NCBI GenBank assembly: GCA_001586195.1
Contig: CP014609.1
Span: forward strand, 3,256,501 to 3,320,500
Reading direction: 5' to 3'
Source of the DNA: Solibacillus silvestris
GTDB lineage: Bacteria > Bacillota > Bacilli > Bacillales_A > Planococcaceae
DNA length: 64,000 nt
Below are positions 1-64,000 of the stretch, one piece after another. The notes beneath the pieces are model-generated. The model did not search any database. It was not told the DNA's origin and saw only the letters and a program-made list of their open reading frames with translations. Each line of letters starts with the position of its first letter. Positions within the stretch are counted from its first letter, which is position 1. The position numbers and the translations under genes were made by a program.

Positions 1-182
1 ATGCAAAGAACAACCGAGAAGTTCTTGTAACGATTACCGATAAAGGACGAGCATTACTTGAAGGTTGCACAATGTTTAAAGATCAATTTCTGAATGACCT
101 TTATGAAGATTTTTCAGATAGCGAATTACAGCAGCTTAAACAGTTTCTTACGCGTTTAAATCATAATGTAGAGAAGCTTTAA
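1..182 (+). CDS. MarR-family regulator, C-terminal fragment
   Basis: This open frame enters from the left edge (first complete codon at base 3) and ends at TAA 180-182, leaving 59 residues. The stretch VTITDKGRALLEG resembles the wing and following helix of MarR-type winged-helix regulators, and the rest fits their C-terminal dimerisation helix. The DNA-recognition helix lies outside the window, so the family call rests on the wing only. A good terminator follows, so it is the last gene of its transcript. Its target is unknown; the flavin reductase downstream is one possibility. Confidence 0.5.
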   Translation, partial: AKNNREVLVTITDKGRALLEGCTMFKDQFLNDLYEDFSDSELQQLKQFLTRLNHNVEKL

Positions 183-203
183 TCGTTGCATAATAATAAA
201 GTA

Positions 204-247
204 AGAAGAACGATTTTCTATATCAGTAAATCGTTCTTCTTTTTTTG
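204..247 (+). terminator. Rho-independent terminator after the MarR fragment
   Basis: A perfect 13-bp stem (204-216 with 228-240, AGAAGAACGATTT arm) is followed directly by seven T residues. It separates the MarR-like gene from the reductase gene. Confidence 0.85.
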
Positions 248-311
248 CTCTCATAACCCTTTTTACTACTGGCGTTTCCAATAAATTAATGTAATTACGG
301 ATAGTTTTAAA

Positions 312-326
312 TGAGAATGTTTATCA
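312..326 (+). promoter_or_regulatory. Fur-like 7-1-7 box in the reductase promoter
   Basis: TGAGAATGTTTATCA matches the Bacillus Fur consensus TGATAATNATTATCA at all but two positions of the arms. It lies just upstream of a TATACT -10 element (334-339), so a bound repressor would cover the promoter. Box and position are seen; regulation by Fur rather than by PerR or Zur is inferred. Confidence 0.45.
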
Positions 327-381
327 TCTGTGATATACTATAACTATACAGAAAATAAGCATTACTTAAGGAGAATGTTTT

Positions 382-1098
382 ATGCAAATATACTGGACGA
401 AAATAAACAAAATTATTGATGAAACACCAGAAGTTAAAACGTTTTTGCTCGACCTTCCTGAAGGCTTTACATGGGAAGAAGGTGCCCACACCCACCTTGC
501 ATTAGAAGGTTTCAATGCTGGTGATCAGCCAAATAAAAGCTTAGTTCGTCATATGTCAATCTCCACATTACCAAATGAGCAGACTGTCGGGATAACAACT
601 CGTATTAAAGAACTGTGCTCTGAATTTAAATCGATTTTAAGAAATCTCGAAGTCGGCGATAAAGTTGCACTCTTTAAAATCCATTCCAATGTACCGCTGA
701 AAAGACAAAATAGAAATATTTACTTATTGTCTTCCGGTGTAGGTCTTGCAACGTTTAGACCTCTTGTACTTTCTTATTTGGAACGTCCTGACAACATCAG
801 TCGCATTCATTCTCTAAATATTGATTCAACAAAAGACTACTTATTTACCGATATTTTCGAATCTGCACCTGTTAAAAACTTCACATCACAGTACGTCGAT
901 AATCGAAAAGATTACTATGAAGAAGTAAAAAAACTTGCTGCAGATCAGGATGGACTATTTTATGTTGTCGGAAGCGACGAGTTTATTATGCAAAACATTT
1001 ATTTGTTGCGTGAGCAAGGTATCAAACCTGAACAAATTGTCCTTGATAAACGCGAACGACAATTACCTAACTTTTTCCCGGTGGAATCTACAATTTAA
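382..1098 (+). CDS. Ferredoxin-reductase-like flavoprotein (FNR family)
   Basis: A 238-aa protein with the two-domain FNR layout. The N-terminal barrel carries RHMSIS at residues 56-61, in the place of the RxYS flavin-binding motif. The C-terminal nucleotide-binding half has SSGVGLATFRP at 117-127, and VVGSDEF lies near the end. There are no cysteine clusters, so no 2Fe-2S domain is fused. The family moves electrons from NAD(P)H via FAD to an acceptor, here unknown. The start follows AAGGAG at good spacing. A Fur-like box overlaps the promoter, so a role in ferric or haem/siderophore reduction is an attractive inference. It is monocistronic, with terminators on both sides. Confidence 0.65.
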   Translation: MQIYWTKINKIIDETPEVKTFLLDLPEGFTWEEGAHTHLALEGFNAGDQPNKSLVRHMSISTLPNEQTVGITTRIKELCSEFKSILRNLEVGDKVALFKIHSNVPLKRQNRNIYLLSSGVGLATFRPLVLSYLERPDNISRIHSLNIDSTKDYLFTDIFESAPVKNFTSQYVDNRKDYYEEVKKLAADQDGLFYVVGSDEFIMQNIYLLREQGIKPEQIVLDKRERQLPNFFPVESTI

Positions 1099-1112
1099 AT
1101 GATTATATGAAA

Positions 1113-1162
1113 CGGGGCTATCCGAAAGAGTTGTTCTACTCTTAGGATAGCCCCGCTTTTTT
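1113..1162 (+). terminator. Rho-independent terminator after the FNR-like gene
   Basis: An 11-bp GC-rich stem (1113-1123 with 1145-1155, arm CGGGGCTATCC) is followed by a T run. It ends the plus-strand reductase transcript. Confidence 0.85.
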
Positions 1163-1171
1163 ATCTTTATA

Positions 1172-1224
1172 TTAAACTAACTTAAACCAAGCGACCGCTA
1201 CAACATGTGGCGAGTGTGAAAAGA
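1172..1224 (-). pseudogene. Orphan 3' end of an rlmCD/trmA-family gene
   Basis: On the minus strand the frame reads FSHSPHVVAVAWFKLV and a stop. This mirrors the C-terminus of the intact rlmCD in this window ([16 protein letters not shown] and a stop). At DNA level 35 of 47 bases of 1176-1222 match 5067-5113 without gaps. Nothing upstream continues the gene, because the S9 peptidase stop codon lies at 1233-1235. It is either the remnant of a second methyltransferase gene or an old recombination/integration footprint. Confidence 0.65.
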
Positions 1225-1232
1225 GCAATAGT

Positions 1233-3491
1233 TTACTTTAAATATTCAGCAAAGAAGTCTACCAATGCATTATAAAATTCAATTCGGTTTTCTTCATTTG
1301 CAAAGCCGTGTCCTTCATTGTCTTTTACCATATACTCAACTTCCACACCTCTATTTTTAAGTGCCTGTACGATTTGGTCTGATTCTTGTTTATTCACACG
1401 CGGATCATTCGCCCCTTGTGCTACAAATAAAGGTGTTTTAATTTTATCGACATGGAATACCGGTGAAGCAGCTTTTAACAGTTCTTTATCCTTTTCAGGG
1501 TGGCCTACACGCTCATAGAACATATTTCGTTGTGTTTCCCAATATGGAGGGATTGTTTCCAATAATGTAAAGATGTTCGAAACCCCTACATAATCAACTG
1601 CTGCAGCATATAAGTCTGGTGTGAATGTTATACCGGCCAATGTTGCATATCCCCCAAAGGAAGCACCGTAAATACCGATCTTTTCTGCATCAGCAATGCC
1701 CAAATCAATTGCCCATTGAACCCCGTCTGTAATATCATCCTGGATTTTTAATCCCCATTGTTTGTTGCCCGCTTCAAGGAACTCTTTACCATAACCTGTG
1801 GATGATCTAAAGTTCGTTTGAAGAACTGCATATCCTTGATTAGCTAATAACTGTACTTCATTATTAAAGCCCCACATATCACGAGCCCATGGACCACCAT
1901 GCGGAATGACAACTAACGGTAAATTTTCAGCTATTTTATTTTTTGGTAATGTTAAATAACCATGAATTATTAGACCGTCTCTCGCTTCATAAGAAATAGA
2001 ATGCATCTCCGCCAAATTACCGGCATCCAACCATGAGCCTAACTCTGCTAATAATGTCATTGTTTCTGTTTCAGCATCATAATAATAATACTTTCCATAA
2101 ACAGTATCGCTTGAAACACTTACGATAAATTTCGTCATTTCCTTATTGTAATCGTTAATCCCAAATTCACTTGCACTTACACCAAGTTGGTCTTTCATTT
2201 TATTGAAAAGATTTTCAAACTCGCTATCAAAGAAATTATAGTGAACTTTATCTGTGATATACGCAGCGTAAAGAAGTTGATCTTTTGTTGAGCTGTAAAG
2301 AGCACCTGAAATATCTACGAGTGGATTTGAGAAAACTACTTCCTCTTTGCCCTCTAAATCATATTTTACTAGTGCCGCTTTATCTCGACCCTTATCAGAT
2401 ACGGCATAAATAGATTGATTGTCTCGAGAAAATCCTAGCGGTGAAACTGTTTCACCAGCATCAATCGAGATAAAGGGCTGGAACTCATCTTCTTCTGTTT
2501 CACGATATAAAACAGCACCTACTACACCGTCAGATGCTACAGCCATTCGAATTTGTCCATTGCTATCAGGAATCCAGCTTAAAATATTCCCAGGATTTTT
2601 TGCTACTAACTTCGTTGCACCCGTCTTTACGTTTAATTTATAAACATCAAATACCGTTGCATCTTCTTTATTCATCATGATTAAAATTTCATCTTCAACA
2701 TCTTTCAAATAATCGATAGGAAGTACGACAACATTCGGGTACGGCGTTAAATCTTTTTCTTTTGCACCGTTAAATGAAGACGAGTAAATATGATAATTTT
2801 CATCTCCCCCATTGTCCTTCAAATAATACATATTATTATCTTTCCAGAAAAGCCCCGCGATATCTCGATCAGTTGTACTTGTTACTCGCACAGGCTCGCT
2901 CTCATCATCCATATTCTTTATAAAAACATTTAGCCTGCTTTGCCATTCTGCAGCGTAAGCGATGTATTCGCCGTCTGGAGATAATTGATAACCTAAACTA
3001 CCAGGATTTCGCATAAAATCTTCGACAGATATTTCCTGTACCCCTGTGTTATCAATATCTTTGTTTTGATAGTCTTTTACATTACTAAACATTTTGTAAA
3101 CCTTTGCTTTTGTAATCGGCTGTAAATCGGAAACACCTTTAAAAAAGCCTAGCTTTTCTGCTGTTTTTCTATAATCATCCAGCGTTTCCTCATTTGTTTC
3201 TGCACCAAGGGCTTTTACTAAAATAAGTGCAGCCTGTTTTTCAGTAATATAGTTGCTTGTATTTTCGAACTCATAATCACCAAGCCAATTTTCAATGACT
3301 TCTGTTCTCATATAGTCCGAAGCATGCTGAAAAGTTAAAGCTGTGACAGCTTCTTCAAGAAAATCTTCAATAGTTACATTTGATTCTTGACTGGCAGCTA
3401 ACCCAGTTGTTGAATCGTTTGCAAAAGCAGAAAACGGTAACGAGACTAATAATGATATCGTTAACAAAACTGATAAAAAGCTTTTTTTCAC
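1233..3491 (-). CDS. Exported S9 family prolyl-oligopeptidase-type peptidase
   Basis: A 752-aa protein starting with a signal peptide (lysines, hydrophobic core, AFA cleavage-type site near residue 25). Residues about 40-145 look like one or two degenerate SLH-type repeats, suggesting cell-wall association. A WD40/TolB-like beta-propeller follows, then an alpha/beta-hydrolase domain. The triad is visible: nucleophile S611 in GASFGG, D696 in GANDPRVN and H728 in EGHGFA. The family cleaves short peptides, often acyl- or dipeptidyl-peptides. The gene stands alone on the minus strand and probably supplies peptides to uptake systems. Family call is firm; exact specificity is not visible. Confidence 0.85.
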   Translation of the reverse strand: MKKSFLSVLLTISLLVSLPFSAFANDSTTGLAASQESNVTIEDFLEEAVTALTFQHASDYMRTEVIENWLGDYEFENTSNYITEKQAALILVKALGAETNEETLDDYRKTAEKLGFFKGVSDLQPITKAKVYKMFSNVKDYQNKDIDNTGVQEISVEDFMRNPGSLGYQLSPDGEYIAYAAEWQSRLNVFIKNMDDESEPVRVTSTTDRDIAGLFWKDNNMYYLKDNGGDENYHIYSSSFNGAKEKDLTPYPNVVVLPIDYLKDVEDEILIMMNKEDATVFDVYKLNVKTGATKLVAKNPGNILSWIPDSNGQIRMAVASDGVVGAVLYRETEEDEFQPFISIDAGETVSPLGFSRDNQSIYAVSDKGRDKAALVKYDLEGKEEVVFSNPLVDISGALYSSTKDQLLYAAYITDKVHYNFFDSEFENLFNKMKDQLGVSASEFGINDYNKEMTKFIVSVSSDTVYGKYYYYDAETETMTLLAELGSWLDAGNLAEMHSISYEARDGLIIHGYLTLPKNKIAENLPLVVIPHGGPWARDMWGFNNEVQLLANQGYAVLQTNFRSSTGYGKEFLEAGNKQWGLKIQDDITDGVQWAIDLGIADAEKIGIYGASFGGYATLAGITFTPDLYAAAVDYVGVSNIFTLLETIPPYWETQRNMFYERVGHPEKDKELLKAASPVFHVDKIKTPLFVAQGANDPRVNKQESDQIVQALKNRGVEVEYMVKDNEGHGFANEENRIEFYNALVDFFAEYLK

Positions 3492-3617
3492 AATATTCCC
3501 TCCTTTATAATTACAAATTTAATAATAGCGCACAAAAGTTGAATTAATAACATATATTCCAAATTATTCATTATTTTTACATATATATAAAATTAAATTT
3601 CATTAATATGCATATTT

Positions 3618-3761
3618 ATGAAACTCATTTATAGAACAAACGTATATATTAATTTACTTAAGTTAAGTGAAATAACAGGAGCATTCAAATATTTTCAAGA
3701 AGGTCACGCTCAAGGCAGCTTCTTTTCATCCCCATTTGTTATTATGCTTCCTGTAAATTAA
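3618..3761 (+). pseudogene. Remnant of a zinc-type alcohol dehydrogenase C-terminus
   Basis: This 47-codon frame contains LSEITGAFKYFQEGHAQG, which closely resembles the C-terminal helix of medium-chain dehydrogenases/quinone reductases (typically LSEI..AFRYFEEGHARGKVV). After the GHAQG the expected GKVVI strand is lost and the frame runs into unrelated residues. No ribosome binding site or Rossmann domain is present. I read it as the tail end of a deleted gene. B. subtilis MerR-type AdhR neighbours both an alcohol dehydrogenase and a DJ-1 family gene, which fits the next two genes. Confidence 0.55.
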
Positions 3762-3797
3762 TGATATTGACAAGTTATATTTTCATTTTAAAACAAC

Positions 3798-3830
3798 AAA
3801 AAAACCGAATGATGTAGTAGAATCACTCAG
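3798..3830 (-). terminator. Terminator of the MerR gene
   Basis: On the minus strand a 9-bp stem (3822-3830 with 3805-3813, including two G-T pairs) is followed by seven T residues. Confidence 0.75.
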
Positions 3831-3845
3831 CTTAATATTTTAACG

Positions 3846-4205
3846 TTATTTTAAATCTGTATCTGATAATACAGGAATTATTTTCTGATCAATTTCACTA
3901 ATAAAAGAATTTAAAATGCCAATTTGCTCTTCTAGTTTTTTCTTGTGCTGAATTAATATAGCTTGTGTATTAATCTCTTTCTGCTCTAAATTCAGCGTTG
4001 TTATATTTTCTCTTATATCCTCAATTGACATGCCTAGACTTCGAAAACATTTAATTAATTTTAAAAGTTCAATGTCTTGTTCATCAAATATTCGATGCTT
4101 TTGTTCATTTCTTTTTATTGGTGGAATTAAATCTATTTTTTCATAGTATCGAATTGAACTTGCAGGTATTTCAATTAAGAGGCTCGCTTGTTGAATTGTA
4201 TACAC
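3846..4205 (-). CDS. MerR-family transcriptional regulator
   Basis: A 119-aa protein with an N-terminal MerR winged helix (residues 1-70; hallmark SSIRYYEKIDLIPP at 17-30) and a C-terminal coiled coil at about 75-110. There are no cysteines to suggest thiol or metal sensing in the effector part. It is divergent from a DJ-1-like gene with about 75 bp between them, the usual layout for a MerR regulator that activates its neighbour. It resembles the AdhR/NmlR branch, which answers electrophiles such as aldehydes in Bacillus; that link is inference. Confidence 0.8.
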   Translation of the reverse strand: MYTIQQASLLIEIPASSIRYYEKIDLIPPIKRNEQKHRIFDEQDIELLKLIKCFRSLGMSIEDIRENITTLNLEQKEINTQAILIQHKKKLEEQIGILNSFISEIDQKIIPVLSDTDLK

Positions 4206-4217
4206 GAGGTGTCCTCC

Positions 4218-4246
4218 TTGACTTAAAGTATGGTTTAACCTATAAG
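4218..4246 (+). promoter_or_regulatory. MerR-type divergent promoter with dyad
   Basis: A -35 TTGACT (4218-4223) and a -10 TATAAG (4241-4246) face the DJ-1-like gene. Between them lies an inverted repeat TTAAA/TTTAA (4223-4227 and 4234-4238). A dyad between -35 and -10 is the classic placement of a MerR operator. The 17-bp spacer is shorter than the 19-20 bp typical of this family. Confidence 0.5.
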
Positions 4247-4264
4247 CTTGATAGTATCAAACTT
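4244..4264. promoter_or_regulatory. 21-bp palindrome downstream of the -10
   Basis: The perfect core TTGATAGTATCAA (4248-4260) extends to a 21-bp dyad with one mismatch. It sits between the -10 element and the DJ-1 ribosome binding site. It may be the real MerR operator or a site for a second regulator. Confidence 0.4.
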
Positions 4265-4279
4265 AAAGGAGATTGTATA

Positions 4280-4966
4280 ATGAAAAAGATATTATTAGTA
4301 GTAACGAATACCTCTAAGTACCCCAATTTAGATCGTGCAACAGGATTATGGTTAGGAGAAGCTGTTCACTTTGCAGCTGAAATAGAAAAAGCAGGATATG
4401 AAATTGATTATGTGAGCCCTAAAGGTGGTTATACGCCACTCGACCCGCATAGTTTGCAACCGGATCAAATGACCGAATTAGATTGGAAGTATTACACAAA
4501 TACTGATTTCTTAAATAAACTAAGCACTACTTTGCCCGCTGACTCTATTAACCCAAATGATTATGCTGCTATCTATTATGCAGGTGGCCATGGAGTTATG
4601 TGGGATTTCGCAGAAGATGAAAAGTTGCAAAACATTGCAAGTACTATTCACGCTAACGGTGGCGTTGTTTCTGCTGTTTGTCATGGAGTTGTAGGATTAT
4701 TAAATATTAAAAATAGTGATGGTGAATATTTAATTAAAAATACTAAAGTGACCGGTTTTACTAACACAGAAGAAATTGCTGTTGGACTTGATAAAGTCGT
4801 TCCATTTTTAACTGAAGATGAACTTGTTCGTAAAGGTGCTAATTACGTAAAAGATGCTGATTGGTCAGTATTCACTGTAACTGATAATCGTATTGTTACA
4901 GGACAAAATCCTGCATCAGGTGGCGCAGTTGCCAAAGATGTAATTAAATTATTGAAATCACTTTAA
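4280..4966 (+). CDS. DJ-1/PfpI family protein (Hsp31-like)
   Basis: A 228-aa type-1 glutamine-amidotransferase-like protein. The nucleophile elbow is SAVCHG (C134, H135), and E27 in WLGEA is the conserved acidic partner of the DJ-1/Hsp31 class. Length and the N-terminal TSKYPNLDRATGLWLGE segment match Hsp31-type glyoxalase III/deglycase proteins, which remove methylglyoxal without glutathione. The ATG at 4280 is chosen because AAAGGAG precedes it; an upstream in-frame start would run through the promoter. The divergent MerR gene probably activates it under aldehyde stress. Confidence 0.8.
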   Translation: MKKILLVVTNTSKYPNLDRATGLWLGEAVHFAAEIEKAGYEIDYVSPKGGYTPLDPHSLQPDQMTELDWKYYTNTDFLNKLSTTLPADSINPNDYAAIYYAGGHGVMWDFAEDEKLQNIASTIHANGGVVSAVCHGVVGLLNIKNSDGEYLIKNTKVTGFTNTEEIAVGLDKVVPFLTEDELVRKGANYVKDADWSVFTVTDNRIVTGQNPASGGAVAKDVIKLLKSL

Positions 4967-5000
4967 TACAAAATTAACTCAAAAAATTGTTTTTAACCTC

Positions 5001-5054
5001 AAAAAAGCTGTGCTAAAATCCCCATACAATGTGGATTTTTGACACAGCTTTTTT
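5001..5054. terminator. Bidirectional terminator between DJ-1-like gene and rlmCD
   Basis: AAAAAAGCTGTG (5001-5012) pairs with CACAGCTTTTTT (5043-5054), and an inner ATCC/GGAT pairing extends it. The A and T tails make it functional for both convergent genes. Confidence 0.85.
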
Positions 5055-5063
5055 ATTGTACTT

Positions 5064-6434
5064 CTATACTAACTCCAACCAAGCAACCGCTTCACAGTGT
5101 GTCGTGTGCGGGAACATATCGACCGGCTGTACTTCCTGCGTTTTATATCCGCCGTCTTCTAAAATACGGAGGTCGCGCGCAAGGGTTGCGGGATTGCACG
5201 ATACGTAAACTACACGCTTCGGTTTTTGCTCGATGATTGTACTCAATAACGCTTCATCACAGCCTTTACGCGGCGGATCGACTACTAATACATCTGCTTC
5301 CTTACCTTCTTTGTACCAGCGGGGAATGACTTCCTCTGCCGGGCCAGCTTCGAAATATGTGTTTGTAAAACCGTTTAATGCGGCATTGCGTTTTGCGTCT
5401 TCGATTGCCTGCTCGACTATTTCAACACCCATTACATGACCCGCTTTTTGGGCTAAAAACAGTGAAATGGATCCGATACCGCAATAAGCATCGATTACGC
5501 GTTCATTGCCTGTCAGTTGTGCATAATCGAGGGCCTGTTTATAAAGCACTTCTGTTTGAACCGGGTTGACTTGATAAAACGAGCGTGCCGAAATTTCAAA
5601 ACGGACATTGCCGATTGTATCTTCAATTGTATCCTTGCCCCAAAGTGTGAATGTGTCATTGCCGAATATAACGTTTGTTTTCTCGCCGTTTACATTTTGG
5701 ACAATGGACGTGACATTTGGGATAAGCGCTCGGATTTTTTCGATTACCGCACTCGCCTGCGGGAATTTCTTAGATTTTGTAACGAGTACGACCATTACTT
5801 CGCCTGTTGCGCGACCTTTACGAACGACAACATGACGCAGCATGCCTTGATGGGATTTTTCATCATACGGACGCACACCTAAAATTTCCAACTCACGTTT
5901 CAAGTCTGCCATGACAACATCGGCTTCCCCTGTTTGAATTAAACACCGTTCCATATCAACGATTGAGTGTGACTTCGTTTTATAGAAGCCTGCCACCATC
6001 TGACCTGATTCGTTTTGCGCAAAAGGTATTTGTGATTTGTTCCGGTAATGCCAAGGCTCTTCCATTCCTTTTACCGGATGGACAGGTGCGTCGATTTTAC
6101 CAAGACGCTTCATCACATTTGCGACCATATTTTGTTTCCATTTTAATTGTCCCTCATACGAAAGATGCTGTAATTGACATCCCCCACATTGTGAAAAATA
6201 GACACATGGCGCTTCTACACGATCAGGCGACTTTTCCAGTATATTCACTACTTTTGCAAACCCATAATTCTTTAATGTTTTCATTACATGGATCTCGGCA
6301 GTTTCTCCAGGAAGTGCCCCTTGTATGAATAATGGATAGCCATCGATTTTCGCGACGCCATTGCCATCATGTGTTAAATCTTCTATATAAACTGTTTGAC
6401 GATCATTTTTTTTAATAGGTGCAGACATGTTCAT
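5064..6434 (-). CDS. rlmCD: 23S rRNA (uracil-C5) methyltransferase RlmCD
   Basis: A 456-aa TrmA-family enzyme (B. subtilis yefA/rlmCD), which makes m5U in 23S rRNA at positions equivalent to U747 and U1939. An N-terminal TRAM RNA-binding domain covers residues 10-65. The Fe-S cysteines are C77, C83 and C86 ([10 protein letters not shown]), with a fourth in MERC. The SAM-binding motif [13 protein letters not shown] and the catalytic [12 protein letters not shown] follow. The start is preceded by AGAGGAA. It is transcribed alone here, downstream of dagK in the conserved order but separated from it by the chemotaxis gene. Confidence 0.92.
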
Positions 6435-6555
6435 TTCTTCCTCTCATTTCAATCACTTTATTGTACCATGCTCCATATATTTTGCACTTATTATACTTTC
6501 TACTAATGTTCTGACTATCCAATTATTACTTTTGTTCTAGTATTCAGTAAGTATT

Positions 6556-6563
6556 GCCTATAT
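6556..6563 (+). promoter_or_regulatory. SigD-like -10 element before the chemotaxis gene
   Basis: GCCTATAT differs by one base from the SigD -10 consensus GCCGATAT. The matching -35 (TAAA type) is weak, near 6537-6544. Motility sigma factor control is usual for chemoreceptors, so this is plausible but unproven. Confidence 0.3.
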
Positions 6564-6615
6564 AATTTACCTTATAACTCTAATAATTCTATTAATTTCA
6601 AGGAGATTGAGGCAT

Positions 6616-8301
6616 ATGTCAGTTCGAAAAAAACTTAATATCGGCTTTATTTTAATCGGGATGGTGCTTTTATTTTCAATCGGATTTGCAACCGTTCAGT
6701 TTTCCCGGATTGGTGATGAAGTTTCCAAAGCTGTCGATGTACAAATGGCACAGGTTCAGCGGATTAACGCTATCCAGCAACATATACTGTCGCAAGGCAT
6801 CTATGCTCGTGCCTATGCAGTAGACCCTTCTCAAAATAACTTGGATTCACTAAACAGCCATACAACTAGCCTCGTCCAACTTATCGAGGAAGTGCAGGGC
6901 AAAAATATATCATCGGATGCTGCACCGATTATTAATAACTTAAAAGACCAATCAGAAATCATTGCCGAACAAATGGATAGAGTAATTTCATCTGTACAGA
7001 CACGTGATATTGCAGCCGCGCTGTCAGTGGTGAATGGTGACTATACATATACGAGCAATTTCACAAGCGAGCTTGCCGGGAAAGTGGAACAAATTGAAAA
7101 TACCGAACTTGATAAAGTTGTGAATAATACGAAAAACATGATTTCACTATCGATGATTTTATCCGTTATATTCATTATTATTGCGCTCCTTGTTATAGCT
7201 TCCTACATGATTTATACGAAATATGGCATTACACTGCGCCTCCAGTCAATTACAAAAGATCTGGAACATATGGCTGGCGGGGATATCAAAGTTTCACACA
7301 AACCAGTTCGCACAAAAGATGAATTTGGTATGCTGTCGAATGCTTTTATTTCATTGCAGTGTAATTTCGAGGAATTGTTAGTAAGCATTCAGCATAACGC
7401 AAATCAGCTTAGCAATTCGGCGGATGCACTTATGAAAAACAGTGAGACGATTTCATCGGAAACAGCTCATATTAATGAACTGATTGAGCATACTGCACAG
7501 ACCGCCGCAACGATGACAATTGGGGCAAACGAAAGTGCCCTTGCTGTAGATGAGACGGCACAGGGAATTAATTCGATTGCCCGTTCAACACAAGAATTGC
7601 ATAGTGGTGCTGTTACATTAACCCAGTTTGCTAATGACGGGGTAAAAATTATTGACGAAGCGATGCAGCAAATGGAAACAGTATATGCAGCGACTCAATC
7701 GATTTCCAGCCTTTCAAGCGTATTAATTGAACAGTCAGGACAAATTAGTACAATTACGAAAGCCATTACTGATATAGCGGATCAGACGAATCTGCTTGCC
7801 TTGAATGCTGCCATTGAAGCGGCTAGAGCTGGTGAACATGGGAAAGGCTTTGCTGTAGTCGCAGATGAAGTTCGCAAACTCGCAGAGCAATCCAAAAAGT
7901 CCGCAAATGAAATTGTCCATTTAACTGAAACAATTCAGTACAATTCCCAAAATGTTGGCGAAGCGGTGGAAAGCAGTCTCAAGTGTGCAAATGATGGTGT
8001 TGTTGTCATCGATCGTGCCGGTCAGTCATTTCACACGATTACCGAAAATATTTACAATATAACGGAGCGTGTAGAACATATTTCTGCTACATCACAGCAA
8101 ATTTCAGCAAGCTCAGAAGAAGTTGCGGCTTCAGTCATCGAAATTTCGCAAGGTACAGAAAAAACGATGGCGGATGTAGCGCAAGTAGCAAATGCGACAC
8201 AACTTCAAACTGAAATTGTCGATGAAATGGAAGAGCTTTCTAAACGTTTAGCGAATCAGGCAAAACAGTTGCAACAAAGTATGGATAAATTTACATTGTA
8301 A
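6616..8301 (+). CDS. Methyl-accepting chemotaxis protein
   Basis: A 561-aa transmembrane receptor. TM1 is at about 10-32, then a four-helix-bundle-type extracellular sensor of about 145 residues, TM2 at about 175-200, a HAMP linker, and a long coiled-coil signalling domain. The hairpin tip that contacts CheA/CheW is clear ([20 protein letters not shown]). The ATG at 6616 is used because AAGGAG precedes it; the in-frame TTG at 6607 lies against the ribosome binding site. No che genes are nearby, so this is a dispersed receptor. Its ligand cannot be told. Confidence 0.9.
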
Positions 8302-8320
8302 AAGGAATTGACTTAAAACG

Positions 8321-8362
8321 CCTTCACTTTAACGGTTTATAATTGTTGAAGTGGAGGTTTTT
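8321..8362 (+). terminator. Terminator after the chemotaxis gene
   Basis: CCTTCACTT (8321-8329) pairs with AAGTGGAGG (8349-8357) with one G-T pair, followed by TTTTT. Confidence 0.7.
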
Positions 8363-8390
8363 AGATTTTCATCGAGTATTTTGACCATAT

Positions 8391-8624
8391 ATATTAGAAA
8401 ATTGGTATTGTATACGCTGTTCTGGGTGTTCTTTCAAATGAAGCTAGCGGATATTAGAATATTGAGAGGCTTTATTAGAAAATGTTGAGAGGATATTAGT
8501 ACATTGGTTCAGTTTATTTGAACATCTCGACCCGGTATTAGAAGATCAAAGCATTATATTAGAACTTCCCGCTTTTATTAGAACTTAATTTATTTTATTA
8601 GAACATTTAAGCGCTAAATTAGAA
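8391..8624. repeat. Array of ATTAGAA heptamers at about 21-bp spacing
   Basis: ATTAGAA or a one-base variant starts at 8393, 8453, 8474, 8495 (ATTAGTA), 8516 (ATTTGAA), 8537, 8558, 8577, 8597 and 8618. Steps after the isolated first copy are 21, 21, 21, 21, 21, 19, 20 and 21 bp. The best extended unit is TTATTAGAAC; spacers are unrelated to one another. No frame stays open across it. Spacing equals two helical turns, so all copies face the same side of the DNA. I recognise no described element; function is unknown. Confidence 0.85.
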
Positions 8625-8664
8625 AACCGCTCACTCCCCTTCCCCGACTCTTCCCGATAAAAAC

Positions 8665-8701
8665 AAAAAAACTCACAAGGGCATTCCACTACCCTTGCAA
8701 G
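8665..8701 (-). terminator. Terminator of dagK
   Basis: On the minus strand a 10-bp stem (8692-8701 with 8672-8681) is followed by seven T residues. Confidence 0.85.
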
Positions 8702-8707
8702 CTATAG

Positions 8708-9634
8708 TTAAATTACTTCTTCATCCGTTTCAATTTCACGAATTTTATCTTTTGGCACGAATACTTCAATATGCCGTTTTAAATTTTGGAAAACAGCTGG
8801 TGCATCGCCGCCATATTCACCGTCCAGATTTAAATGCACTTCCTGATCAGATGATACGACAACACGACTAGCTTTTCTGTAAATGACACGTTCGTCGGAT
8901 AAATGCTCGCCACGCAATGCCAATGAAGCAATACGTATGAAATCCGCAATATTGCATTCCTTTAAAATCATAACAGTGAACAGTCCGTCGTTGATTGATG
9001 CATCGGGTGCGATTTTTTCGAAACCGCCTACGGAATTTGTTAAGCCACATAAAAACATCATCGCTTTACCATCAAACTCTTCTTCATCCATTTGGATTTT
9101 CATATGAGTTGCTTTAATAGAAGGAATCATTTCAATTGCCTTCAAATAATACGCCATTTGTCCAAGTACCGTTTTCATTCTGCTCGGTACTTCGTATGTC
9201 AGCTCGGTGATACGCCCGCCTGCAGCAATGTTAATGAAGTAGCGGTCTTCATTCAATATACCGACATCGACAGGTATTGTATCCCCTGCAAGAATGATGT
9301 TTAGTGCTTCTTCAACATTTCGAGGAATACGAACAGCCCGTGCAAAGTCATTTGTCGTCCCCATTGGAATTAAACCAAGCTTTGGCCGTTTTTCGCATTG
9401 ACTAACACCTGCCACTACTTCATTTAACGTCCCATCTCCACCTACCGCAATTACAACATCAAATTCGCGTCTTACAGCTTCGATTGCAGCTTTTGTTGCA
9501 TCACCTTCACCAGTCGTTGCATGACATGAAGTTTCATATCCTGCTATTTCGAGTTTCTCCAATACTTCCGGAAGATGTCTCTTAAATACTTCACGACCCG
9601 AAGTTGGGTTATATATAATTCTCGCTCTTTTCAT
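8708..9634 (-). CDS. dagK: Diacylglycerol kinase DagK
   Basis: A 308-aa soluble lipid kinase (B. subtilis DagK/YerQ type). It phosphorylates diacylglycerol released by lipoteichoic-acid synthesis and returns it to phospholipid synthesis as phosphatidic acid. The catalytic-domain signatures are present: YNPTSGRE near the start, VGGDGTLNEV for nucleotide binding, and GTTNDFAR. The M at 9634 is chosen over an upstream M because AGGATGAGAT precedes it and the length then matches B. subtilis (303 aa). In B. subtilis the gene lies next to gatCAB and yefA; here 35 kb separates it from gatB. Confidence 0.9.
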   Translation of the reverse strand: MKRARIIYNPTSGREVFKRHLPEVLEKLEIAGYETSCHATTGEGDATKAAIEAVRREFDVVIAVGGDGTLNEVVAGVSQCEKRPKLGLIPMGTTNDFARAVRIPRNVEEALNIILAGDTIPVDVGILNEDRYFINIAAGGRITELTYEVPSRMKTVLGQMAYYLKAIEMIPSIKATHMKIQMDEEEFDGKAMMFLCGLTNSVGGFEKIAPDASINDGLFTVMILKECNIADFIRIASLALRGEHLSDERVIYRKASRVVVSSDQEVHLNLDGEYGGDAPAVFQNLKRHIEVFVPKDKIREIETDEEVI

Positions 9635-9750
9635 ATTGATCTCATCCTGATTAATTATATTTTTCATTCTGTCCAAAGTATACTGCTGTCTGTTTTAGAA
9701 AAGCAACAATAGTACCCAGGATATTCTCTTCAATAATACGCTTAAAATAG

Positions 9751-9784
9751 AAAAAAGTTCCTACTATATTATATAGTAAGAACT
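9751..9784 (-). terminator. Terminator of the thioredoxin-like gene
   Basis: On the minus strand AGTTCTTACTATAT pairs with ATATAGTAGGAACT (one mismatch), followed by TTTTTT. Confidence 0.8.
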
Positions 9785-9809
9785 CGTAAAAGTAACAGGT
9801 TAAATAAAA

Positions 9810-10367
9810 TTATATTGCTGCTGTTACCTTATTTTTAAAATCTTCATATACATAGCTCCACAGCTTTGAATCGTTTACATATTGCCCACGCATATTTTCG
9901 TATACCGCTTTTTGTGCGTCTTCAAATGTTGGATCTTCTTTATCCGGTAATGTTGCACGTAAATCGGTTACTAGCTGCTGTAATTGCGGTGCACGTGGGC
10001 CCCATGTTGTAATTACTTCTCCTGCTTCATTTAAAATCAAGTACATTGGAATAGCACGTCCACCATTCGTTAAATAACGATCAATCAAATTTGTATCCGC
10101 ATCGCGTAATGCTGTACGAATTTCTACATCTGCTGCTTCTGCAACTTTGCGAATGATTGGATTGTTAATCATTGCATCCCCGCACCAGTCTTCGGTAATA
10201 GCTAAAATATGGACATTGGCATTTTTCAGCTTTTCAATAAAAGCTGTATCTTCCGGAAGCTCAAAGCTCTCATAAATAGCAAAGCTTTGTTCTTTTAATT
10301 GAGACATTGCATCCATATATTCTTTCATGGACTTGCTCTCTTCAAAATATTGTTGTTCTGTTTTCAT
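9810..10367 (-). CDS. Thioredoxin-family protein with single active-site cysteine
   Basis: A 185-aa protein with a thioredoxin-like fold. The active-site equivalent is TEDWCGDAM, so the CxxC motif is reduced to C-G-D-A with one cysteine. A conserved cis-proline-type segment (GGRAIPMYLIL) follows about 50 residues later. Such monocysteine proteins are common in Bacillales and may act as bacilliredoxin-like or chaperone-type proteins rather than disulphide reductases. There is no signal peptide, so it is cytoplasmic. The start at 10367 follows AAAGGTGG; a longer upstream reading frame has no such site. Monocistronic; exact role unknown. Confidence 0.7.
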   Translation of the reverse strand: MKTEQQYFEESKSMKEYMDAMSQLKEQSFAIYESFELPEDTAFIEKLKNANVHILAITEDWCGDAMINNPIIRKVAEAADVEIRTALRDADTNLIDRYLTNGGRAIPMYLILNEAGEVITTWGPRAPQLQQLVTDLRATLPDKEDPTFEDAQKAVYENMRGQYVNDSKLWSYVYEDFKNKVTAAI

Positions 10368-10675
10368 ATATATACCACCTTTCAAATGCTCTCTTCTATT
10401 TTGCATGTTTTCAAGAAAAAAAGAAAGTTTTATGTGTCAAAATTGTTACACAATAATACAATTCTAAATTTTCAAAACAAGTTACATAAAACAGCAGATT
10501 ATTAATACTTTCGAGAATTTTATAACTATCTATTATTTTATCCAAATAATATTACCTTATAGTAAAATAATTAAAAATTTTCGTAATTGTTTTACTTATT
10601 AGTATCTATAAAAAATTTCAAATGTAGTATATATTTCATACAAATATTCTGATATATTAAAATAACGCATCAAAA

Positions 10676-10690
10676 AATTATCAGAAAATT
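10676..10690 (+). promoter_or_regulatory. CodY box upstream of oppA
   Basis: AATTATCAGAAAATT matches the CodY consensus AATTTTCWGAAAATT at 14 of 15 positions. It lies 32 bp before the oppA start. CodY represses peptide uptake genes when branched-chain amino acids and GTP are plentiful in Bacillus. The rest of the 10368-10721 gap is AT-rich, with a possible extended -10 (TGATATATT) near 10650. Confidence 0.65.
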
Positions 10691-10721
10691 TAATTTACAT
10701 GATTTTCTAGGAGGGGTATTT

Positions 10722-12338
10722 ATGAAACGCAACAAAAAGGTCGCATTGACTGCTACAGCACTTTCATTATCTGCATTACTTGCAGCATGTGGAGGAGATG
10801 AAACTAAATCAACATCATCTGGAGATGGGGAAAAAGAATTAGATTTACTAATCACTTCTGAGCCACCTTCATTACATCCACAATTAGCTTCAGATACAAC
10901 TTCTGGCGCAATTTTAGAAAATACTTTTGAAGGTTTAACAACATTGGTTGAAGGCGAGCCTGTTTTAGCTGCCGCTGAAGATTATAAAGTATCGGATGAT
11001 CTTTTAACTTATACATTCACTTTACGTGACGCACAATGGTCAAATGGAGAAAAAGTTACAGCTGAAGATTTTGAATACGCATGGAAATGGGCATTAAACC
11101 CGGAAAATGCGTCTGAATATTCTACTATCCTTTACCCTATTAAAGGAGCAGAAGAATACAACAACGGTAAAGGTACTGCCGAAGATGTAGCGATTAAAGC
11201 TATCGATGAAAAAACATTGGAAGTAACGTTAAATGCTCCGACTCCATATTTCTTGGAATTAACAGCATTTAAAACGTTCTACCCAATCCATAAAGCAACA
11301 GCTGAAGCGGATCCAAAATGGTACACAGAAGCAGATACATATGTATCGAACGGTGCATACAACTTATCTACTTGGAACCATTCAGGCGATATCGTTTTAG
11401 AGAAAAGCGATACTTACTGGGATACAGAAAATGTAGATATCGATACGGTAAACATTGCAATGGTTGAGTCTGAAACAACTCAAATGACAATGTTTGACGC
11501 TGGAGAAATTGATTTCTTAGGTGCTCCTTACGGGACAATTTCTCTTGATGCAATCGATCGCTTAAAATCTGAAGACAAATTAAACGTTTCTGATATGTCT
11601 TCTATTTACTGGTACAAGTTCAATACAGAAGATCCAGTAATGCAAAACGAAAACATTCGTAAAGCATTAGCATTGGCAATCGACCGTGAAGGCTTAATCA
11701 GTAATGTTGTAAAAGGCGAACAAGAACCTGCATTAGGTATCGTGCCAAACTCTGTAGAAGGCTTCGGCGATGATGAAGGTTACTTCAAAGATGCTGATTT
11801 CGAAGAAGCGAAGAAATATTTAGAAGCTGGTCTGAAAGAATTAGGATTAGCAAATCCTGCTGATTTAGAAGTAAAAGTTTCATACAATACTTCTGAAGCA
11901 CACTCTGCAATCGCACAATTCATCCAACAAGGATGGTCATCTAATTTAGGTATTACTGTTAAACTTGATAACTCAGAATGGCAAGTGTACTTGGATAAAA
12001 TTGGAAATGGCGATTACCAAATCGGTCGTCTTGGTTGGGGTGCTGACTACAATGATGCATATACATTCCTAGAAATGTATAACTCTGCAGAGAACGGCAA
12101 TAACCAAACTGGCTGGTCAAACGATGAATACACTGCATTATTAAATGAGTCGATCACTGAAACTGATCCGGACAAGCGTACGGAAAAATTATTGGAAGCT
12201 GAAGCAGTAATTATGGAAGAAATGCCTGTAGCACCTATTTACTACAATACAAACTTAAATGTTGTATCTGACGAAGTAGAAAATATGGTTCCAGATGCTT
12301 TAGGTAACATTAATCTTAAATACGTTAAAATGAAGTAA
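10722..12338 (+). CDS. oppA: Oligopeptide ABC transporter substrate-binding lipoprotein
   Basis: A 538-aa SBP_bac_5 family protein. The lipoprotein signal is clear: KRNKK, a hydrophobic core and LAAC with lipidated C23. The mature part has the family pattern LDLLITSEPPSLHPQL, then ENTFEGL, and VSNGAYNLSTW in the middle. It captures extracellular oligopeptides for the OppBC channel. It is the first gene of oppABCDF and follows AGGAGGGG. A strong hairpin after it probably limits read-through, so binding protein is made in excess over the membrane components. A CodY box suggests nutritional repression. Confidence 0.92.
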   Translation: MKRNKKVALTATALSLSALLAACGGDETKSTSSGDGEKELDLLITSEPPSLHPQLASDTTSGAILENTFEGLTTLVEGEPVLAAAEDYKVSDDLLTYTFTLRDAQWSNGEKVTAEDFEYAWKWALNPENASEYSTILYPIKGAEEYNNGKGTAEDVAIKAIDEKTLEVTLNAPTPYFLELTAFKTFYPIHKATAEADPKWYTEADTYVSNGAYNLSTWNHSGDIVLEKSDTYWDTENVDIDTVNIAMVESETTQMTMFDAGEIDFLGAPYGTISLDAIDRLKSEDKLNVSDMSSIYWYKFNTEDPVMQNENIRKALALAIDREGLISNVVKGEQEPALGIVPNSVEGFGDDEGYFKDADFEEAKKYLEAGLKELGLANPADLEVKVSYNTSEAHSAIAQFIQQGWSSNLGITVKLDNSEWQVYLDKIGNGDYQIGRLGWGADYNDAYTFLEMYNSAENGNNQTGWSNDEYTALLNESITETDPDKRTEKLLEAEAVIMEEMPVAPIYYNTNLNVVSDEVENMVPDALGNINLKYVKMK

Positions 12339-12398
12339 TTTTAACTATTTATTATTTACTCCTGCGATGGTCAAATTAATTGCAAAGTCATCGTAAAC

Positions 12399-12436
12399 AG
12401 GGAGTGCCTCGAAATAAAATTTCGGGCACTCCCTTT
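12399..12436 (+). terminator. Attenuating hairpin between oppA and oppB
   Basis: AGGGAGTGCC pairs with GGCACTCCCT; a TCGAAAT/ATTTCG extension lengthens the stem, and a short T tail follows. Partial termination here is usual after ABC binding-protein genes. Confidence 0.7.
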
Positions 12437-12484
12437 CATAGTTTTATCGAATTTTCAAAATAGTATAAAAAGGAGGTACGGACA

Positions 12485-13414
12485 TTGCTTAACTTTATCA
12501 TTAAACGATTACTCTATATCGTACTTGCAATGTACTTAATTATTACAGCGACGTTCTTCCTAATGCAGCTTGCTCCCGGTAGCCCTTTCACGAGCGAACG
12601 TGAATTACCACCTGCCATCGAAGAACAGTTAAACGCGAAATATGGGTTGGATAATCCTTGGTATATCCAATATAAAGACTATTTAGTAGACACAATGACA
12701 TTTGATTTTGGGGAGTCGATGAAATACAAAGGCCGTTCCACAAATGACATTATCGCAGAAAGCTTCCCTGTATCCCTTGCTTTAGGTCTTCAGGCGATGG
12801 TTTTAGCAATTGGTCTTGGTGTATTACTCGGCGTTGTTTCAGCACTGTATCATAACCGCTTTGGAGATTATGCCGCGACAATTTTTGCAATTTTAGGGAT
12901 TTCAGTTCCTTCCTTCATATTAGCCGGACTCTTGCAGTATTACTTGGCATTTGAAGCAGGCTGGTTCCCGGTAAGTGGCTGGAAAGGATTTGCCTATACA
13001 ATATTACCTTCATTGGCAATCGCTGTTACCCATGCCGGATTTATTGCTAAACTTACTCGTTCAAGTATGTTGGAGCAAAACAATAGTGAGTATGTAAAGC
13101 TTGCTCGTGCAAAAGGTCTTGGAAAATGGACAATCGTGTTCAAGCACTCTTTACGTAATGCATTATTGCCGGTTGTGACGTATTTAGGTCCACTTTTTGC
13201 CGGTGTTATTACAGGTTCGTTCGTTATTGAACAGATTTTTGCGGTGCCAGGACTTGGCCGCCATTTCGTAACAAGTATTACAAACCGTGACTATACGGTA
13301 ATTATGGGTACGACTGTGTTCTATTCATTAATTTTATTACTGGCTGTATTAATCGTAGACATTTTATACAGTGTCATCGATCCACGTATTAAATTGAAAG
13401 GAGCGAAAAAATAA
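12485..13414 (+). CDS. oppB: Oligopeptide ABC transporter permease OppB
   Basis: A 309-aa integral membrane permease with about six transmembrane segments. The EAA loop that contacts the ATPases is EYVKLARAKGLGKWTIVFKH. The initiation codon is TTG, preceded by a near-perfect AAGGAGG, a combination that can tune the level below that of OppA. Its TAA stop shares a base with the ATG of oppC, so translation is coupled. It forms the channel with OppC for peptides delivered by OppA. Confidence 0.92.
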   Translation: MLNFIIKRLLYIVLAMYLIITATFFLMQLAPGSPFTSERELPPAIEEQLNAKYGLDNPWYIQYKDYLVDTMTFDFGESMKYKGRSTNDIIAESFPVSLALGLQAMVLAIGLGVLLGVVSALYHNRFGDYAATIFAILGISVPSFILAGLLQYYLAFEAGWFPVSGWKGFAYTILPSLAIAVTHAGFIAKLTRSSMLEQNNSEYVKLARAKGLGKWTIVFKHSLRNALLPVVTYLGPLFAGVITGSFVIEQIFAVPGLGRHFVTSITNRDYTVIMGTTVFYSLILLLAVLIVDILYSVIDPRIKLKGAKK

Positions 13415-14346
13415 TGGCTCAAAACGAACAGCAAATACCAAAAGTATCAGCTGACATGTTCGATGTTGTCGGTCGTTCAGAAAATACAGATGCCCTTTCT
13501 AAAAAGCAAGTATCTTATTGGAAAGAAGTATTTTATCGCTTCTCTCATAACAAGTTAGCTGTACTCGGGTTAATCCTTCTTATTATAATTGCAGGATTTG
13601 CAATTTTTGCGCCGGTGTTCTCTTCTTATACATATGAACAGAATGTAGGTTTATATAATACCGCTCCTTCTGCAACACATTGGTTCGGTACGGATGACCT
13701 TGCGCGTGATATTTTTGTCCGTGCATGGGAAGGCGCTCGAATTTCATTATTCATCGGTATTACTGCCGCTGTAATTGATTTGATTATCGGTGTTTTATGG
13801 GGAAGTATCGCAGGTTTGGCAGGTGGTCGTGTCGATAATATTATGATGCGTATCGCAGACGTGTTGACGGCAATTCCTTATCTATTAGTAGTAATTATTT
13901 TATTGGTAATTATGGAACCTGGTTTAATTCCTATGATTATCGCCCTTTCCATTACAGGTTGGGTAAACATGGCGCGTATTGTACGAAGTGAAGTACTGAA
14001 AATTAAAAATCAGGAATACGTACTTGCTGCTCGTACATTAGGCGCAAATCAATGGCACATCATTAAACGTCACTTAATCCCAAATGCAATGGGTGCTATT
14101 TTAGTAACAATGACAATGACTATTCCAAGTGCAATTTTCACAGAGAGTTTCTTAAGCTACTTAGGTTTAGGGGTTCAGGCTCCTTTAGCCAGCTGGGGTA
14201 CGATGGCCTCTGAAGGTTTCAAAGCACTTCAATCTGCACCATGGCGATTATTGTTCCCTGCAGCTTTAATCTCAATTACAATATTCGCATTTAACGCAGT
14301 TGGGGACGGCTTACGTGACGCACTTGATCCGAAATTACGTAAATAA
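13414..14346 (+). CDS. oppC: Oligopeptide ABC transporter permease OppC
   Basis: A 310-aa permease with a cytoplasmic N-terminal stretch of about 40 residues and a first transmembrane helix at about 48-70. It has the usual OppC_N segment, then a membrane domain with the EAA loop EYVLAARTLGANQWHIIKRH. WFGTDDLARDIF is a family signature of the first extracellular loop. It pairs with OppB. Its start overlaps the oppB stop by one base. Length is normal for the family. Confidence 0.92.
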   Translation: MAQNEQQIPKVSADMFDVVGRSENTDALSKKQVSYWKEVFYRFSHNKLAVLGLILLIIIAGFAIFAPVFSSYTYEQNVGLYNTAPSATHWFGTDDLARDIFVRAWEGARISLFIGITAAVIDLIIGVLWGSIAGLAGGRVDNIMMRIADVLTAIPYLLVVIILLVIMEPGLIPMIIALSITGWVNMARIVRSEVLKIKNQEYVLAARTLGANQWHIIKRHLIPNAMGAILVTMTMTIPSAIFTESFLSYLGLGVQAPLASWGTMASEGFKALQSAPWRLLFPAALISITIFAFNAVGDGLRDALDPKLRK

Positions 14347-14360
14347 GGAGAGTGTACGCA

Positions 14361-15407
14361 ATGAAGAAAAAAGTATTAGAAGTAAACGACTTACGTATTA
14401 ATTTCAAAACGTACGCTGGTGTCGTACAAGCCGTACGCGGAGTAAGCTTTGAATTATACGAGGGCGAAACATTAGCAATCGTTGGGGAATCCGGTTCCGG
14501 AAAATCCGTAACGAGTAACGCACTGATGAAGTTAATTCCTCAGCCACCAGGTATTTATGCCGGTGGTGAGATTAACTTCAACGGTCGCAATATTATTCCT
14601 TTATCTGAGAAAGAAATGATGAAAGTTCGCGGAAATGATATTTCAATGATTTTCCAAGATCCAATGACTGCATTAAATCCAACAATGCGTATCGGTGCAC
14701 AGATTACTGAAGTACTTCTAAAGCATAAAAAAGTTACAAATAAGGATGAAGCAAAAAAACGTGCGGTTGAGTTACTTGACCAAGTAGGGATCCCTTTCCC
14801 CGAAAAACGTTATAAAGCTTACCCTCACGAACTGTCGGGCGGGATGCGCCAACGTGTTGTTATTGCGATCGCTCTTGCAGCAGATCCAAAACTATTAATT
14901 GCCGATGAGCCGACAACAGCATTAGACGTAACGATACAAGCACAAATTTTAGAGTTGATGAAAGAGCTTCAAAAGAAATCGAATACATCGATTATTTTCA
15001 TTACCCATGATCTGGGTGTTGTAGCAAATGTAGCAGACCGAGTTGCGGTCATGTATGCAGGTCAAATCGTTGAGTACGGTACAGTAGAAGATATTTTCTA
15101 CAATCCACAGCACCCATATACTTGGGGTCTACTTGGCTCTATGCCGGACTTAAACAACTCTACAGATGAGCTGTTAATGGCGATTCCGGGTTCACCGCCA
15201 AACTTGATCGATCCACCTAAAGGCGATGCATTTGCCCCTCGTAATGAATTTGCAATGAAAATCGATTTCGAGATGGAACCGCCAATGTTTAAAGTATCAG
15301 ATACACACTACGCAAAAACTTGGCTACTGCATCCTGATGCACCAAAAATGCCTGTTCCTGAGGCGGTAGCACGCCGTATTAAAGGCTATCAACAGGAGGG
15401 CATGTAA
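14361..15407 (+). CDS. oppD: Oligopeptide ABC transporter ATPase OppD
   Basis: A 348-aa ABC ATPase. Walker A is GESGSGKS, the signature LSGGMRQR, Walker B LLIADEPT, and the switch histidine lies in ITHD. The C-terminal oligopeptide-transporter extension ([22 protein letters not shown]) is present, though the usual zinc/Fe-S-like cysteines of that region are absent. The ATG at 14361 follows AAGGAGAG at good distance; an upstream GTG would sit on the ribosome binding site. With OppF it powers OppBC. Confidence 0.92.
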
Positions 15408-15409
15408 TT

Positions 15410-16318
15410 ATGGCAAATAAAATATTAGAAGTAAAAGGCTTAAAACAGTATTTTGGCACTGCCAAACAACCGATTAAAGCGATCGATGGTATCTCCTTTG
15501 ATGTGTATGAAGGCGAAACATTAGGTTTAGTCGGAGAATCCGGCTGTGGTAAATCAACGACGGGCCGTTCAATTATCCGCCTTTACGATATTACAGAAGG
15601 TCAAATTACCTTTAAAGGCAAAAATATATCAGAGATGAAGTCACGAAAAGAATTAATGCAATTCAATCGTGAAATGCAAATGATCTTCCAGGACCCGTAT
15701 GCGAGTTTGAATCCTCGTATGACGGCCGGTGAATTAATTGCAGAAGGCTTTGATATCCATGGCCTGTATAAAAATAAAAAAGAACGCCAAGCTCGTATTG
15801 GGGAGTTGCTGGAAGCAGTTGGACTGACACGTGAGCATGCTAACCGTTATGCCCATGAGTTTTCTGGTGGTCAGCGTCAACGTATCGGTATTGCCCGTGC
15901 ACTTAGTTTAGATCCAAGCTTCATCATTGCCGATGAGCCGATTTCTGCGCTCGATGTTTCTATCCAAGCACAGGTAGTAAACTTACTGAAGCAACTTCAA
16001 AAAGAACGTGGGTTAACTTATTTATTCATTGCCCATGATTTATCAATGGTAAAGTATATATCAGACCGAATTGCCGTTATGTATCGCGGAAAAATATTAG
16101 AACTTGGTAGTGCGGATGAGATTTACAATAACCCAATCCATCCTTATACAAAGTCTCTATTATCTGCAGTTCCTCAGCCAGATCCGGCTTATGAACGTAA
16201 CCGTACACGTATCCCCTACAAACATGTTGAACATGATCCGGCAGCTAAAGTAATCGAAGCCCGCCCTGGCCATTTCGTCTTTGGCACAGATGCACAAGTA
16301 AAAGATTGGGCTAAATAG
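15410..16318 (+). CDS. oppF: Oligopeptide ABC transporter ATPase OppF
   Basis: A 302-aa ABC ATPase partner of OppD. Walker A is GESGCGKST, the signature FSGGQRQR and Walker [13 protein letters not shown]. The C-terminal extension ([14 protein letters not shown]) is the OppF type. It is slightly shorter than most OppF proteins because the cysteine-bearing tail is missing and the protein ends on a short basic-acidic tail. It follows oppD by two bases with AGGAGGG in the end of oppD. A strong terminator ends the operon. Confidence 0.92.
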
Positions 16319-16332
16319 AAGAACAAAATAAA

Positions 16333-16368
16333 AACTCCTTCACGAGGCAATGTGAAGGAGTTCTTTCT
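16333..16368. terminator. Terminator at the oppF/rocA convergence
   Basis: A perfect 11-bp stem AACTCCTTCAC/GTGAAGGAGTT (16333-16343 with 16352-16362) with TTCTTTCT on the plus side and an A-rich flank on the other. It probably serves both converging genes. Confidence 0.8.
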
Positions 16369-16406
16369 ATTATACAAGGAAATTTCCAATGACTATTACT
16401 TAATAA

Positions 16407-17951
16407 TTAAAATGCTTCTGATGTTGTTTTCGCTTGCATGTGCAATGTTAAATAATCTGGTCCGCCTGCTTTAGAGTCAGTACCTGACATGTTGAAGCCG
16501 CCAAATGGTTGGTAACCAACGATTGCACCTGTACAGCCGCGGTTGAAATAAAGGTTTCCAACATGGAACTCTTCGCGAGCATACTCTAAGTTCATACGGT
16601 CGTTTGTAATAACAGCACCTGTTAATCCGTATTCAGTATTGTTTGCGATATCAATCGCTTCTTCAAATGAATCTGCTTTTGTAATCGCTACAACTGGACC
16701 GAAGATTTCTTCTTTCATAATACGCGCTTCCGGATCTACATCGGCAAATACTGTCGGGTGTACGAAGTAACCAACAGAATCATCTGCAGTACCACCAGCA
16801 ACCAAACGGCCTTCTGTTTTACCGATTTCAATATACTCACTGATTTTTTTGAATGCTGCCGAATCGATTACTGTTGCCATAAAGTTGTTATTGTCTGAAG
16901 GGTCACCAATTGTTAATGATTTTGTTAACTCTTCCACACGGTTTACAACTTGATCATATACATCTTTTACGATTACTACACGTGAACATGCTGAACACTT
17001 TTGTCCTGAGAAACCGAAAGCTGATTTTACGATGGACTGTGCAGCTAACTCTAAATCTGCATCCTTATCAACAACGATTGTATCTTTACCGCCCATTTCA
17101 GCAATGACACGTTTAATCCAAATTTGACCTGGACTTAATTTTGATGCACGTTCGTTAATACGTAAGCCGACATCACGAGAACCTGTAAAACTGATGAAGC
17201 GTGTTTTCGGGTGGTCTACTAAGTAGTCCCCTACTTCTGCTCCACTACCAGGTACGAAGTTTACTACGCCTTTTGGTAAACCTGCTTCTTCAAGCACTTC
17301 AATAAATTTATAAGCGACAACCGGTGTAGTTGATGCTGGTTTTAATAATACTGTGTTACCAGTAACAACAGCTGCAACAGTTGTACCTGCCATAATAGCG
17401 AACGGGAAGTTCCAAGGAGAAATAACAATCCCAATCCCTAGTGGAATATAGTCATATCGGTTGTATTCATTCGGACGGCTTTCTACTTTACGACCATCTT
17501 TCATTTCCAGCATTTGACGGCCATAGTATTCTAAAAAGTCGATTGCTTCTGCAGTATCTGCATCCGCTTCATTCCAAGGCTTACCTGCTTCTTTCGTCAA
17601 CCATGCAGAAAACTCATGCTTGCGGCGGCGGATAATTGTCGCTGCTTTGAATAATACGTCTGCACGAATTTCAGGTTTAACTTTTTTCCATGACTTGAAT
17701 GCTTTATCTGCTTCTTGCATCGCTTTTTCAGCCAAGTCTTTTGAAGCTTTTGAAACAGAGCCAATCACTTCTGTTTTCTTAGCCGGGTTATATGATACAA
17801 TTTTTTCTTCTGTCGTAATACGTTCGCCACCGATAATTAGAGGATAATCGGCACCAAGCTGTGATTCTACTTTTTTAAGCGCTTCCAAATAAGCTTGCTT
17901 GTTTTCTTCTACCGAGAAATCTGTAAATGGTTCATGTTTATAGTTAATCAT
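16407..17951 (-). CDS. rocA: 1-pyrroline-5-carboxylate dehydrogenase
   Basis: A 514-aa aldehyde dehydrogenase of the RocA/PruA type (515 aa in B. subtilis), which oxidises glutamate semialdehyde/P5C to glutamate with NAD, the second step of proline breakdown. The general-base glutamate is in AEMGGKD, and the catalytic cysteine lies in [14 protein letters not shown]-type and GSRDVG cofactor motifs are present. The start follows GGAGG. It is divergent from a PAS/AAA/Fis regulator and shares with it an intergenic region that holds two copies of a 17-bp operator also found before the proline dehydrogenase and putP genes. Confidence 0.92.
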
Positions 17952-17974
17952 TTATCATTACCTCCGATATTAAG

Positions 17975-17991
17975 TGCAATATTATTTTGCA
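17975..17991. promoter_or_regulatory. Proline-regulon operator copy 1 (rocA side)
   Basis: TGCAATATTATTTTGCA is an inverted repeat of TGCAA-type arms. It overlaps a possible rocA -10 (TATGAT, minus strand, 17991-17996). It shares its core with three other sites in this locus. Confidence 0.6.
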
Positions 17992-18018
17992 TCATATTAT
18001 GTTTCTTAATTTGAATTA

Positions 18019-18035
18019 TGCAATATAATAATGCT
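18019..18035. promoter_or_regulatory. Proline-regulon operator copy 2
   Basis: TGCAATATAATAATGCT, 44 bp (about four helical turns) from copy 1, in the same divergent rocA/regulator region. It is the least symmetrical of the four copies. Confidence 0.5.
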
Positions 18036-18119
18036 TAAATCAATTATTTTTTCTAAATTACGCAAATTATCTCATTTTGACATTCCCATGCTAAAATAAA
18101 ATGGAGGGGGTTACACCGT

Positions 18120-19415
18120 ATGAATCAACTAGATCGCTCTAGTGTTTTTGAATTTATGATTGAAAAAATAGAAACCGGTCTTTGCGCTATTGACGAAAAT
18201 GGACGAGTCATCGTATACAACAAAAAAATGCGCGAGCTTACCGGTGAATCACTTGAACAAATTACACAACGCTTTTTATCACAGTCACTCGACTTTAACT
18301 TGGAGCAAAATATGCTGCAAAAAGTTTTAGCTTCAGGTCAAAGCTTCAAACATATTAAGCAAACGTTCTGGAATGCCCGTGATGAAGAAGTGACAATGAT
18401 GAATGACTATTATCCATATACCCTAAATGACGGTACGAAAATCGCCATTCAATTTTCCCGCGATATTACTCAGCAGGAATTTTTGATGGACCGTCCTCTA
18501 AGTCGTTACGGTGCTCCATTAACTTTTGATATTATTACTGCTGTTTCAAAATCAATGAAGCAAGTAATTCAGCAAGCTAAAATTGCCGCACTCGGTCGAA
18601 TTCCGGTTATGCTTGTCGGTGAATCCGGAACAGGGAAAGATATGATTGCAGAAGGTATTCATCATGAGCTTGCTGAAAAAAACGAACGCTTCATCACACT
18701 TATTTGCCGACGCAATGAAAAAACATTGCTCAATCAAATAGAAAAATATATTGCCGAGGAAAAAAACTATACGTTTTTTGCCGAGCGGATTGAATTTTTA
18801 TCAGATGAAGCACAGAACCGCATCGTGGAGCTTCTGGAAAAACATACCGAACGTAACCATGTCTTCATTGCAAGTATTGGTGAAGATCCGATTGACTTAA
18901 TCCAGAAAGGTCATCTGTCCAAAAACCTGTATTACTTATTTTCGAACTTAACAATACAAGTACCCGCACTCCGGGAGCGCCGTGAAGATATTAAGCCCTT
19001 CGTGGACGATTATTTTGCTCGCCGACGCATTGCTTATGGCAGCTCAGTTAAAGGATTAGCACCTGAAATCGAGGAAATTTTCCAGAACTACGACTGGCCT
19101 GGAAATTTAAAAGAACTTGAAGTTTTACTGGATGATATTAGTGCCTTACTAACAACAGAAGAATATGTGGAACTTATACATATCCCTGCATACTTCAAGT
19201 GGAAGCTCCAGCAAGCAGAGCCAACTGCCTCTGAACAGCAAAAATTATTCGATTTCTCCGAACAGACATTGCAGCCTCTTGATGAATATATGCGTAAAGT
19301 TGAGGACTATTATATTTCACACGCCTTACAGCTGAATGACGGAAATATTTCGCAGACAGCTAAAGCACTGGGCATTCATCGTCAAGGTTTGCAATATCGT
19401 CTAAAACGCAAATAA
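18120..19415 (+). CDS. PAS-AAA-Fis regulator of proline catabolism (RocR-like, degenerate)
   Basis: A 431-aa regulator with the domain order of sigma-54 activators: PAS sensor at about 5-120, AAA+ domain at about 135-350 and a C-terminal Fis-type helix-turn-helix (GNISQTAKALGIHRQGLQYRL). Walker A is intact (GESGTGKD). But the GAFTGA loop that touches sigma-54 is missing, and the Walker B region reads NYTFFAERIEFL instead of the usual GGTLFLDEI. The AAA domain is shorter than normal by about the length of that loop. It is therefore unlikely to activate sigma-54 promoters and may act like TyrR on ordinary promoters. No -24/-12 element was found near rocA. Confidence 0.75.
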   Translation: MNQLDRSSVFEFMIEKIETGLCAIDENGRVIVYNKKMRELTGESLEQITQRFLSQSLDFNLEQNMLQKVLASGQSFKHIKQTFWNARDEEVTMMNDYYPYTLNDGTKIAIQFSRDITQQEFLMDRPLSRYGAPLTFDIITAVSKSMKQVIQQAKIAALGRIPVMLVGESGTGKDMIAEGIHHELAEKNERFITLICRRNEKTLLNQIEKYIAEEKNYTFFAERIEFLSDEAQNRIVELLEKHTERNHVFIASIGEDPIDLIQKGHLSKNLYYLFSNLTIQVPALRERREDIKPFVDDYFARRRIAYGSSVKGLAPEIEEIFQNYDWPGNLKELEVLLDDISALLTTEEYVELIHIPAYFKWKLQQAEPTASEQQKLFDFSEQTLQPLDEYMRKVEDYYISHALQLNDGNISQTAKALGIHRQGLQYRLKRK

Positions 19416-19448
19416 AATTGGTAATATTTTGTATTAATTACCATTTAA

Positions 19449-19475
19449 GAGACCCGCTACTTGTGGGTCTCTTTT
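19449..19475 (+). terminator. Terminator of the PAS-AAA-Fis gene
   Basis: GAGACCC/GGGTCTC stem (19449-19455 with 19465-19471) followed by TTTT. Confidence 0.7.
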
Positions 19476-19488
19476 CCATTTTCCTTAG

Positions 19489-19505
19489 TGCAATATTTTA
19501 TTGCG
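19489..19505. promoter_or_regulatory. Proline-regulon operator copy 3 (proline dehydrogenase)
   Basis: TGCAATATTTTATTGCG: the arms TGCAATA and TATTGCG are an almost perfect inverted repeat around three bases. It is the best-formed copy of the shared operator. Confidence 0.65.
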
Positions 19506-19533
19506 TGTTTTATAAATGATGTTTTTTAGAGCA

Positions 19534-19547
19534 TGTAAACGTTTTAA
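19534..19547. promoter_or_regulatory. Candidate CcpA cre site
   Basis: TGTAAACGTTTTAA matches the cre consensus TGWAARCGYTWNCW at 13 of 14 positions. It lies between the operator and the proline dehydrogenase start, consistent with carbon catabolite repression of proline use. The rest of 19548-19716 is AT-rich; I see no other site there. Confidence 0.5.
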
Positions 19548-19716
19548 GAAAGTATTTCAGCAAAATTTTTTTGCTTTAAAAACCGTTGATATTTCTCACT
19601 TTTTCATCTAGCAAACATTAATCCTCTCAAATTCTATTTCCTTTTTTGAATTTTTTGTTTTATACTCTGCTCAATAACATTAAAAAACTTTTTTATTCGC
19701 AGGGGGACTATTTAAA

Positions 19717-20691
19717 ATGTCATTAAAAGATTTTTTTATCGCACTTTCAGAGAATCAAACATTAAATTCTGCAGCCCAAAAATACGGATTTAAGCTGGGG
19801 GCGCAAAGTGTCGTTGCAGGTACAAATATCGATGAAGTTATAGAAAGCATCAAGCATTTAAATGCACAGGGTATTTCTTGCACTGTCGATAATCTAGGGG
19901 AATTTGTGTTTGAGAAGTCTGCTGCGCTTGCTGCAAAAGAACAAATTTTGGCAGTAATCGAACGCATTCACAGTGAAAACCTGGATGCACATATTTCTTT
20001 AAAACCTTCTCAGTTAGGGTTGGATATTGATTTTGAATTTAGCTATGAAAATTTGAAAGAGATCGTTGCATTGGCAAATGAATATCAGATTTTTGTTAAT
20101 TTTGATATGGAAAACTATGCTCGTCTACACCCTTCATTTGAGCTATTGGAAAAGATCCATGCTGAATACGATAATGTAGGTACAGTTATTCAAGCATACT
20201 TTTTCGAGTCAGATGAAAATGTAGAACGTTTTAAAGATTACCGTTTACGTATTGTAAAAGGCGCTTACAAAGAAGATGAGTCTGTCGCTTACCAAAATAA
20301 AGCCGATATCGACCGCAAGTTTATCGAGCAGATTGAATATCATTTACTACATGGCAAATTCACTTCGATTGCGACACATGATCACAATGTAATTAATCAT
20401 GTAAAACAATTTGTCGATAAGCATAATATTCCTAATGATAAATTTGAGTTCCAAATGCTTTATGGCTTCCGCAAAGAAATGCAGTTGGGCCTTGCAAAGG
20501 AAGGATATAACTTCTGTACGTATGTACCATTTGGTAATGATTGGTACGGCTATTTTATGCGTCGTTTAGCAGAGCGCCCGCAAAACCTGACACTAGTTAC
20601 AAAACAAGTATTTACGAAAAAGACAAATACAATTTTAGCTGTTGCAGCAGGTGCATTTTTAGCCGGACGTATGTCTAAAAAGTATAGATAA
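19717..20691 (+). CDS. Proline dehydrogenase
   Basis: A 324-aa monofunctional flavin proline dehydrogenase (PutB/PRODH type), which oxidises L-proline to P5C and passes electrons to the quinone pool. The barrel motifs are present: LKPSQLG, IVKGAYKE, ATHDHNV, FQMLYGFR and the substrate-binding YVPFGNDWYGYFMRRLAERPQN region (RxxxER-type arginines). Family proteins usually end soon after this. Here a tail of about 35 residues adds a hydrophobic segment (TILAVAAGAFLAG) and a basic end, which could anchor the enzyme to the membrane. The start follows AGGGGG. Confidence 0.9.
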   Translation: MSLKDFFIALSENQTLNSAAQKYGFKLGAQSVVAGTNIDEVIESIKHLNAQGISCTVDNLGEFVFEKSAALAAKEQILAVIERIHSENLDAHISLKPSQLGLDIDFEFSYENLKEIVALANEYQIFVNFDMENYARLHPSFELLEKIHAEYDNVGTVIQAYFFESDENVERFKDYRLRIVKGAYKEDESVAYQNKADIDRKFIEQIEYHLLHGKFTSIATHDHNVINHVKQFVDKHNIPNDKFEFQMLYGFRKEMQLGLAKEGYNFCTYVPFGNDWYGYFMRRLAERPQNLTLVTKQVFTKKTNTILAVAAGAFLAGRMSKKYR

Positions 20692-20700
20692 GTACAGAAG

Positions 20701-20717
20701 CGCCATATTTTATTGCG
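20701..20717. promoter_or_regulatory. Proline-regulon operator copy 4 (putP)
   Basis: CGCCATATTTTATTGCG matches copy 3 at 15 of 17 positions and abuts a -35-like TTGACG (20718-20723). An extra half site TATTGCA lies at 20730-20736. This placement suits an activator that contacts RNA polymerase. A weak -10 lies near 20741-20748. Confidence 0.6.
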
Positions 20718-20781
20718 TTGACGACCATCTATTGCAACATGGTAAACTAGTCAAAAATTTATTATTAAGGGAGTTGTATTT

Positions 20782-22269
20782 ATGTCAGATTACAGTTATC
20801 AGTTGTTGGCCATTATTATTTATATGATTGTGATGCTCGGCATTGGCTGGTATGCTTTCCGGAAAACTAGCAACCTGACAGACTATATGTTAGGCGGACG
20901 TGGTCTCGGTGCTGCAGTAACAGCATTAAGTGCCGGTGCAGCGGATATGTCGGGCTGGCTATTAATGGGGCTTCCAGGTGCAATCTATTTATCGGGTCTC
21001 GTGGAAGCTTGGATTGCAATCGGTTTAACAGTCGGTGCATATTTAAACTGGTTACTTGTAGCACCTCGTTTACGTGTTTATACACAAGTAACAAAGGATT
21101 CTATCACGATTCCAAGTTATTTGGATAACCGTTTGCGTGACAACACGAAACTATTACGTATCGCATCGGGGATTATCATTTTAGTATTCTTTACATTCTA
21201 TGTATCTTCCGGAATGGTATCAGGCGGTAAGTTTTTTGAGAGCTCATTCGGAATGGATTACCATACAGGTCTTTTATTCGTATCGGCAGTAGTTGTTGCC
21301 TACACATTATTCGGCGGGTTTTTAGCTGTTAGTTATACGGATGTAATTCAAGGTCTTATAATGCTTGTTACATTAATTGCAGTTCCTGTTTTCGGAATCT
21401 TCTTAACTGGCGGTATTGGAGAAACGGTTGATTCTATTAAAGCAGTCGATCCGGAAATGTTCAGCCTTCTTCCTTCTACTGTAACAGCAACAGCTATTAT
21501 TTCTTCTCTTGCATGGGGGCTTGGCTATTTTGGCCAGCCACATATAATCGTGCGTTTTATGGCGATTTCATCTGTAAAAGAAACAAAAAGTGCGCGCCGT
21601 ATCGGTATTGGCTGGATGATTTTCAGTTTACTAGGTGCACTTGCAACAGCGTTGGTTGGTGTTGCATACTTCCAGCAGCAAGGTACGGAATTAAAAGATG
21701 CAGAAACGGTATTTATCGTATTAGGGCAGATTTTATTCCACCCGTTCATTGCAGGAATCGTACTTGCAGCAATTTTAGCAGCAGTTATGAGTACCATTTC
21801 ATCACAATTAATCGTAACTTCTTCAGCACTGATTGAAGACATTTATAAAGCTTTATTCAACAAAACTGCGACAGATAAACATTACGTATTTTTAGGTCGT
21901 ATCGCTGTACTTTTCGTATCTATTTTTGCGGCAATTGTTGCATGGAATCCGGAAAGCACAATTTTAGGATTGGTCGCATTCGCATGGGCCGGTTTTGGTG
22001 CAGCATTCGGTCCAATCATTTTACTTTCTCTGTTCTGGCGTAAGCTTACAAACTACGGAGCACTTGCCGGAATGGTTGCCGGTGCCGCAGTTGCATTCGT
22101 TTGGGGACGTACGGAAAGTTTAACGAGCATGCTTTATGAGATTGTACCAGGCTTTATCGCATGTTTAGTCGTTGCAGTCGTAGTGAGTATGTTGACATAT
22201 AAACCAAATGCGGAAATCGAAGAAGAGTTCAATGAAACACAACGTATTTTAAAAGAAGAGCAAAAGTAA
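20782..22269 (+). CDS. putP: Sodium/proline symporter PutP
   Basis: A 495-aa member of the sodium:solute symporter family with about 13 transmembrane segments and the PutP hallmarks DYMLGGR near residue 34, LSAGAADMSGWLLMGLPG (Na and proline binding in TM2), and MSTISSQLIVTSSALIEDI in TM9. It imports proline with Na+. It sits directly after proline dehydrogenase with a shared operator upstream, so it feeds catabolism rather than osmoprotection; OpuE has the same fold, so the gene name rests on context. Confidence 0.88.
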   Translation: MSDYSYQLLAIIIYMIVMLGIGWYAFRKTSNLTDYMLGGRGLGAAVTALSAGAADMSGWLLMGLPGAIYLSGLVEAWIAIGLTVGAYLNWLLVAPRLRVYTQVTKDSITIPSYLDNRLRDNTKLLRIASGIIILVFFTFYVSSGMVSGGKFFESSFGMDYHTGLLFVSAVVVAYTLFGGFLAVSYTDVIQGLIMLVTLIAVPVFGIFLTGGIGETVDSIKAVDPEMFSLLPSTVTATAIISSLAWGLGYFGQPHIIVRFMAISSVKETKSARRIGIGWMIFSLLGALATALVGVAYFQQQGTELKDAETVFIVLGQILFHPFIAGIVLAAILAAVMSTISSQLIVTSSALIEDIYKALFNKTATDKHYVFLGRIAVLFVSIFAAIVAWNPESTILGLVAFAWAGFGAAFGPIILLSLFWRKLTNYGALAGMVAGAAVAFVWGRTESLTSMLYEIVPGFIACLVVAVVVSMLTYKPNAEIEEEFNETQRILKEEQK

Positions 22270-22273
22270 TAAT

Positions 22274-22312
22274 AAAAACGGTATGATCTTTAATAAAGAC
22301 ATACCGTTTTTT
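22274..22312 (+). terminator. Terminator of putP
   Basis: AAAAACGGTATG pairs with CATACCGTTTTTT (22274-22285 with 22300-22312). Confidence 0.85.
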
Positions 22313-22350
22313 CAATACCAAAAAATAGATAATGTGATGGAGGTTATTTT

Positions 22351-23205
22351 ATGCAACTTGCACAACTATTCCCTTCCCTTAAAAGACATAGCACATATCC
22401 GATAACTCATAATTCAGCAACAACGATCTTTTTTGATTCAGCTGGTGCATGCTGGTATGAGATCGCGAAAAGCGAAATAACCGAACGAGATGCTTTAATG
22501 TTAAAGCATTTTTATCAAGAATGTAGTGAGCAAATGGATCCGTGGTTACTATTGTTAACACAAGGTGTAGTCCCGAAGCCTACAAATTATTCTCCTATTC
22601 GCATTTTACAATATTATATTACCAATGGTGCTGGGCAATTAAAGTACGCTATTGAGCTTTTCTTTATGAATGATGCTTATCTACTGGAAGCTGCTCCTCA
22701 TACTTTCTGGATTATTTTGTTTAAAGATTATACTCGAGAAGAGCTTGAAGGCTTTATGGCAATATTGGAAAATGACTTTTATTTGCATGGACAGCTTTTC
22801 ATAGGTCAATTGCTTCCGGTTTCTGAAATGCTGCATCATTCTTTCTTAACGGAGCAAAAAATATTTCAGTCCATTTTTGAACGGCAGCACCAAACGATTT
22901 ATACATTTTCTGAAAGCTTCTTAACTTTATTGCCATTACACTTGACTATGCCGTTGCAACAATATTTGCAGCATACATTGTTTAATAGTTTAAATGATGA
23001 AATGATTACTACCATTACAGCGCTATTTTCCCATAATGGAAATATGTCCTCTGCTGCGAAAGAATTACATATCCACCGCAATACCTTGTTATACCGTACA
23101 CAACGTTATTTTGAAGATACTACGTTGGATTTAAAGCGCAGTGATGACCTGCTATTAGCCAATTTAGCAGCCTTGTTGTATAAACTAACAAAATATCCCT
23201 TATAA
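22351..23205 (+). CDS. PucR/CdaR-type transcriptional activator (PutR-like)
   Basis: A 284-aa protein whose last 55 residues form the PucR C-terminal helix-turn-helix (GNMSSAAKELHIHRNTLLYRTQRYFE). The N-terminal 220 residues are not a recognisable known sensor. In B. subtilis the PucR-type activator PutR controls putBCP, so a gene of this type next to putP is the best candidate for the protein that reads the shared 17-bp operator. The alternative is the PAS-AAA-Fis protein 4 kb upstream. The start follows GGAGG. It has no copy of the operator in its own short leader. Confidence 0.7.
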   Translation: MQLAQLFPSLKRHSTYPITHNSATTIFFDSAGACWYEIAKSEITERDALMLKHFYQECSEQMDPWLLLLTQGVVPKPTNYSPIRILQYYITNGAGQLKYAIELFFMNDAYLLEAAPHTFWIILFKDYTREELEGFMAILENDFYLHGQLFIGQLLPVSEMLHHSFLTEQKIFQSIFERQHQTIYTFSESFLTLLPLHLTMPLQQYLQHTLFNSLNDEMITTITALFSHNGNMSSAAKELHIHRNTLLYRTQRYFEDTTLDLKRSDDLLLANLAALLYKLTKYPL

Positions 23206-23276
23206 TTTTAAGCACATTGCACAAAGGCAGCTCTCTTTTAATCTTTTATACTATAAAAAAGGGGGACTGGTTTTTT

Positions 23277-24359
23277 ATGTTAGATTTTGATCATCTTGTA
23301 AAACGTTATCCCGATGGCTATATAGCTGTTGAAAATTTTCATTTAAAGGTTGAACCTGGTGAATTTCTTGTACTTGTTGGTCCGTCAGGCTGCGGAAAAT
23401 CTACGACATTGCGTATGGTCGCAGGACTTGAAACGATTTCTGAAGGCGAATTGCGCATCGAGGGTAAACGAGTGAATGAAGTTGAACCAAAAGACCGCGA
23501 TATTGCAATGGTTTTCCAAAACTATGCTCTATACCCGCATATGAATGTGTACGATAATATGGCTTTTGGCTTGAAGCTGCGGAAATTCTCGAAAGATCAA
23601 ATTGATAAAAAAGTACGTGAGGCTGCAGCAATTTTAGGGTTATCGGATTTATTGGACAAGAAGCCAAAATCACTTTCCGGTGGCCAACGTCAGCGTGTTG
23701 CACTTGGCCGTGCCATTGTTCGTGATGCGAAGCTGTTTTTAATGGATGAACCGTTATCGAACTTGGATGCAAAACTTCGGGTACAAATGCGCTCTGAAAT
23801 TACAAAGCTCCATTATCGTTTAAATACAACGACTATATATGTTACGCACGATCAAACGGAAGCGATGACGATGGCTACACGAATTGTTGTAATGAAGGAT
23901 GGTGTCATTCAGCAAATCGGAACGCCGCGTGAAGTATACGATACACCTGAAAATGTATTTGTTGGCGGGTTTATCGGTTCTCCAGCTATGAACTTCCTTC
24001 GCGGGAATGTTGTAGGCGAATATTTTGAAATCGCCAATGAAAAAGTCCGCATTCCAGAAGAAAAATTAAATATATTAAAAGAACAAAACTATATTAACCG
24101 TGAAATTATTTTAGGTATCCGTCCGGAAGATATTCATGATGGCCATAAACAAGATTCAAGCAGTCTCGTTAAAACGAAAGTCCAAGTAAGTGAATTAACC
24201 GGTGCAGAAATGATTGTTTATGCGTCAATTGATGACCAGCAATTTGTAGGTAAAATACATGCAGATGCAGATGTAGCTATGGGGCAGGAGCTTTCACTTA
24301 ACTTCAATCTGGCAAAAGCTCACTTCTTTGATCCGGCAACAGAAATGCGGATTCGCTGA
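23277..24359 (+). CDS. msmX: MsmX/UgpC-type multi-sugar ABC ATPase
   Basis: A 360-aa ABC ATPase of the MalK/MsmX group. Walker A is GPSGCGKST, Q-loop AMVFQNYALYPHM, signature LSGGQRQR, Walker B LFLMDEPLSNLD, then a C-terminal OB-fold regulatory domain (ILGIRPEDIHDG). The true start is the M at 23277, after GGGGGA. MsmX in B. subtilis energises several carbohydrate importers that lack their own ATPase. The binding protein/permease set at 37.4-40.5 kb lacks one, so it is a likely client. Confidence 0.82.
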   Translation: MLDFDHLVKRYPDGYIAVENFHLKVEPGEFLVLVGPSGCGKSTTLRMVAGLETISEGELRIEGKRVNEVEPKDRDIAMVFQNYALYPHMNVYDNMAFGLKLRKFSKDQIDKKVREAAAILGLSDLLDKKPKSLSGGQRQRVALGRAIVRDAKLFLMDEPLSNLDAKLRVQMRSEITKLHYRLNTTTIYVTHDQTEAMTMATRIVVMKDGVIQQIGTPREVYDTPENVFVGGFIGSPAMNFLRGNVVGEYFEIANEKVRIPEEKLNILKEQNYINREIILGIRPEDIHDGHKQDSSSLVKTKVQVSELTGAEMIVYASIDDQQFVGKIHADADVAMGQELSLNFNLAKAHFFDPATEMRIR

Positions 24360-24375
24360 TAGTAAATAATTAGAA

Positions 24376-24408
24376 GAAGCAGTCAGGATTTTTTCTGACT
24401 GCTTCTTT
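24376..24408 (+). terminator. Terminator of msmX
   Basis: GAAGCAGTCAG/CTGACTGCTTC perfect 11-bp stem (24376-24386 with 24395-24405) with a short T tail. Confidence 0.75.
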
Positions 24409-24415
24409 CATAATT

Positions 24416-25276
24416 TTATAGCAGCGCAGCACCGATCAGTCCTGCATTTCCTTTATTTAAGCTTGCTTGTACTCTACCTTTTTTATGTTCAAAAAATGGT
24501 AAACTAAAATACTGGTCAACTAAACCTGAAATTTCATCCACAATTTGCGGATGATGATTCATAACTCCTCCGCCTAGTACGACAACATGCGGATCTGCTA
24601 ATAAAATGAAGCTGTGAATCTTCTGTGCGATTTCTTGCTGCCATTCATGTATGAGCGGCACGATGCGTTCATCCTTTTCATAGTAGCGTTCAAAAAATTG
24701 CTGTAATTTGCCTTCTTCATTTGTTTGCTGCTGTAATGTGTTTAATAAACCGGGTCCAGCACATACTTCTTCAAAATAGGCACCGGAGCCTGTTATTGAA
24801 AAACCGATTTCTCCGGGAATTCCGGCCCCTCTTAAAAATTTCCCCTCATGTATGATACAGCAGGCAATTCCTGTGCTAATGGTGACATATATGAATGTTT
24901 CTTTCTCAAAGTGACGTACTTTGTATTCTCCATTTGCTGCAGTCATCATATCCGTTTCCATAAAAACCTCAGCTTTCGAAAATGTCGTTTGAAGTCTTTG
25001 GACGAGCGGAAAATTACGCCACGGCAAGTTTTGCTGAAAAACTACAAGCCCCTGCTTTAAATCTAAAATTCCCGGTAAACCAACCGCTACTTTTATAACA
25101 TCCCCTTCTTCACCTTCCAGAAGCTTATGAAAACCTGAAATAATCGCCTCAAATAATGATTCAGACTGCTGGGGACTCTTAACTTCCATTTGCTTTATTA
25201 ATATTTCCGGCTGTTCTTGCTTCGATAAAGCAAGTGCTAATTTTGTCCCTCCGATATCAGCACTTAAAATCCACAT
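24416..25276 (-). CDS. ROK-family sugar kinase-like protein
   Basis: A 286-aa ROK protein. The N-terminal ATP motif DIGGTKLALAL (7-17) and the middle VAVGLPGILD and GAGIPGEIGF segments fit ROK sugar kinases. The zinc motif CxCGxxGCxE typical of the family is absent: the region reads GSGAYFEEVCAG. Zinc-free ROK members exist, but loss of the site leaves substrate (glucose, GlcNAc, ManNAc) open. It is the last gene of the minus-strand carbohydrate cluster and its ATG touches the stop of the GNAT gene before it, so they are co-translated. Confidence 0.75.
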   Translation of the reverse strand: MWILSADIGGTKLALALSKQEQPEILIKQMEVKSPQQSESLFEAIISGFHKLLEGEEGDVIKVAVGLPGILDLKQGLVVFQQNLPWRNFPLVQRLQTTFSKAEVFMETDMMTAANGEYKVRHFEKETFIYVTISTGIACCIIHEGKFLRGAGIPGEIGFSITGSGAYFEEVCAGPGLLNTLQQQTNEEGKLQQFFERYYEKDERIVPLIHEWQQEIAQKIHSFILLADPHVVVLGGGVMNHHPQIVDEISGLVDQYFSLPFFEHKKGRVQASLNKGNAGLIGAALL

Positions 25277-26215
25277 CTACTCCACCTGCTTTATAAAAAT
25301 TCCGTAGTCTTTCCAAATTGTATAGCCTAGCTTCTCATAAAAGACGATTAAATCCGTCCAATCAATAAAGAACGTCTCTTTACCACGTTGCTGCAAATAA
25401 TATTCTGCAGCTTCGATAACAGCTCTCCCTAAGCCATACTTTCTATAATCTTCATTTACCCCCAGTGGACCAATGCCACCTAATCGCTCAAACTGCTCTG
25501 CCCAATTATAGTTTGGCCCCTTCAAAGCACTATGTTCATCATTTATACGACAGAAGCCCACTATCTTGCCTTCCCATTTCACAACGACATAATCTCTCCC
25601 TGTACCTCCATGAGCGAAATAATCATGCGCTTCAAAAGTCCACCGCCCAGGGAATGACTGAGTCATAAAATCAATGAGTTGCTGTTGTTCTTCTTTTTCT
25701 AGTAAAACAAATTGAACATTCTTTTTTTCAGGCAGTGATAATGGTTCTGTTACGGTTTTTGTGAAGTCTACACTTTCGACAATTCGTTTATAGCCAAACT
25801 TCTCTGCAAACGTAATACCCTCCTGCTGATCAAGTGGGACTCCGCATAATAAGTGTCCTAAATCCCCGCCAAGCTGAATTTTCTTTATGCCGTTATTGAG
25901 AAGGGCCTGTTCTGCATAACGGTATAATTCGGTTCCAATTTTTTGCTGACGGTAATCCGGGTGCACAAGCAGCATTTGAATCCAGCCATGCTCCTTATTT
26001 AAAGAAACGCCATGTGTTTCATGCCATACTTTTGCAATGACGACACCGGCAATTTCCCCGTCTATTTCCTTTATCGCACTTCCTTCATGTAAAACATAAG
26101 GTGATTGCCAACTATTTTGCTCAAGCAAGCGATCTGATAACTTAAAGTCAGGTAGACAAATATTCCATAAGTCTACTACGTCCTTGTGAGATTCTTTTGT
26201 TACTGGCTTTAGCAT
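25277..26215 (-). CDS. Two-domain GNAT acetyltransferase
   Basis: A 312-aa protein with two GNAT folds. The first has the acetyl-CoA loop HPDYRQQKIGTELYRYAE at about 85-105; the second, near 255-280, has the related NEDYRKYGLGRAVIEAAE. The start used (26215) has GGGGGGAAATAGG before it and follows the FAD-oxidoreductase stop by one base. Duplicated GNATs in sugar clusters often acetylate amino groups of sugars, but the substrate is unknown here. Confidence 0.75.
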   Translation of the reverse strand: MLKPVTKESHKDVVDLWNICLPDFKLSDRLLEQNSWQSPYVLHEGSAIKEIDGEIAGVVIAKVWHETHGVSLNKEHGWIQMLLVHPDYRQQKIGTELYRYAEQALLNNGIKKIQLGGDLGHLLCGVPLDQQEGITFAEKFGYKRIVESVDFTKTVTEPLSLPEKKNVQFVLLEKEEQQQLIDFMTQSFPGRWTFEAHDYFAHGGTGRDYVVVKWEGKIVGFCRINDEHSALKGPNYNWAEQFERLGGIGPLGVNEDYRKYGLGRAVIEAAEYYLQQRGKETFFIDWTDLIVFYEKLGYTIWKDYGIFIKQVE

Positions 26216-26216
26216 C

Positions 26217-27791
26217 CTATTTCCCCCCAAATGTTTCTTCCATTCGACGTAATGGATCGTCAATGAAGGCTTCATCCCATTCAACAACCAGACCTTGCTC
26301 TATTAACTGCGGTCTTATTTGCTCATATAATATATCCTGAACGGCCTTCCTTTCCTGTAGCGCAATTGCCGCTACAGTACCTGCCCCTTGCCCAAGCATC
26401 ATAAATACAGGTTCCATCCGAATTGAACCATATGCAATGTGAGACGCACTTAGGCATACAGGAACAATTAAGTTCGTACAATGCTCTTTTTTCGGTAAAA
26501 GCGAGCGCAAATCAATCATAAATGGTTTTACCGGTACTTGGATATCCCCTTCATTCATAACTCGCCCATTGATGACGATACGACGGCAATGATGTGAATC
26601 CATATGAAAAGATGCGATTGCAATAGGCTGTTCGCAAATTATACGTTGCAAGGCATTGTGTTCTGTCATGACATACTCGCCTCTCATTCGCCTTGCTTCC
26701 CTTATATACAGCTGGCGCGGCCAATTGCCTGTTTCGATAAACTCATCTGAAGCAAATCCCCACTGTCTTACTTCTTCCCGAATAACAAGCGGTACTTCTT
26801 CATCATTGGCTAAAAAGTACAGTAACCCTGCAACATATGTTACGTGCTGCTGATACATTTTTTCTCTTACTTCATAATTCGCATCAGGGAAAGTATAATT
26901 CATCCCGATGAAATCCGTAGAAAATGCTCCATGATTATTTAAATCGGTCTTTCCGTTCATCAAAGGTGTATGTAACTTCATCGCATCCCAATGCCCTGCC
27001 TTAATATAACGTAGGAGCAGTGCATAGTGATTGCGCTCATACCCGTTCGGTTTTGGGAACGGCACTTTTAGCTCCTTCGTTAAACACATCCGGAAATTAT
27101 ATGCTTGAATACGATGATCACCCGCACCATTTTGCTCTGTCACAACCTCATCTGAAATACCATATAATAGCCCGCTTGCCGGATTGCCTTCTTCAATATA
27201 CGGATCTATAAAACTTTCAAATTTATGATGCTGTGTACCAAATTGAACACCATTATAAATTTCCTTATAAACAGTGCTCGCTTCTCTTCCTACAATGTAT
27301 TCGACCCCTGCATGCCCCAGCAGATCACCTTCGTAGCTTGCATCAATAAATTGCTTCGCTTCATAGGTTGTGCCGTCTGTCATAACGATTTGCTGAATTT
27401 GCTGGTCTTCACAAAGAACAGTTTCAATAAATTGCTCTGTTTGAACATCAATCTCATGTTCTTGTAACCAAGTTTTAAAAATATGTTCTGCTACATGTGG
27501 TTCGAACCGTACACATTTTTCAATTCCATAGTGTTGTGCGATTTCTTCATAAAATTGCATTGCTAAACCACCAATCGCCTGTTCAGCACCTAAATCGGTC
27601 GCCCCTAATCCACTTGTCGTCATCCCGCCGACAAAGCGGCTGCATTCAGCAATACGAACATCATGTCCCTTCTTTTTTAATGTAATGGCTGCTGTAATGC
27701 CTGCAGGTGTCGCCCCGTATATTAATACTTCCTGCTTATAATGCTGTTGTCTCTTTTCTTTTTTACGGTAATAATAAACCGATTCCCACAT
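26217..27791 (-). CDS. FAD-dependent oxidoreductase (FAD_oxidored type)
   Basis: A 524-aa cytoplasmic flavoprotein. The dinucleotide motif is GATPAGITAA at about 25-34, followed by CSRFVGGMTTSGLG. The middle has YIREARRMRGEYVMTEHNAL and the C-terminus VPVCLSASHIAYGSIRMEPVFM and LGQGAGTVAA, all typical of the PF12831 group found in polysaccharide-utilisation loci. It probably oxidises a sugar hydroxyl. A GGGAGG site inside the end of the upstream gene precedes its ATG. It belongs to a run of closely packed minus-strand genes. Confidence 0.75.
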   Translation of the reverse strand: MWESVYYYRKKEKRQQHYKQEVLIYGATPAGITAAITLKKKGHDVRIAECSRFVGGMTTSGLGATDLGAEQAIGGLAMQFYEEIAQHYGIEKCVRFEPHVAEHIFKTWLQEHEIDVQTEQFIETVLCEDQQIQQIVMTDGTTYEAKQFIDASYEGDLLGHAGVEYIVGREASTVYKEIYNGVQFGTQHHKFESFIDPYIEEGNPASGLLYGISDEVVTEQNGAGDHRIQAYNFRMCLTKELKVPFPKPNGYERNHYALLLRYIKAGHWDAMKLHTPLMNGKTDLNNHGAFSTDFIGMNYTFPDANYEVREKMYQQHVTYVAGLLYFLANDEEVPLVIREEVRQWGFASDEFIETGNWPRQLYIREARRMRGEYVMTEHNALQRIICEQPIAIASFHMDSHHCRRIVINGRVMNEGDIQVPVKPFMIDLRSLLPKKEHCTNLIVPVCLSASHIAYGSIRMEPVFMMLGQGAGTVAAIALQERKAVQDILYEQIRPQLIEQGLVVEWDEAFIDDPLRRMEETFGGK

Positions 27792-29321
27792 TTATAAAGC
27801 CTCCCAACGTAACTTCGTAGCCTGAACAACTCGCTGTAATGACTCAACATAATGTTGAAGCGGCTCTTCCAATTGCGCCTGTTGCAGTAAATGTTCCATC
27901 TTCTTCAATAATTCCAGTACATCAAGCTTCACTTCCGGATTTTTTGCCTCTACGACACGGCTAGGGAAAAATATGGCGTTATACTGACTATTTTGGGCAA
28001 AAACTTGTTCAATTTTCTCAGCTAGCTGCTGCATTGCCGGTGACAGTAAATGAGGAACGGTTTCAACGTCTTCCCAAAGCGACCGCGCAAATACGATATT
28101 GTTAAATTGCTGGTACTGCTGATAATCATATTGATCCATATGTGGCTGTGCCTTTGCGACTTTATGCAGTGGAACGACTAAATTGACCATACCGTCACAG
28201 CCGGCCTCTTTATAATTCTCTATGTCTGTCGCTATCCTTTTAAATAAAAGCGGGAAAAGTTCACTTAGCATAAAGTGGTCACTGTAATATTCAAATACCG
28301 TAAATTGTTTGTCTGTCGAACTGCGCCAGTCCATCAGGCTTTCCCATGCACGCTGATCTCGCTGTGAGGCATAACTCTGTGAATAATTACGTCCCCAATA
28401 TGCATATAAAACATTTGCAGAACTCACCTGCTGCTCTTTGCGTTCAAGCATTTCCCAGCTTAGGCCAGCATTATAGACAATATGCTCTACTTCAACCTGT
28501 AGCCCAGCTCCGGCTAATGCTTGCTGGAGTTTTTCAGTGAAGGTCATATATTGAGTTAAAAAGAGCTTTGCTTCTTCACCTTTTGCTCCTACATCTTCCG
28601 GCCATAGGGAGATCCGGCGAATAACAGGTTCTGCTTCACAATAAGATACGATTACGTCAATGACATATTGTTGCGCTTTTTCATCCTGTAAAAAGTCCTG
28701 ATTTTTTAGCGCATTGGCCGACGTAAATTCTGTTTCCTCACCTACTAAATCATTTACCGCCCCATCAGCAGCAGCCTTTCCTGAAACGGTAACTCCTTTT
28801 GCCTTTGCCAATAAATAACGTAAACTATGCCCGCCTAATGTAACATCAATTCCACGCTTTTTAATTTCCGGTAAAAGTGCATCCTTTACTTCATCCCAGA
28901 GGAAAAATGTAAAGAACACTTCATTTAGTCCATTTTTTGTACCAACATCGAGCATGTCCTTTAAAAAAGGAATGTCATCGATTGTTTCAAATACATTGCC
29001 TCGACGACTGAACTTCGGTTTTCCTTCATAGGTACTTGTTAGCCCCTGGATTGCGATTTTTCTTTCTTTCTCTAATTCCAGAAATATAAGCCCTTCTACT
29101 TTTTCAATCAATTTATATACCCCGTACAACAAGGCGCGGCTTGTATTCCCTCGAATCACATAATGATTTTCTGTTTGAACAATTTCAAATTCATCCCCAT
29201 TCCGTGATGGATTGAATCGTTCCAACATGACTCGTTTATCTCCCGTATAAAAGCGTTCTAGTTCCTCAAATGCAAATTGTTCAATTTCATTTTTATAATC
29301 CGGTTGTATATTCATCTGCAT
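27792..29321 (-). CDS. DUF4838-like glycosidase candidate
   Basis: A 509-aa protein without a signal peptide. The N-terminal 90 residues (YVIRGNTSRALLYGVYKLIEK) look like the small alpha/beta domain that precedes the barrel in GH20/GH67 enzymes. The remainder, with ISLWPEDVG, VEHIVYNAGLSWE and ADGxxNLV-type segments, resembles DUF4838 proteins thought to be glycoside hydrolases. If active it would cleave an imported oligosaccharide in the cytoplasm. Two possible starts (29321 or the M two codons later) share one AAAGGG site. Enzyme activity is inferred, not shown. Confidence 0.5.
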   Translation of the reverse strand: MQMNIQPDYKNEIEQFAFEELERFYTGDKRVMLERFNPSRNGDEFEIVQTENHYVIRGNTSRALLYGVYKLIEKVEGLIFLELEKERKIAIQGLTSTYEGKPKFSRRGNVFETIDDIPFLKDMLDVGTKNGLNEVFFTFFLWDEVKDALLPEIKKRGIDVTLGGHSLRYLLAKAKGVTVSGKAAADGAVNDLVGEETEFTSANALKNQDFLQDEKAQQYVIDVIVSYCEAEPVIRRISLWPEDVGAKGEEAKLFLTQYMTFTEKLQQALAGAGLQVEVEHIVYNAGLSWEMLERKEQQVSSANVLYAYWGRNYSQSYASQRDQRAWESLMDWRSSTDKQFTVFEYYSDHFMLSELFPLLFKRIATDIENYKEAGCDGMVNLVVPLHKVAKAQPHMDQYDYQQYQQFNNIVFARSLWEDVETVPHLLSPAMQQLAEKIEQVFAQNSQYNAIFFPSRVVEAKNPEVKLDVLELLKKMEHLLQQAQLEEPLQHYVESLQRVVQATKLRWEAL

Positions 29322-29355
29322 CGATCCCTTTCATTAATTGCTCTCTGATTGAACG

Positions 29356-29384
29356 AAAAGGATACCCGTTATGAGTATCCTTTG
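29356..29384 (-). terminator. Intra-cluster hairpin between Gfo/Idh and DUF4838-like genes
   Basis: AAAGGATAC pairs with GTATCCTTT on the minus strand, followed by TCGTTC. The weak T tail suggests partial termination. Confidence 0.55.
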
Positions 29385-29391
29385 AATTGTC

Positions 29392-30366
29392 TTATAGTTT
29401 TACTGCTTGCTTTCTGCTATTTGATTCATATGCTGCCAGTGCAATTTCTAAAGATTTCAAACCATCATGACCCGAAATAAGCGGTTCTTTTTGTTGTTGA
29501 ATAGAATTTAGAAAGTCGACAATTAAATCAAAGTCGGTATCATTTCCGCTATATAAATGTGTGAGCGATTTATTACCCTTCCCATATAATTGGAGCTTCT
29601 CGTTAAACACATCCACTTTTCGTGTTGCTTTCGTTCCGATTACTTCAATCATCACGTCACCCCATGTCGGAAATTCCGGGAACCGTGACCAGCTTGCATC
29701 ATGTGAAGCAATCACTCCATTATCAAATACAATTGTCATAATTCCTGCGTCATCCGTACCAAGTTCGGTAAAATAGTTATTCGCAAATGCAGTAATTTCT
29801 ATTGCTTCACTGTTCATATACCAGCGCATAATATCTACCATATGGACGGTATGATCCAATACCGCACCCCCACCTGCCAACTCCTCATCGACAAACCAGC
29901 CGCCCGGATTTTGCCCGCGATTGGTAGAGCGTATTGCAACGATCTCACCAAGTTCACCAGCATCAATGGCTGCTTTCAAATCTCGGATCGGTGCGCTGTA
30001 GCGGACAGGATAAGCAATGGACAGATGCACACCGTTTTCTTTACAAACTTCTATCATCTCGTTTGCATCGTTAATATTCGTAGCAATCGGTTTCTCACAC
30101 AAAATATGTTTTTTTGCCTTTGCTGCAGCATTCACCATTTCTTTATGAAACACATTTTCACTACAGATCAGCACAACATCAATATCCTCTGCCAAAAATT
30201 CATTCATATGTGCAAAAAACGGTACATCATACTGCTTACTCGCCTGTTTGCCCCGAGTCGTATCGGTATCATAAATAGCGGTTAATTTCGTGCCCGGTAT
30301 CCGCTCGATTGCCGTTGCATAGCTCGTTGCATGAATGTGCGCAAAGCTCATAATCCCAATGTTCAA
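29392..30366 (-). CDS. Gfo/Idh/MocA oxidoreductase 1
   Basis: A 324-aa NAD(P)-dependent sugar oxidoreductase. The N-terminal Rossmann start is unusual (MNIGIMSFAHIHATSYA in place of GxGxxG). The catalytic EKPIAT motif is at about 91-96, with C-terminal-domain segments RSTNRGQNPGGWFVD and GGGAVLDHTVHMVDIM (the His/Asp pair typical of the family). It overlaps the upstream gene by four bases (ATGA), so translation is coupled. It is one of three intact family members in this cluster and probably acts on a different oxidation position. Confidence 0.85.
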   Translation of the reverse strand: MNIGIMSFAHIHATSYATAIERIPGTKLTAIYDTDTTRGKQASKQYDVPFFAHMNEFLAEDIDVVLICSENVFHKEMVNAAAKAKKHILCEKPIATNINDANEMIEVCKENGVHLSIAYPVRYSAPIRDLKAAIDAGELGEIVAIRSTNRGQNPGGWFVDEELAGGGAVLDHTVHMVDIMRWYMNSEAIEITAFANNYFTELGTDDAGIMTIVFDNGVIASHDASWSRFPEFPTWGDVMIEVIGTKATRKVDVFNEKLQLYGKGNKSLTHLYSGNDTDFDLIVDFLNSIQQQKEPLISGHDGLKSLEIALAAYESNSRKQAVKL

Positions 30367-30992
30367 TGCAGTTCACCTCGTTGCAGGAGCAGCCGTACAG
30401 CAGCAAGTTTTTCATCATAGGCATCATTCCATTGAATCGCATACTGAAGAACTGCATCAATATTTTTGAATAGGTTTCGATTGTTGTCACTGTCACTCGT
30501 CATTTGTAAACTATCAAACTCTGCAATATGCAGATGACTGCTCCATTCAAATTCAATACGTTCCTGACCCGTCCGATATTCTAAATGGGCCATGATCGAT
30601 TCACCAAACTCACAAAGAACGATTGTATAATGATTTTCACCGATCTCATTCGAACGCACCGATACATTTCGAACATTTCCAAACCATTCCGATACGGCAA
30701 GGATATCCTCCTCAATATACGAGAAGTTATTCGTTGTTCTGCGCAGACGGAGAACGCCTTTTACCATATCATGTGCTTTCAACACTTGATGTAATTGAAT
30801 GGCAAATGAATAGGACCATAAATCAAAATAAACGAAACCTTGTTTTTCTGAAGTAGAAAATGGCTTATATGCGTCTACTTCAGGCTGGTGCAATATTGTT
30901 ACGGTATCAGGCTCTTCACTGTTTTCGTTTGTAAAGCGGTACAGCGGAGAATGCATGAGCAGCTGCCGGTCTTTTTCCAATACGATTTTCAT
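30363..30992 (-). CDS. Unrecognised protein resembling a detached Gfo/Idh C-terminal domain
   Basis: A 209-aa protein without a Rossmann fold, signal peptide or cysteine motif. The middle (GVLRLRRTTNNFSYIEEDIL) and the later HYTIVLCEFGESIMAHLEYRTG pattern resemble the substrate-side alpha/beta domain of Gfo/Idh proteins, where a beta strand tests for substrate and neutralises its charge. It lacks the nucleotide domain, so it may bind sugar or pair with a neighbouring oxidoreductase. It lies between two Gfo/Idh genes and overlaps the next by four bases. I do not recognise a named family. Confidence 0.5.
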   Translation of the reverse strand: MKIVLEKDRQLLMHSPLYRFTNENSEEPDTVTILHQPEVDAYKPFSTSEKQGFVYFDLWSYSFAIQLHQVLKAHDMVKGVLRLRRTTNNFSYIEEDILAVSEWFGNVRNVSVRSNEIGENHYTIVLCEFGESIMAHLEYRTGQERIEFEWSSHLHIAEFDSLQMTSDSDNNRNLFKNIDAVLQYAIQWNDAYDEKLAAVRLLLQRGELH

Positions 30993-31002
30993 TAGTAATC
31001 AC

Positions 31003-32055
31003 CTACAATTTTATTTCTTGTTTTGTTGCAGCTGATTCATAAATCGCCGCCAACATTTTCGTCACTTCAACCCCGTCTTCCACCGTAGAAATGGGCTGCA
31101 CATTATTCAGGCAGCACTCAACAAAGTGGTTAATCTCATTAATGAATGAACCAGCAAAATCAAAGCTCAACATATCGATTTGCGGGGTAATATTTATAAT
31201 TGTTTCATGCTGCTCTTTTATAATGGCCAACTCCGGTTCTACTTCGGCTCCGCCATTTTCACCATAAAGTTTTACTGATACTTCATCTTGTTTTGCATGT
31301 AATGTAAAACTTACATCCACAAATAGGGAAGCACCATTTTCAAAGCGAATGAGCGCATTCGCAAGATCTTCCACATCATTGTGCTCGGCGTTATAATCAG
31401 CCGCTTTATAGAAAGATAAGTTTTCTATATGTGAGCGATTTCCCAATTTTTTATACGTATTCCCCGAAACTGAAACCGGTTTTGGTTTCCCCATTAAATA
31501 CCAGCAAAGGTCGATCATATGCGTTCCTAAATCAATCAATGGCCCGCCGCCGGATTTTTTGATATCACTGAACCAGCCGCCCGGGTTCCCCAATCTGCGG
31601 ATGCATGAAGCCTTCGCATAATAAATTTCCCCCAGGTCCCCTGCATCAATAAACTTTTTAAGAACGCCTACATTTGTCGCAAATCGACGTACGTAGCCAA
31701 CTTGTAAAATCTTTTTCGATTCTTTTACCGCTGCTTCAACTGCATAGGCTTCATCAAGTGTTAAACTTAATGGTTTTTCAAGTAGAACATGCTTGTTTTG
31801 TTGGAGTGCCTGTATTGCAATTTCGGCATGGGAATTATTCCATGTGCAAATACTGATTGCATCAATTTCCTCGTTCGCAAGGAACTCACTCACTTTTAAA
31901 TATAAATTGTTTACAAAGTATTTTTTTCCTAACGCATGTAGTCTTCGTTCATTACTATCACAAATTGCAACAATCTCTACATTGGGATTATCGAAATAAG
32001 GTTTCAAATGGTACTCGGAAATAGATCCTCCTCCAATTACACCAACCTTTAACAT
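31003..32055 (-). CDS. Gfo/Idh/MocA oxidoreductase 2
   Basis: A 350-aa oxidoreductase with a normal Rossmann motif GVIGGGSISEYH (4-15), EKPLSL at about 90 and the C-terminal signature GGGPLIDLGTHMIDLCWYLMG. The start at 32055 follows GGGAGGGAATTAAC; a longer frame overlapping the upstream gene lacks such a site. Members reduce or oxidise sugar hydroxyls, often to 3-keto or lactone products. It follows the zinc-type dehydrogenase gene by one base, an order seen in bi-domain oxidoreductases in which the two types are fused. Confidence 0.87.
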   Translation of the reverse strand: MLKVGVIGGGSISEYHLKPYFDNPNVEIVAICDSNERRLHALGKKYFVNNLYLKVSEFLANEEIDAISICTWNNSHAEIAIQALQQNKHVLLEKPLSLTLDEAYAVEAAVKESKKILQVGYVRRFATNVGVLKKFIDAGDLGEIYYAKASCIRRLGNPGGWFSDIKKSGGGPLIDLGTHMIDLCWYLMGKPKPVSVSGNTYKKLGNRSHIENLSFYKAADYNAEHNDVEDLANALIRFENGASLFVDVSFTLHAKQDEVSVKLYGENGGAEVEPELAIIKEQHETIINITPQIDMLSFDFAGSFINEINHFVECCLNNVQPISTVEDGVEVTKMLAAIYESAATKQEIKL

Positions 32056-32056
32056 G

Positions 32057-33070
32057 TTAATTCCCTCCCGAATATTCAATGATGGCGGTCAATGCCTCAC
32101 TGCTCTCTAATATGTCATACACACCGGCTGAATCTTCAAAAGGAATTTCCAGTTGGACAAAGTCCGAAACATCGATCGTCTTTCGTTCCAATAAACGTAT
32201 ATAGGCTGCCAGATTGCGTCCTTCCGTCCAGCGAACATAATGATACGGGTAATCAATTGCCTCTTTTTCATAGCGAACATCATAACGACCTGGTCCCCCA
32301 GCTCTTGAAATCGTAATGACCGCTTCTTTTATGAACAATTGCTCTCGATTAAATTGCGGTTCTACATCACCGACAATAACAATTCTCCCTTGCTTACGAA
32401 CCCATTCAAGGCTACGGGAAGTTGTTTCAGAATGTTTGCCACCAGCACATAAGAGAACAGCATCTACACCATGCCCGTTTGTAAAATTCATAATATGCTG
32501 TTCCATTTTGGTTAAATCCGAAAATATCTCGAGGCCCGGTGTATCTTTCAGCATTACAGCTCTTTTTGCATTGGGCTCATAGCAGATGACCTCATAGCTT
32601 GCAGCAGCACAAATCTTTGCAATCATTTGTCCAAGTACACCTAACCCGATAACTACTACCGACTCACCAAACTGTAACTGTCCTTGGCGTATAGCATGAA
32701 TGGCAATCGTACCGTGTGCTGCGAATGCGGCGTGCTTTGGCAAAACTTCTGCGGAACATTTAGCTACTAATGGTTCAGGTACAACAAGCTGCTCCATATG
32801 CCCAACATAAGGTGCACCATAGCAAGCAACCATATCACCTACTTGAACAGATTTAACACTTTGACCAACTTTCTTTACTTTACCAACGGCGCTATAGCCA
32901 AGCTGACGTACACCTTGTTTGCTTCCTTCAATTAATAACCGTTCAGTTCCTGGTGAAACAGCAGTATAATGGGTCTCTACCAATACTCCTGCCTCAAAAA
33001 GCTCAGGTTGTTCGATTTCAGCTATTTTCACGACTCCATCATGTGCTTGTAAAGCTTTCACTTTTCTCAC
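32057..33070 (-). CDS. Zinc-type medium-chain alcohol dehydrogenase
   Basis: A 337-aa MDR protein. The N-terminal half has the family order (TAVSPGTERLLIEG, YSAVGKVKKVGQSVKSVQVGD), and the nucleotide motif is VIGLGVLGQ at about 143-151. The structural-zinc cysteine loop is absent, as in the bi-domain subfamily. The likely start is GTG at 33070, which overlaps the aldolase gene by 32 bases; the ribosome binding site is weak, so coupling is likely. It probably oxidises a sugar or polyol intermediate. Confidence 0.75.
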   Translation of the reverse strand: MRKVKALQAHDGVVKIAEIEQPELFEAGVLVETHYTAVSPGTERLLIEGSKQGVRQLGYSAVGKVKKVGQSVKSVQVGDMVACYGAPYVGHMEQLVVPEPLVAKCSAEVLPKHAAFAAHGTIAIHAIRQGQLQFGESVVVIGLGVLGQMIAKICAAASYEVICYEPNAKRAVMLKDTPGLEIFSDLTKMEQHIMNFTNGHGVDAVLLCAGGKHSETTSRSLEWVRKQGRIVIVGDVEPQFNREQLFIKEAVITISRAGGPGRYDVRYEKEAIDYPYHYVRWTEGRNLAAYIRLLERKTIDVSDFVQLEIPFEDSAGVYDILESSEALTAIIEYSGGN

Positions 33071-34118
33071 CTGATTTCCATTTTGCTAAATTCTGTCTAA
33101 CAAATGCATCATCTTGTAAATGCGGATACATTTTGTAAACACGAGTTATTTCTTCCGCTTGCCCTTCACTTAATATTTCATGGTCTGCCAGACACCAGTT
33201 TCCTTTTAACAACCCTTGTCTCGTCAATACTTCATTGATACCTGCAATGCTCCCTTTAAAGGCATGTGCCGGGTCAAAGAAAGCCGCATTCGCATCCGTC
33301 ACTTCAATGGCTCTTGTTAACCAGCTTGCATCAATTTGCGCTTTATCCCGAATTGCCTTGATCTCATCAAAATATTGAACTGCTGTTTTTGCCCATACTG
33401 ACCAATGCCCTAACAGGCCGCCAACTATTTTCTTTTTAACGGTTTTGCCATTGATAGTAAATGCATATTCAGTTAATAGATCAATAATGATATTATCGTC
33501 ATTTCCTGTATAAAGAGCGATTTCATCATGGCGTTCGCTATTGCATACTGCCCGAACAACATCTAATGTTTGATAGCGATTAAAAGGCGCCATTTTGATC
33601 GCTAATACATTTTCTATATTGGCAAGTTCATACCAAAACTGATAGGTGAATACACGCCCGCCAACTGATGGCTGTAAATAGAAACCAACTACAGGAATGA
33701 TTTTGGCAACTTCTCTCGTACGTTCTAATAACTGCGCTTCTGATAATTGCTGCAGTCCTCCCATACTTAGTAATGCTAAATCATAGCCCAGCGTTTTTAA
33801 AACTGTCGCTTCATTTTTTGCCTGTTCTACCGGACCACAAACACCTCCTATTTTTATGAAGGATTCAGGTACATTTGCTTTTTTCATCTCATCTATGGCA
33901 ATTAATAGAACACGCTCATACAAGTTGTATTGCGGATCGCGAATTTCAAATTGTGTCGTATGAACACCAACAGCTAACCCCCCGACACCCGCATCAATAT
34001 AATATTTCGTCAAGGCACGCTGACTTATCTCATCCAATGTTTTGTCTTCGTTTAACGCCAATGGATGTGCCGGAATAAATGCACCGTCAAACAATGCCTT
34101 TTTTACCGCTTCATTCAT
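33039..34118 (-). CDS. DapA-family aldolase/lyase-like protein
   Basis: A 359-aa TIM-barrel protein of the dihydrodipicolinate synthase superfamily. The Schiff-base lysine is in LAIKMAPFNRYQTLDVVRAV and the conserved tyrosine in PVVGFYLQPSVGG; the N-terminus GAFIPAHPLALNEDKTLDE is a variant of the usual start. At 359 residues it is longer than DapA or NanA (about 300), with a C-terminal extension. The family splits or joins pyruvate-linked sugar acids, so it could be the carbon-carbon cleavage step of the pathway. The substrate is unknown. Its ATG abuts the stop of the epimerase-like gene. Confidence 0.75.
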   Translation of the reverse strand: MNEAVKKALFDGAFIPAHPLALNEDKTLDEISQRALTKYYIDAGVGGLAVGVHTTQFEIRDPQYNLYERVLLIAIDEMKKANVPESFIKIGGVCGPVEQAKNEATVLKTLGYDLALLSMGGLQQLSEAQLLERTREVAKIIPVVGFYLQPSVGGRVFTYQFWYELANIENVLAIKMAPFNRYQTLDVVRAVCNSERHDEIALYTGNDDNIIIDLLTEYAFTINGKTVKKKIVGGLLGHWSVWAKTAVQYFDEIKAIRDKAQIDASWLTRAIEVTDANAAFFDPAHAFKGSIAGINEVLTRQGLLKGNWCLADHEILSEGQAEEITRVYKMYPHLQDDAFVRQNLAKWKSGEKSESFTST

Positions 34119-35135
34119 TTAAAACGCCCCTTTTCTCTCTTGGAAATGCGTTGGTTTATTTAATGTTGCACCATCTAATTCCACCCAATTTGCAACCATA
34201 TCAAGCATTTGCTCAACGGATACACGGGGATAGCCGAATAATTTATGGGCATGTGCCGCTGTATTTAATAATGCTGTTTCCTGTTCGACCCCTATAATAA
34301 TTGCTTCCTTATTAAAGCGTTTTGCAAACTCCTTCGCCAGCCAGCGAACAGATAAGGTTTCCGGTCCCGTTACATTCAGTATTTTTACTGGCGAGTCACA
34401 ATGTAATAGCGAGCGAATCGCGTATTCGTTTGCATCCCCTTGCCAGATTACATTGACACTGCCCATCGTGACATCAACCGGCTCATTATTGTAGACAGAT
34501 TTTGCAATTTCCAATAACACACCATATCGTAAATCAATTGCATAATTCAAACGGAACATGAGCATTTTTGTTTGAAAACGATTGGAGAAATTGGTGAAAA
34601 TACGTTCTCTTCCTAATGTGGACATTGCATATTCTCCAACCGGAATAGGAGTCACATCTTCTCCGCAATTTCCTGCCGTTACAGGAGTAAATGGATAAAT
34701 GTTACCAGAAGAAAATACAACAATATTTGAGTTTTTAAATTTATCCGCCACACGGCCAGGTACGTATGTATTCATCGCCCATGTGAAATGTTCGTTATTA
34801 ACTGTACCGAATTTATTGCCAGCCATAAAAATGATATTCGGAATATCCGGCAACTGAGCAAGTTGCTCTTCATCCAGTAAGTCACAAGTAATTGTTTCAA
34901 TTCCAGCCGACTCTAGTTGTTCTTTCATGTCTTTATTTGAAAATCTGGCGACACCGATGATTCGTTTCTCAATCCCTGCTTCTTCAGCAGCGCGCTTCGC
35001 CATTTTTGCTAAAGTAGGACCCATTTTACCTGCAATCCCTAAAATTAAAATGTCACCATCTATTTTCTGTATATCCTCTACTAATGCGGCGGACGGTTTT
35101 GTCATAAATTCTTCTAATTGTAATACCGTTTCCAT
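34119..35135 (-). CDS. NAD-dependent epimerase/dehydratase-like protein
   Basis: A 338-aa protein with a short N-terminal helical stretch before the Rossmann motif ILGIAGKMGPTLAKMAKR at about 35-50. This is the pattern of the extended SDR family (GxxGxxG reads GIAGKMG). The usual YxxxK is represented by EYAMSTLGRER, in which the lysine is replaced. A catalytic role therefore needs care. The start at 35135 follows AAAGGGG. It is the first gene of the minus-strand run reaching to the ROK kinase and is divergent from the regulator. Confidence 0.65.
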   Translation of the reverse strand: METVLQLEEFMTKPSAALVEDIQKIDGDILILGIAGKMGPTLAKMAKRAAEEAGIEKRIIGVARFSNKDMKEQLESAGIETITCDLLDEEQLAQLPDIPNIIFMAGNKFGTVNNEHFTWAMNTYVPGRVADKFKNSNIVVFSSGNIYPFTPVTAGNCGEDVTPIPVGEYAMSTLGRERIFTNFSNRFQTKMLMFRLNYAIDLRYGVLLEIAKSVYNNEPVDVTMGSVNVIWQGDANEYAIRSLLHCDSPVKILNVTGPETLSVRWLAKEFAKRFNKEAIIIGVEQETALLNTAAHAHKLFGYPRVSVEQMLDMVANWVELDGATLNKPTHFQERKGAF

Positions 35136-35155
35136 AGCGGTCACCCCTTTGTAAT

Positions 35156-35196
35156 TTGAATATTCTAAAATTTTCCTGTAAAATTATATTAATATG
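35156..35196. promoter_or_regulatory. Divergent control region of the sugar-acid genes
   Basis: The 85-bp gap holds the palindrome GAATATTC and an inverted repeat AATTTT/AAAATT separated by five bases, both in AT-rich DNA. No convincing -35/-10 pair was found on either strand. An operator for the adjacent regulator is likely here. Confidence 0.3.
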
Positions 35197-35220
35197 GATT
35201 TTTTGGGAGGCACAGTCATT

Positions 35221-36513
35221 ATGAATCAAGCAATTCCGTATACCTCACAAAGTATGATAGGGATTATTGTTCCTGGTATTTTGCAGGATACAATTAAAGA
35301 CGCATTACGTGGATTCCCTAATATCCAGCCACACTATTTTTTAACACAAGACTTTATAATGACGGATGAGTTACAGCAATTTATATACGAATATGAAATG
35401 CTTGTCGCTGCAGATCCTTATATTTTTCAGCAATTAAAGTTATATGATTCTTCTTTGCAACTTTATCAAATTAATAGTAGAGCGCTTCAGCTTTACGAAT
35501 TACTGTTAACCCATAAATTACAAAATGAACAGAAAGATTACTGTTTTGACTTGCTGCAACAAAGTACCATTTTGTCGATTACACATCAATTACAGCATAA
35601 AATTGATTTTGTGTTTTCTGTTGGCGAAACAGTTGAAGCCATATTAGATAATCATATGAGACATGCTAAACTTGGCTACTACCCTGTAACTACGATTGCA
35701 TCTGTCTATGAATTATTATGTGAGCACAATATCGAATGTCGCTATTTAATTCCGACAAAGCAAGAATTGATTGTTGCTTTCGAAAGGGTCCTATTGGCTT
35801 CTAAAGGGCGACAAAACAAAGAAAGCCAGATTGTATATGGTTTAATTCAATTTGAATCAATCGTTAAACAAGAACAGTCTAAAGTGGAGCAAATACTGCA
35901 GCAGTTCACACAGCAAATGGATGGTCATTTAATCATGTTGAATCCATTACAATATAGTTTTATTACGACACGTGGACAATTTGAGCGTGAAACTTTAGGA
36001 TACAAACATTTGCCGCTGCTTTCCCGCTTTACGGAAGAGCTGCATATCAATTGCACAATCGGTGTCGGTTTTGGGATCAATGCAAATGATTCCGGACGTC
36101 ATGCAAAACAAGCTCTCTACCAGGCAAATGAAAACGGACCAAACCTTTGTTATATCGTGCGTGAAGACAATAGTGTAATCGGTCCGATCGATACGACCGT
36201 TTTTATTAACTATGAACAGTACCCGCTGGTCATAACGGATTTAAGATTATTGGAGCGGGCCGAAAAAGCCGGTATGTCTGCTTCCTATATATCCAAATTA
36301 ATGGGTCGTATTATGAAGCACCAAAAATTTATTTATACGGCTGAAGAACTTGCTCAAACACTGAACATTACGTTACGTAGTGCAAATCGGATCCTACTAA
36401 AATGGCTAGATGCAGGACTTGTTGATATTATCGGCGAGGAAAAGGTAGCCCACCGCGGTCGTCCTAAACGCATCTACTATATCCAGTTTTTAGAAGATAT
36501 TAAAAATCAGTGA
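35221..36513 (+). CDS. Regulator with degenerate GGDEF-like domain and winged helix
   Basis: A 430-aa protein in three parts. Residues 1-150 resemble a PrpR_N/receiver-like sensor. The middle (about 200-330) has HLIMLNPLQYSFITTRG and INCTIGVGFGINANDSGRHAKQALYQANENG, which look like the core strand and the last helix of a GGDEF cyclase, but no GGDEF signature is present. The last 70 residues (AEELAQTLNITLRSANRILLKWLDAGLV) form a winged helix. The ATG at 35221 is used because GGGAGG precedes it. It is divergent from the sugar genes and overlaps the convergent Gfo/Idh gene by seven bases, so it is probably the pathway regulator. Confidence 0.55.
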   Translation: MNQAIPYTSQSMIGIIVPGILQDTIKDALRGFPNIQPHYFLTQDFIMTDELQQFIYEYEMLVAADPYIFQQLKLYDSSLQLYQINSRALQLYELLLTHKLQNEQKDYCFDLLQQSTILSITHQLQHKIDFVFSVGETVEAILDNHMRHAKLGYYPVTTIASVYELLCEHNIECRYLIPTKQELIVAFERVLLASKGRQNKESQIVYGLIQFESIVKQEQSKVEQILQQFTQQMDGHLIMLNPLQYSFITTRGQFERETLGYKHLPLLSRFTEELHINCTIGVGFGINANDSGRHAKQALYQANENGPNLCYIVREDNSVIGPIDTTVFINYEQYPLVITDLRLLERAEKAGMSASYISKLMGRIMKHQKFIYTAEELAQTLNITLRSANRILLKWLDAGLVDIIGEEKVAHRGRPKRIYYIQFLEDIKNQ

Positions 36514-37346
36514 TTTTTGCTTGCAACATACTTTATTTGTTCTAATAGTTTAATTGTTTGCAATGTGTCTGTTTGATCAATGGCACTTTTTCTTTCTATA
36601 AAAAATTGCACTATCGCATCAATCAGGTGATCATAAAAACGAATATCTCCTTCAGCAATTTCAAACCATTCACTTTGCTGCTGTGTATGTGCTACAAACT
36701 GAAAACTTTGATGATGCTGTAAGTAACCGCGAATTGTAGATACTGTCCCGTCTTGAAATGTTAACGTAATAAAGTGTTGCTGATTATTAAAAGTAACAGC
36801 TATGTCTTTGACAGAAGTTCCTTTTAACGCACTGATCATTTCCACTGCATGTATTCCATAGTAGGAATAGTCGAATTCCTGCAGCATCGGCAGAGGGGTT
36901 ATAATGTCCACTGCCTCGATGCTTTTATGAGATTTTGCCAGTTGAATTTCTTCAGCAAAGCGTAATGCTGAGCAGCTCATCAAAGGTATTCCCTTTTCAT
37001 TGGCAAGCTCTATAATAGAACTCGCCTGCTCATAATTTTGTGCCAGTGGTTTATCGATAAATATAGGTTTATCAGATGGAGACAATTCTGCAAATTGCTC
37101 GAAATGCTGTGAGGCATCAACCGATGTAATGATAAACGCATCACAAATGTTTGCCAGTTCCTGTAGTGTAGTAATAAAAGGTATTCCATTTTTACGTAAC
37201 TCCCCTGAAACTCGGTCAATTCGGTTTCTGCTTAATTCAATTGAAGATCCTCCGCGATAAGCGAATAGCTCATGACCTTTTTTCTTCAGCCTTTCACTAA
37301 ACGCTAATGCATGAGTTGAATCTGTTCCGATCATACCTATTTTCAT
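36507..37346 (-). CDS. Gfo/Idh/MocA oxidoreductase 3 (short)
   Basis: A 279-aa protein with the Rossmann start MKIGMIGTDSTHALAFSERL and the catalytic DKPLAQN motif at about 98-104. The C-terminal domain is shorter than usual, and the GGG..D..xH signature of the other members reads YSYYGIHAVEMISAL. It is the last gene of the ABC-transporter operon, nine bases after the MalG-type permease gene. Probably a dehydrogenase acting on the imported sugar or its derivative. Confidence 0.8.
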   Translation of the reverse strand: MKIGMIGTDSTHALAFSERLKKKGHELFAYRGGSSIELSRNRIDRVSGELRKNGIPFITTLQELANICDAFIITSVDASQHFEQFAELSPSDKPIFIDKPLAQNYEQASSIIELANEKGIPLMSCSALRFAEEIQLAKSHKSIEAVDIITPLPMLQEFDYSYYGIHAVEMISALKGTSVKDIAVTFNNQQHFITLTFQDGTVSTIRGYLQHHQSFQFVAHTQQQSEWFEIAEGDIRFYDHLIDAIVQFFIERKSAIDQTDTLQTIKLLEQIKYVASKNH

Positions 37347-37355
37347 AGAATCCCC

Positions 37356-38159
37356 CTATTTAATACCTGACATTGTAATCCCTTCTGTAAAATAACGTTG
37401 GAAGAAAATAAATATTAAAAATGTCGGTATAAATGAAATTGTTGCTCCTGCCATTTCGACACCGAAGTTCCCTTCTTTTCCAAGCATCGAGGCAAGACCA
37501 ACTGTAACAGGGAACATCTTTTCATTTGTTAAATAAATTAATGGCTGGAATAAGTCATTCCAATTTGAAATAAAAGCAAAAGTTCCTACTGTCGCAATTA
37601 CCGGAAATGACAGCGGCAAGATAATCTTGAAGAAGATTTGCCAGTCATTTGCACCGTCAATATAAGCGGCCTCTTCCAAATCTTTCGGTATCCCCTGTAA
37701 AAATTGTCGTACTAAAAATACCCCCATAATTGCCCATAATTCCGGTACAATCAATGCCCAATATGTATTAATCCATCCAAAATCGGCGAACATAATATAT
37801 TTGGGAATAATAAATAACTGTTGTGGAATCATGATGACTGCCATGAAAATCCAAAAAATTGCTTCTTTACCCCAAAATTGCTTTTTCGCAAATATATAAC
37901 CGAGTAGTGCCGCAAACAGCATTTGTGTTATAACAGGAATGACAGTAATAACGATAGAGTTCCAAATCCACCGTATAAAAATCCCATTTGTAAAAATTGT
38001 TATATAGTTTTGGATTGATGGATTGGTCGGCAGCCAAAACAGCGGATCAATCTGTGCCTGTTTCACTTCTTTTAATGACCCGAACACCATAATGATGAAT
38101 GGCATTATAAAAATGACCGCTAATATTGCTAATGCTGTATAAGAGATTACTTTTTTCAT
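37356..38159 (-). CDS. Carbohydrate ABC permease (MalG type)
   Basis: A 267-aa membrane permease with six predicted helices. The EAA loop is EEAAYIDGANDWQIFFKIILPLS. It forms the translocation pore with the MalF-type partner. Its start follows GGAAGGAGC. No ABC ATPase gene is in the operon, so the pore must borrow one, most likely the MsmX-like protein at 23.3-24.4 kb. Confidence 0.9.
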   Translation of the reverse strand: MKKVISYTALAILAVIFIMPFIIMVFGSLKEVKQAQIDPLFWLPTNPSIQNYITIFTNGIFIRWIWNSIVITVIPVITQMLFAALLGYIFAKKQFWGKEAIFWIFMAVIMIPQQLFIIPKYIMFADFGWINTYWALIVPELWAIMGVFLVRQFLQGIPKDLEEAAYIDGANDWQIFFKIILPLSFPVIATVGTFAFISNWNDLFQPLIYLTNEKMFPVTVGLASMLGKEGNFGVEMAGATISFIPTFLIFIFFQRYFTEGITMSGIK

Positions 38160-38183
38160 TTATCTGCTCCTTCCCGCACCAGC

Positions 38184-39101
38184 TTAATAATAATTTGGAT
38201 CTTTCCCAATATATTTACGTTGTATTAACGAGATAATTAGAATGATAAAGAACAACACATATGATAAAACTGCTGCATAGCTTAAATTCAAGCTTGTAAA
38301 TCCTTGATGGTACAAGTAATACACGATTGTTGTTGTTGAGTAGTTCGGTCCCCCATTCGTTAACAAGAACGCCGAGTCGAAAATTTGGAATGAACCAATC
38401 GTTGTTGTAATCGCCACGTAAAAGTGAATAGGCTTTAACATCGGAAATGTAACTTTCCAGAAGATTTTCCATGGACTAGCACCATCGATACGTGCTGCTT
38501 CATACAATTGACGGTCGATGGATTGTAAACCCGCATAATAGTAAATCATTGTTGTACCCGCTACTTTAAAAATACTTAATCCTGCCAAGACTAGAAGTGC
38601 CTGTGATGAACTAGATAAAAACAGCTGCGGGTTAAATCCGACAAAACCGATTAAATAGTTGATAAAGCCATCTTCTGTCCCACGGAACAGCCATCCCCAA
38701 ATTCCTGCGATAATTACGAATGATGTAACAACAGGCAAGAAAAACAACCCTTTGAAAAACCCTGAAAATTTAACCCCTGAATTAATGATTACTGCCAAAA
38801 TTAGGCCAAGTGCCATTGTCGGAACTATATAATAGATGGAAAACTTAACAGTATTCCATATTGCTTTCCAAGCGATTTCATCATCAAGTAGACTTTTCCA
38901 ATGTTTTAACCCAACGAACTCTGGGTCCCCGATAATTTTCCAGTCATGAAATGTTAAATAAAAACTTAAAACAAATGGGTATACTTGAAAAATGATAAAA
39001 TGAATAATTACTGGAATGAGCACGACATAGACTAACAAATTTTTATTTAGCTCTCTTTTTATCCGTGCACTAAGTGATTGTTTAGAAGTTGTAGAGGTCA
39101 C
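38184..39101 (-). CDS. Carbohydrate ABC permease (MalF type)
   Basis: A 305-aa permease with about six transmembrane helices and the EAA loop LYEAARIDGASPWKIFWKVTFPML. The GTG at 39101 is chosen because AAAGGG lies eight bases before it; an in-frame GTG three codons earlier overlaps that site. It is the second gene after the binding protein, separated by a stem-loop likely to stabilise or limit the transcript. Confidence 0.9.
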   Translation of the reverse strand: MTSTTSKQSLSARIKRELNKNLLVYVVLIPVIIHFIIFQVYPFVLSFYLTFHDWKIIGDPEFVGLKHWKSLLDDEIAWKAIWNTVKFSIYYIVPTMALGLILAVIINSGVKFSGFFKGLFFLPVVTSFVIIAGIWGWLFRGTEDGFINYLIGFVGFNPQLFLSSSSQALLVLAGLSIFKVAGTTMIYYYAGLQSIDRQLYEAARIDGASPWKIFWKVTFPMLKPIHFYVAITTTIGSFQIFDSAFLLTNGGPNYSTTTIVYYLYHQGFTSLNLSYAAVLSYVLFFIILIISLIQRKYIGKDPNYY

Positions 39102-39133
39102 ATGCCTCACCCTTTCTGTACTTGAAGTAATGA

Positions 39134-39162
39134 GAGAGTTTGATCTTCTAGACCAAACTCTC
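39134..39162 (-). terminator. Stem-loop after the sugar-binding protein gene
   Basis: GAGAGTTTG/CAAACTCTC perfect 9-bp stem between the binding protein and permease genes. It has no T run in the direction of transcription, so it probably acts on mRNA stability or gives partial attenuation. Confidence 0.55.
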
Positions 39163-39170
39163 CTTTTAAA

Positions 39171-40478
39171 TTATTTGTTAATTAACTTATCAATTGCGTC
39201 TGCCGATTTATCCGCAGCTTCCTGAGGAGATTGTTTTCCTTCTAACATTGCTTGAATTTCCGCTTGAACTAAAGGCATAATATTACGGCCTTCTGGATGA
39301 ATAATACCTGGCTTCGCATATTGTGTGTACTCCGCTAACTGAGCCATGTATTGTTGTGAATCGAAAATATCCTTCGCTTCATCACGTGTCGGGATATATT
39401 GTGTAATATTATTGAATGTACGTTGGTTATCTGTGTTTGTAACATACTTCATGAACTCTGCCGCAGCTTCCGGATTTTTAGAAATCGCCGAACCTACAAA
39501 CATCCCAACAGTACCGTAAGTTAACTGCTCTGCATCTTTTAATGGAGGAGCAATAACAAAGTCAAATGGCTTCTCAGCTAATAAACGGTTTACCGAAATC
39601 CCAGAACCATTTACAGCTAATAATTTTCCGCCGAAGTACAGTGAGTCATGATCAAGCGCCGTAATTGAATCTTGAGGAATCCATCCCTTTGTATACATTT
39701 CGTTAATTAATTCAAATGACTTAACTGCTTCAGGCTTGTTAATTAAGATGTTATTATCTTCATCAATTACGTTACCGCCAGCTTGCCATAAAAATGGATA
39801 AAGCGTGTTATTTAAAGAACCTCCACCTGCATATGAGAAAGCATAATAACCTGCTGCTTTTGCCTTTTCAGCTAAAGCTTTAAATTCATCCCATGTTGTC
39901 GGAAGGCTGTTTTCATCTACGCCTAATTCCGTCAAAATATTTTTGTTATAAATTAAAGACTCTGCCGTTTGTAAAATTGGCATCCCATACTGTTTGCCTT
40001 TCCAGCTTGTTGCTTCGATGGCAGTCGGTACGAAGCCGCTTAACTCTTCATCTGTAACATATTGCGATATATCTAAAATTAATTGTTGCTCTGCATATTG
40101 TGGCATCTGGTCGGGAATTACATAGAATACGTCCGGACCTTGACCAGCCGCTAAAGCTGTTAAGATTTTTTGGTCACGATTTGCCCAAGGAATTTGTTCG
40201 AAGTTTACTTTAACCCCTGTTTCTGCTTCAAAGTCCGATGCAAATGTTTTCCACATATCCCCTTCACCTGTTGAGCCGTCTGTATAAGGGTGTGCCCAAA
40301 CTGTGATTTCACCTGATAATCCTGAAGACTCTTCTGTATCTGTGTTAGCGCTTCCATTATCCGAATTGGTATTCGCATCTGTCGTTGTCGTTTCATCTTC
40401 GCTACATGCAGCCATAACAACAGAAAGCACTAATACTAAAAATAGCAGTCCCAACTTTTTAAAAATTGTATTACTCAT
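39171..40478 (-). CDS. Extracellular sugar-binding lipoprotein
   Basis: A 435-aa family-1 solute-binding protein. The lipoprotein signal ends in VMAAC (C25), followed by an acidic low-complexity linker (TTTDANTNSDNGSANTDTEE). The binding lobe begins GEITVWAHPY. The ligand cannot be read from the sequence. It is first in the order binding protein, two permeases and Gfo/Idh, and it defines the pathway substrate. The start follows AAAGGGGGATGGGTT. Confidence 0.9.
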   Translation of the reverse strand: MSNTIFKKLGLLFLVLVLSVVMAACSEDETTTTDANTNSDNGSANTDTEESSGLSGEITVWAHPYTDGSTGEGDMWKTFASDFEAETGVKVNFEQIPWANRDQKILTALAAGQGPDVFYVIPDQMPQYAEQQLILDISQYVTDEELSGFVPTAIEATSWKGKQYGMPILQTAESLIYNKNILTELGVDENSLPTTWDEFKALAEKAKAAGYYAFSYAGGGSLNNTLYPFLWQAGGNVIDEDNNILINKPEAVKSFELINEMYTKGWIPQDSITALDHDSLYFGGKLLAVNGSGISVNRLLAEKPFDFVIAPPLKDAEQLTYGTVGMFVGSAISKNPEAAAEFMKYVTNTDNQRTFNNITQYIPTRDEAKDIFDSQQYMAQLAEYTQYAKPGIIHPEGRNIMPLVQAEIQAMLEGKQSPQEAADKSADAIDKLINK

Positions 40479-40510
40479 AACCCATCCCCCTTTTCATTTT
40501 CCCTCTGTAT

Positions 40511-40534
40511 AAAAATAGCAAAATAGCTATTTTT
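40511..40534. promoter_or_regulatory. Inverted repeat upstream of the sugar-binding protein gene
   Basis: AAAAATAGC/GCTATTTTT, a perfect 9-bp dyad with a six-base gap, between the divergent binding protein and YesL genes. It could be an operator or a terminator-like hairpin. Confidence 0.3.
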
Positions 40535-40646
40535 TCCAGACTACAAAAAAACGAGGAGGAACTCAAGTCCATTAAAAGTCCTTAATTTAAATTGTACAAT
40601 TTTTCAGACTTATTTAATTTATAATAATAGCAAGGGGGGGATCATT

Positions 40647-41267
40647 ATGACATTTTGGGACGGCTTTTACAGTTTTGGTGTTAAGCTATTAAAAATAATT
40701 TACTTGAACTTTCTATGGCTGTTTTTTTCTGCGATCGGACTTTTCGCTTTCGGTCTGTTTCCAGCGACGATTGCATTATTTACGATTACAAGACAATTTC
40801 TGCTCGATATTGATAAGCCGATTACTCGAACATTTTGGGAAGTGTATAAAAATGAGTGGGTTAGAGGAAATGGGTATGCGGTGATTAGCTATATTATCGT
40901 GCTCATTTTAGCAATCGACTTTTATGCTATTTATATGTTTGACTCTTTATCAATTCTTCTTATTCCAACTTTCATCATTGCCTTTATCATTTTTGGTACG
41001 TTGTTTTTCTTCTTTCCTGTATACGTCCATTTTGATCTAGCATTTTTGCCAATGATAAAACAAGCATTTTTATTTACGATTACTTCGCCTTTCACAGTCA
41101 TTTTAAATGCGTTAAGTATCGTATTGATCTATGGCATTTTCAACATTATGCCAGGTGCAATCCCTTTATTTGCCGGAAGTGTGGTTAGTTTGTTCGTGAT
41201 GAAATTCTCGCTTCGTTCCTTTAAGAAAATTGAACAAGGGAAAGTATCGGAGGCTGTAACATTATGA
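40647..41267 (+). CDS. YesL/DUF624 membrane protein
   Basis: A 206-aa protein with about five transmembrane helices in the DUF624 (YesL) family, found next to carbohydrate ABC transporters in Bacillales. The N-terminal helices contain the family GLFPATIALFTITRQFL segment. Role unknown, presumably assistance to sugar uptake or envelope maturation. It overlaps the next gene by four bases (ATGA) and is divergent from the binding protein gene. Start after AAGGGGGGG. Confidence 0.75.
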   Translation: MTFWDGFYSFGVKLLKIIYLNFLWLFFSAIGLFAFGLFPATIALFTITRQFLLDIDKPITRTFWEVYKNEWVRGNGYAVISYIIVLILAIDFYAIYMFDSLSILLIPTFIIAFIIFGTLFFFFPVYVHFDLAFLPMIKQAFLFTITSPFTVILNALSIVLIYGIFNIMPGAIPLFAGSVVSLFVMKFSLRSFKKIEQGKVSEAVTL

Positions 41268-42157
41268 ACGGACTGCACCCTGAACTATTTGAAAGTATTA
41301 ATCGTAAATTAAAAAATTTTCGTACCTTCGAGCAGCTGATCATGAACAGAACATTTGTCCATTTTTCAGAGCAAAATTACCAACTTGAAAATTGCTCAAT
41401 CGAAGAAATGATGATAGGAAATATACGAGTCATCCGTATACAGCCGAAGAATGCAGTACAAAATATGCCAGGCTTTATTTGGTTTCATGGCGGGGGTATG
41501 GTGTTCGGCAGTCCGGATGACAGCTTACCTTATGTAACAGATTTTGTACATAACTTCCAAGCGGTAGTGTTCATCCCGCAATATCGTCTCGCTCCGGAAA
41601 ATCCTTATCCTGCTGCTTTAGAAGACGGGTATGAGCTGTTAAAGTGGATTAGTGAACATGCAAGTAGTCTGAATATAGATCCAATGAAAATAATTGTAAG
41701 TGGTGGCAGTGCCGGGGGAAATTTGGCATTGGCCATTGCTTTAAAATCACGAGATGAAATAGGGCCAAAAATAGCAGCGGTTTTACCGTTGTACCCGATG
41801 CTGGATGCAAAAGAAAGGCCATTTCATAAAAAGTTTACTTCACCTGCTATATGGAATGCAGAAAAAAATAAAAAAAGTTGGCGTGCTTATTTACCGGGTA
41901 CCGACAATATTTCTCCATACGCATCGCCTTTTTATGCGAATGTTGAAGGACTTCCGCCTGTTTATACATTTATCGGAACTCACGATTTATTTTACGAGGA
42001 AGTATGTGAGTTTGTGGATAAGCTACAGCAAGCCCGTGTACAAGTCCAATTTGATATTTATCAAGGGTGTACACACGGATTTGATTTAGAAGAAATACCT
42101 ATTGCCCGTGAAGCGAAAAACCGGCTTTTAAATATTACTTCGAAATTATTAAAGTAA
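41264..42157 (+). CDS. Alpha/beta hydrolase (HSL family)
   Basis: A 297-aa esterase-like enzyme. The oxyanion motif is WFHGGGMVFGS at about 70-80, the nucleophile is in SGGSAGGN (family GDSAGG), and the His lies in CTHGFD with Asp in GTHDLF nearby. It is cytoplasmic and may remove acyl groups from the sugar substrate. It is coupled to the YesL gene. The nucleophile motif has SGGSAGG rather than GDSAGG, a small departure from the consensus. Confidence 0.8.
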   Translation: MNGLHPELFESINRKLKNFRTFEQLIMNRTFVHFSEQNYQLENCSIEEMMIGNIRVIRIQPKNAVQNMPGFIWFHGGGMVFGSPDDSLPYVTDFVHNFQAVVFIPQYRLAPENPYPAALEDGYELLKWISEHASSLNIDPMKIIVSGGSAGGNLALAIALKSRDEIGPKIAAVLPLYPMLDAKERPFHKKFTSPAIWNAEKNKKSWRAYLPGTDNISPYASPFYANVEGLPPVYTFIGTHDLFYEEVCEFVDKLQQARVQVQFDIYQGCTHGFDLEEIPIAREAKNRLLNITSKLLK

Positions 42158-42165
42158 CCGCAATA

Positions 42166-42202
42166 TGGAGGCCCGTAGTATTTTTCACGGACCTCCACTT
42201 TT
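42166..42202 (+). terminator. Terminator between hydrolase and GNAT genes
   Basis: TGGAGGCCCGT/ACGGACCTCCA (one internal mismatch) followed by a T run, at the convergence of the two genes. Confidence 0.75.
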
Positions 42203-43074
42203 TATGCCAATCCACTATATGGATAAAGCAAATTATTAGGATACACAATTTCTTTTTGGTTTTTTACAAACATAGCCCCATCATCTATGAACACATCTTG
42301 CGTGACAGGAAGCTTTATATCATCCGGTGTAAAGCACAGCCTGATCTGTTCAGATTGAATTGGTAAACAACCGAGTATTTCTTGTATATTAACCGGCTCT
42401 TTAGAAATCACATCAATTAACTCCGCATGTTGGGCTGTTTCATTTAAAATGACAAATGCCTGAAACTTTGGCACATAGTAAATACAATCCTGGTATTGTG
42501 TCAATGCATGGAACATCACAATATTTTCATTTTGAACCATACTCATTTTCTGACTAACAGGTTTTCTAAAAACAGTTGTTTCATAAAATATGTTTCTTGT
42601 CGGTTTATCTTCCAAGTTAACTTTCTTTACTTCTGTATAAACCGGTTCAATGTCTTTTTTATCCACAGTAAATGTAGATTGCGTCCGAGTTTCAAAACCA
42701 AACTTCGGATAAAAGTCCAATACTGTTTTGTTTGCAAACAAGTATATGATATTTGCATCCACATGATCTTCCATAACTTTTTCCATAAGCTGACGCGATA
42801 ATCCTTTTCCTTGGAATGTTGGATTTGTCATAACAGTTCCGATTTGAACTGCTTTATACTGCCTGCCATCCAAAATCATCGTTCCATGACTGGTAGAAAC
42901 ATTGGCTACTATTTCACCATCCACTTCAAATACATAAGGACAATATGTATCGTTCCAATACCCTAGCTCATCCCATTGTCTAAAATTCAAACCAAAAGTA
43001 TCATTTGCCAGTTTAAAGAAACTCCCTTTCAACTGCGGATTAAGGCGCACAGCTTCCCCTTTTATGAAATTCAC
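42202..43074 (-). CDS. GNAT acetyltransferase
   Basis: A 290-aa protein. The acetyl-CoA site is VMTNPTFQGKGLSRQLMEKVME near residues 80-100. A second domain of about 120 residues follows, which may be a GNAT-like or sterol-carrier-type fold as in Eis enzymes. It overlaps nagA by four bases, so the two are co-translated. A role in N-acetylation of amino sugars or of a cell component is possible; the substrate is unknown. Confidence 0.7.
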   Translation of the reverse strand: MNFIKGEAVRLNPQLKGSFFKLANDTFGLNFRQWDELGYWNDTYCPYVFEVDGEIVANVSTSHGTMILDGRQYKAVQIGTVMTNPTFQGKGLSRQLMEKVMEDHVDANIIYLFANKTVLDFYPKFGFETRTQSTFTVDKKDIEPVYTEVKKVNLEDKPTRNIFYETTVFRKPVSQKMSMVQNENIVMFHALTQYQDCIYYVPKFQAFVILNETAQHAELIDVISKEPVNIQEILGCLPIQSEQIRLCFTPDDIKLPVTQDVFIDDGAMFVKNQKEIVYPNNLLYPYSGLA

Positions 43075-44255
43075 TGCAATCCCTCCTTTTTAAAATTTTC
43101 GTAAATTATTTTTCCTTCTGAAACAGTTAATACAACTTCTTCGTTTTCGTTAACTATATAAAAGTCAGCATCTTTACCAATTTCAATTGACCCTTTATTT
43201 TCAAACAACCCTAACAGCTTTGCACTGTTAGTTGCAGTCAGCTTAGCTAGTGTCACATTTGATAATCCGAGCCAGTCTTTCATATTTTTTCGGGCCTTGT
43301 TTAAATTCAGCGTACTTCCAGCAAGCGCGTCACTCCCGACTAATTTACATAAGCCATCTTCTACCCGGACTTGTTGTCCACCTAAATCATAAATACCGTC
43401 TGTTAATCCGGTTGCGCGCATACTGTCTGATATTAATATCATTCGGTCTTCACCAATCTTGTCGTAAATAAAGCGAATCATGTCCGGATGAATATGAAAT
43501 CCGTCAGCAATAATTTCCAGCATACACTCACTTTGCAGTAATGCGACCTGCAAGCCGGGCTCCCTATGATGGATCGGCCTCATCCCATTACAAAAATGAG
43601 TGGCATTCTGAATAAGCTGTTGTCTCAATAATACCTTTGTCTCATCATAGGTGGCATCTGAGTGACCAATGGATGCTACAATGCCGTTATGTTTTAAGTA
43701 CGTTGCAAGCTTATGGCCTTTATCTAGCTCTGCCGCTAGTGTAACAAGCTTAATTTCGTATTGGGCAGACCTGTTTAGATGGTCAAATATTTCTACAGAA
43801 GGTTTTATAATAAACTGATCGGACTGTGCCCCTTTTTGAATCGGGCTAATGAAAGGACCTTCTAAATGTATGCCTGCAATTTTTGCACCTTTTACATTGT
43901 TTTTCATATTCGCAATCGCTTGTACAACACGCTCGATTTGATTTTCTTCCGCAGTCATCGTTGTCGCTAAAAAGGTTGTCACCCCGTGTTTTGCAAGTGC
44001 CGTACTTATCGTATTTAGACTGCTTTCCGTTCCGTCCATTACATCAGCACCTGATATTCCGTGAATATGCTGATCAATCATCCCCGGCATCATTTTATAA
44101 GCTGTCTTTGTTTCTACCAGATCGACCTTTTCAGGTAATTCATCCCTTTTGCAAAACTGAACTATTTTTCCACCTTCAATTACAGCGTAACAATCATCCT
44201 CTATCCGCTGTTCCCGGATAATTTGGAGTGGTCCAATACACCATGTTTTTTCCAT
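43071..44255 (-). CDS. nagA: N-acetylglucosamine-6-phosphate deacetylase
   Basis: A 394-aa amidohydrolase. Metal-site motifs are MIDQHIHGISG, HLEGPFIS, IGHSDAT and NATHFCNGMRPIHHREPG, and the catalytic Asp is in LISDSMRATGL. It removes acetate from GlcNAc-6-P to give GlcN-6-P. The M at 44255 is chosen because GAGGGGGG precedes it. No nagB is adjacent. NagA beside the sugar locus hints that an N-acetylated amino sugar is released by the pathway. Confidence 0.9.
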   Translation of the reverse strand: MEKTWCIGPLQIIREQRIEDDCYAVIEGGKIVQFCKRDELPEKVDLVETKTAYKMMPGMIDQHIHGISGADVMDGTESSLNTISTALAKHGVTTFLATTMTAEENQIERVVQAIANMKNNVKGAKIAGIHLEGPFISPIQKGAQSDQFIIKPSVEIFDHLNRSAQYEIKLVTLAAELDKGHKLATYLKHNGIVASIGHSDATYDETKVLLRQQLIQNATHFCNGMRPIHHREPGLQVALLQSECMLEIIADGFHIHPDMIRFIYDKIGEDRMILISDSMRATGLTDGIYDLGGQQVRVEDGLCKLVGSDALAGSTLNLNKARKNMKDWLGLSNVTLAKLTATNSAKLLGLFENKGSIEIGKDADFYIVNENEEVVLTVSEGKIIYENFKKEGLQ

Positions 44256-44293
44256 GAACATTTCCCCCCTCTACCTCGCCTTATATATTCCCC

Positions 44294-44322
44294 ATTATTA
44301 GCCTATACTTGTCATTTTTCAA
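44294..44322 (-). promoter_or_regulatory. Candidate SigA promoter of nagA
   Basis: On the minus strand -35 TTGAAA (44317-44322) and -10 AATAAT (44294-44299) are separated by 17 bases. Confidence 0.5.
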
Positions 44323-44346
44323 GAAAATTCCTTTTTTAGCCAAAAT

Positions 44347-44383
44347 AAAACGGCAGTCCAATTTAAAAATGGACTGCCGTTTC
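44347..44383 (-). terminator. Terminator of gatCAB
   Basis: AAACGGCAGTCCA/TGGACTGCCGTTT, a perfect stem, followed by T residues on the minus strand. Confidence 0.85.
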
Positions 44384-44393
44384 TAAGAAGAAA

Positions 44394-45839
44394 TTAACGT
44401 TTATTAATTTCTTCCATTAAGATTTGGTTTGTTAATTGTGGGTTTGCTTGACCTTTAGAAGCTTTCATAATTTGTCCAAGAAGTGCTTTAATCGCACGGT
44501 CCTTACCAGCTTTGAAGTCTTCTACTGATTTTGCATCATTATCAAGAACAGTTGTTACGAAACCACGGATTACTTCCGGATCAGAAATTTGAACTAAGCC
44601 TTTTTCCTTCACAATTTTCGCAGCGTCTCCACCATTCGTTACTAACTCAGTGAATACTTTTTTCGCGATTTTAGAAGAAATTGTACCGTCCGAAATTAAT
44701 TTCACCATACCAGCCAAGTTTTCCGGTGTTAGAGCTGTATTTTTCAGCTCTTTTTGTTCTGCATTTAAGTATGCAGAAATATCACCCATTAACCAGTTAG
44801 CTGATAATTTCGCATCAGCACCTGCGTTTACAGTTGCATCAAAGAAATCTGAAATCTCTTTGTTTACTACAAGTACGTTTGCATCATAATCATTTAAGCC
44901 TAATTCAGAAACATAACGTGCTTTACGAGCATCCGGTAATTCTGGAATCTCGTTACGTACGCGCTCTACCCATTCATCAGAAATTGAAAGACGCACTAAG
45001 TCCGGCTCTGGGAAGTAACGGTAATCATCTGTACCTTCTTTAACACGCATAAGAATTGTTTTACCTGTTTTCTCATCAAAACGGCGTGTTTCCTGCTCAA
45101 TAACGCCACCAGCCATTAATACTTCTGCTTGGCGGATTTCTTCGTGCTCTAAACCACGACGGACAAAGTTGAATGAGTTTAAGTTTTTAAGCTCCGTTTT
45201 CGTACCGAACTCTTCTTGACCGTATGGACGGATTGAAATGTTCGCATCACAACGAAGAGAACCTTCCTCCATACGTACGTCAGAAACGCCTGTATATTGG
45301 ATGATTGATTTTACTTTTTCAAGATAAGCATACGCTTCGTCTGGCGTGCGGATATCCGGCTCAGAAACGATTTCTACTAATGGCGTACCTTGACGGTTTA
45401 AGTCCACTAAAGAATAGCCATCAGCATGCGTTAATTTACCAGCATCTTCTTCCATGTGAAGACGTGTAATACCGATTTTCTTTTTGTAGCCTGGAGTATC
45501 ACCTTTAGCTGGAATTTCGATTTCTACCCAACCGTTTTTACCGATTGGCTTATCAAATTGTGAAATTTGGTAAGCTTTCGGATTGTCCGGATAGAAGTAG
45601 TTTTTACGGTCGAACTTAGTTTCCTGTTCGATTTCCATGTTTAATGCTAAAGAAGCACGCATAGCGTAATCTACTACTTGTTTATTTAATACTGGTAAAA
45701 CACCTGGATAACCAAGGTCGATTACTGTTGTATTTGTGTTTGGTTCCGCACCAAAGTGGTTTGGACTGCTAGAGAAGATTTTTGAGTTTGTTTTTAACTC
45801 AACGTGAATCTCTAAGCCAATGACTGTTTCAAAGTTCAT
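44394..45839 (-). CDS. gatB: Asp/Glu-tRNA amidotransferase subunit B
   Basis: A 481-aa GatB. It carries the kinase-type phosphorylation of misacylated Glu/Asp-tRNA, then directs ammonia from GatA. Family sequences include [14 protein letters not shown] and the [13 protein letters not shown] zinc-region block, and the C-terminal YqeY-like tail is present. In many Firmicutes it is the last gene of gatCAB. Spacing from gatA is one base. It completes the transamidation needed where GlnRS is absent. Confidence 0.95.
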
Positions 45840-45840
45840 T

Positions 45841-47304
45841 TTATTTTACCTCCCATAATGCTGGAGTTTGTTTAGCGAAATCTGTTTGTTGCTCATAAGC
45901 ATATGCCACACGGTAAAGTGTTTCTTCATCGAAATGCTTACCGATAATTTGTAAACCTAATGGTAATCCGTTTTCAAAACCGCATGGAACTGAAATTGCC
46001 GGTACACCTGCTAAATTGATTGGAATTGTTAAAATATCGTTTGCGTACATTGTCATTGGGTCGTCAATGTTTGCACCAATAGCGAATGCTGGTGTTGGTG
46101 CAGTTGGCCCGATGATTACATCATAGTTTTCGAACACTTTGTCATAATCAGCTTTGATTAAAGTACGTGCTTGTTGTGCTTTTTTGTAGTAAGCATCATA
46201 CGTACCAGCTGATAATGAATATGTTCCAAGCATAATACGACGTTTTACCTCATCGCCGAAACCTTCAGCACGAGATTGTTTGTACAGCTCTAATAAGTTT
46301 TTCGCGTTTTCTGAACGGTAGCCGTAACGAATACCATCGAAACGTGAAAGGTTTGAAGATGCTTCTGATGAAGAAAGGATGTAATAAGCTGCTAACGCGT
46401 ATTTAGAGTGTGGTAATGATACCTCTTCTACTGTAGCACCTAACCCTTTTAATACTTCCAATGCATCAAGAACCGACTGTTTTGCTGCTTCGCCAACGCC
46501 TTCACCTAGGAATTCTTTTGGTACAGCAATTTTTAAGCCTTTAATATTACCGTCTAAAGCGGCTGCATAGTTTGGTACAGGCACATCCGCAGAAGTAGAA
46601 TCCATTTCGTCTACACCTGAGATTGCTTCAAGTAATAATGCATTGTCTTTTACATTGCGTGTAATTGGTCCGATTTGGTCTAAAGAAGATGCGAATGCAA
46701 CTAAACCAAAACGAGATACACGACCATATGTAGGTTTCATTCCTACAACACCACAGTAGGCTGCTGGTTGACGGATTGATCCACCCGTATCAGAACCTAG
46801 TGAAAATGGTACTTCACCCGCTGCAACTGCAGCTGCAGATGCACCTGAAGAACCACCTGGCACATGCGAAAGGTTCCATGGGTTTTTAGTTGTTTTATAA
46901 GCCGAGTTTTCATTTGAAGAACCCATTGCGAATTCATCCATATTCAATTTACCGACTGTGATCATGCCTGCATCACGTAATTTTTTTACGATTGTTGCAT
47001 CGTAAATTGGCATAAAACCTTCCAGAATTTTAGAAGCACAAGTTGTTTCCAATCCTTCTGTTACGATATTATCCTTTACGCCAATCGGCATACCGAATAA
47101 TGGACCGCGCTCCTCAAAAGGTACTTGATCTAATTCAGCTGCTTTTGCAGTTGCTTGTTCTTTATTTAATGCTAAGAAAGCTTGTACATCGCCGTCCAAC
47201 TTTTCAATGCGGTCAAACGCTTCTTTTGTTAAATCCGCAATTGTTAGTTCACCCGACTTTAAGCTCTCTTGCAATTGTGCTGATGTGCGCTCAAATACTG
47301 TCAT
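45841..47304 (-). CDS. gatA: Asp/Glu-tRNA amidotransferase subunit A
   Basis: A 487-aa amidase. The Ser-cisSer-Lys triad is present: lysine in GVKDNI, and the serines in [11 protein letters not shown] and [11 protein letters not shown]. It releases ammonia from glutamine for GatB. Start after GGAGG near 47316. It follows gatC by 17 bases. Confidence 0.95.
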
Positions 47305-47321
47305 GCGAGTGGTTCCTCCTA

Positions 47322-47612
47322 TTACTCCATAATTGATGGTACTTTAATTTGACCTGCTTCTTGTTCTTTTACGTTCAGCATTACTTTTTCAAGAGGTAAG
47401 CCTTCTTTTGCTACGTCCTCACGAAGTACGTTCACTAAAGGTAAAACATGTGAAGTCGGTTCTACATTTGTTGTATCTAATTCATTTAACTGCTCTGCGA
47501 AATCAGTAATTTTCCCTAGTTGTTCAGCAAATTTCTCTGCTTCCTCTTCTGTAATAGCAAGACGAGCTAAGTGTGCTACGTGTTTTACTTCTTCTTTCGA
47601 AATTTTTGCCAT
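47322..47612 (-). CDS. gatC: Asp/Glu-tRNA amidotransferase subunit C
   Basis: A 96-aa GatC, the small subunit that braces GatA on GatB ([31 protein letters not shown]). Its start is preceded by GGAGG, right after the stop of a newly noted small gene. Confidence 0.95.
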
Positions 47613-47628
47613 TTGTTACACCTCCAAG

Positions 47629-47754
47629 TTATCGAATCAAATATACCTCGGCAAAATCCGGATCATCCGCCGGGTCTATATGTGGAGTCAGTGATTGTTT
47701 TAGATACCCGCTGATTCTACATAAACCATGCCCATAATGATAACATTTTTCCAT
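47629..47754 (-). CDS. Unannotated 41-aa small protein upstream of gatC
   Basis: A 41-aa frame from ATG at 47754 to TAA at 47629. The sequence starts MEKCYHYGHGLC and ends FAEVYLIR. The first 12 residues hold C4, H6, H9 and C12, spaced like a small zinc site. A GCGGAGAT ribosome binding site lies eight bases before the ATG. The stop is 16 bases before the gatC start, so it is very likely co-transcribed with gatCAB. No homologue is known to me, so the function is unknown; a frame of this length is easily missed by gene callers. The remaining gap (47755-47863) holds no other gene. Confidence 0.65.
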   Translation of the reverse strand: MEKCYHYGHGLCRISGYLKQSLTPHIDPADDPDFAEVYLIR

Positions 47755-47863
47755 GTAAAAATCTCCGCTTTAGGAAAAAATCCAGCAAACAATCCCCCAC
47801 TTATGACGTTTTTTCGCCAAATTAACGCATTAACGTAATGAAGTAGATTTCTTTTACAAAAAG

Positions 47864-47896
47864 AAAATACCACACTCGTAAAAGTATGGTATTTTT
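47864..47896 (-). terminator. Terminator of camS
   Basis: AAAATACCA/TGGTATTTT stem across 23 bp, followed on the minus strand by T residues. Confidence 0.75.
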
Positions 47897-47905
47897 CGAA
47901 AGATT

Positions 47906-49081
47906 TTACTCATAAATATGAATAAAAGGTTCATCTTCATTTGGTTCTTTAATAATCAGTACTTCGGGTCCGTTAACAGAGGTAATGCTCACCGAAATAT
48001 ACAGGTCAAGTGGTAAATGATTAAGCATTAAACCGGTCAAATACTGGGTAAATCCTGTAATTTCAGCTGTTCCGTAAAACTGGATCGGAATTTCGATATC
48101 AAGCTTCTGGACCTTTTTGTTCTGGTAAAAGCCAGTCGCAAACACGCTCGTGAAGTTTGAGAAATACTTGTCGACATCTTGTTTGAAGTTTTGGAAATTC
48201 GTATTCAGGTCACGATATACATCATCCGGTGAACTCATTGGGAAAGTAACGTATTTTTCATCGATTACCTTCCATTCACCCAATTCTGTCTTTCCTTTAT
48301 CCGCAAAATTATAGTCCGTATACGTTCCCGGCACAATTGCATTTCTTTCAGCTTGTTTAAATAGAGCAATGACGATTGGAACATCTGCCAGTTCCGGACG
48401 GGCACGCAATCGATTGATCACTTCCTGCGCTATTTTTTTACCTTCTGCATCTATTTTTGCATCCGGAATTTTCTCTTCAAAAAATTCTCCATACTGCTCT
48501 TTTTGATAATAGTAAACTGAATTTAATGCTAAACCGATTGAAACACCAGCCAGCTTTACTTTGTTCTCATCGGTTTTTGTTAAATAATTTTGTTCCACAA
48601 TATGTGCCAAATAAACTGGCGCTTCTGTCGCTTTTACAGTCGGATCCATTTCCTTGCCTGTCGCCTCATCCACACTTGATGGGTTTAGACCTTGGTACTC
48701 CGGTCCTTTATCTTCAGTTTGATTTGGACGGGCCAGCCAGTATTTCAATGTTTCTTCATCTAAATACTGACCTTCCTGGAAGTAATAGTTTTCCGTATCA
48801 AAATGATTTTGCGAAATACGCATTAAGCCTGTTTCGACTTCCTTCATATCGTACTTCGTATAAATATTGGAAACAACTAAACCACGGCTTGCACTTTCCT
48901 TATATGGAATCAATGTACGATAAAATTTATCGTTTATTTGCATATTCGGGATAATTGTTGTTTCCACAGCTTGTTCTGTATCTGATTCTTGCGTCAGTTC
49001 TGTATCAGGTGTGAGGTTTGGCGCACACGCTGACAACATCGCCGCTACAATTATCGCAGGTATCCAGCGATAACGTTTCAT
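47906..49081 (-). CDS. camS: CamS-family sex-pheromone lipoprotein (YerH)
   Basis: A 391-aa lipoprotein with signal IIVAAMLSAC (C19). In staphylococci and enterococci the signal-peptide tail of such proteins is released as a peptide pheromone; B. subtilis YerH is the orthologue in the same position. Domain features: VNIYTKYDMKEVETGLM-type repeats of the CamS family. It follows ligA by 18 bases and ends the pcrB-pcrA-ligA operon at the terminator. Its physiological role in bacilli is unclear. Confidence 0.88.
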   Translation of the reverse strand: MKRYRWIPAIIVAAMLSACAPNLTPDTELTQESDTEQAVETTIIPNMQINDKFYRTLIPYKESASRGLVVSNIYTKYDMKEVETGLMRISQNHFDTENYYFQEGQYLDEETLKYWLARPNQTEDKGPEYQGLNPSSVDEATGKEMDPTVKATEAPVYLAHIVEQNYLTKTDENKVKLAGVSIGLALNSVYYYQKEQYGEFFEEKIPDAKIDAEGKKIAQEVINRLRARPELADVPIVIALFKQAERNAIVPGTYTDYNFADKGKTELGEWKVIDEKYVTFPMSSPDDVYRDLNTNFQNFKQDVDKYFSNFTSVFATGFYQNKKVQKLDIEIPIQFYGTAEITGFTQYLTGLMLNHLPLDLYISVSITSVNGPEVLIIKEPNEDEPFIHIYE

Positions 49082-49099
49082 GAGAGCAAGTCCCCTTTA

Positions 49100-51109
<2,010 letters not shown>

Positions 51110-53368
51110 CTAAGCTTTCGTAATCGGTGCAAATTTCGCTAGCAGACGTTTTATTCCAGTCGGTGATGGGAAAGCGATATCCAGTTCCATGCCATCCCCT
51201 TCACCTTTTACACTTACGACCATACCGACGCCCCATTTACCATGGGCTGCTTTGTCGCCTACTTTCCAGTCAAACTTATCCCCGCCTGTAGAATTAAGTC
51301 GTGATGTTTGGGAAGCAGGTGCCTGCACGCTTCCTAATGAACGCTTCGGCATACGGTCATAACGGTTCGATTTAAATGGCAGTGAATCATCACGATATGA
51401 TGTAGTATTTGCTTTTGAAACTTGCTCTAACACATTTTCATCAATTTCGCGTAAAAAACGTGATGGGGCATTGTATCCTGTACGACCAAAAATTGTACGA
51501 GAACCCGCACAAGACAAGTATAGACGCTGCTCTGCCCGAGTTGCGCCGACATACATCAAGCGCCGTTCTTCGGCCATTTCATCTTCACTTTCCAATGAAC
51601 GTGAATGCGGGAATATATTTTCCTCCATCCCGATAATGAACACAACAGGGAACTCCAGCCCTTTTGCGGCATGCATCGTCATTAAAATAATCGTACCTTT
51701 CGCTTTTTCTTCTTCATCTAAAGAATCAATATCTGCAATAAGTGCCAGGTCCGTTAAAAACGCTACTAATGACTGGTCTTCACTGCGCGCTTCAAAAGCC
51801 TGTGTTACTGTTAAAAATTCTTCGATATTTTCCAAGCGGCTTTCTGCTTCAATCGACTTTTCCGCTTTCAGCATTTGGCGGTATCCTGATTTTTCAAGCA
51901 CTTCTTCCACAATCTCTGTAACCGATAATTCCTGCTGACGATCACTCAATGAACGAATCATATTGTAGAAATTTTCAGCTGAAGTGGCTGCTTTGCCTGA
52001 AAGCCCCATAAATACAAGCTCACCCATCGCATCAAAGATTGATCGGTCGCGCTCCATTGCATAGACAAGCATTTTATCAAATGAAGTCGCACCAATCGCA
52101 CGTTTTGGTTCATTGATAATTCTCGCCAATGACAGGTCATCATCATTGTTTGCAATTAAACGTAAGTAAGCGAGTAAGTCTTTAATTTCTTTTCGATCAT
52201 AGAACTTTGTACCGCCAACAATCTGGTAGTTCATATTCGATTTTACGAGCACATCCTCCATCACACGTGACTGTGCGTTTGTACGGTATAAAATCGCAAA
52301 ATCATCCAGCTTGTAATCTTCATCCTTCATGAGTTTTTGAATCGTACGTACAACATATTGTGCTTCATCCTGCTCATTTCCCGCTTTGTAAAGCTGGATC
52401 ATTTCGCCTTCCGGATTTTCTGTTCTCAGTACTTTTTTATAGCGGTCTTTATTCTTTTCAATTACGCTGTTTGCCGCTTGTAAAATACGTTTTGTGGAAC
52501 GGTAGTTTTGCTCAAGCATAATCACCTTTGCTTCTTTGTAATCTTTTTCGAATGATAATATATTCGAAATATCAGCACCTCGCCAACGATAGATCGATTG
52601 GTCCGAATCCCCGACAACACAAATATTACGGAATTTCTTCGCCAATAATTGCACGAGCAAATATTGAGATTTGTTCGTATCTTGATACTCATCAACATGA
52701 ATGTACTGGAATTTGTTTTGATAAAACTCAAGCACATCCGGCGCTTCTTTAAATAGACGGATTGTCAGCATAATTAAATCGTCAAAATCGAGACTTTGAT
52801 TTTGTCTTAATCGTTTCTGATAGCCTTTATATACTTGTGCGACAATCTTTTCAAAAGGATTATGCGGATTCATATTCTCTTCAAACCCATCCACAGTAAT
52901 GCACTCGTTTTTTGCAGAACTGATCGTGTTTAAGATTGCACGCGGGTCATATTTTTTAGGATCTATATTATCCTGCTTCAATATATTTTTTATAACCGTC
53001 AGCTGATCTGAACTATCTAAAATTGAGAAGCTTTTCGAATAGCCGATCCGGTCAATATTGCGTCGCAAAATGCGTACACACATTGAGTGGAATGTGGATA
53101 CCCACATGCTTTCCGTTGTCCCGTTTCCTAAAATCCCGTCAATTCTCTCACGCATTTCACGGGCAGCTTTATTTGTAAATGTAATGGCCAAAATTTTTGA
53201 AGGGTATACTTCACGCTCAACGACTAAATAGGCGATACGGTGAGTCAGTACCCTTGTTTTCCCAGAGCCGGCCCCTGCCATAATTAGGAGCGGGCCTTCT
53301 GTTGTTTTCACCGCTTCAGCTTGCTGTGGATTCATTCCCGCTACTAAATTTTTTGCTATATGCTCCAT
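51110..53368 (-). CDS. pcrA: ATP-dependent DNA helicase PcrA
   Basis: A 752-aa superfamily-1A helicase. Walker A is [11 protein letters not shown], motif Ia [11 protein letters not shown], motif [10 protein letters not shown], motif [16 protein letters not shown], motif [10 protein letters not shown] and motif [15 protein letters not shown]. The C-terminal tail has the RNA-polymerase-binding Tudor-type end. It is essential in Firmicutes for rolling-circle replication and repair. Ends nine bases before ligA. Confidence 0.95.
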
Positions 53369-53403
53369 ATTGCACCTTCCTATCTAAAGAACATTTGTTC
53401 CTA

Positions 53404-54093
53404 TTATATAACACTTTTCACTGCTTGTACGGTTTTTAATGCCGCTTTTAAATCATCATAAATAATATTTCCGACAACTACGGTATTGGCATATGCAGCC
53501 ATTTCTTTCGCCTGTTCTACGGACGTAATGCCGCCTCCATAAAAAAGCTTTGTTTCATTTAAAACTTCGGCAGTTGCTTTGACCATTTCGATATCACCAT
53601 ATGCACCGCTGTACTCTAAATAAAAAATAGGCAATTTAAAATAGTTTTCCGCCATTCGTGCATAGGCCACTACATCTTCCACCGTCAAATCCGTTTTCGC
53701 ATCTGTTACTTGCGCTACTTTACAATCGGGATTCAGTACACAATAGCCCTCCGCTACGAGCTCTTCCCAAATTAGTACATCGCCATATTCTTTAATCGCT
53801 TCATGATGCAAATCTTTCACCCATTTTGTATCACGGCTATTCAACACTGACGGAATGAAGTAATAATCATATCCTGGTGTAATGCTATCAACGTTTGAAA
53901 TTTCCAGCGCAATCGGTACTGAAAAACGACGTACACGGACGAGCAGATCCAGAACGCCATCCAACGTCACATCATCTGTCCCACCTACTAAAATAACATC
54001 CGTTCCCGATTCACAAATCTGCTCTAATGCCTCATCCGTAATTTCCTTAGCAGGGTCCAGTTTAAATACATGTCTCCAGTTTAAATATTCCAT
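53404..54093 (-). CDS. pcrB: Heptaprenylglyceryl phosphate synthase
   Basis: A 229-aa TIM-barrel prenyltransferase that couples heptaprenyl diphosphate to glycerol-1-phosphate. Family motifs are [32 protein letters not shown] and [15 protein letters not shown]. Start 54093 fits AGGTGG and the B. subtilis length (228 aa). It begins the pcrB-pcrA-ligA-camS operon. Confidence 0.93.
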
Positions 54094-54191
54094 GAATATA
54101 TCCACCTATTCTCAAAATTTTTATATTGAACTTTCCATTATCTTTGTTTTTATTGACCATCTCTTAGTATAACGAAATTCGTTGAAATATT

Positions 54192-54225
54192 AAAAGACTG
54201 AGCGGATAAATCTGCTCAGTCTTTT
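54192..54225 (-). terminator. Terminator between yerC and pcrB
   Basis: AAAAGACTGAGC/GCTCAGTCTTTT, a perfect 12-bp stem with T residues on the minus strand. Confidence 0.85.
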
Positions 54226-54267
54226 AAGCTTGCTCATGTATTTATGATTGGGCGCATTGGCGCTTCA

Positions 54268-54582
54268 TTACTTTGACGTAAATGGCTTTTCGTCTGGATA
54301 AAGACGGCCCAGCATTTCATCATAAGTGTCATTCCCGTAATCAAAGCAACGGCGTACACGGGAAATTGTTGCTGTTGAAGCACCCGTTTCTTTTTTAATT
54401 GTTTCATACGTTTTTTTCAAACGTAATAAATGTGCAACTTCAAATCGCTGTGCCAATGATTGAATTTCACTAATTGTGCACAAATCATCGAAAAATTTAT
54501 AGCATTCCTCAATATCCTTTAACTCTAGGACTGCTTTAAACAACTGATCTGTTTGATGACCGCGAATTTTTTCAATTTGCAT
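54268..54582 (-). CDS. yerC: TrpR-like YerC/YecD family DNA-binding protein
   Basis: A 104-aa all-helical protein with the TrpR fold. The DNA-binding helix is TGASTATISRVRRCFDYG. In B. subtilis YerC is a small transcriptional regulator upstream of pcrB. No ligand motif for tryptophan is obvious. Start after GGTGGGC. Confidence 0.88.
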   Translation of the reverse strand: MQIEKIRGHQTDQLFKAVLELKDIEECYKFFDDLCTISEIQSLAQRFEVAHLLRLKKTYETIKKETGASTATISRVRRCFDYGNDTYDEMLGRLYPDEKPFTSK

Positions 54583-54600
54583 GTGCCCACCATTTCCTCT

Positions 54601-55659
54601 CTACTCTGAATATATAACAGAAGCCGCTAGACCTGGAGATGTTGGTACGAAATGTATCCATGTCTTTCCTTGAACTAATTTTACTTCCGTTCCATCTTCT
54701 TCGACTGCCACCAGCAGGCCATCTGCATTTTTCCATTTCACTTCACGTATCGTCCCTGCTTGAGCTACATACGCATTGCCGCCACCAGTAATTGTAATCT
54801 CGCGTCGACCGGCATTATCTACAATTTGATGAGGCATTTCAAAAAATAAAATATTAGCTAATTCGATGGATTCATTTGTCTCGTAATCGACTGTTTCTAC
54901 ATTTGCAGAATAACGCTTGTACTGATTCGTTTCGGCATTGTATACATACTGACTATTAAATGAACCGCTATTATTGTATTTCATCGATATTTCATTAGCT
55001 GTTGTTCCTATTTTAACATTATCTTCGGCTTCATAAAATGGGTAGGACACTTTTTTCTGATAAAGTAGTGAAGTCCCTACTTTTTCAGCACCAGCCTTTA
55101 CATTTTCGCCCGAAATATAAGAATTGTGAGGAGCAACCCGTGTCGATGAACGTTTAAAGAAAGTACCATCATAGTGCATTCCATTAATATTATCGACTAC
55201 TCTTTGTGAAAGCATCGATTTTGCTTCTGGACTATAGCCATGCGCAATATAAAATGCGTCCAGCCCTTTTGCAATATCAATAAAGTATGAACGTGCACTG
55301 CGGATCGGTCCGATAGATTCAGGAATTTCTGACTGATAAAGAGCTAAAAAGCGTGTTACATCACCTTCCGCCAGCATTTCATACACGACATCCGCCTGTG
55401 CAAGTCCGGATTGCGGGCGTGCTTGCGGATGGTTATTGATTGTGGCCAGTATTGGGCGCATCGTCACTTCCTCTGCCACTCGTTCCCCAGTAAACGGCGT
55501 TACAAAGGGCAGTACTTCTTCAGCCTCCGCTACAATAATATCTTTCTCTACTTCGTTTTCTTCTATCTCTACAGCAGGTTCCTCTGTTTGTTCTTTATCT
55601 GAACAACCTGTCGCTAAGGTTATGCCTAATAGTGTTAACATGAATATACTGCGTTTCAT
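54601..55659 (-). CDS. yerB: DUF3048 lipoprotein YerB
   Basis: A 352-aa lipoprotein with signal TLATGC (C19), then an acidic linker and a DUF3048 domain with RPILATINNHPQARPQSGLAQADVVYEMLAEGDVTR. The C-terminus has TGGGNAYVAQAGTIREVKWKNADG. The family is thought to bind cell-wall material; the function is not established. Order yerA-yerB-yerC as in B. subtilis. Confidence 0.85.
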   Translation of the reverse strand: MKRSIFMLTLLGITLATGCSDKEQTEEPAVEIEENEVEKDIIVAEAEEVLPFVTPFTGERVAEEVTMRPILATINNHPQARPQSGLAQADVVYEMLAEGDVTRFLALYQSEIPESIGPIRSARSYFIDIAKGLDAFYIAHGYSPEAKSMLSQRVVDNINGMHYDGTFFKRSSTRVAPHNSYISGENVKAGAEKVGTSLLYQKKVSYPFYEAEDNVKIGTTANEISMKYNNSGSFNSQYVYNAETNQYKRYSANVETVDYETNESIELANILFFEMPHQIVDNAGRREITITGGGNAYVAQAGTIREVKWKNADGLLVAVEEDGTEVKLVQGKTWIHFVPTSPGLAASVIYSE

Positions 55660-55686
55660 CGTGCTACTCCTCTCGTTTTTTCAGGT

Positions 55687-57420
55687 TTATCGCATTACAG
55701 CAGGTAGCATAACCTTATTTTTCATGACATCAAAAATCCCACGTGTCGTAATTCGAATATACGGTAAATGTGTCGATTGTAAAAACAGCAATGTGTAAAT
55801 TGCATCTGTATGGTGATATCCACGTTTTTTCAAAGCACTCTTCAATGCTAGCTCAAGCGGAATTACTTCATCAACGGTTCCATCATAAATAGAGCCGGCC
55901 AAAGTTAAAGGAATACTTGTCACAATTTTATCATCCTCTACAAGTACAATCCCGCCATTCATTTTCTTCAATTCTTGAAAAGCGTACTGCATATCCTGCA
56001 CCGATTTTCCTATTAAAATAATATCTCCAGTATTGGAATACGATGAGGCAAAGCCTTTTACATGTGTCGCAAATCCTTTAATCATCGTATTAATACGCCA
56101 TTTTCCATTGCGGTCGACAAGCATTAAATAGCTTTCATCATGGTCTGTTGATAATGTATGTTGATAATGACCGAAATTTTTTATACTATACGGCTTCGTA
56201 ATAACATCATTCACCATTTCAACGCCAATCGGCATCGAAAATTGAAAATCTCCTTCGTGCAAATCAAAATCGATTTTCAGATCACCGAATAGGGATAAGT
56301 CAACTTCCGGAAATGCTTTCAAATCTGTATTGTCGCGTTTTAGCCATACTCCTTTTGAAATTACTGCTTCAGGTGTCGGCGAATGTTCGTCCGCCAAAAT
56401 ATTAATATTTGCATAACGACCTGTAGCAAGTAACCCATGCAAATTGGTCATATTATAATATCTCGCAACATTATAGCTTGCCATATTATAAGCATCAACT
56501 GGGCGCACACCTGCTTCAAGGGCTGCCCGAATACATTTATCCATCACACCATCTTCATGGAAACTCGGTGTGGAGCCATCTGTTGTCATCATTAAATGAT
56601 CGAATATTTCATAGCCTTTATCGACAACCGCTTTTAATAGGTGAGGCAAATCCGGGCGAATCGATGAATAGCGAAGTGTAACAGCATATCCATGCAGTAT
56701 ACGCGCTTCAATATCTTCAATTGTCATAGATTCATGGTCACCATCGACTCCTAGTAAACGCATTTTAGCCAACGTTTTTTCGGATGCTCCCGGTAAATGT
56801 CCTTCGATTTTTTTCCCCTTATGCTTAGCTGCCTGAATCCAGTAAAGCATCTGATCATCCCCGCGCATCAGACGAGGCCATCCTGTCAATTCCCCGCCAA
56901 GCAATACGTCATGACGGTCAAGCCACTCCAAGACCGAGGCATTTGAGTAAAGTTCCCTCTCATTTTCAAGTTCAGTTTGGGAATCGAAACGACTCCACCA
57001 GTAAAATGAAAATGGCAATTTAGCAAGCTCATCCATAAAAGAAAACGCTTTCTTATTTTTCATCAATGAAACAAGTGTCATATTGTCTGAAATAAATGTA
57101 GTCGTGCCGGTCTGTGCACTAAACTCTGCGAAACTGTGGGGATTGTACAATTGGAAAGGATGTACGTGCGGCTCAATATAACCTGGTACTACTACTTTCC
57201 CTGCCAAATCAACAACCTCTGTCCCTTCTATATTTGCAGGCATTTCCTTACCAACATATACGATGCGATCATTGGATATCCAGATGTTACCTGTTGCCCA
57301 ACTTTTCATCATACTATGTAAGTATTTAGCATTTTTTAAAACTATATTCGGAGCAGCATGCCCGTCAATGATACTAACTTGCTCTCTTATATTACTTAAC
57401 TTCCAACTAATTTTCGGCAT
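55687..57420 (-). CDS. yerA: Adenine deaminase-like amidohydrolase YerA
   Basis: A 577-aa amidohydrolase of the adenine deaminase family (B. subtilis YerA, 580 aa). The metal-binding block is VVVPGYIEPHVHPFQL at about 75-90, with EGHLPGAS-type histidine and FDHLMMTTDGSTPS further along. It may be a purine/pterin deaminase; in B. subtilis the activity of YerA is not settled. The M at 57420 follows AAAGGAG; a longer TTG start lies on that site. No close neighbour in purine salvage is present. Confidence 0.82.
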   Translation of the reverse strand: MPKISWKLSNIREQVSIIDGHAAPNIVLKNAKYLHSMMKSWATGNIWISNDRIVYVGKEMPANIEGTEVVDLAGKVVVPGYIEPHVHPFQLYNPHSFAEFSAQTGTTTFISDNMTLVSLMKNKKAFSFMDELAKLPFSFYWWSRFDSQTELENERELYSNASVLEWLDRHDVLLGGELTGWPRLMRGDDQMLYWIQAAKHKGKKIEGHLPGASEKTLAKMRLLGVDGDHESMTIEDIEARILHGYAVTLRYSSIRPDLPHLLKAVVDKGYEIFDHLMMTTDGSTPSFHEDGVMDKCIRAALEAGVRPVDAYNMASYNVARYYNMTNLHGLLATGRYANINILADEHSPTPEAVISKGVWLKRDNTDLKAFPEVDLSLFGDLKIDFDLHEGDFQFSMPIGVEMVNDVITKPYSIKNFGHYQHTLSTDHDESYLMLVDRNGKWRINTMIKGFATHVKGFASSYSNTGDIILIGKSVQDMQYAFQELKKMNGGIVLVEDDKIVTSIPLTLAGSIYDGTVDEVIPLELALKSALKKRGYHHTDAIYTLLFLQSTHLPYIRITTRGIFDVMKNKVMLPAVMR

Positions 57421-57519
57421 TTTCTGCACTCCTTTCAATTTTTACACCTAATATAAAGACGCTTATAACTTTTCCAAGATGCTAAACCAGCTCTAAAAAA
57501 TATCCTGCTGCGATTCAAG

Positions 57520-57556
57520 TAGCTTCAGCAATTGTCTTTAACAGCTGCTGAAGCTA
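57520..57556. repeat. Perfect 11-bp inverted repeat in the yerA upstream gap
   Basis: TAGCTTCAGCA (57520-57530) pairs with TGCTGAAGCTA (57546-57556). No T run follows on either strand, so it is not a typical terminator. The rest of 57421-57731 has no gene I can support. Confidence 0.5.
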
Positions 57557-57731
57557 GATTAAATGCGTATCGATTTAAAAGAAAAACACATACTTAGTTC
57601 AATATATTTTGCTTTATGTAGGCAATTGCTACAATATTCCTTTTGGTGAATTAATCGTAACATAGCACTTTCATAAAGCAAAGTGTTTCCAAAATAATTT
57701 TTAAATTTTCTAAAAAAAGGAGGAAACATAA

Positions 57732-57962
57732 TTGCTGACCCCAAATATTTCTGAAACAAACGCTTTTATCCGTATGATGTGCGGTGTTGCTATGACCGCA
57801 TTCGGTGTCGGGAGAATTGCTCATAAACCTCAATGTACAGTTGGTCGTATGATGATTCTTGCCGGTTCAATGAAAGTGGCGGAAGGGTATTATCAATATT
57901 GTCCAGTAGTCGCAATGGCCAAATCAGAGCAGATGACCGAAATGAAGCCCGTCAATGATTAA
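57732..57962 (+). CDS. DUF2892-like small protein
   Basis: A 76-aa protein with the layout of DUF2892 proteins: N-terminal FIRMMCGVAMTAFGVGRIA helix and a second hydrophobic segment (GRMMILAGSMKVAEGYY), so probably two membrane helices. TTG start follows AAAGGAGGAAACATAA. Function is unknown. It is monocistronic, with two terminators behind it. Confidence 0.65.
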   Translation: MLTPNISETNAFIRMMCGVAMTAFGVGRIAHKPQCTVGRMMILAGSMKVAEGYYQYCPVVAMAKSEQMTEMKPVND

Positions 57963-58005
57963 GAGGTGGATCTAGGGGCTTGTTCTATAATGCTCACATT
58001 ACAAA

Positions 58006-58038
58006 GCGCTATATTTTAAATTTAAATATAGCGTTTTT
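58006..58038 (+). terminator. Terminator of the DUF2892-like gene
   Basis: GCGCTATATTTTAAA/TTTAAATATAGC stem with one bulge, followed by T residues. Confidence 0.75.
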
Positions 58039-58079
58039 ACATATCGCAGTATTACCAATAACTTAATCATCATACAGTG

Positions 58080-58110
58080 AAGAAAGGGTAAAATGCCCTT
58101 TCTTTATTTT
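58080..58110 (+). terminator. Second tandem terminator
   Basis: AGAAAGGG/CCCTTTCT with a short loop, then T-rich sequence. The gap from here to 58405 holds only a weak 37-codon minus-strand frame (58162-58275) that I reject as a gene. Confidence 0.7.
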
Positions 58111-58405
58111 GCTTACATAAGCAAATAAAAATCATTTGTAAGACGGCAGCATTTCCAGTGCCTAAAAGCTCCAATCCTTTTGAAATACAATTAATTGCGC
58201 TGGAAAATCAAACCCAAAATTATATCCACGAATAAAAGAATTCAACGAATAACTTCCACTTTTAATATATTCCATCAATTAGATCAAGAGAGTTTATGTC
58301 TAGGCTCTTACCATATTTCCAAGATCAGTTACCTGAATGTTGTTATTTAGCGGATGTATGTAAATGTACAGCTTTAAATGTTATTTATTTGGAACAGGAG
58401 GAAAC

Positions 58406-58720
58406 ATTATAAACGAATTTGAAGATAAACGAGAAGAATCGGAAGTACTAACATTTGATAAAATCCTAAAGCATTTTATGAAAGAGAATTTTTCACCGGT
58501 AAAAGATGAAGTACAGGAAAATACTAACAGCTTTAAATTTCCGGAAAAAAGTTCACTCAATTTATTAATGGCTTACTTATTATCAAACAATAAATATGAA
58601 ACATCAAATCCTGCCAATGAAGAAGAAGAGAGAAAAGCTGCAGAAAAAATAAATCAGCTCGTACATGAAAAGGAAAAAGATTTCCAAGAGATTATAAGCT
58701 TACTGAAAAATATGACTTGA
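58406..58720 (+). CDS. Unrecognised acidic protein with non-AUG start
   Basis: An acidic protein of about 104 residues, 118 if read from ATG at 58364. The only strong ribosome binding site (AGGAGG, 58397-58402) precedes ATT at 58406 and ATA at 58409, so initiation probably uses one of these codons, as infC does with ATT. The 58364 ATG lacks a site. The C-terminus (NPANEEEERKAAEKINQLVHEKEKDFQEII) is a charged helix. I do not know the family. It leads a two-gene operon with the coiled-coil protein behind it. Confidence 0.5.
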   Translation: MINEFEDKREESEVLTFDKILKHFMKENFSPVKDEVQENTNSFKFPEKSSLNLLMAYLLSNNKYETSNPANEEEERKAAEKINQLVHEKEKDFQEIISLLKNMT

Positions 58721-58734
58721 TAGGAGGGATCCAT

Positions 58735-59511
58735 TTGGAGATTGATAGCGTGAAAAGTAAAGACCCACTTCAATTACAGCAAACCATCAACTTTTTGAAA
58801 TCTGAAATCGCCAAATATCAAAACGAAATATCCACCCTACAAAGCGTGGACCATTATTCAATGGTAAATAGTCTTGAGCAGGAACTGAATCAGTTAATTA
58901 ATGAGAAAAAAGAACTTTCTGTGGAATTAATGATGCTAAGGAAAAGCTTTGAAAAAGAGCTGAGTGAACTGCACGAAAATATTCAGTTACGTGAAGAGCA
59001 AAGAATAAAACTCATTTCTTCCATAGAATCACTAGTGGAAAAAAAAGAAAACTTACAGAAAGAAAACAAACAGTTAAAAGAAACAATCGAGAAAACAGCT
59101 AAAATTGAATCTCCTGCTGCCCGTTCAGAAAATTATATACAGGCCGTCGAAGAGCTGGATCATTTGCTTCGTTCGTTCCTGAGCAGTAACAATAAACAAT
59201 TAATTTCTCTGCACGAAACGATCAATCAACAGCACAATCTGTTAAAGGAAATTAAAGATAAAAACGATGAAATTCATTCTACCTTAGAAGAAATGGTCCA
59301 AGTAAAAGAGCCTGAACATAAATATTCCCCAACGACAGATGTACAATCCATTACCCGGATTAACCTGGAAAACCAGCTCAAAAATCTTTTTATCCAAGCA
59401 ACCAGTTTCGAGACGGAGCTTGAAGAAAAATTACGTATTCTCGATGAGTTTGATGACAAGTTACTTTTACTTGCCATTGAAATTGAGAAACATAAAAAGA
59501 GCGATATATGA
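58735..59511 (+). CDS. Unrecognised coiled-coil protein
   Basis: A 258-aa mostly helical protein, residues 12-130 and 150-240 strongly charged with heptads (LEQELNQLINEKKELSVELM). No signal peptide, membrane helix or cysteine motif. The TTG at 58735 is used because GGAGGG precedes it by six bases; the frame overlaps the previous stop without it. Likely an intracellular structural or scaffold protein that works with the acidic protein before it. No family is recognised. Confidence 0.6.
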   Translation: MEIDSVKSKDPLQLQQTINFLKSEIAKYQNEISTLQSVDHYSMVNSLEQELNQLINEKKELSVELMMLRKSFEKELSELHENIQLREEQRIKLISSIESLVEKKENLQKENKQLKETIEKTAKIESPAARSENYIQAVEELDHLLRSFLSSNNKQLISLHETINQQHNLLKEIKDKNDEIHSTLEEMVQVKEPEHKYSPTTDVQSITRINLENQLKNLFIQATSFETELEEKLRILDEFDDKLLLLAIEIEKHKKSDI

Positions 59512-59530
59512 TAGACAGCTATATTGAGTA

Positions 59531-59563
59531 AAAAGGCGACACGTCTGTACGTATCGCCTTTCC
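59531..59563. terminator. Bidirectional terminator (coiled-coil gene and purD)
   Basis: AAAAGGCGA/TCGCCTTT stem, with A and T tails on either side, at the convergence of the coiled-coil and purD genes. Confidence 0.8.
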
Positions 59564-59564
59564 T

Positions 59565-60815
59565 TTATTTAAATGTTCTCCAGCCAATATCTTTACGGAA
59601 AAAGAAATTCGTCCATTCTTTTTTTGCAAGTTCAGCATATACTTTTTCCTGCGCTTCTTTTAATGTAGTTGCTTCTGCCGCTACTAATAATACACGGCCA
59701 CCGTTACCTACGAACCGATCACCCGCAAGCTTTGTCCCCGCATGGAATACCGGCAGTTCAACATCCGAAAATTCCGGCAGAGCATTTCCTTTTTCCACAT
59801 CGCCTGGGTAGCCTTCCGCCGCAACAACAACACCTAGCATAGCTGCTTCTTTCCACTGTAAATCGAATGGCTGCTCGTTCATTACGCTCATCATAAATTC
59901 ACCGAAGTCTGAAGCCATACGTGGTAATACGACTTGTGTTTCCGGGTCACCAAATCGTGCATTGAACTCAATTACTTTCGGGCCTTTTGCCGTTAAAATT
60001 AAGCCTGCATACAGGATACCGGTGAATGATACACCTTCTGCTTCCATTGCACTTACAGTCGGCTCTACGATTGTGTCATATGCAACTTTTACAATGTCTT
60101 CAGAAATTTGCGGTACTGGTGAATAAGCACCCATTCCCCCTGTATTTGGTCCTTTATCCCCGTCATAAGCACGTTTATGATCTTGTGCTATGACCATTGG
60201 ATAAATTTGTCCTTTATGTACAAAACTCATAAAGCTGAATTCTTCGCCATCCAGGAACTCTTCCACAACAACACGGGAAGACGAATCACCGAAACGTTGG
60301 TTACCGATCATATCTTCCACTGCTTCGATCGCTTCCTGTTCTGTCATCGCTACAATGACACCTTTTCCGGCAGCTAATCCGTCCGCTTTAATTACAATTG
60401 GAGCACCTTGCTCTTTAATATAAGCAACCGCTTTATCCGCTTCTGTAAATGTTTCATGCGCTGCCGTCGGAATATTATATTTGTTCATAATCTCTTTTGC
60501 ATAAGACTTCGAACCTTCAATTTTTGCCGCCGCTTTTGTTGGGCCGAAAATAACCAACCCTTGCTCGTTGAAGTAGTCAACGATTCCTTCTGCTAATGGC
60601 TGCTCCGGACCTACAAATGTTAAAGCCACATCATTTTCTTTTGCAAATTGTGCAAGTGATGCGAAATCCAGTGCATCGATTGCCACTACTTGTGCATCCT
60701 GCTTCATCCCGTCATTTCCTGGTGCTACGAAAACGTTTTGTACAGATGGTGCATTGTTGAATTGCTTTGCGATCGCATGTTCACGACCACCACTACCGAT
60801 TACAAGAATATTCAT
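59565..60815 (-). CDS. purD: Phosphoribosylamine-glycine ligase
   Basis: A 416-aa GAR synthetase, second step of purine synthesis. ATP-grasp domain with VKADGLAAGKGV, GPNTGGMGAYSP and GDPETQVVLPRM; N-terminal IGSGGREHAI. The ATG at 60815 follows AAAGGAG; a longer frame crosses the GC-rich repeat. In B. subtilis purD follows purH directly; here an RNA unit with its own terminator lies between them, so purD may have its own promoter. Possible -10 elements lie near 60925-60935 on the minus strand. Confidence 0.95.
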   Translation of the reverse strand: MNILVIGSGGREHAIAKQFNNAPSVQNVFVAPGNDGMKQDAQVVAIDALDFASLAQFAKENDVALTFVGPEQPLAEGIVDYFNEQGLVIFGPTKAAAKIEGSKSYAKEIMNKYNIPTAAHETFTEADKAVAYIKEQGAPIVIKADGLAAGKGVIVAMTEQEAIEAVEDMIGNQRFGDSSSRVVVEEFLDGEEFSFMSFVHKGQIYPMVIAQDHKRAYDGDKGPNTGGMGAYSPVPQISEDIVKVAYDTIVEPTVSAMEAEGVSFTGILYAGLILTAKGPKVIEFNARFGDPETQVVLPRMASDFGEFMMSVMNEQPFDLQWKEAAMLGVVVAAEGYPGDVEKGNALPEFSDVELPVFHAGTKLAGDRFVGNGGRVLLVAAEATTLKEAQEKVYAELAKKEWTNFFFRKDIGWRTFK

Positions 60816-60842
60816 TATGAGCTCTCCTTTTTTATCGTTAAT

Positions 60843-60890
60843 TTCCGTTGCGGGCGAATGCCTTCCGCTGGGGGAGTCCTCGCCCTTCAC
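60843..60890. repeat. GC-rich palindromic element before purD
   Basis: On the plus strand GGGCGA (60852-60857) pairs with TCGCCC (60880-60885) across a GC-rich loop (about 65 percent GC against 38 percent around it). Such elements with CGGAAGGC...CGAGGACTCC-type sequence are dispersed in Bacillales genomes, so this is likely a copy of a genome-wide intergenic repeat. Confidence 0.5.
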
Positions 60891-60961
60891 TACAAACAAC
60901 TAAAGTCATTCCCTACACATGATTTAACCTTATAATTCTCTATTAATTTTATTTTTCTAAT

Positions 60962-60994
60962 AAAAAAAACGCCCGCCAAATTTTAGGCGAGCGC
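60962..60994 (-). terminator. Terminator of the five-hairpin RNA
   Basis: On the minus strand CGCTCGCC pairs with GGCGGGCG (60986-60993 with 60970-60977), then eight T residues. This strong terminator fixes the RNA strand. Confidence 0.9.
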
Positions 60995-61200
60995 TTTTCA
61001 TTAATGGTCGTTTACACTGCGCTACCCGACCAAAAGTAGTGCTGTGTATCTTACAATCAATGATTATTTTATTATTAACAGGGCATCTCCCGGCCAAAGT
61101 CGATGCAGTTGTTAATAAAATTTGGTTACGACGGGGACCCGGCCAAGAATCGCCCAATCGTCTTATTTACCCCTCTCCCGGCCTGAAAGAAGAATAAATA

Positions 61201-61218
61201 AAGCATTTGCAAACGCTT
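61201..61218. repeat. 18-bp palindrome between hairpins 1 and 2
   Basis: AAGCATTTGCAAACGCTT is an almost perfect palindrome (one A/G pair off). It resembles a half-conserved cre-type site and could be an operator near the start of the RNA, or a sixth, short hairpin. Confidence 0.35.
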
Positions 61219-61258
61219 CTGCTAACGTCCGGCCAGAACATTAGCGAAACTTTATTCT

Positions 61259-61264
61259 ATTATA
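61259..61264 (-). promoter_or_regulatory. TATAAT -10 element for the hairpin RNA
   Basis: A perfect minus-strand -10, about 40 bases beyond the purH stop. The -35 at the right distance is weak (TAGAGA). It places the RNA start near 61252. Confidence 0.45.
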
Positions 61265-61301
61265 ACGTAAATTTAATAATTTCTCTACTGCTAACTTTTA
61301 A

Positions 61302-62837
61302 TTAGTGTTTAAAATGACGAACCCGTGTAAACACCATGGCAATACCATGTTTGTTTGCTGCATCTATTGATTCCTGGTCTTTAATCGAGCCACCTGGTTG
61401 AATGATTGCTTTAATACCGGCTTTTGCCGCTGCTTCTACTGTGTCGCCCATTGGGAAGAATGCATCAGAAGCTAATGCCGCGCCCTGTGCTTTATCTCCC
61501 GCTTGTTCAAAGGCAATTTTCGCAGCACCTACACGGTTCATTTGACCCGCACCTACACCTAATGTCATTTGCTTATCTGTTACAACGATGGCATTCGATT
61601 TTACATGCTTCACAACTGCCCAGCCTAGTTTTAATGCTTCCCACTCTTCTTCAGTCGGTTCACGGTCTGTTACAACTTGAATAGTTGCATCTTTAAAGCC
61701 GAAACGGTCCGGCTCCTGTACAAGTAAACCACCTTCAACTGCTACAACATTGAACTGATCCTGCTTTTCCTGTGTGAAATCGATTGTTAACAGACGAATG
61801 TTTTTCTTCTGCGTTAAAATCTCTAATGCTTCTGAAGTAAAGCTTGGCGCAATGATGATTTCCAGGAAAATACCCGATAACTTTTCGGCAGTTGCCTTGT
61901 CCACTTCTTTGTTTAATGCGATGATGCCGCCAAAGATAGATGTTGGATCTGCTTCATATGCTTTATTGAATGCTTCTTCAATTGTTTCGCCAGTACCGAC
62001 ACCACATGGGTTCATGTGCTTTACGGCAACCGCTGCAGGCATTTCAAATTCTTTTACGATTTGCAATGCTGCATTTGCATCCTGAATATTGTTGTACGAT
62101 AACTCTTTACCGTGTAATTGTGTTGCGTAGGCAATCGAGAAATCCGAACCTAAACGTTTTGCATAGAAAGCCGCTTTTTGGTGAGGGTTTTCACCATAGC
62201 GTAATGTTTGCTTCAACTCATATGTTAGCGTCATGTTTTCAGGGAACTCTTCGCCAATTGCATTTGATAAATGATTGGAAATATACGAATCATAAGCAGC
62301 CGTATGACGGAATACTTTTGCTGCTAAACGACGACGTGTTGCTAATGTTGTTTTTCCATCTGCCTTCAACTCTTCCAATACGGCAGAATAGTCATTTGCA
62401 TCAACAATTACCGTTACATAATCATGGTTTTTTGCAGCTGAACGTAACATTGTCGGACCACCAATATCGATATTTTCAATTGCATCATCCCAAGATACAT
62501 CCGGCTTGGAAATCGTTTCGACGAACGGATATAAGTTGACACATACAATTTCGATTGGGCGGATGCCATGTTCACTCATCTGTGCAACATGGCTTGGCTC
62601 ATCAAACTTACCTAATAGACCGCCATGAATCATTGGATTTAATGTTTTTACACGGCCATCCAAAATTTCCGGGAAGTTTGTTACTTCATCCACTGCTGTT
62701 ACCGGAACATTGTTTTGTTGTAGTAAACTTTTTGTTCCCCCAGTAGAAAGTACTTCATAGCCAAGAGCTACTAATTCTTTTGCAAATTCTAAAATACCAT
62801 TTTTATCTGAAACACTAATAAGTGCACGTTTCGTCAC
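61302..62837 (-). CDS. purH: AICAR transformylase/IMP cyclohydrolase
   Basis: A 511-aa bifunctional enzyme for the last two purine steps. The N-terminal MGS-like IMP cyclohydrolase begins with [14 protein letters not shown]; the transformylase carries [11 protein letters not shown] and the C-terminal [11 protein letters not shown]. The initiation codon is GTG at 62837, after GGAGG; an in-frame ATG further upstream lies in the GC-rich repeat. It follows purN. Confidence 0.95.
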
Positions 62838-62862
62838 GATTAGGTCCTCCAATTCATTTTTT

Positions 62863-62890
62863 CGGTGAGCAATGCCCTCACTGGAGCGGC
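62863..62890. repeat. Possible second copy of the GC-rich element before purH
   Basis: GTGAG/CTCAC (62865-62869 with 62877-62881) around AATGCC; it shares AATGCC and CTGG with the purD-side element, in the same orientation. The match is too short to be sure. Confidence 0.35.
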
Positions 62891-62900
62891 TCATGCGAAT

Positions 62901-63473
62901 TTACTTTTTTGCGTTAAATAATTGCTGTAATGTTTTCGTGTATAGCGCATGTTCTAATTTATGTATACGCTCTTCTGTTGCTTCACGGTCTCCATCGATA
63001 ACGTCAACTGCCCCTTGCGAGATAATCTTTCCCGTATCCATTCCCGCATCTACATAATGCACTGTCACACCGGTAACTTTTACGCCATGAGCCATTGCCT
63101 GACCAATAGCATCTTTTCCGGGAAATGACGGCAGCAACGACGGATGAATATTGATAATCCGATGCTCGTAAGCCGATAAAAGCGTTTCCCCAACAAGGCG
63201 CATATAACCTGCTAAGATGATCCATTCAATCTCTCGTTCTTTTAACAGTTTAACTAGTTTCGCTTCGTAGGCGGCCTTATCGGCAAAAGTTTTCGGTGCA
63301 AGCTCCACAACAGGAATACCATAATTTTGTGCACGTGTCACAACATAGGCACCCAGCTTATCCGTAATTACAAGCTCAATTGTCGCGTTAAGCTCACCGC
63401 GGCTAATCGCTTCTTGAATTGCCTGAAAGTTACTACCGCTTCCGGAAGCGAATACGGCAATTTTCGTACTCAT
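62901..63473 (-). CDS. purN: GAR formyltransferase
   Basis: A 190-aa 10-formyl-THF-dependent enzyme, third step of purine synthesis. ASGSGSNFQAI at the start, and the active-site NIHPSLLPSFPG with Asn106/His108/Asp144-type residues and HYVDAGMDTG. The ATG shares a base with the purM stop. Confidence 0.95.
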   Translation of the reverse strand: MSTKIAVFASGSGSNFQAIQEAISRGELNATIELVITDKLGAYVVTRAQNYGIPVVELAPKTFADKAAYEAKLVKLLKEREIEWIILAGYMRLVGETLLSAYEHRIINIHPSLLPSFPGKDAIGQAMAHGVKVTGVTVHYVDAGMDTGKIISQGAVDVIDGDREATEERIHKLEHALYTKTLQQLFNAKK

Positions 63474-64000
63474 TACACTAAGCTCCCGTCATGTTCGCCA
63501 TTAAAGATGACACCTTCACCGTTGACAACGCGACCAATTGTATAAGCTTTTTCACCTTCCGCTTCTACTGCAGCGACCACTTTTTCCGCTTCACTCGCAG
63601 GTACCGCAATAACAAAACCGATTCCCATGTTGAATACGTTATATAAATCCTTGTCCGCTAATGCACCTTTTTCTTTTAAAAACTCAAAGATGCGCAGCAC
63701 TGGCCAAGTTCCTAAATCAATTTCAGTTGCCAAACCTTGTGGCATCATACGTGGCAAGTTTTCATAGAAGCCGCCACCTGTTACGTGTGCACAACCATGT
63801 ACGTCTGCTGCTTTAAGGGCTGCTAAAACAGGCTTTGCATAAAGTTTTGTAGGAACTAGAAGCGCTTCTCCGATTGGACCAAGGTCTTCATAGCCTTCTA
63901 CTACTGCATTAACTGCAATTTCATTGTCTGCGAATACAATTTTTCGAACTAATGAATAGCCATTTGAATGGACTCCGCTTGAAGCAAGGCCAATTAGAAC
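63473..64000 (-). CDS. purM: AIR synthetase PurM, partial
   Basis: The C-terminal 175 residues of AIR synthetase (fifth step). The frame is open to the right edge and contains LASSGVHSNGYSLVRKI and HVTGGGFYENLPRMMP. The ATP-binding N-terminus lies outside the window. Confidence 0.95.
   Translation of the reverse strand, partial: VLIGLASSGVHSNGYSLVRKIVFADNEIAVNAVVEGYEDLGPIGEALLVPTKLYAKPVLAALKAADVHGCAHVTGGGFYENLPRMMPQGLATEIDLGTWPVLRIFEFLKEKGALADKDLYNVFNMGIGFVIAVPASEAEKVVAAVEAEGEKAYTIGRVVNGEGVIFNGEHDGSLV

Follow-up and report, generated by a model that had tools for sequence, protein, structure and literature searches.

A small structured RNA with repeated UGGYC hairpin loops in the purH-purD interval of five related soil-bacterial genera

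Antitoxin RNAs of the ToxI type, i.e. those of type III toxin-antitoxin systems, consist of tandem RNA repeats followed by a terminator, and in T-box antiterminators a UGG sequence pairs with the CCA end of tRNA. CsrB titrates CsrA by means of repeated CsrA sites in hairpin loops, the CsrA motif requiring GGA, mostly in the loop (PMC7652899). In LhrC of Listeria a repeated loop motif is used for pairing, and in low-GC Gram-positives C-rich UCCC loops mask Shine-Dalgarno sequences (PMC4132741). OLE RNA has a symmetric kissing loop, L9.3, with the tetranucleotide GGCC, and this loop switches among the palindromes GGCC, GAUC and AGCU (PMC12286853). Here we describe a small structured RNA, previously undescribed, that lies in the purH-purD intergenic region of five related genera of soil bacteria.

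The design of the purH-purD RNA is already known from CsrB-type RNAs; its loop module, lineage and locus are new. Like CsrB/CsrC and RsmX/Y/Z, it has the features of a stand-alone RNA in which repeated hairpins expose one short motif ahead of an end terminator, but those RNAs present GGA in the loop, whereas the purH-purD RNA presents UGGYC closed by Y-G pairs. It has 3-5 sites compared with about 18-22 in CsrB, and there is neither homology nor an Rfam match. LhrC likewise carries several copies of a short motif within one Gram-positive small RNA; its motif, however, is UCCC directed against Shine-Dalgarno regions (PMC4132741), whereas the purH-purD RNA has a G-rich loop, the complementary sites of which are not enriched. 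In contrast to the homo-oligomeric RNAs OLE, ROOL and GOLLD, the purH-purD RNA is far shorter, is a row of independent hairpins, and displays no switching of palindromes. RNAs of the ToxI type have direct repeats ahead of a toxin gene, whereas the stems of the purH-purD RNA differ from one another and the gene that follows is purD. The likeness to T-boxes is that UGGY could pair with RCCA; the differences are that no Rfam T-box match and no shared antiterminator were found, and that UGGYC is present in up to five apical loops.

The RNA was analysed in the window, i.e. the whole 64,000-nucleotide stretch of Solibacillus silvestris DNA under study (Table 1). The initial annotation had described five hairpins with a shared loop and, on the minus strand, a TATAAT box and an eight-T terminator, and these are seen in a sequence that folds well beyond its shuffled counterparts: the minus strand folds at -110.3 kcal/mol, compared with -77.2 (sd 4.4) kcal/mol for 100 dinucleotide shuffles (z = -7.5), none of which (0/100) folds as well, and the minimum-energy fold contains all five hairpins and the terminator. 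Most of the homologous sequences, when folded independently, give the same row of hairpins with different stems. GGCCGG occurs 12 times in the 64-kb window, about as expected by chance, but four of these occurrences share a strand and fall within a span of 145 bases. A pattern for an array of three loops gave a single match in the 3.99 Mb genome (0 for the reversed control pattern), and neither this pattern nor a covariance model search found a second copy of the RNA in the same genome.

Table 1. Positions in the window of the purH-purD RNA, its predicted parts and the genes on either side.
Feature	Position	Strand	Remarks
-10 box TATAAT	61259..61264	-	putative own promoter of the RNA
Hairpin 1	61215..61252	-	loop UGGCC at 61235-61231; GGCCGG at 61234-61229; fold and inner-stem covariation
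Hairpin 2	61162..61202	-	loop AGGCC in the window genome, UGGCC in most other Solibacillus; GGCCGG at 61183-61178
Hairpin 3	61128..61161	-	loop UGGCC at 61145-61141; GGCCGG at 61144-61139
Hairpin 4	61072..61118	-	loop UGGCC at 61096-61092, UGGUC in several relatives; GGCCGG at 61095-61090
Hairpin 5	60998..61063	-	loop UGGUC at 61032-61028; GGTCGG at 61031-61026
Intrinsic terminator	60962..60997	-	GCGCTCGCC-TAAAATTT-GGCGGGCG-T8, GC-rich
purH	61302..62894	-	upstream of the RNA in every homologue
purD	59565..60899 (as listed)	-	follows the RNA, same strand, in all homologues

Transcription is predicted to start near position 61252 on the minus strand. The -35 box of the window RNA (TAGAGA, four of six matches, spacer of 17 to TATAAT) is weak, and the -35 element is poor and varied in most genomes; the case for a promoter is therefore made mainly by the conserved TATAATARAATA at the -10 box, which is common to all 21 distinct homologues. 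The -10 box and the terminator are retained in every homologue. Read on the minus strand, the terminator runs CGCTCGCC...GGCGGGCG and then eight Ts, the last at 60962; its stem is kept in all homologues and its loop is variable, the 5' strand, AACGCUCGC, being almost invariant.

The true start of purD is likely an ATG near 60815, the listed TTG being merely that of the longest reading, and the distance from the terminator to the purD ATG is 146 nt in the window genome and 30-42 nt in many relatives. Positions 60850-60895 of the window, between the terminator and purD, hold a GC-rich stretch, GCGGGCGAATGCCTTCCGCTGGGGGAGTCC, that occurs once within the window; stretches resembling it are also found after the RNA in the genomes of S. 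merdavium and S. faecavium and are absent from the close relatives of the window genome. It looks like a dispersed repeat element inserted at this position. The stretch between terminator and purD was also examined for repeats at five Metasolibacillus loci, and in several Metasolibacillus this spacer is filled by short imperfect repeats of the general type CGCAGATAAGTCATGA, which were not seen in other genera.

The loop is the most sharply defined part of the RNA. In 99 loops from the 21 distinct sequences, covering the five genera, the consensus is 5'-YYY-UGGYC-GGR-3', with G3, G6 and G7 invariant (99/99) and G2 and C5 (98/99 each) and U1 (97/99) nearly so. Loop position 4 is occupied by C in 64 of the 99 loops and by U in the other 35, with no other base, and the resulting GGUC is found in nearly all copies of hairpin 5. 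The three bases before the loop are pyrimidines, with one exception among the 99; the GGR after the loop, which reads GGG in 59/99, is part of the closing stem. The first description of the motif, as GGCCGG preceded by TNN, was inexact, hairpin 3 having CTT at that place, and gives way to the comparative consensus. Exceptions to the consensus sit in hairpin 2, and it is this same copy that gets lost: it is under the least constraint and is absent from Metasolibacillus and one Caryophanon. In the window genome the first loop base of hairpin 2 (61184, minus strand) is A (CAGGCCGG), a private change, all other Solibacillus having U. Five hairpins are present in Solibacillus and most others, four in one Caryophanon and several Metasolibacillus, and three in two Metasolibacillus.

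Outside the loops the sequence has diverged in such a manner that pairing is preserved, as the initial annotation had proposed for the outer stems and as arm swaps and shuffles across relatives bear out. Comparison between genera gives 90-100% identity for the 7-base loop region and 35-61% for the outer arms. Native arms pair at a mean of -11.0 to -16.7 kcal/mol, compared with -5.7 to -10.3 kcal/mol for swaps between genera. When loop-anchored arms were shuffled among the sequences, native pairing was reached in 0/1000 shuffles for hairpins 1 and 2 and in 0/2000 for the outer stems of hairpins 3 and 4, values that serve as support and not as formal probabilities, given that such shuffles leave relatedness in; the many Watson-Crick pair types observed at single positions are the stronger argument. 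For hairpin 5, which contains internal loops, gapless pairing was in no excess over shuffles, and the support for its pairing comes from the arm-swap mean and from individual folds. The loop-anchored arms and arm swaps were used because RNAalifold, run on a MAFFT alignment, joined the shared loops of hairpins 3 and 5 in a spurious long-range helix. The base of hairpin 1, GUUUC/GAAGC with a bulged A, is the best-conserved stem of the RNA, and an unpaired A lies four bases 5' of the loop of hairpin 4 in 21/21 sequences. No open reading frame is shared among the homologues, the longest frames differing in position and sequence. Comparison of the sequences thus indicates a structure under selection, the stems of which have been fully rewritten and the exposed loop of which has been retained.

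A DNA search revealed a full-length homologue in 15/15 congeners, with 72-98% identity. A covariance model of 62 positions, comprising the -10 box and hairpin 1, was then the means of searching the family, and matched 28/261 genomes of the Planococcaceae: 16 Solibacillus, five Metasolibacillus (including 'Bacillus ndiopicus'), three Caryophanon, three of the Lysinibacillus odysseyi group and one of a fifth genus. The RNA is present in 28/28 examined genomes of these five genera, in one copy each, always between purH and purD. The other 233 family genomes gave no match to the -10 box/hairpin 1 model and, because the family search rests on that model, it may have overlooked divergent relatives whose first hairpin is different. 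Among 399 genomes drawn from across the class, the hairpin 1 model matched known carriers only. A pattern scan of 84,980 species returned the same genera and scattered records (Lachnospiraceae, Roseibium, Phenylobacterium and others) that, as a group, are taken as chance because they fail the loop-array filter; matches to the loop-array pattern outside the five genera are tandem or low-complexity repeats. In three genomes of another genus of the family, TTGGYCGG recurs in tandemly repeated units of about 40 nt (G202 C1:220981-221416, G229 C18:57890-58020 and G253 C1:1746340-1746427); these are direct sequence repeats as opposed to the hairpin array of the purH-purD RNA. No match pointing to a phage, plasmid or viral origin was found, the viral pattern being exact and confined to hairpin 1.

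The five genera group together in a PurH tree (ultrafast bootstrap 94, SH-aLRT 85), so one origin is likely; a single change suffices in 93% of the PurH bootstrap trees, and one gain followed by vertical descent is the simplest history of the RNA. The interruption of purH and purD, which had been noted in the window genome with reference to adjacent genes elsewhere, is real, since in most sister genera and in the other families sampled the two genes are close together without the RNA. At seven loci from sister genera that lack the RNA, inspection by eye often showed a hairpin resembling a terminator in the purH-purD interval, which suggests that transcription was already partly terminated ahead of purD before the RNA arose.

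Within the window no Rfam family reaches its gathering score; when the E-value limit is relaxed, the top-scoring family is Thr_leader, which matches the terminator end with 27.1 bits where its gathering score is 55. We found no paper on this purH-purD RNA. The proposal of a new structured noncoding RNA is therefore upheld, by conserved loops, covarying stems, the lack of an Rfam match, and the restriction to one clade and one locus. Sequence comparison establishes that the RNA is structured, that its loop is conserved and its hairpin number variable, and that it belongs to a single clade and a fixed locus; the function discussed below is put forward by analogy.

The constancy of the loop on rewritten stems suggests that it serves to capture a partner in several copies, and specific loops on sequence-free stems, in copy numbers of 3 to 5, are the pattern expected for repeated sites of a single partner. 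We tentatively favour, with a little less than even confidence, a stand-alone multivalent RNA that would bind the same partner, most likely a protein, in several copies. An RNA of about 290 nt would be made from the minus strand, from its own promoter to its own terminator, as a scaffold of three to five equivalent hairpins with one displayed module each. The module would be the UGGYC pentaloop closed by Y-G, Y-G and Y-R pairs, the stem sequence being irrelevant; each hairpin would bind one copy of the same partner, most probably an RNA-binding protein that reads UGGYC-GG. The RNA may then titrate its partner or bring several copies together, much as CsrB/RsmZ do but with a different protein, and read-through of the terminator may also supply purD in many carrier genomes. 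Points that count against this proposal are the poor -35 element of most genomes, the gapless pairing of hairpin 5 at no more than shuffle level, that the loop-closing Gs could also be kept for pairing with another RNA, and that a purD start 30-42 nt past the terminator in many genomes would fit a role in cis. Of the sponge and leader functions proposed at the outset, capture of a protein fits best, whereas antisense action at ribosome-binding sites is without support.

The cis role, in its full form, is that the RNA is a regulated 5' region of purD, in which the hairpins would control passage through the terminator in response to a ligand, protein or tRNA. The presence of purD on the same strand in every homologue is consistent with such a role, and a spacing of 30-42 nt after the T-run, as found in many, leaves little room for a purD promoter, which implies read-through. 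It may also be relevant that AGCGUU of hairpin 1 is complementary to AACGCU of the terminator, in which AACGCUCGC is nearly invariant. However, no shared antiterminator was found: the upstream segment that pairs best with the terminator is not the same from one genome to the next and pairs less strongly than the terminator itself (-9 to -14 vs -16 to -21), and the hairpin 1 AGCGUU does not hold that place in all genomes and pairs much more weakly than the terminator. In addition, several sister genera have the terminator-like hairpin without the RNA, so a leaky terminator may predate it, and some genomes have unrelated inserts, up to 265 nt long, between the terminator and purD. We regard a leader or attenuator as unlikely, albeit a serious candidate.

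Slightly more doubtful is self-assembly, in which self-complementary GGYC loops would kiss within or between molecules to give dimers or larger RNA-only particles. GGCC is palindromic, 5'-YUGGYCGG-3' is self-complementary when G-U pairs are allowed, and linear duplex estimates are favourable for UGGCC:UGGCC (-5.9 kcal/mol) and for UCUGGCCGGA with itself (-16.7 kcal/mol); the symmetric kissing loop of OLE RNA is a precedent for GGCC in this role (PMC12286853). Against this, the 99 loops hold only GGCC, GGUC and two private changes, with no other Watson-Crick palindrome despite the rewritten stems, and GGUC self-pairs poorly, the linear duplex estimates being +2.4 kcal/mol for UGGUC:UGGUC and -3.2 kcal/mol for UGGUC with UGGCC.

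Base pairing of the loops with a fixed RNA carrying GGCCA or GRCCA, be it mRNAs, an sRNA or the RCCA 3' ends of tRNA, we consider rather improbable. UGGY is complementary to those tRNA ends, the limitation of position 4 to C or U is as expected opposite G, and the repeated loop motif of LhrC is a precedent (PMC4132741). The purH-purD loop is, however, not of the C-rich UCCC type, G6 and G7 are located in the stem, and complementary sites near ribosome-binding sites are not enriched in six genomes: neither CCGRCCA upstream of GGAGG nor CCGRCCAAAG genome-wide was in excess over reversed control patterns, some of the matches being the RNA locus itself.

Most improbable by far is a CsrA sponge of the CsrB/RsmZ family, for although the multi-hairpin design resembles CsrB/RsmZ and CsrA is encoded in 16/16 RNA-bearing genomes tested, CsrA is an unlikely partner because the loops are without GGA (they read UGGYC with few exceptions, GGR lying in the stem) and because sister genera lacking the RNA have CsrA just the same, the protein being found in 18/18 genomes tested, two of them from such genera.

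Returning to capture of a protein, we suspect that one copy of the partner is bound per hairpin. It is possible, though we hold this more loosely than multivalent binding as such, that the three to five UGGYC hairpins capture a not yet recognised loop-specific RNA-binding protein and so represent a new class of multivalent RNA in bacteria, a second, independently evolved titration system of the CsrB design, located in the purine operon. To our knowledge, few multivalent small RNAs have been described outside Csr/Rsm, and Gram-positive bacteria have hardly any. The rewriting of stems around retained loops amounts to natural mutagenesis, by which the binding module is already defined to the base, and, if capture is true, the RNA could serve as bait for an RNA-binding protein not known before. 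The locus also illustrates how an RNA gene that stands alone, with promoter and terminator, arose inside a conserved biosynthetic operon without the operon's last gene being cut off.
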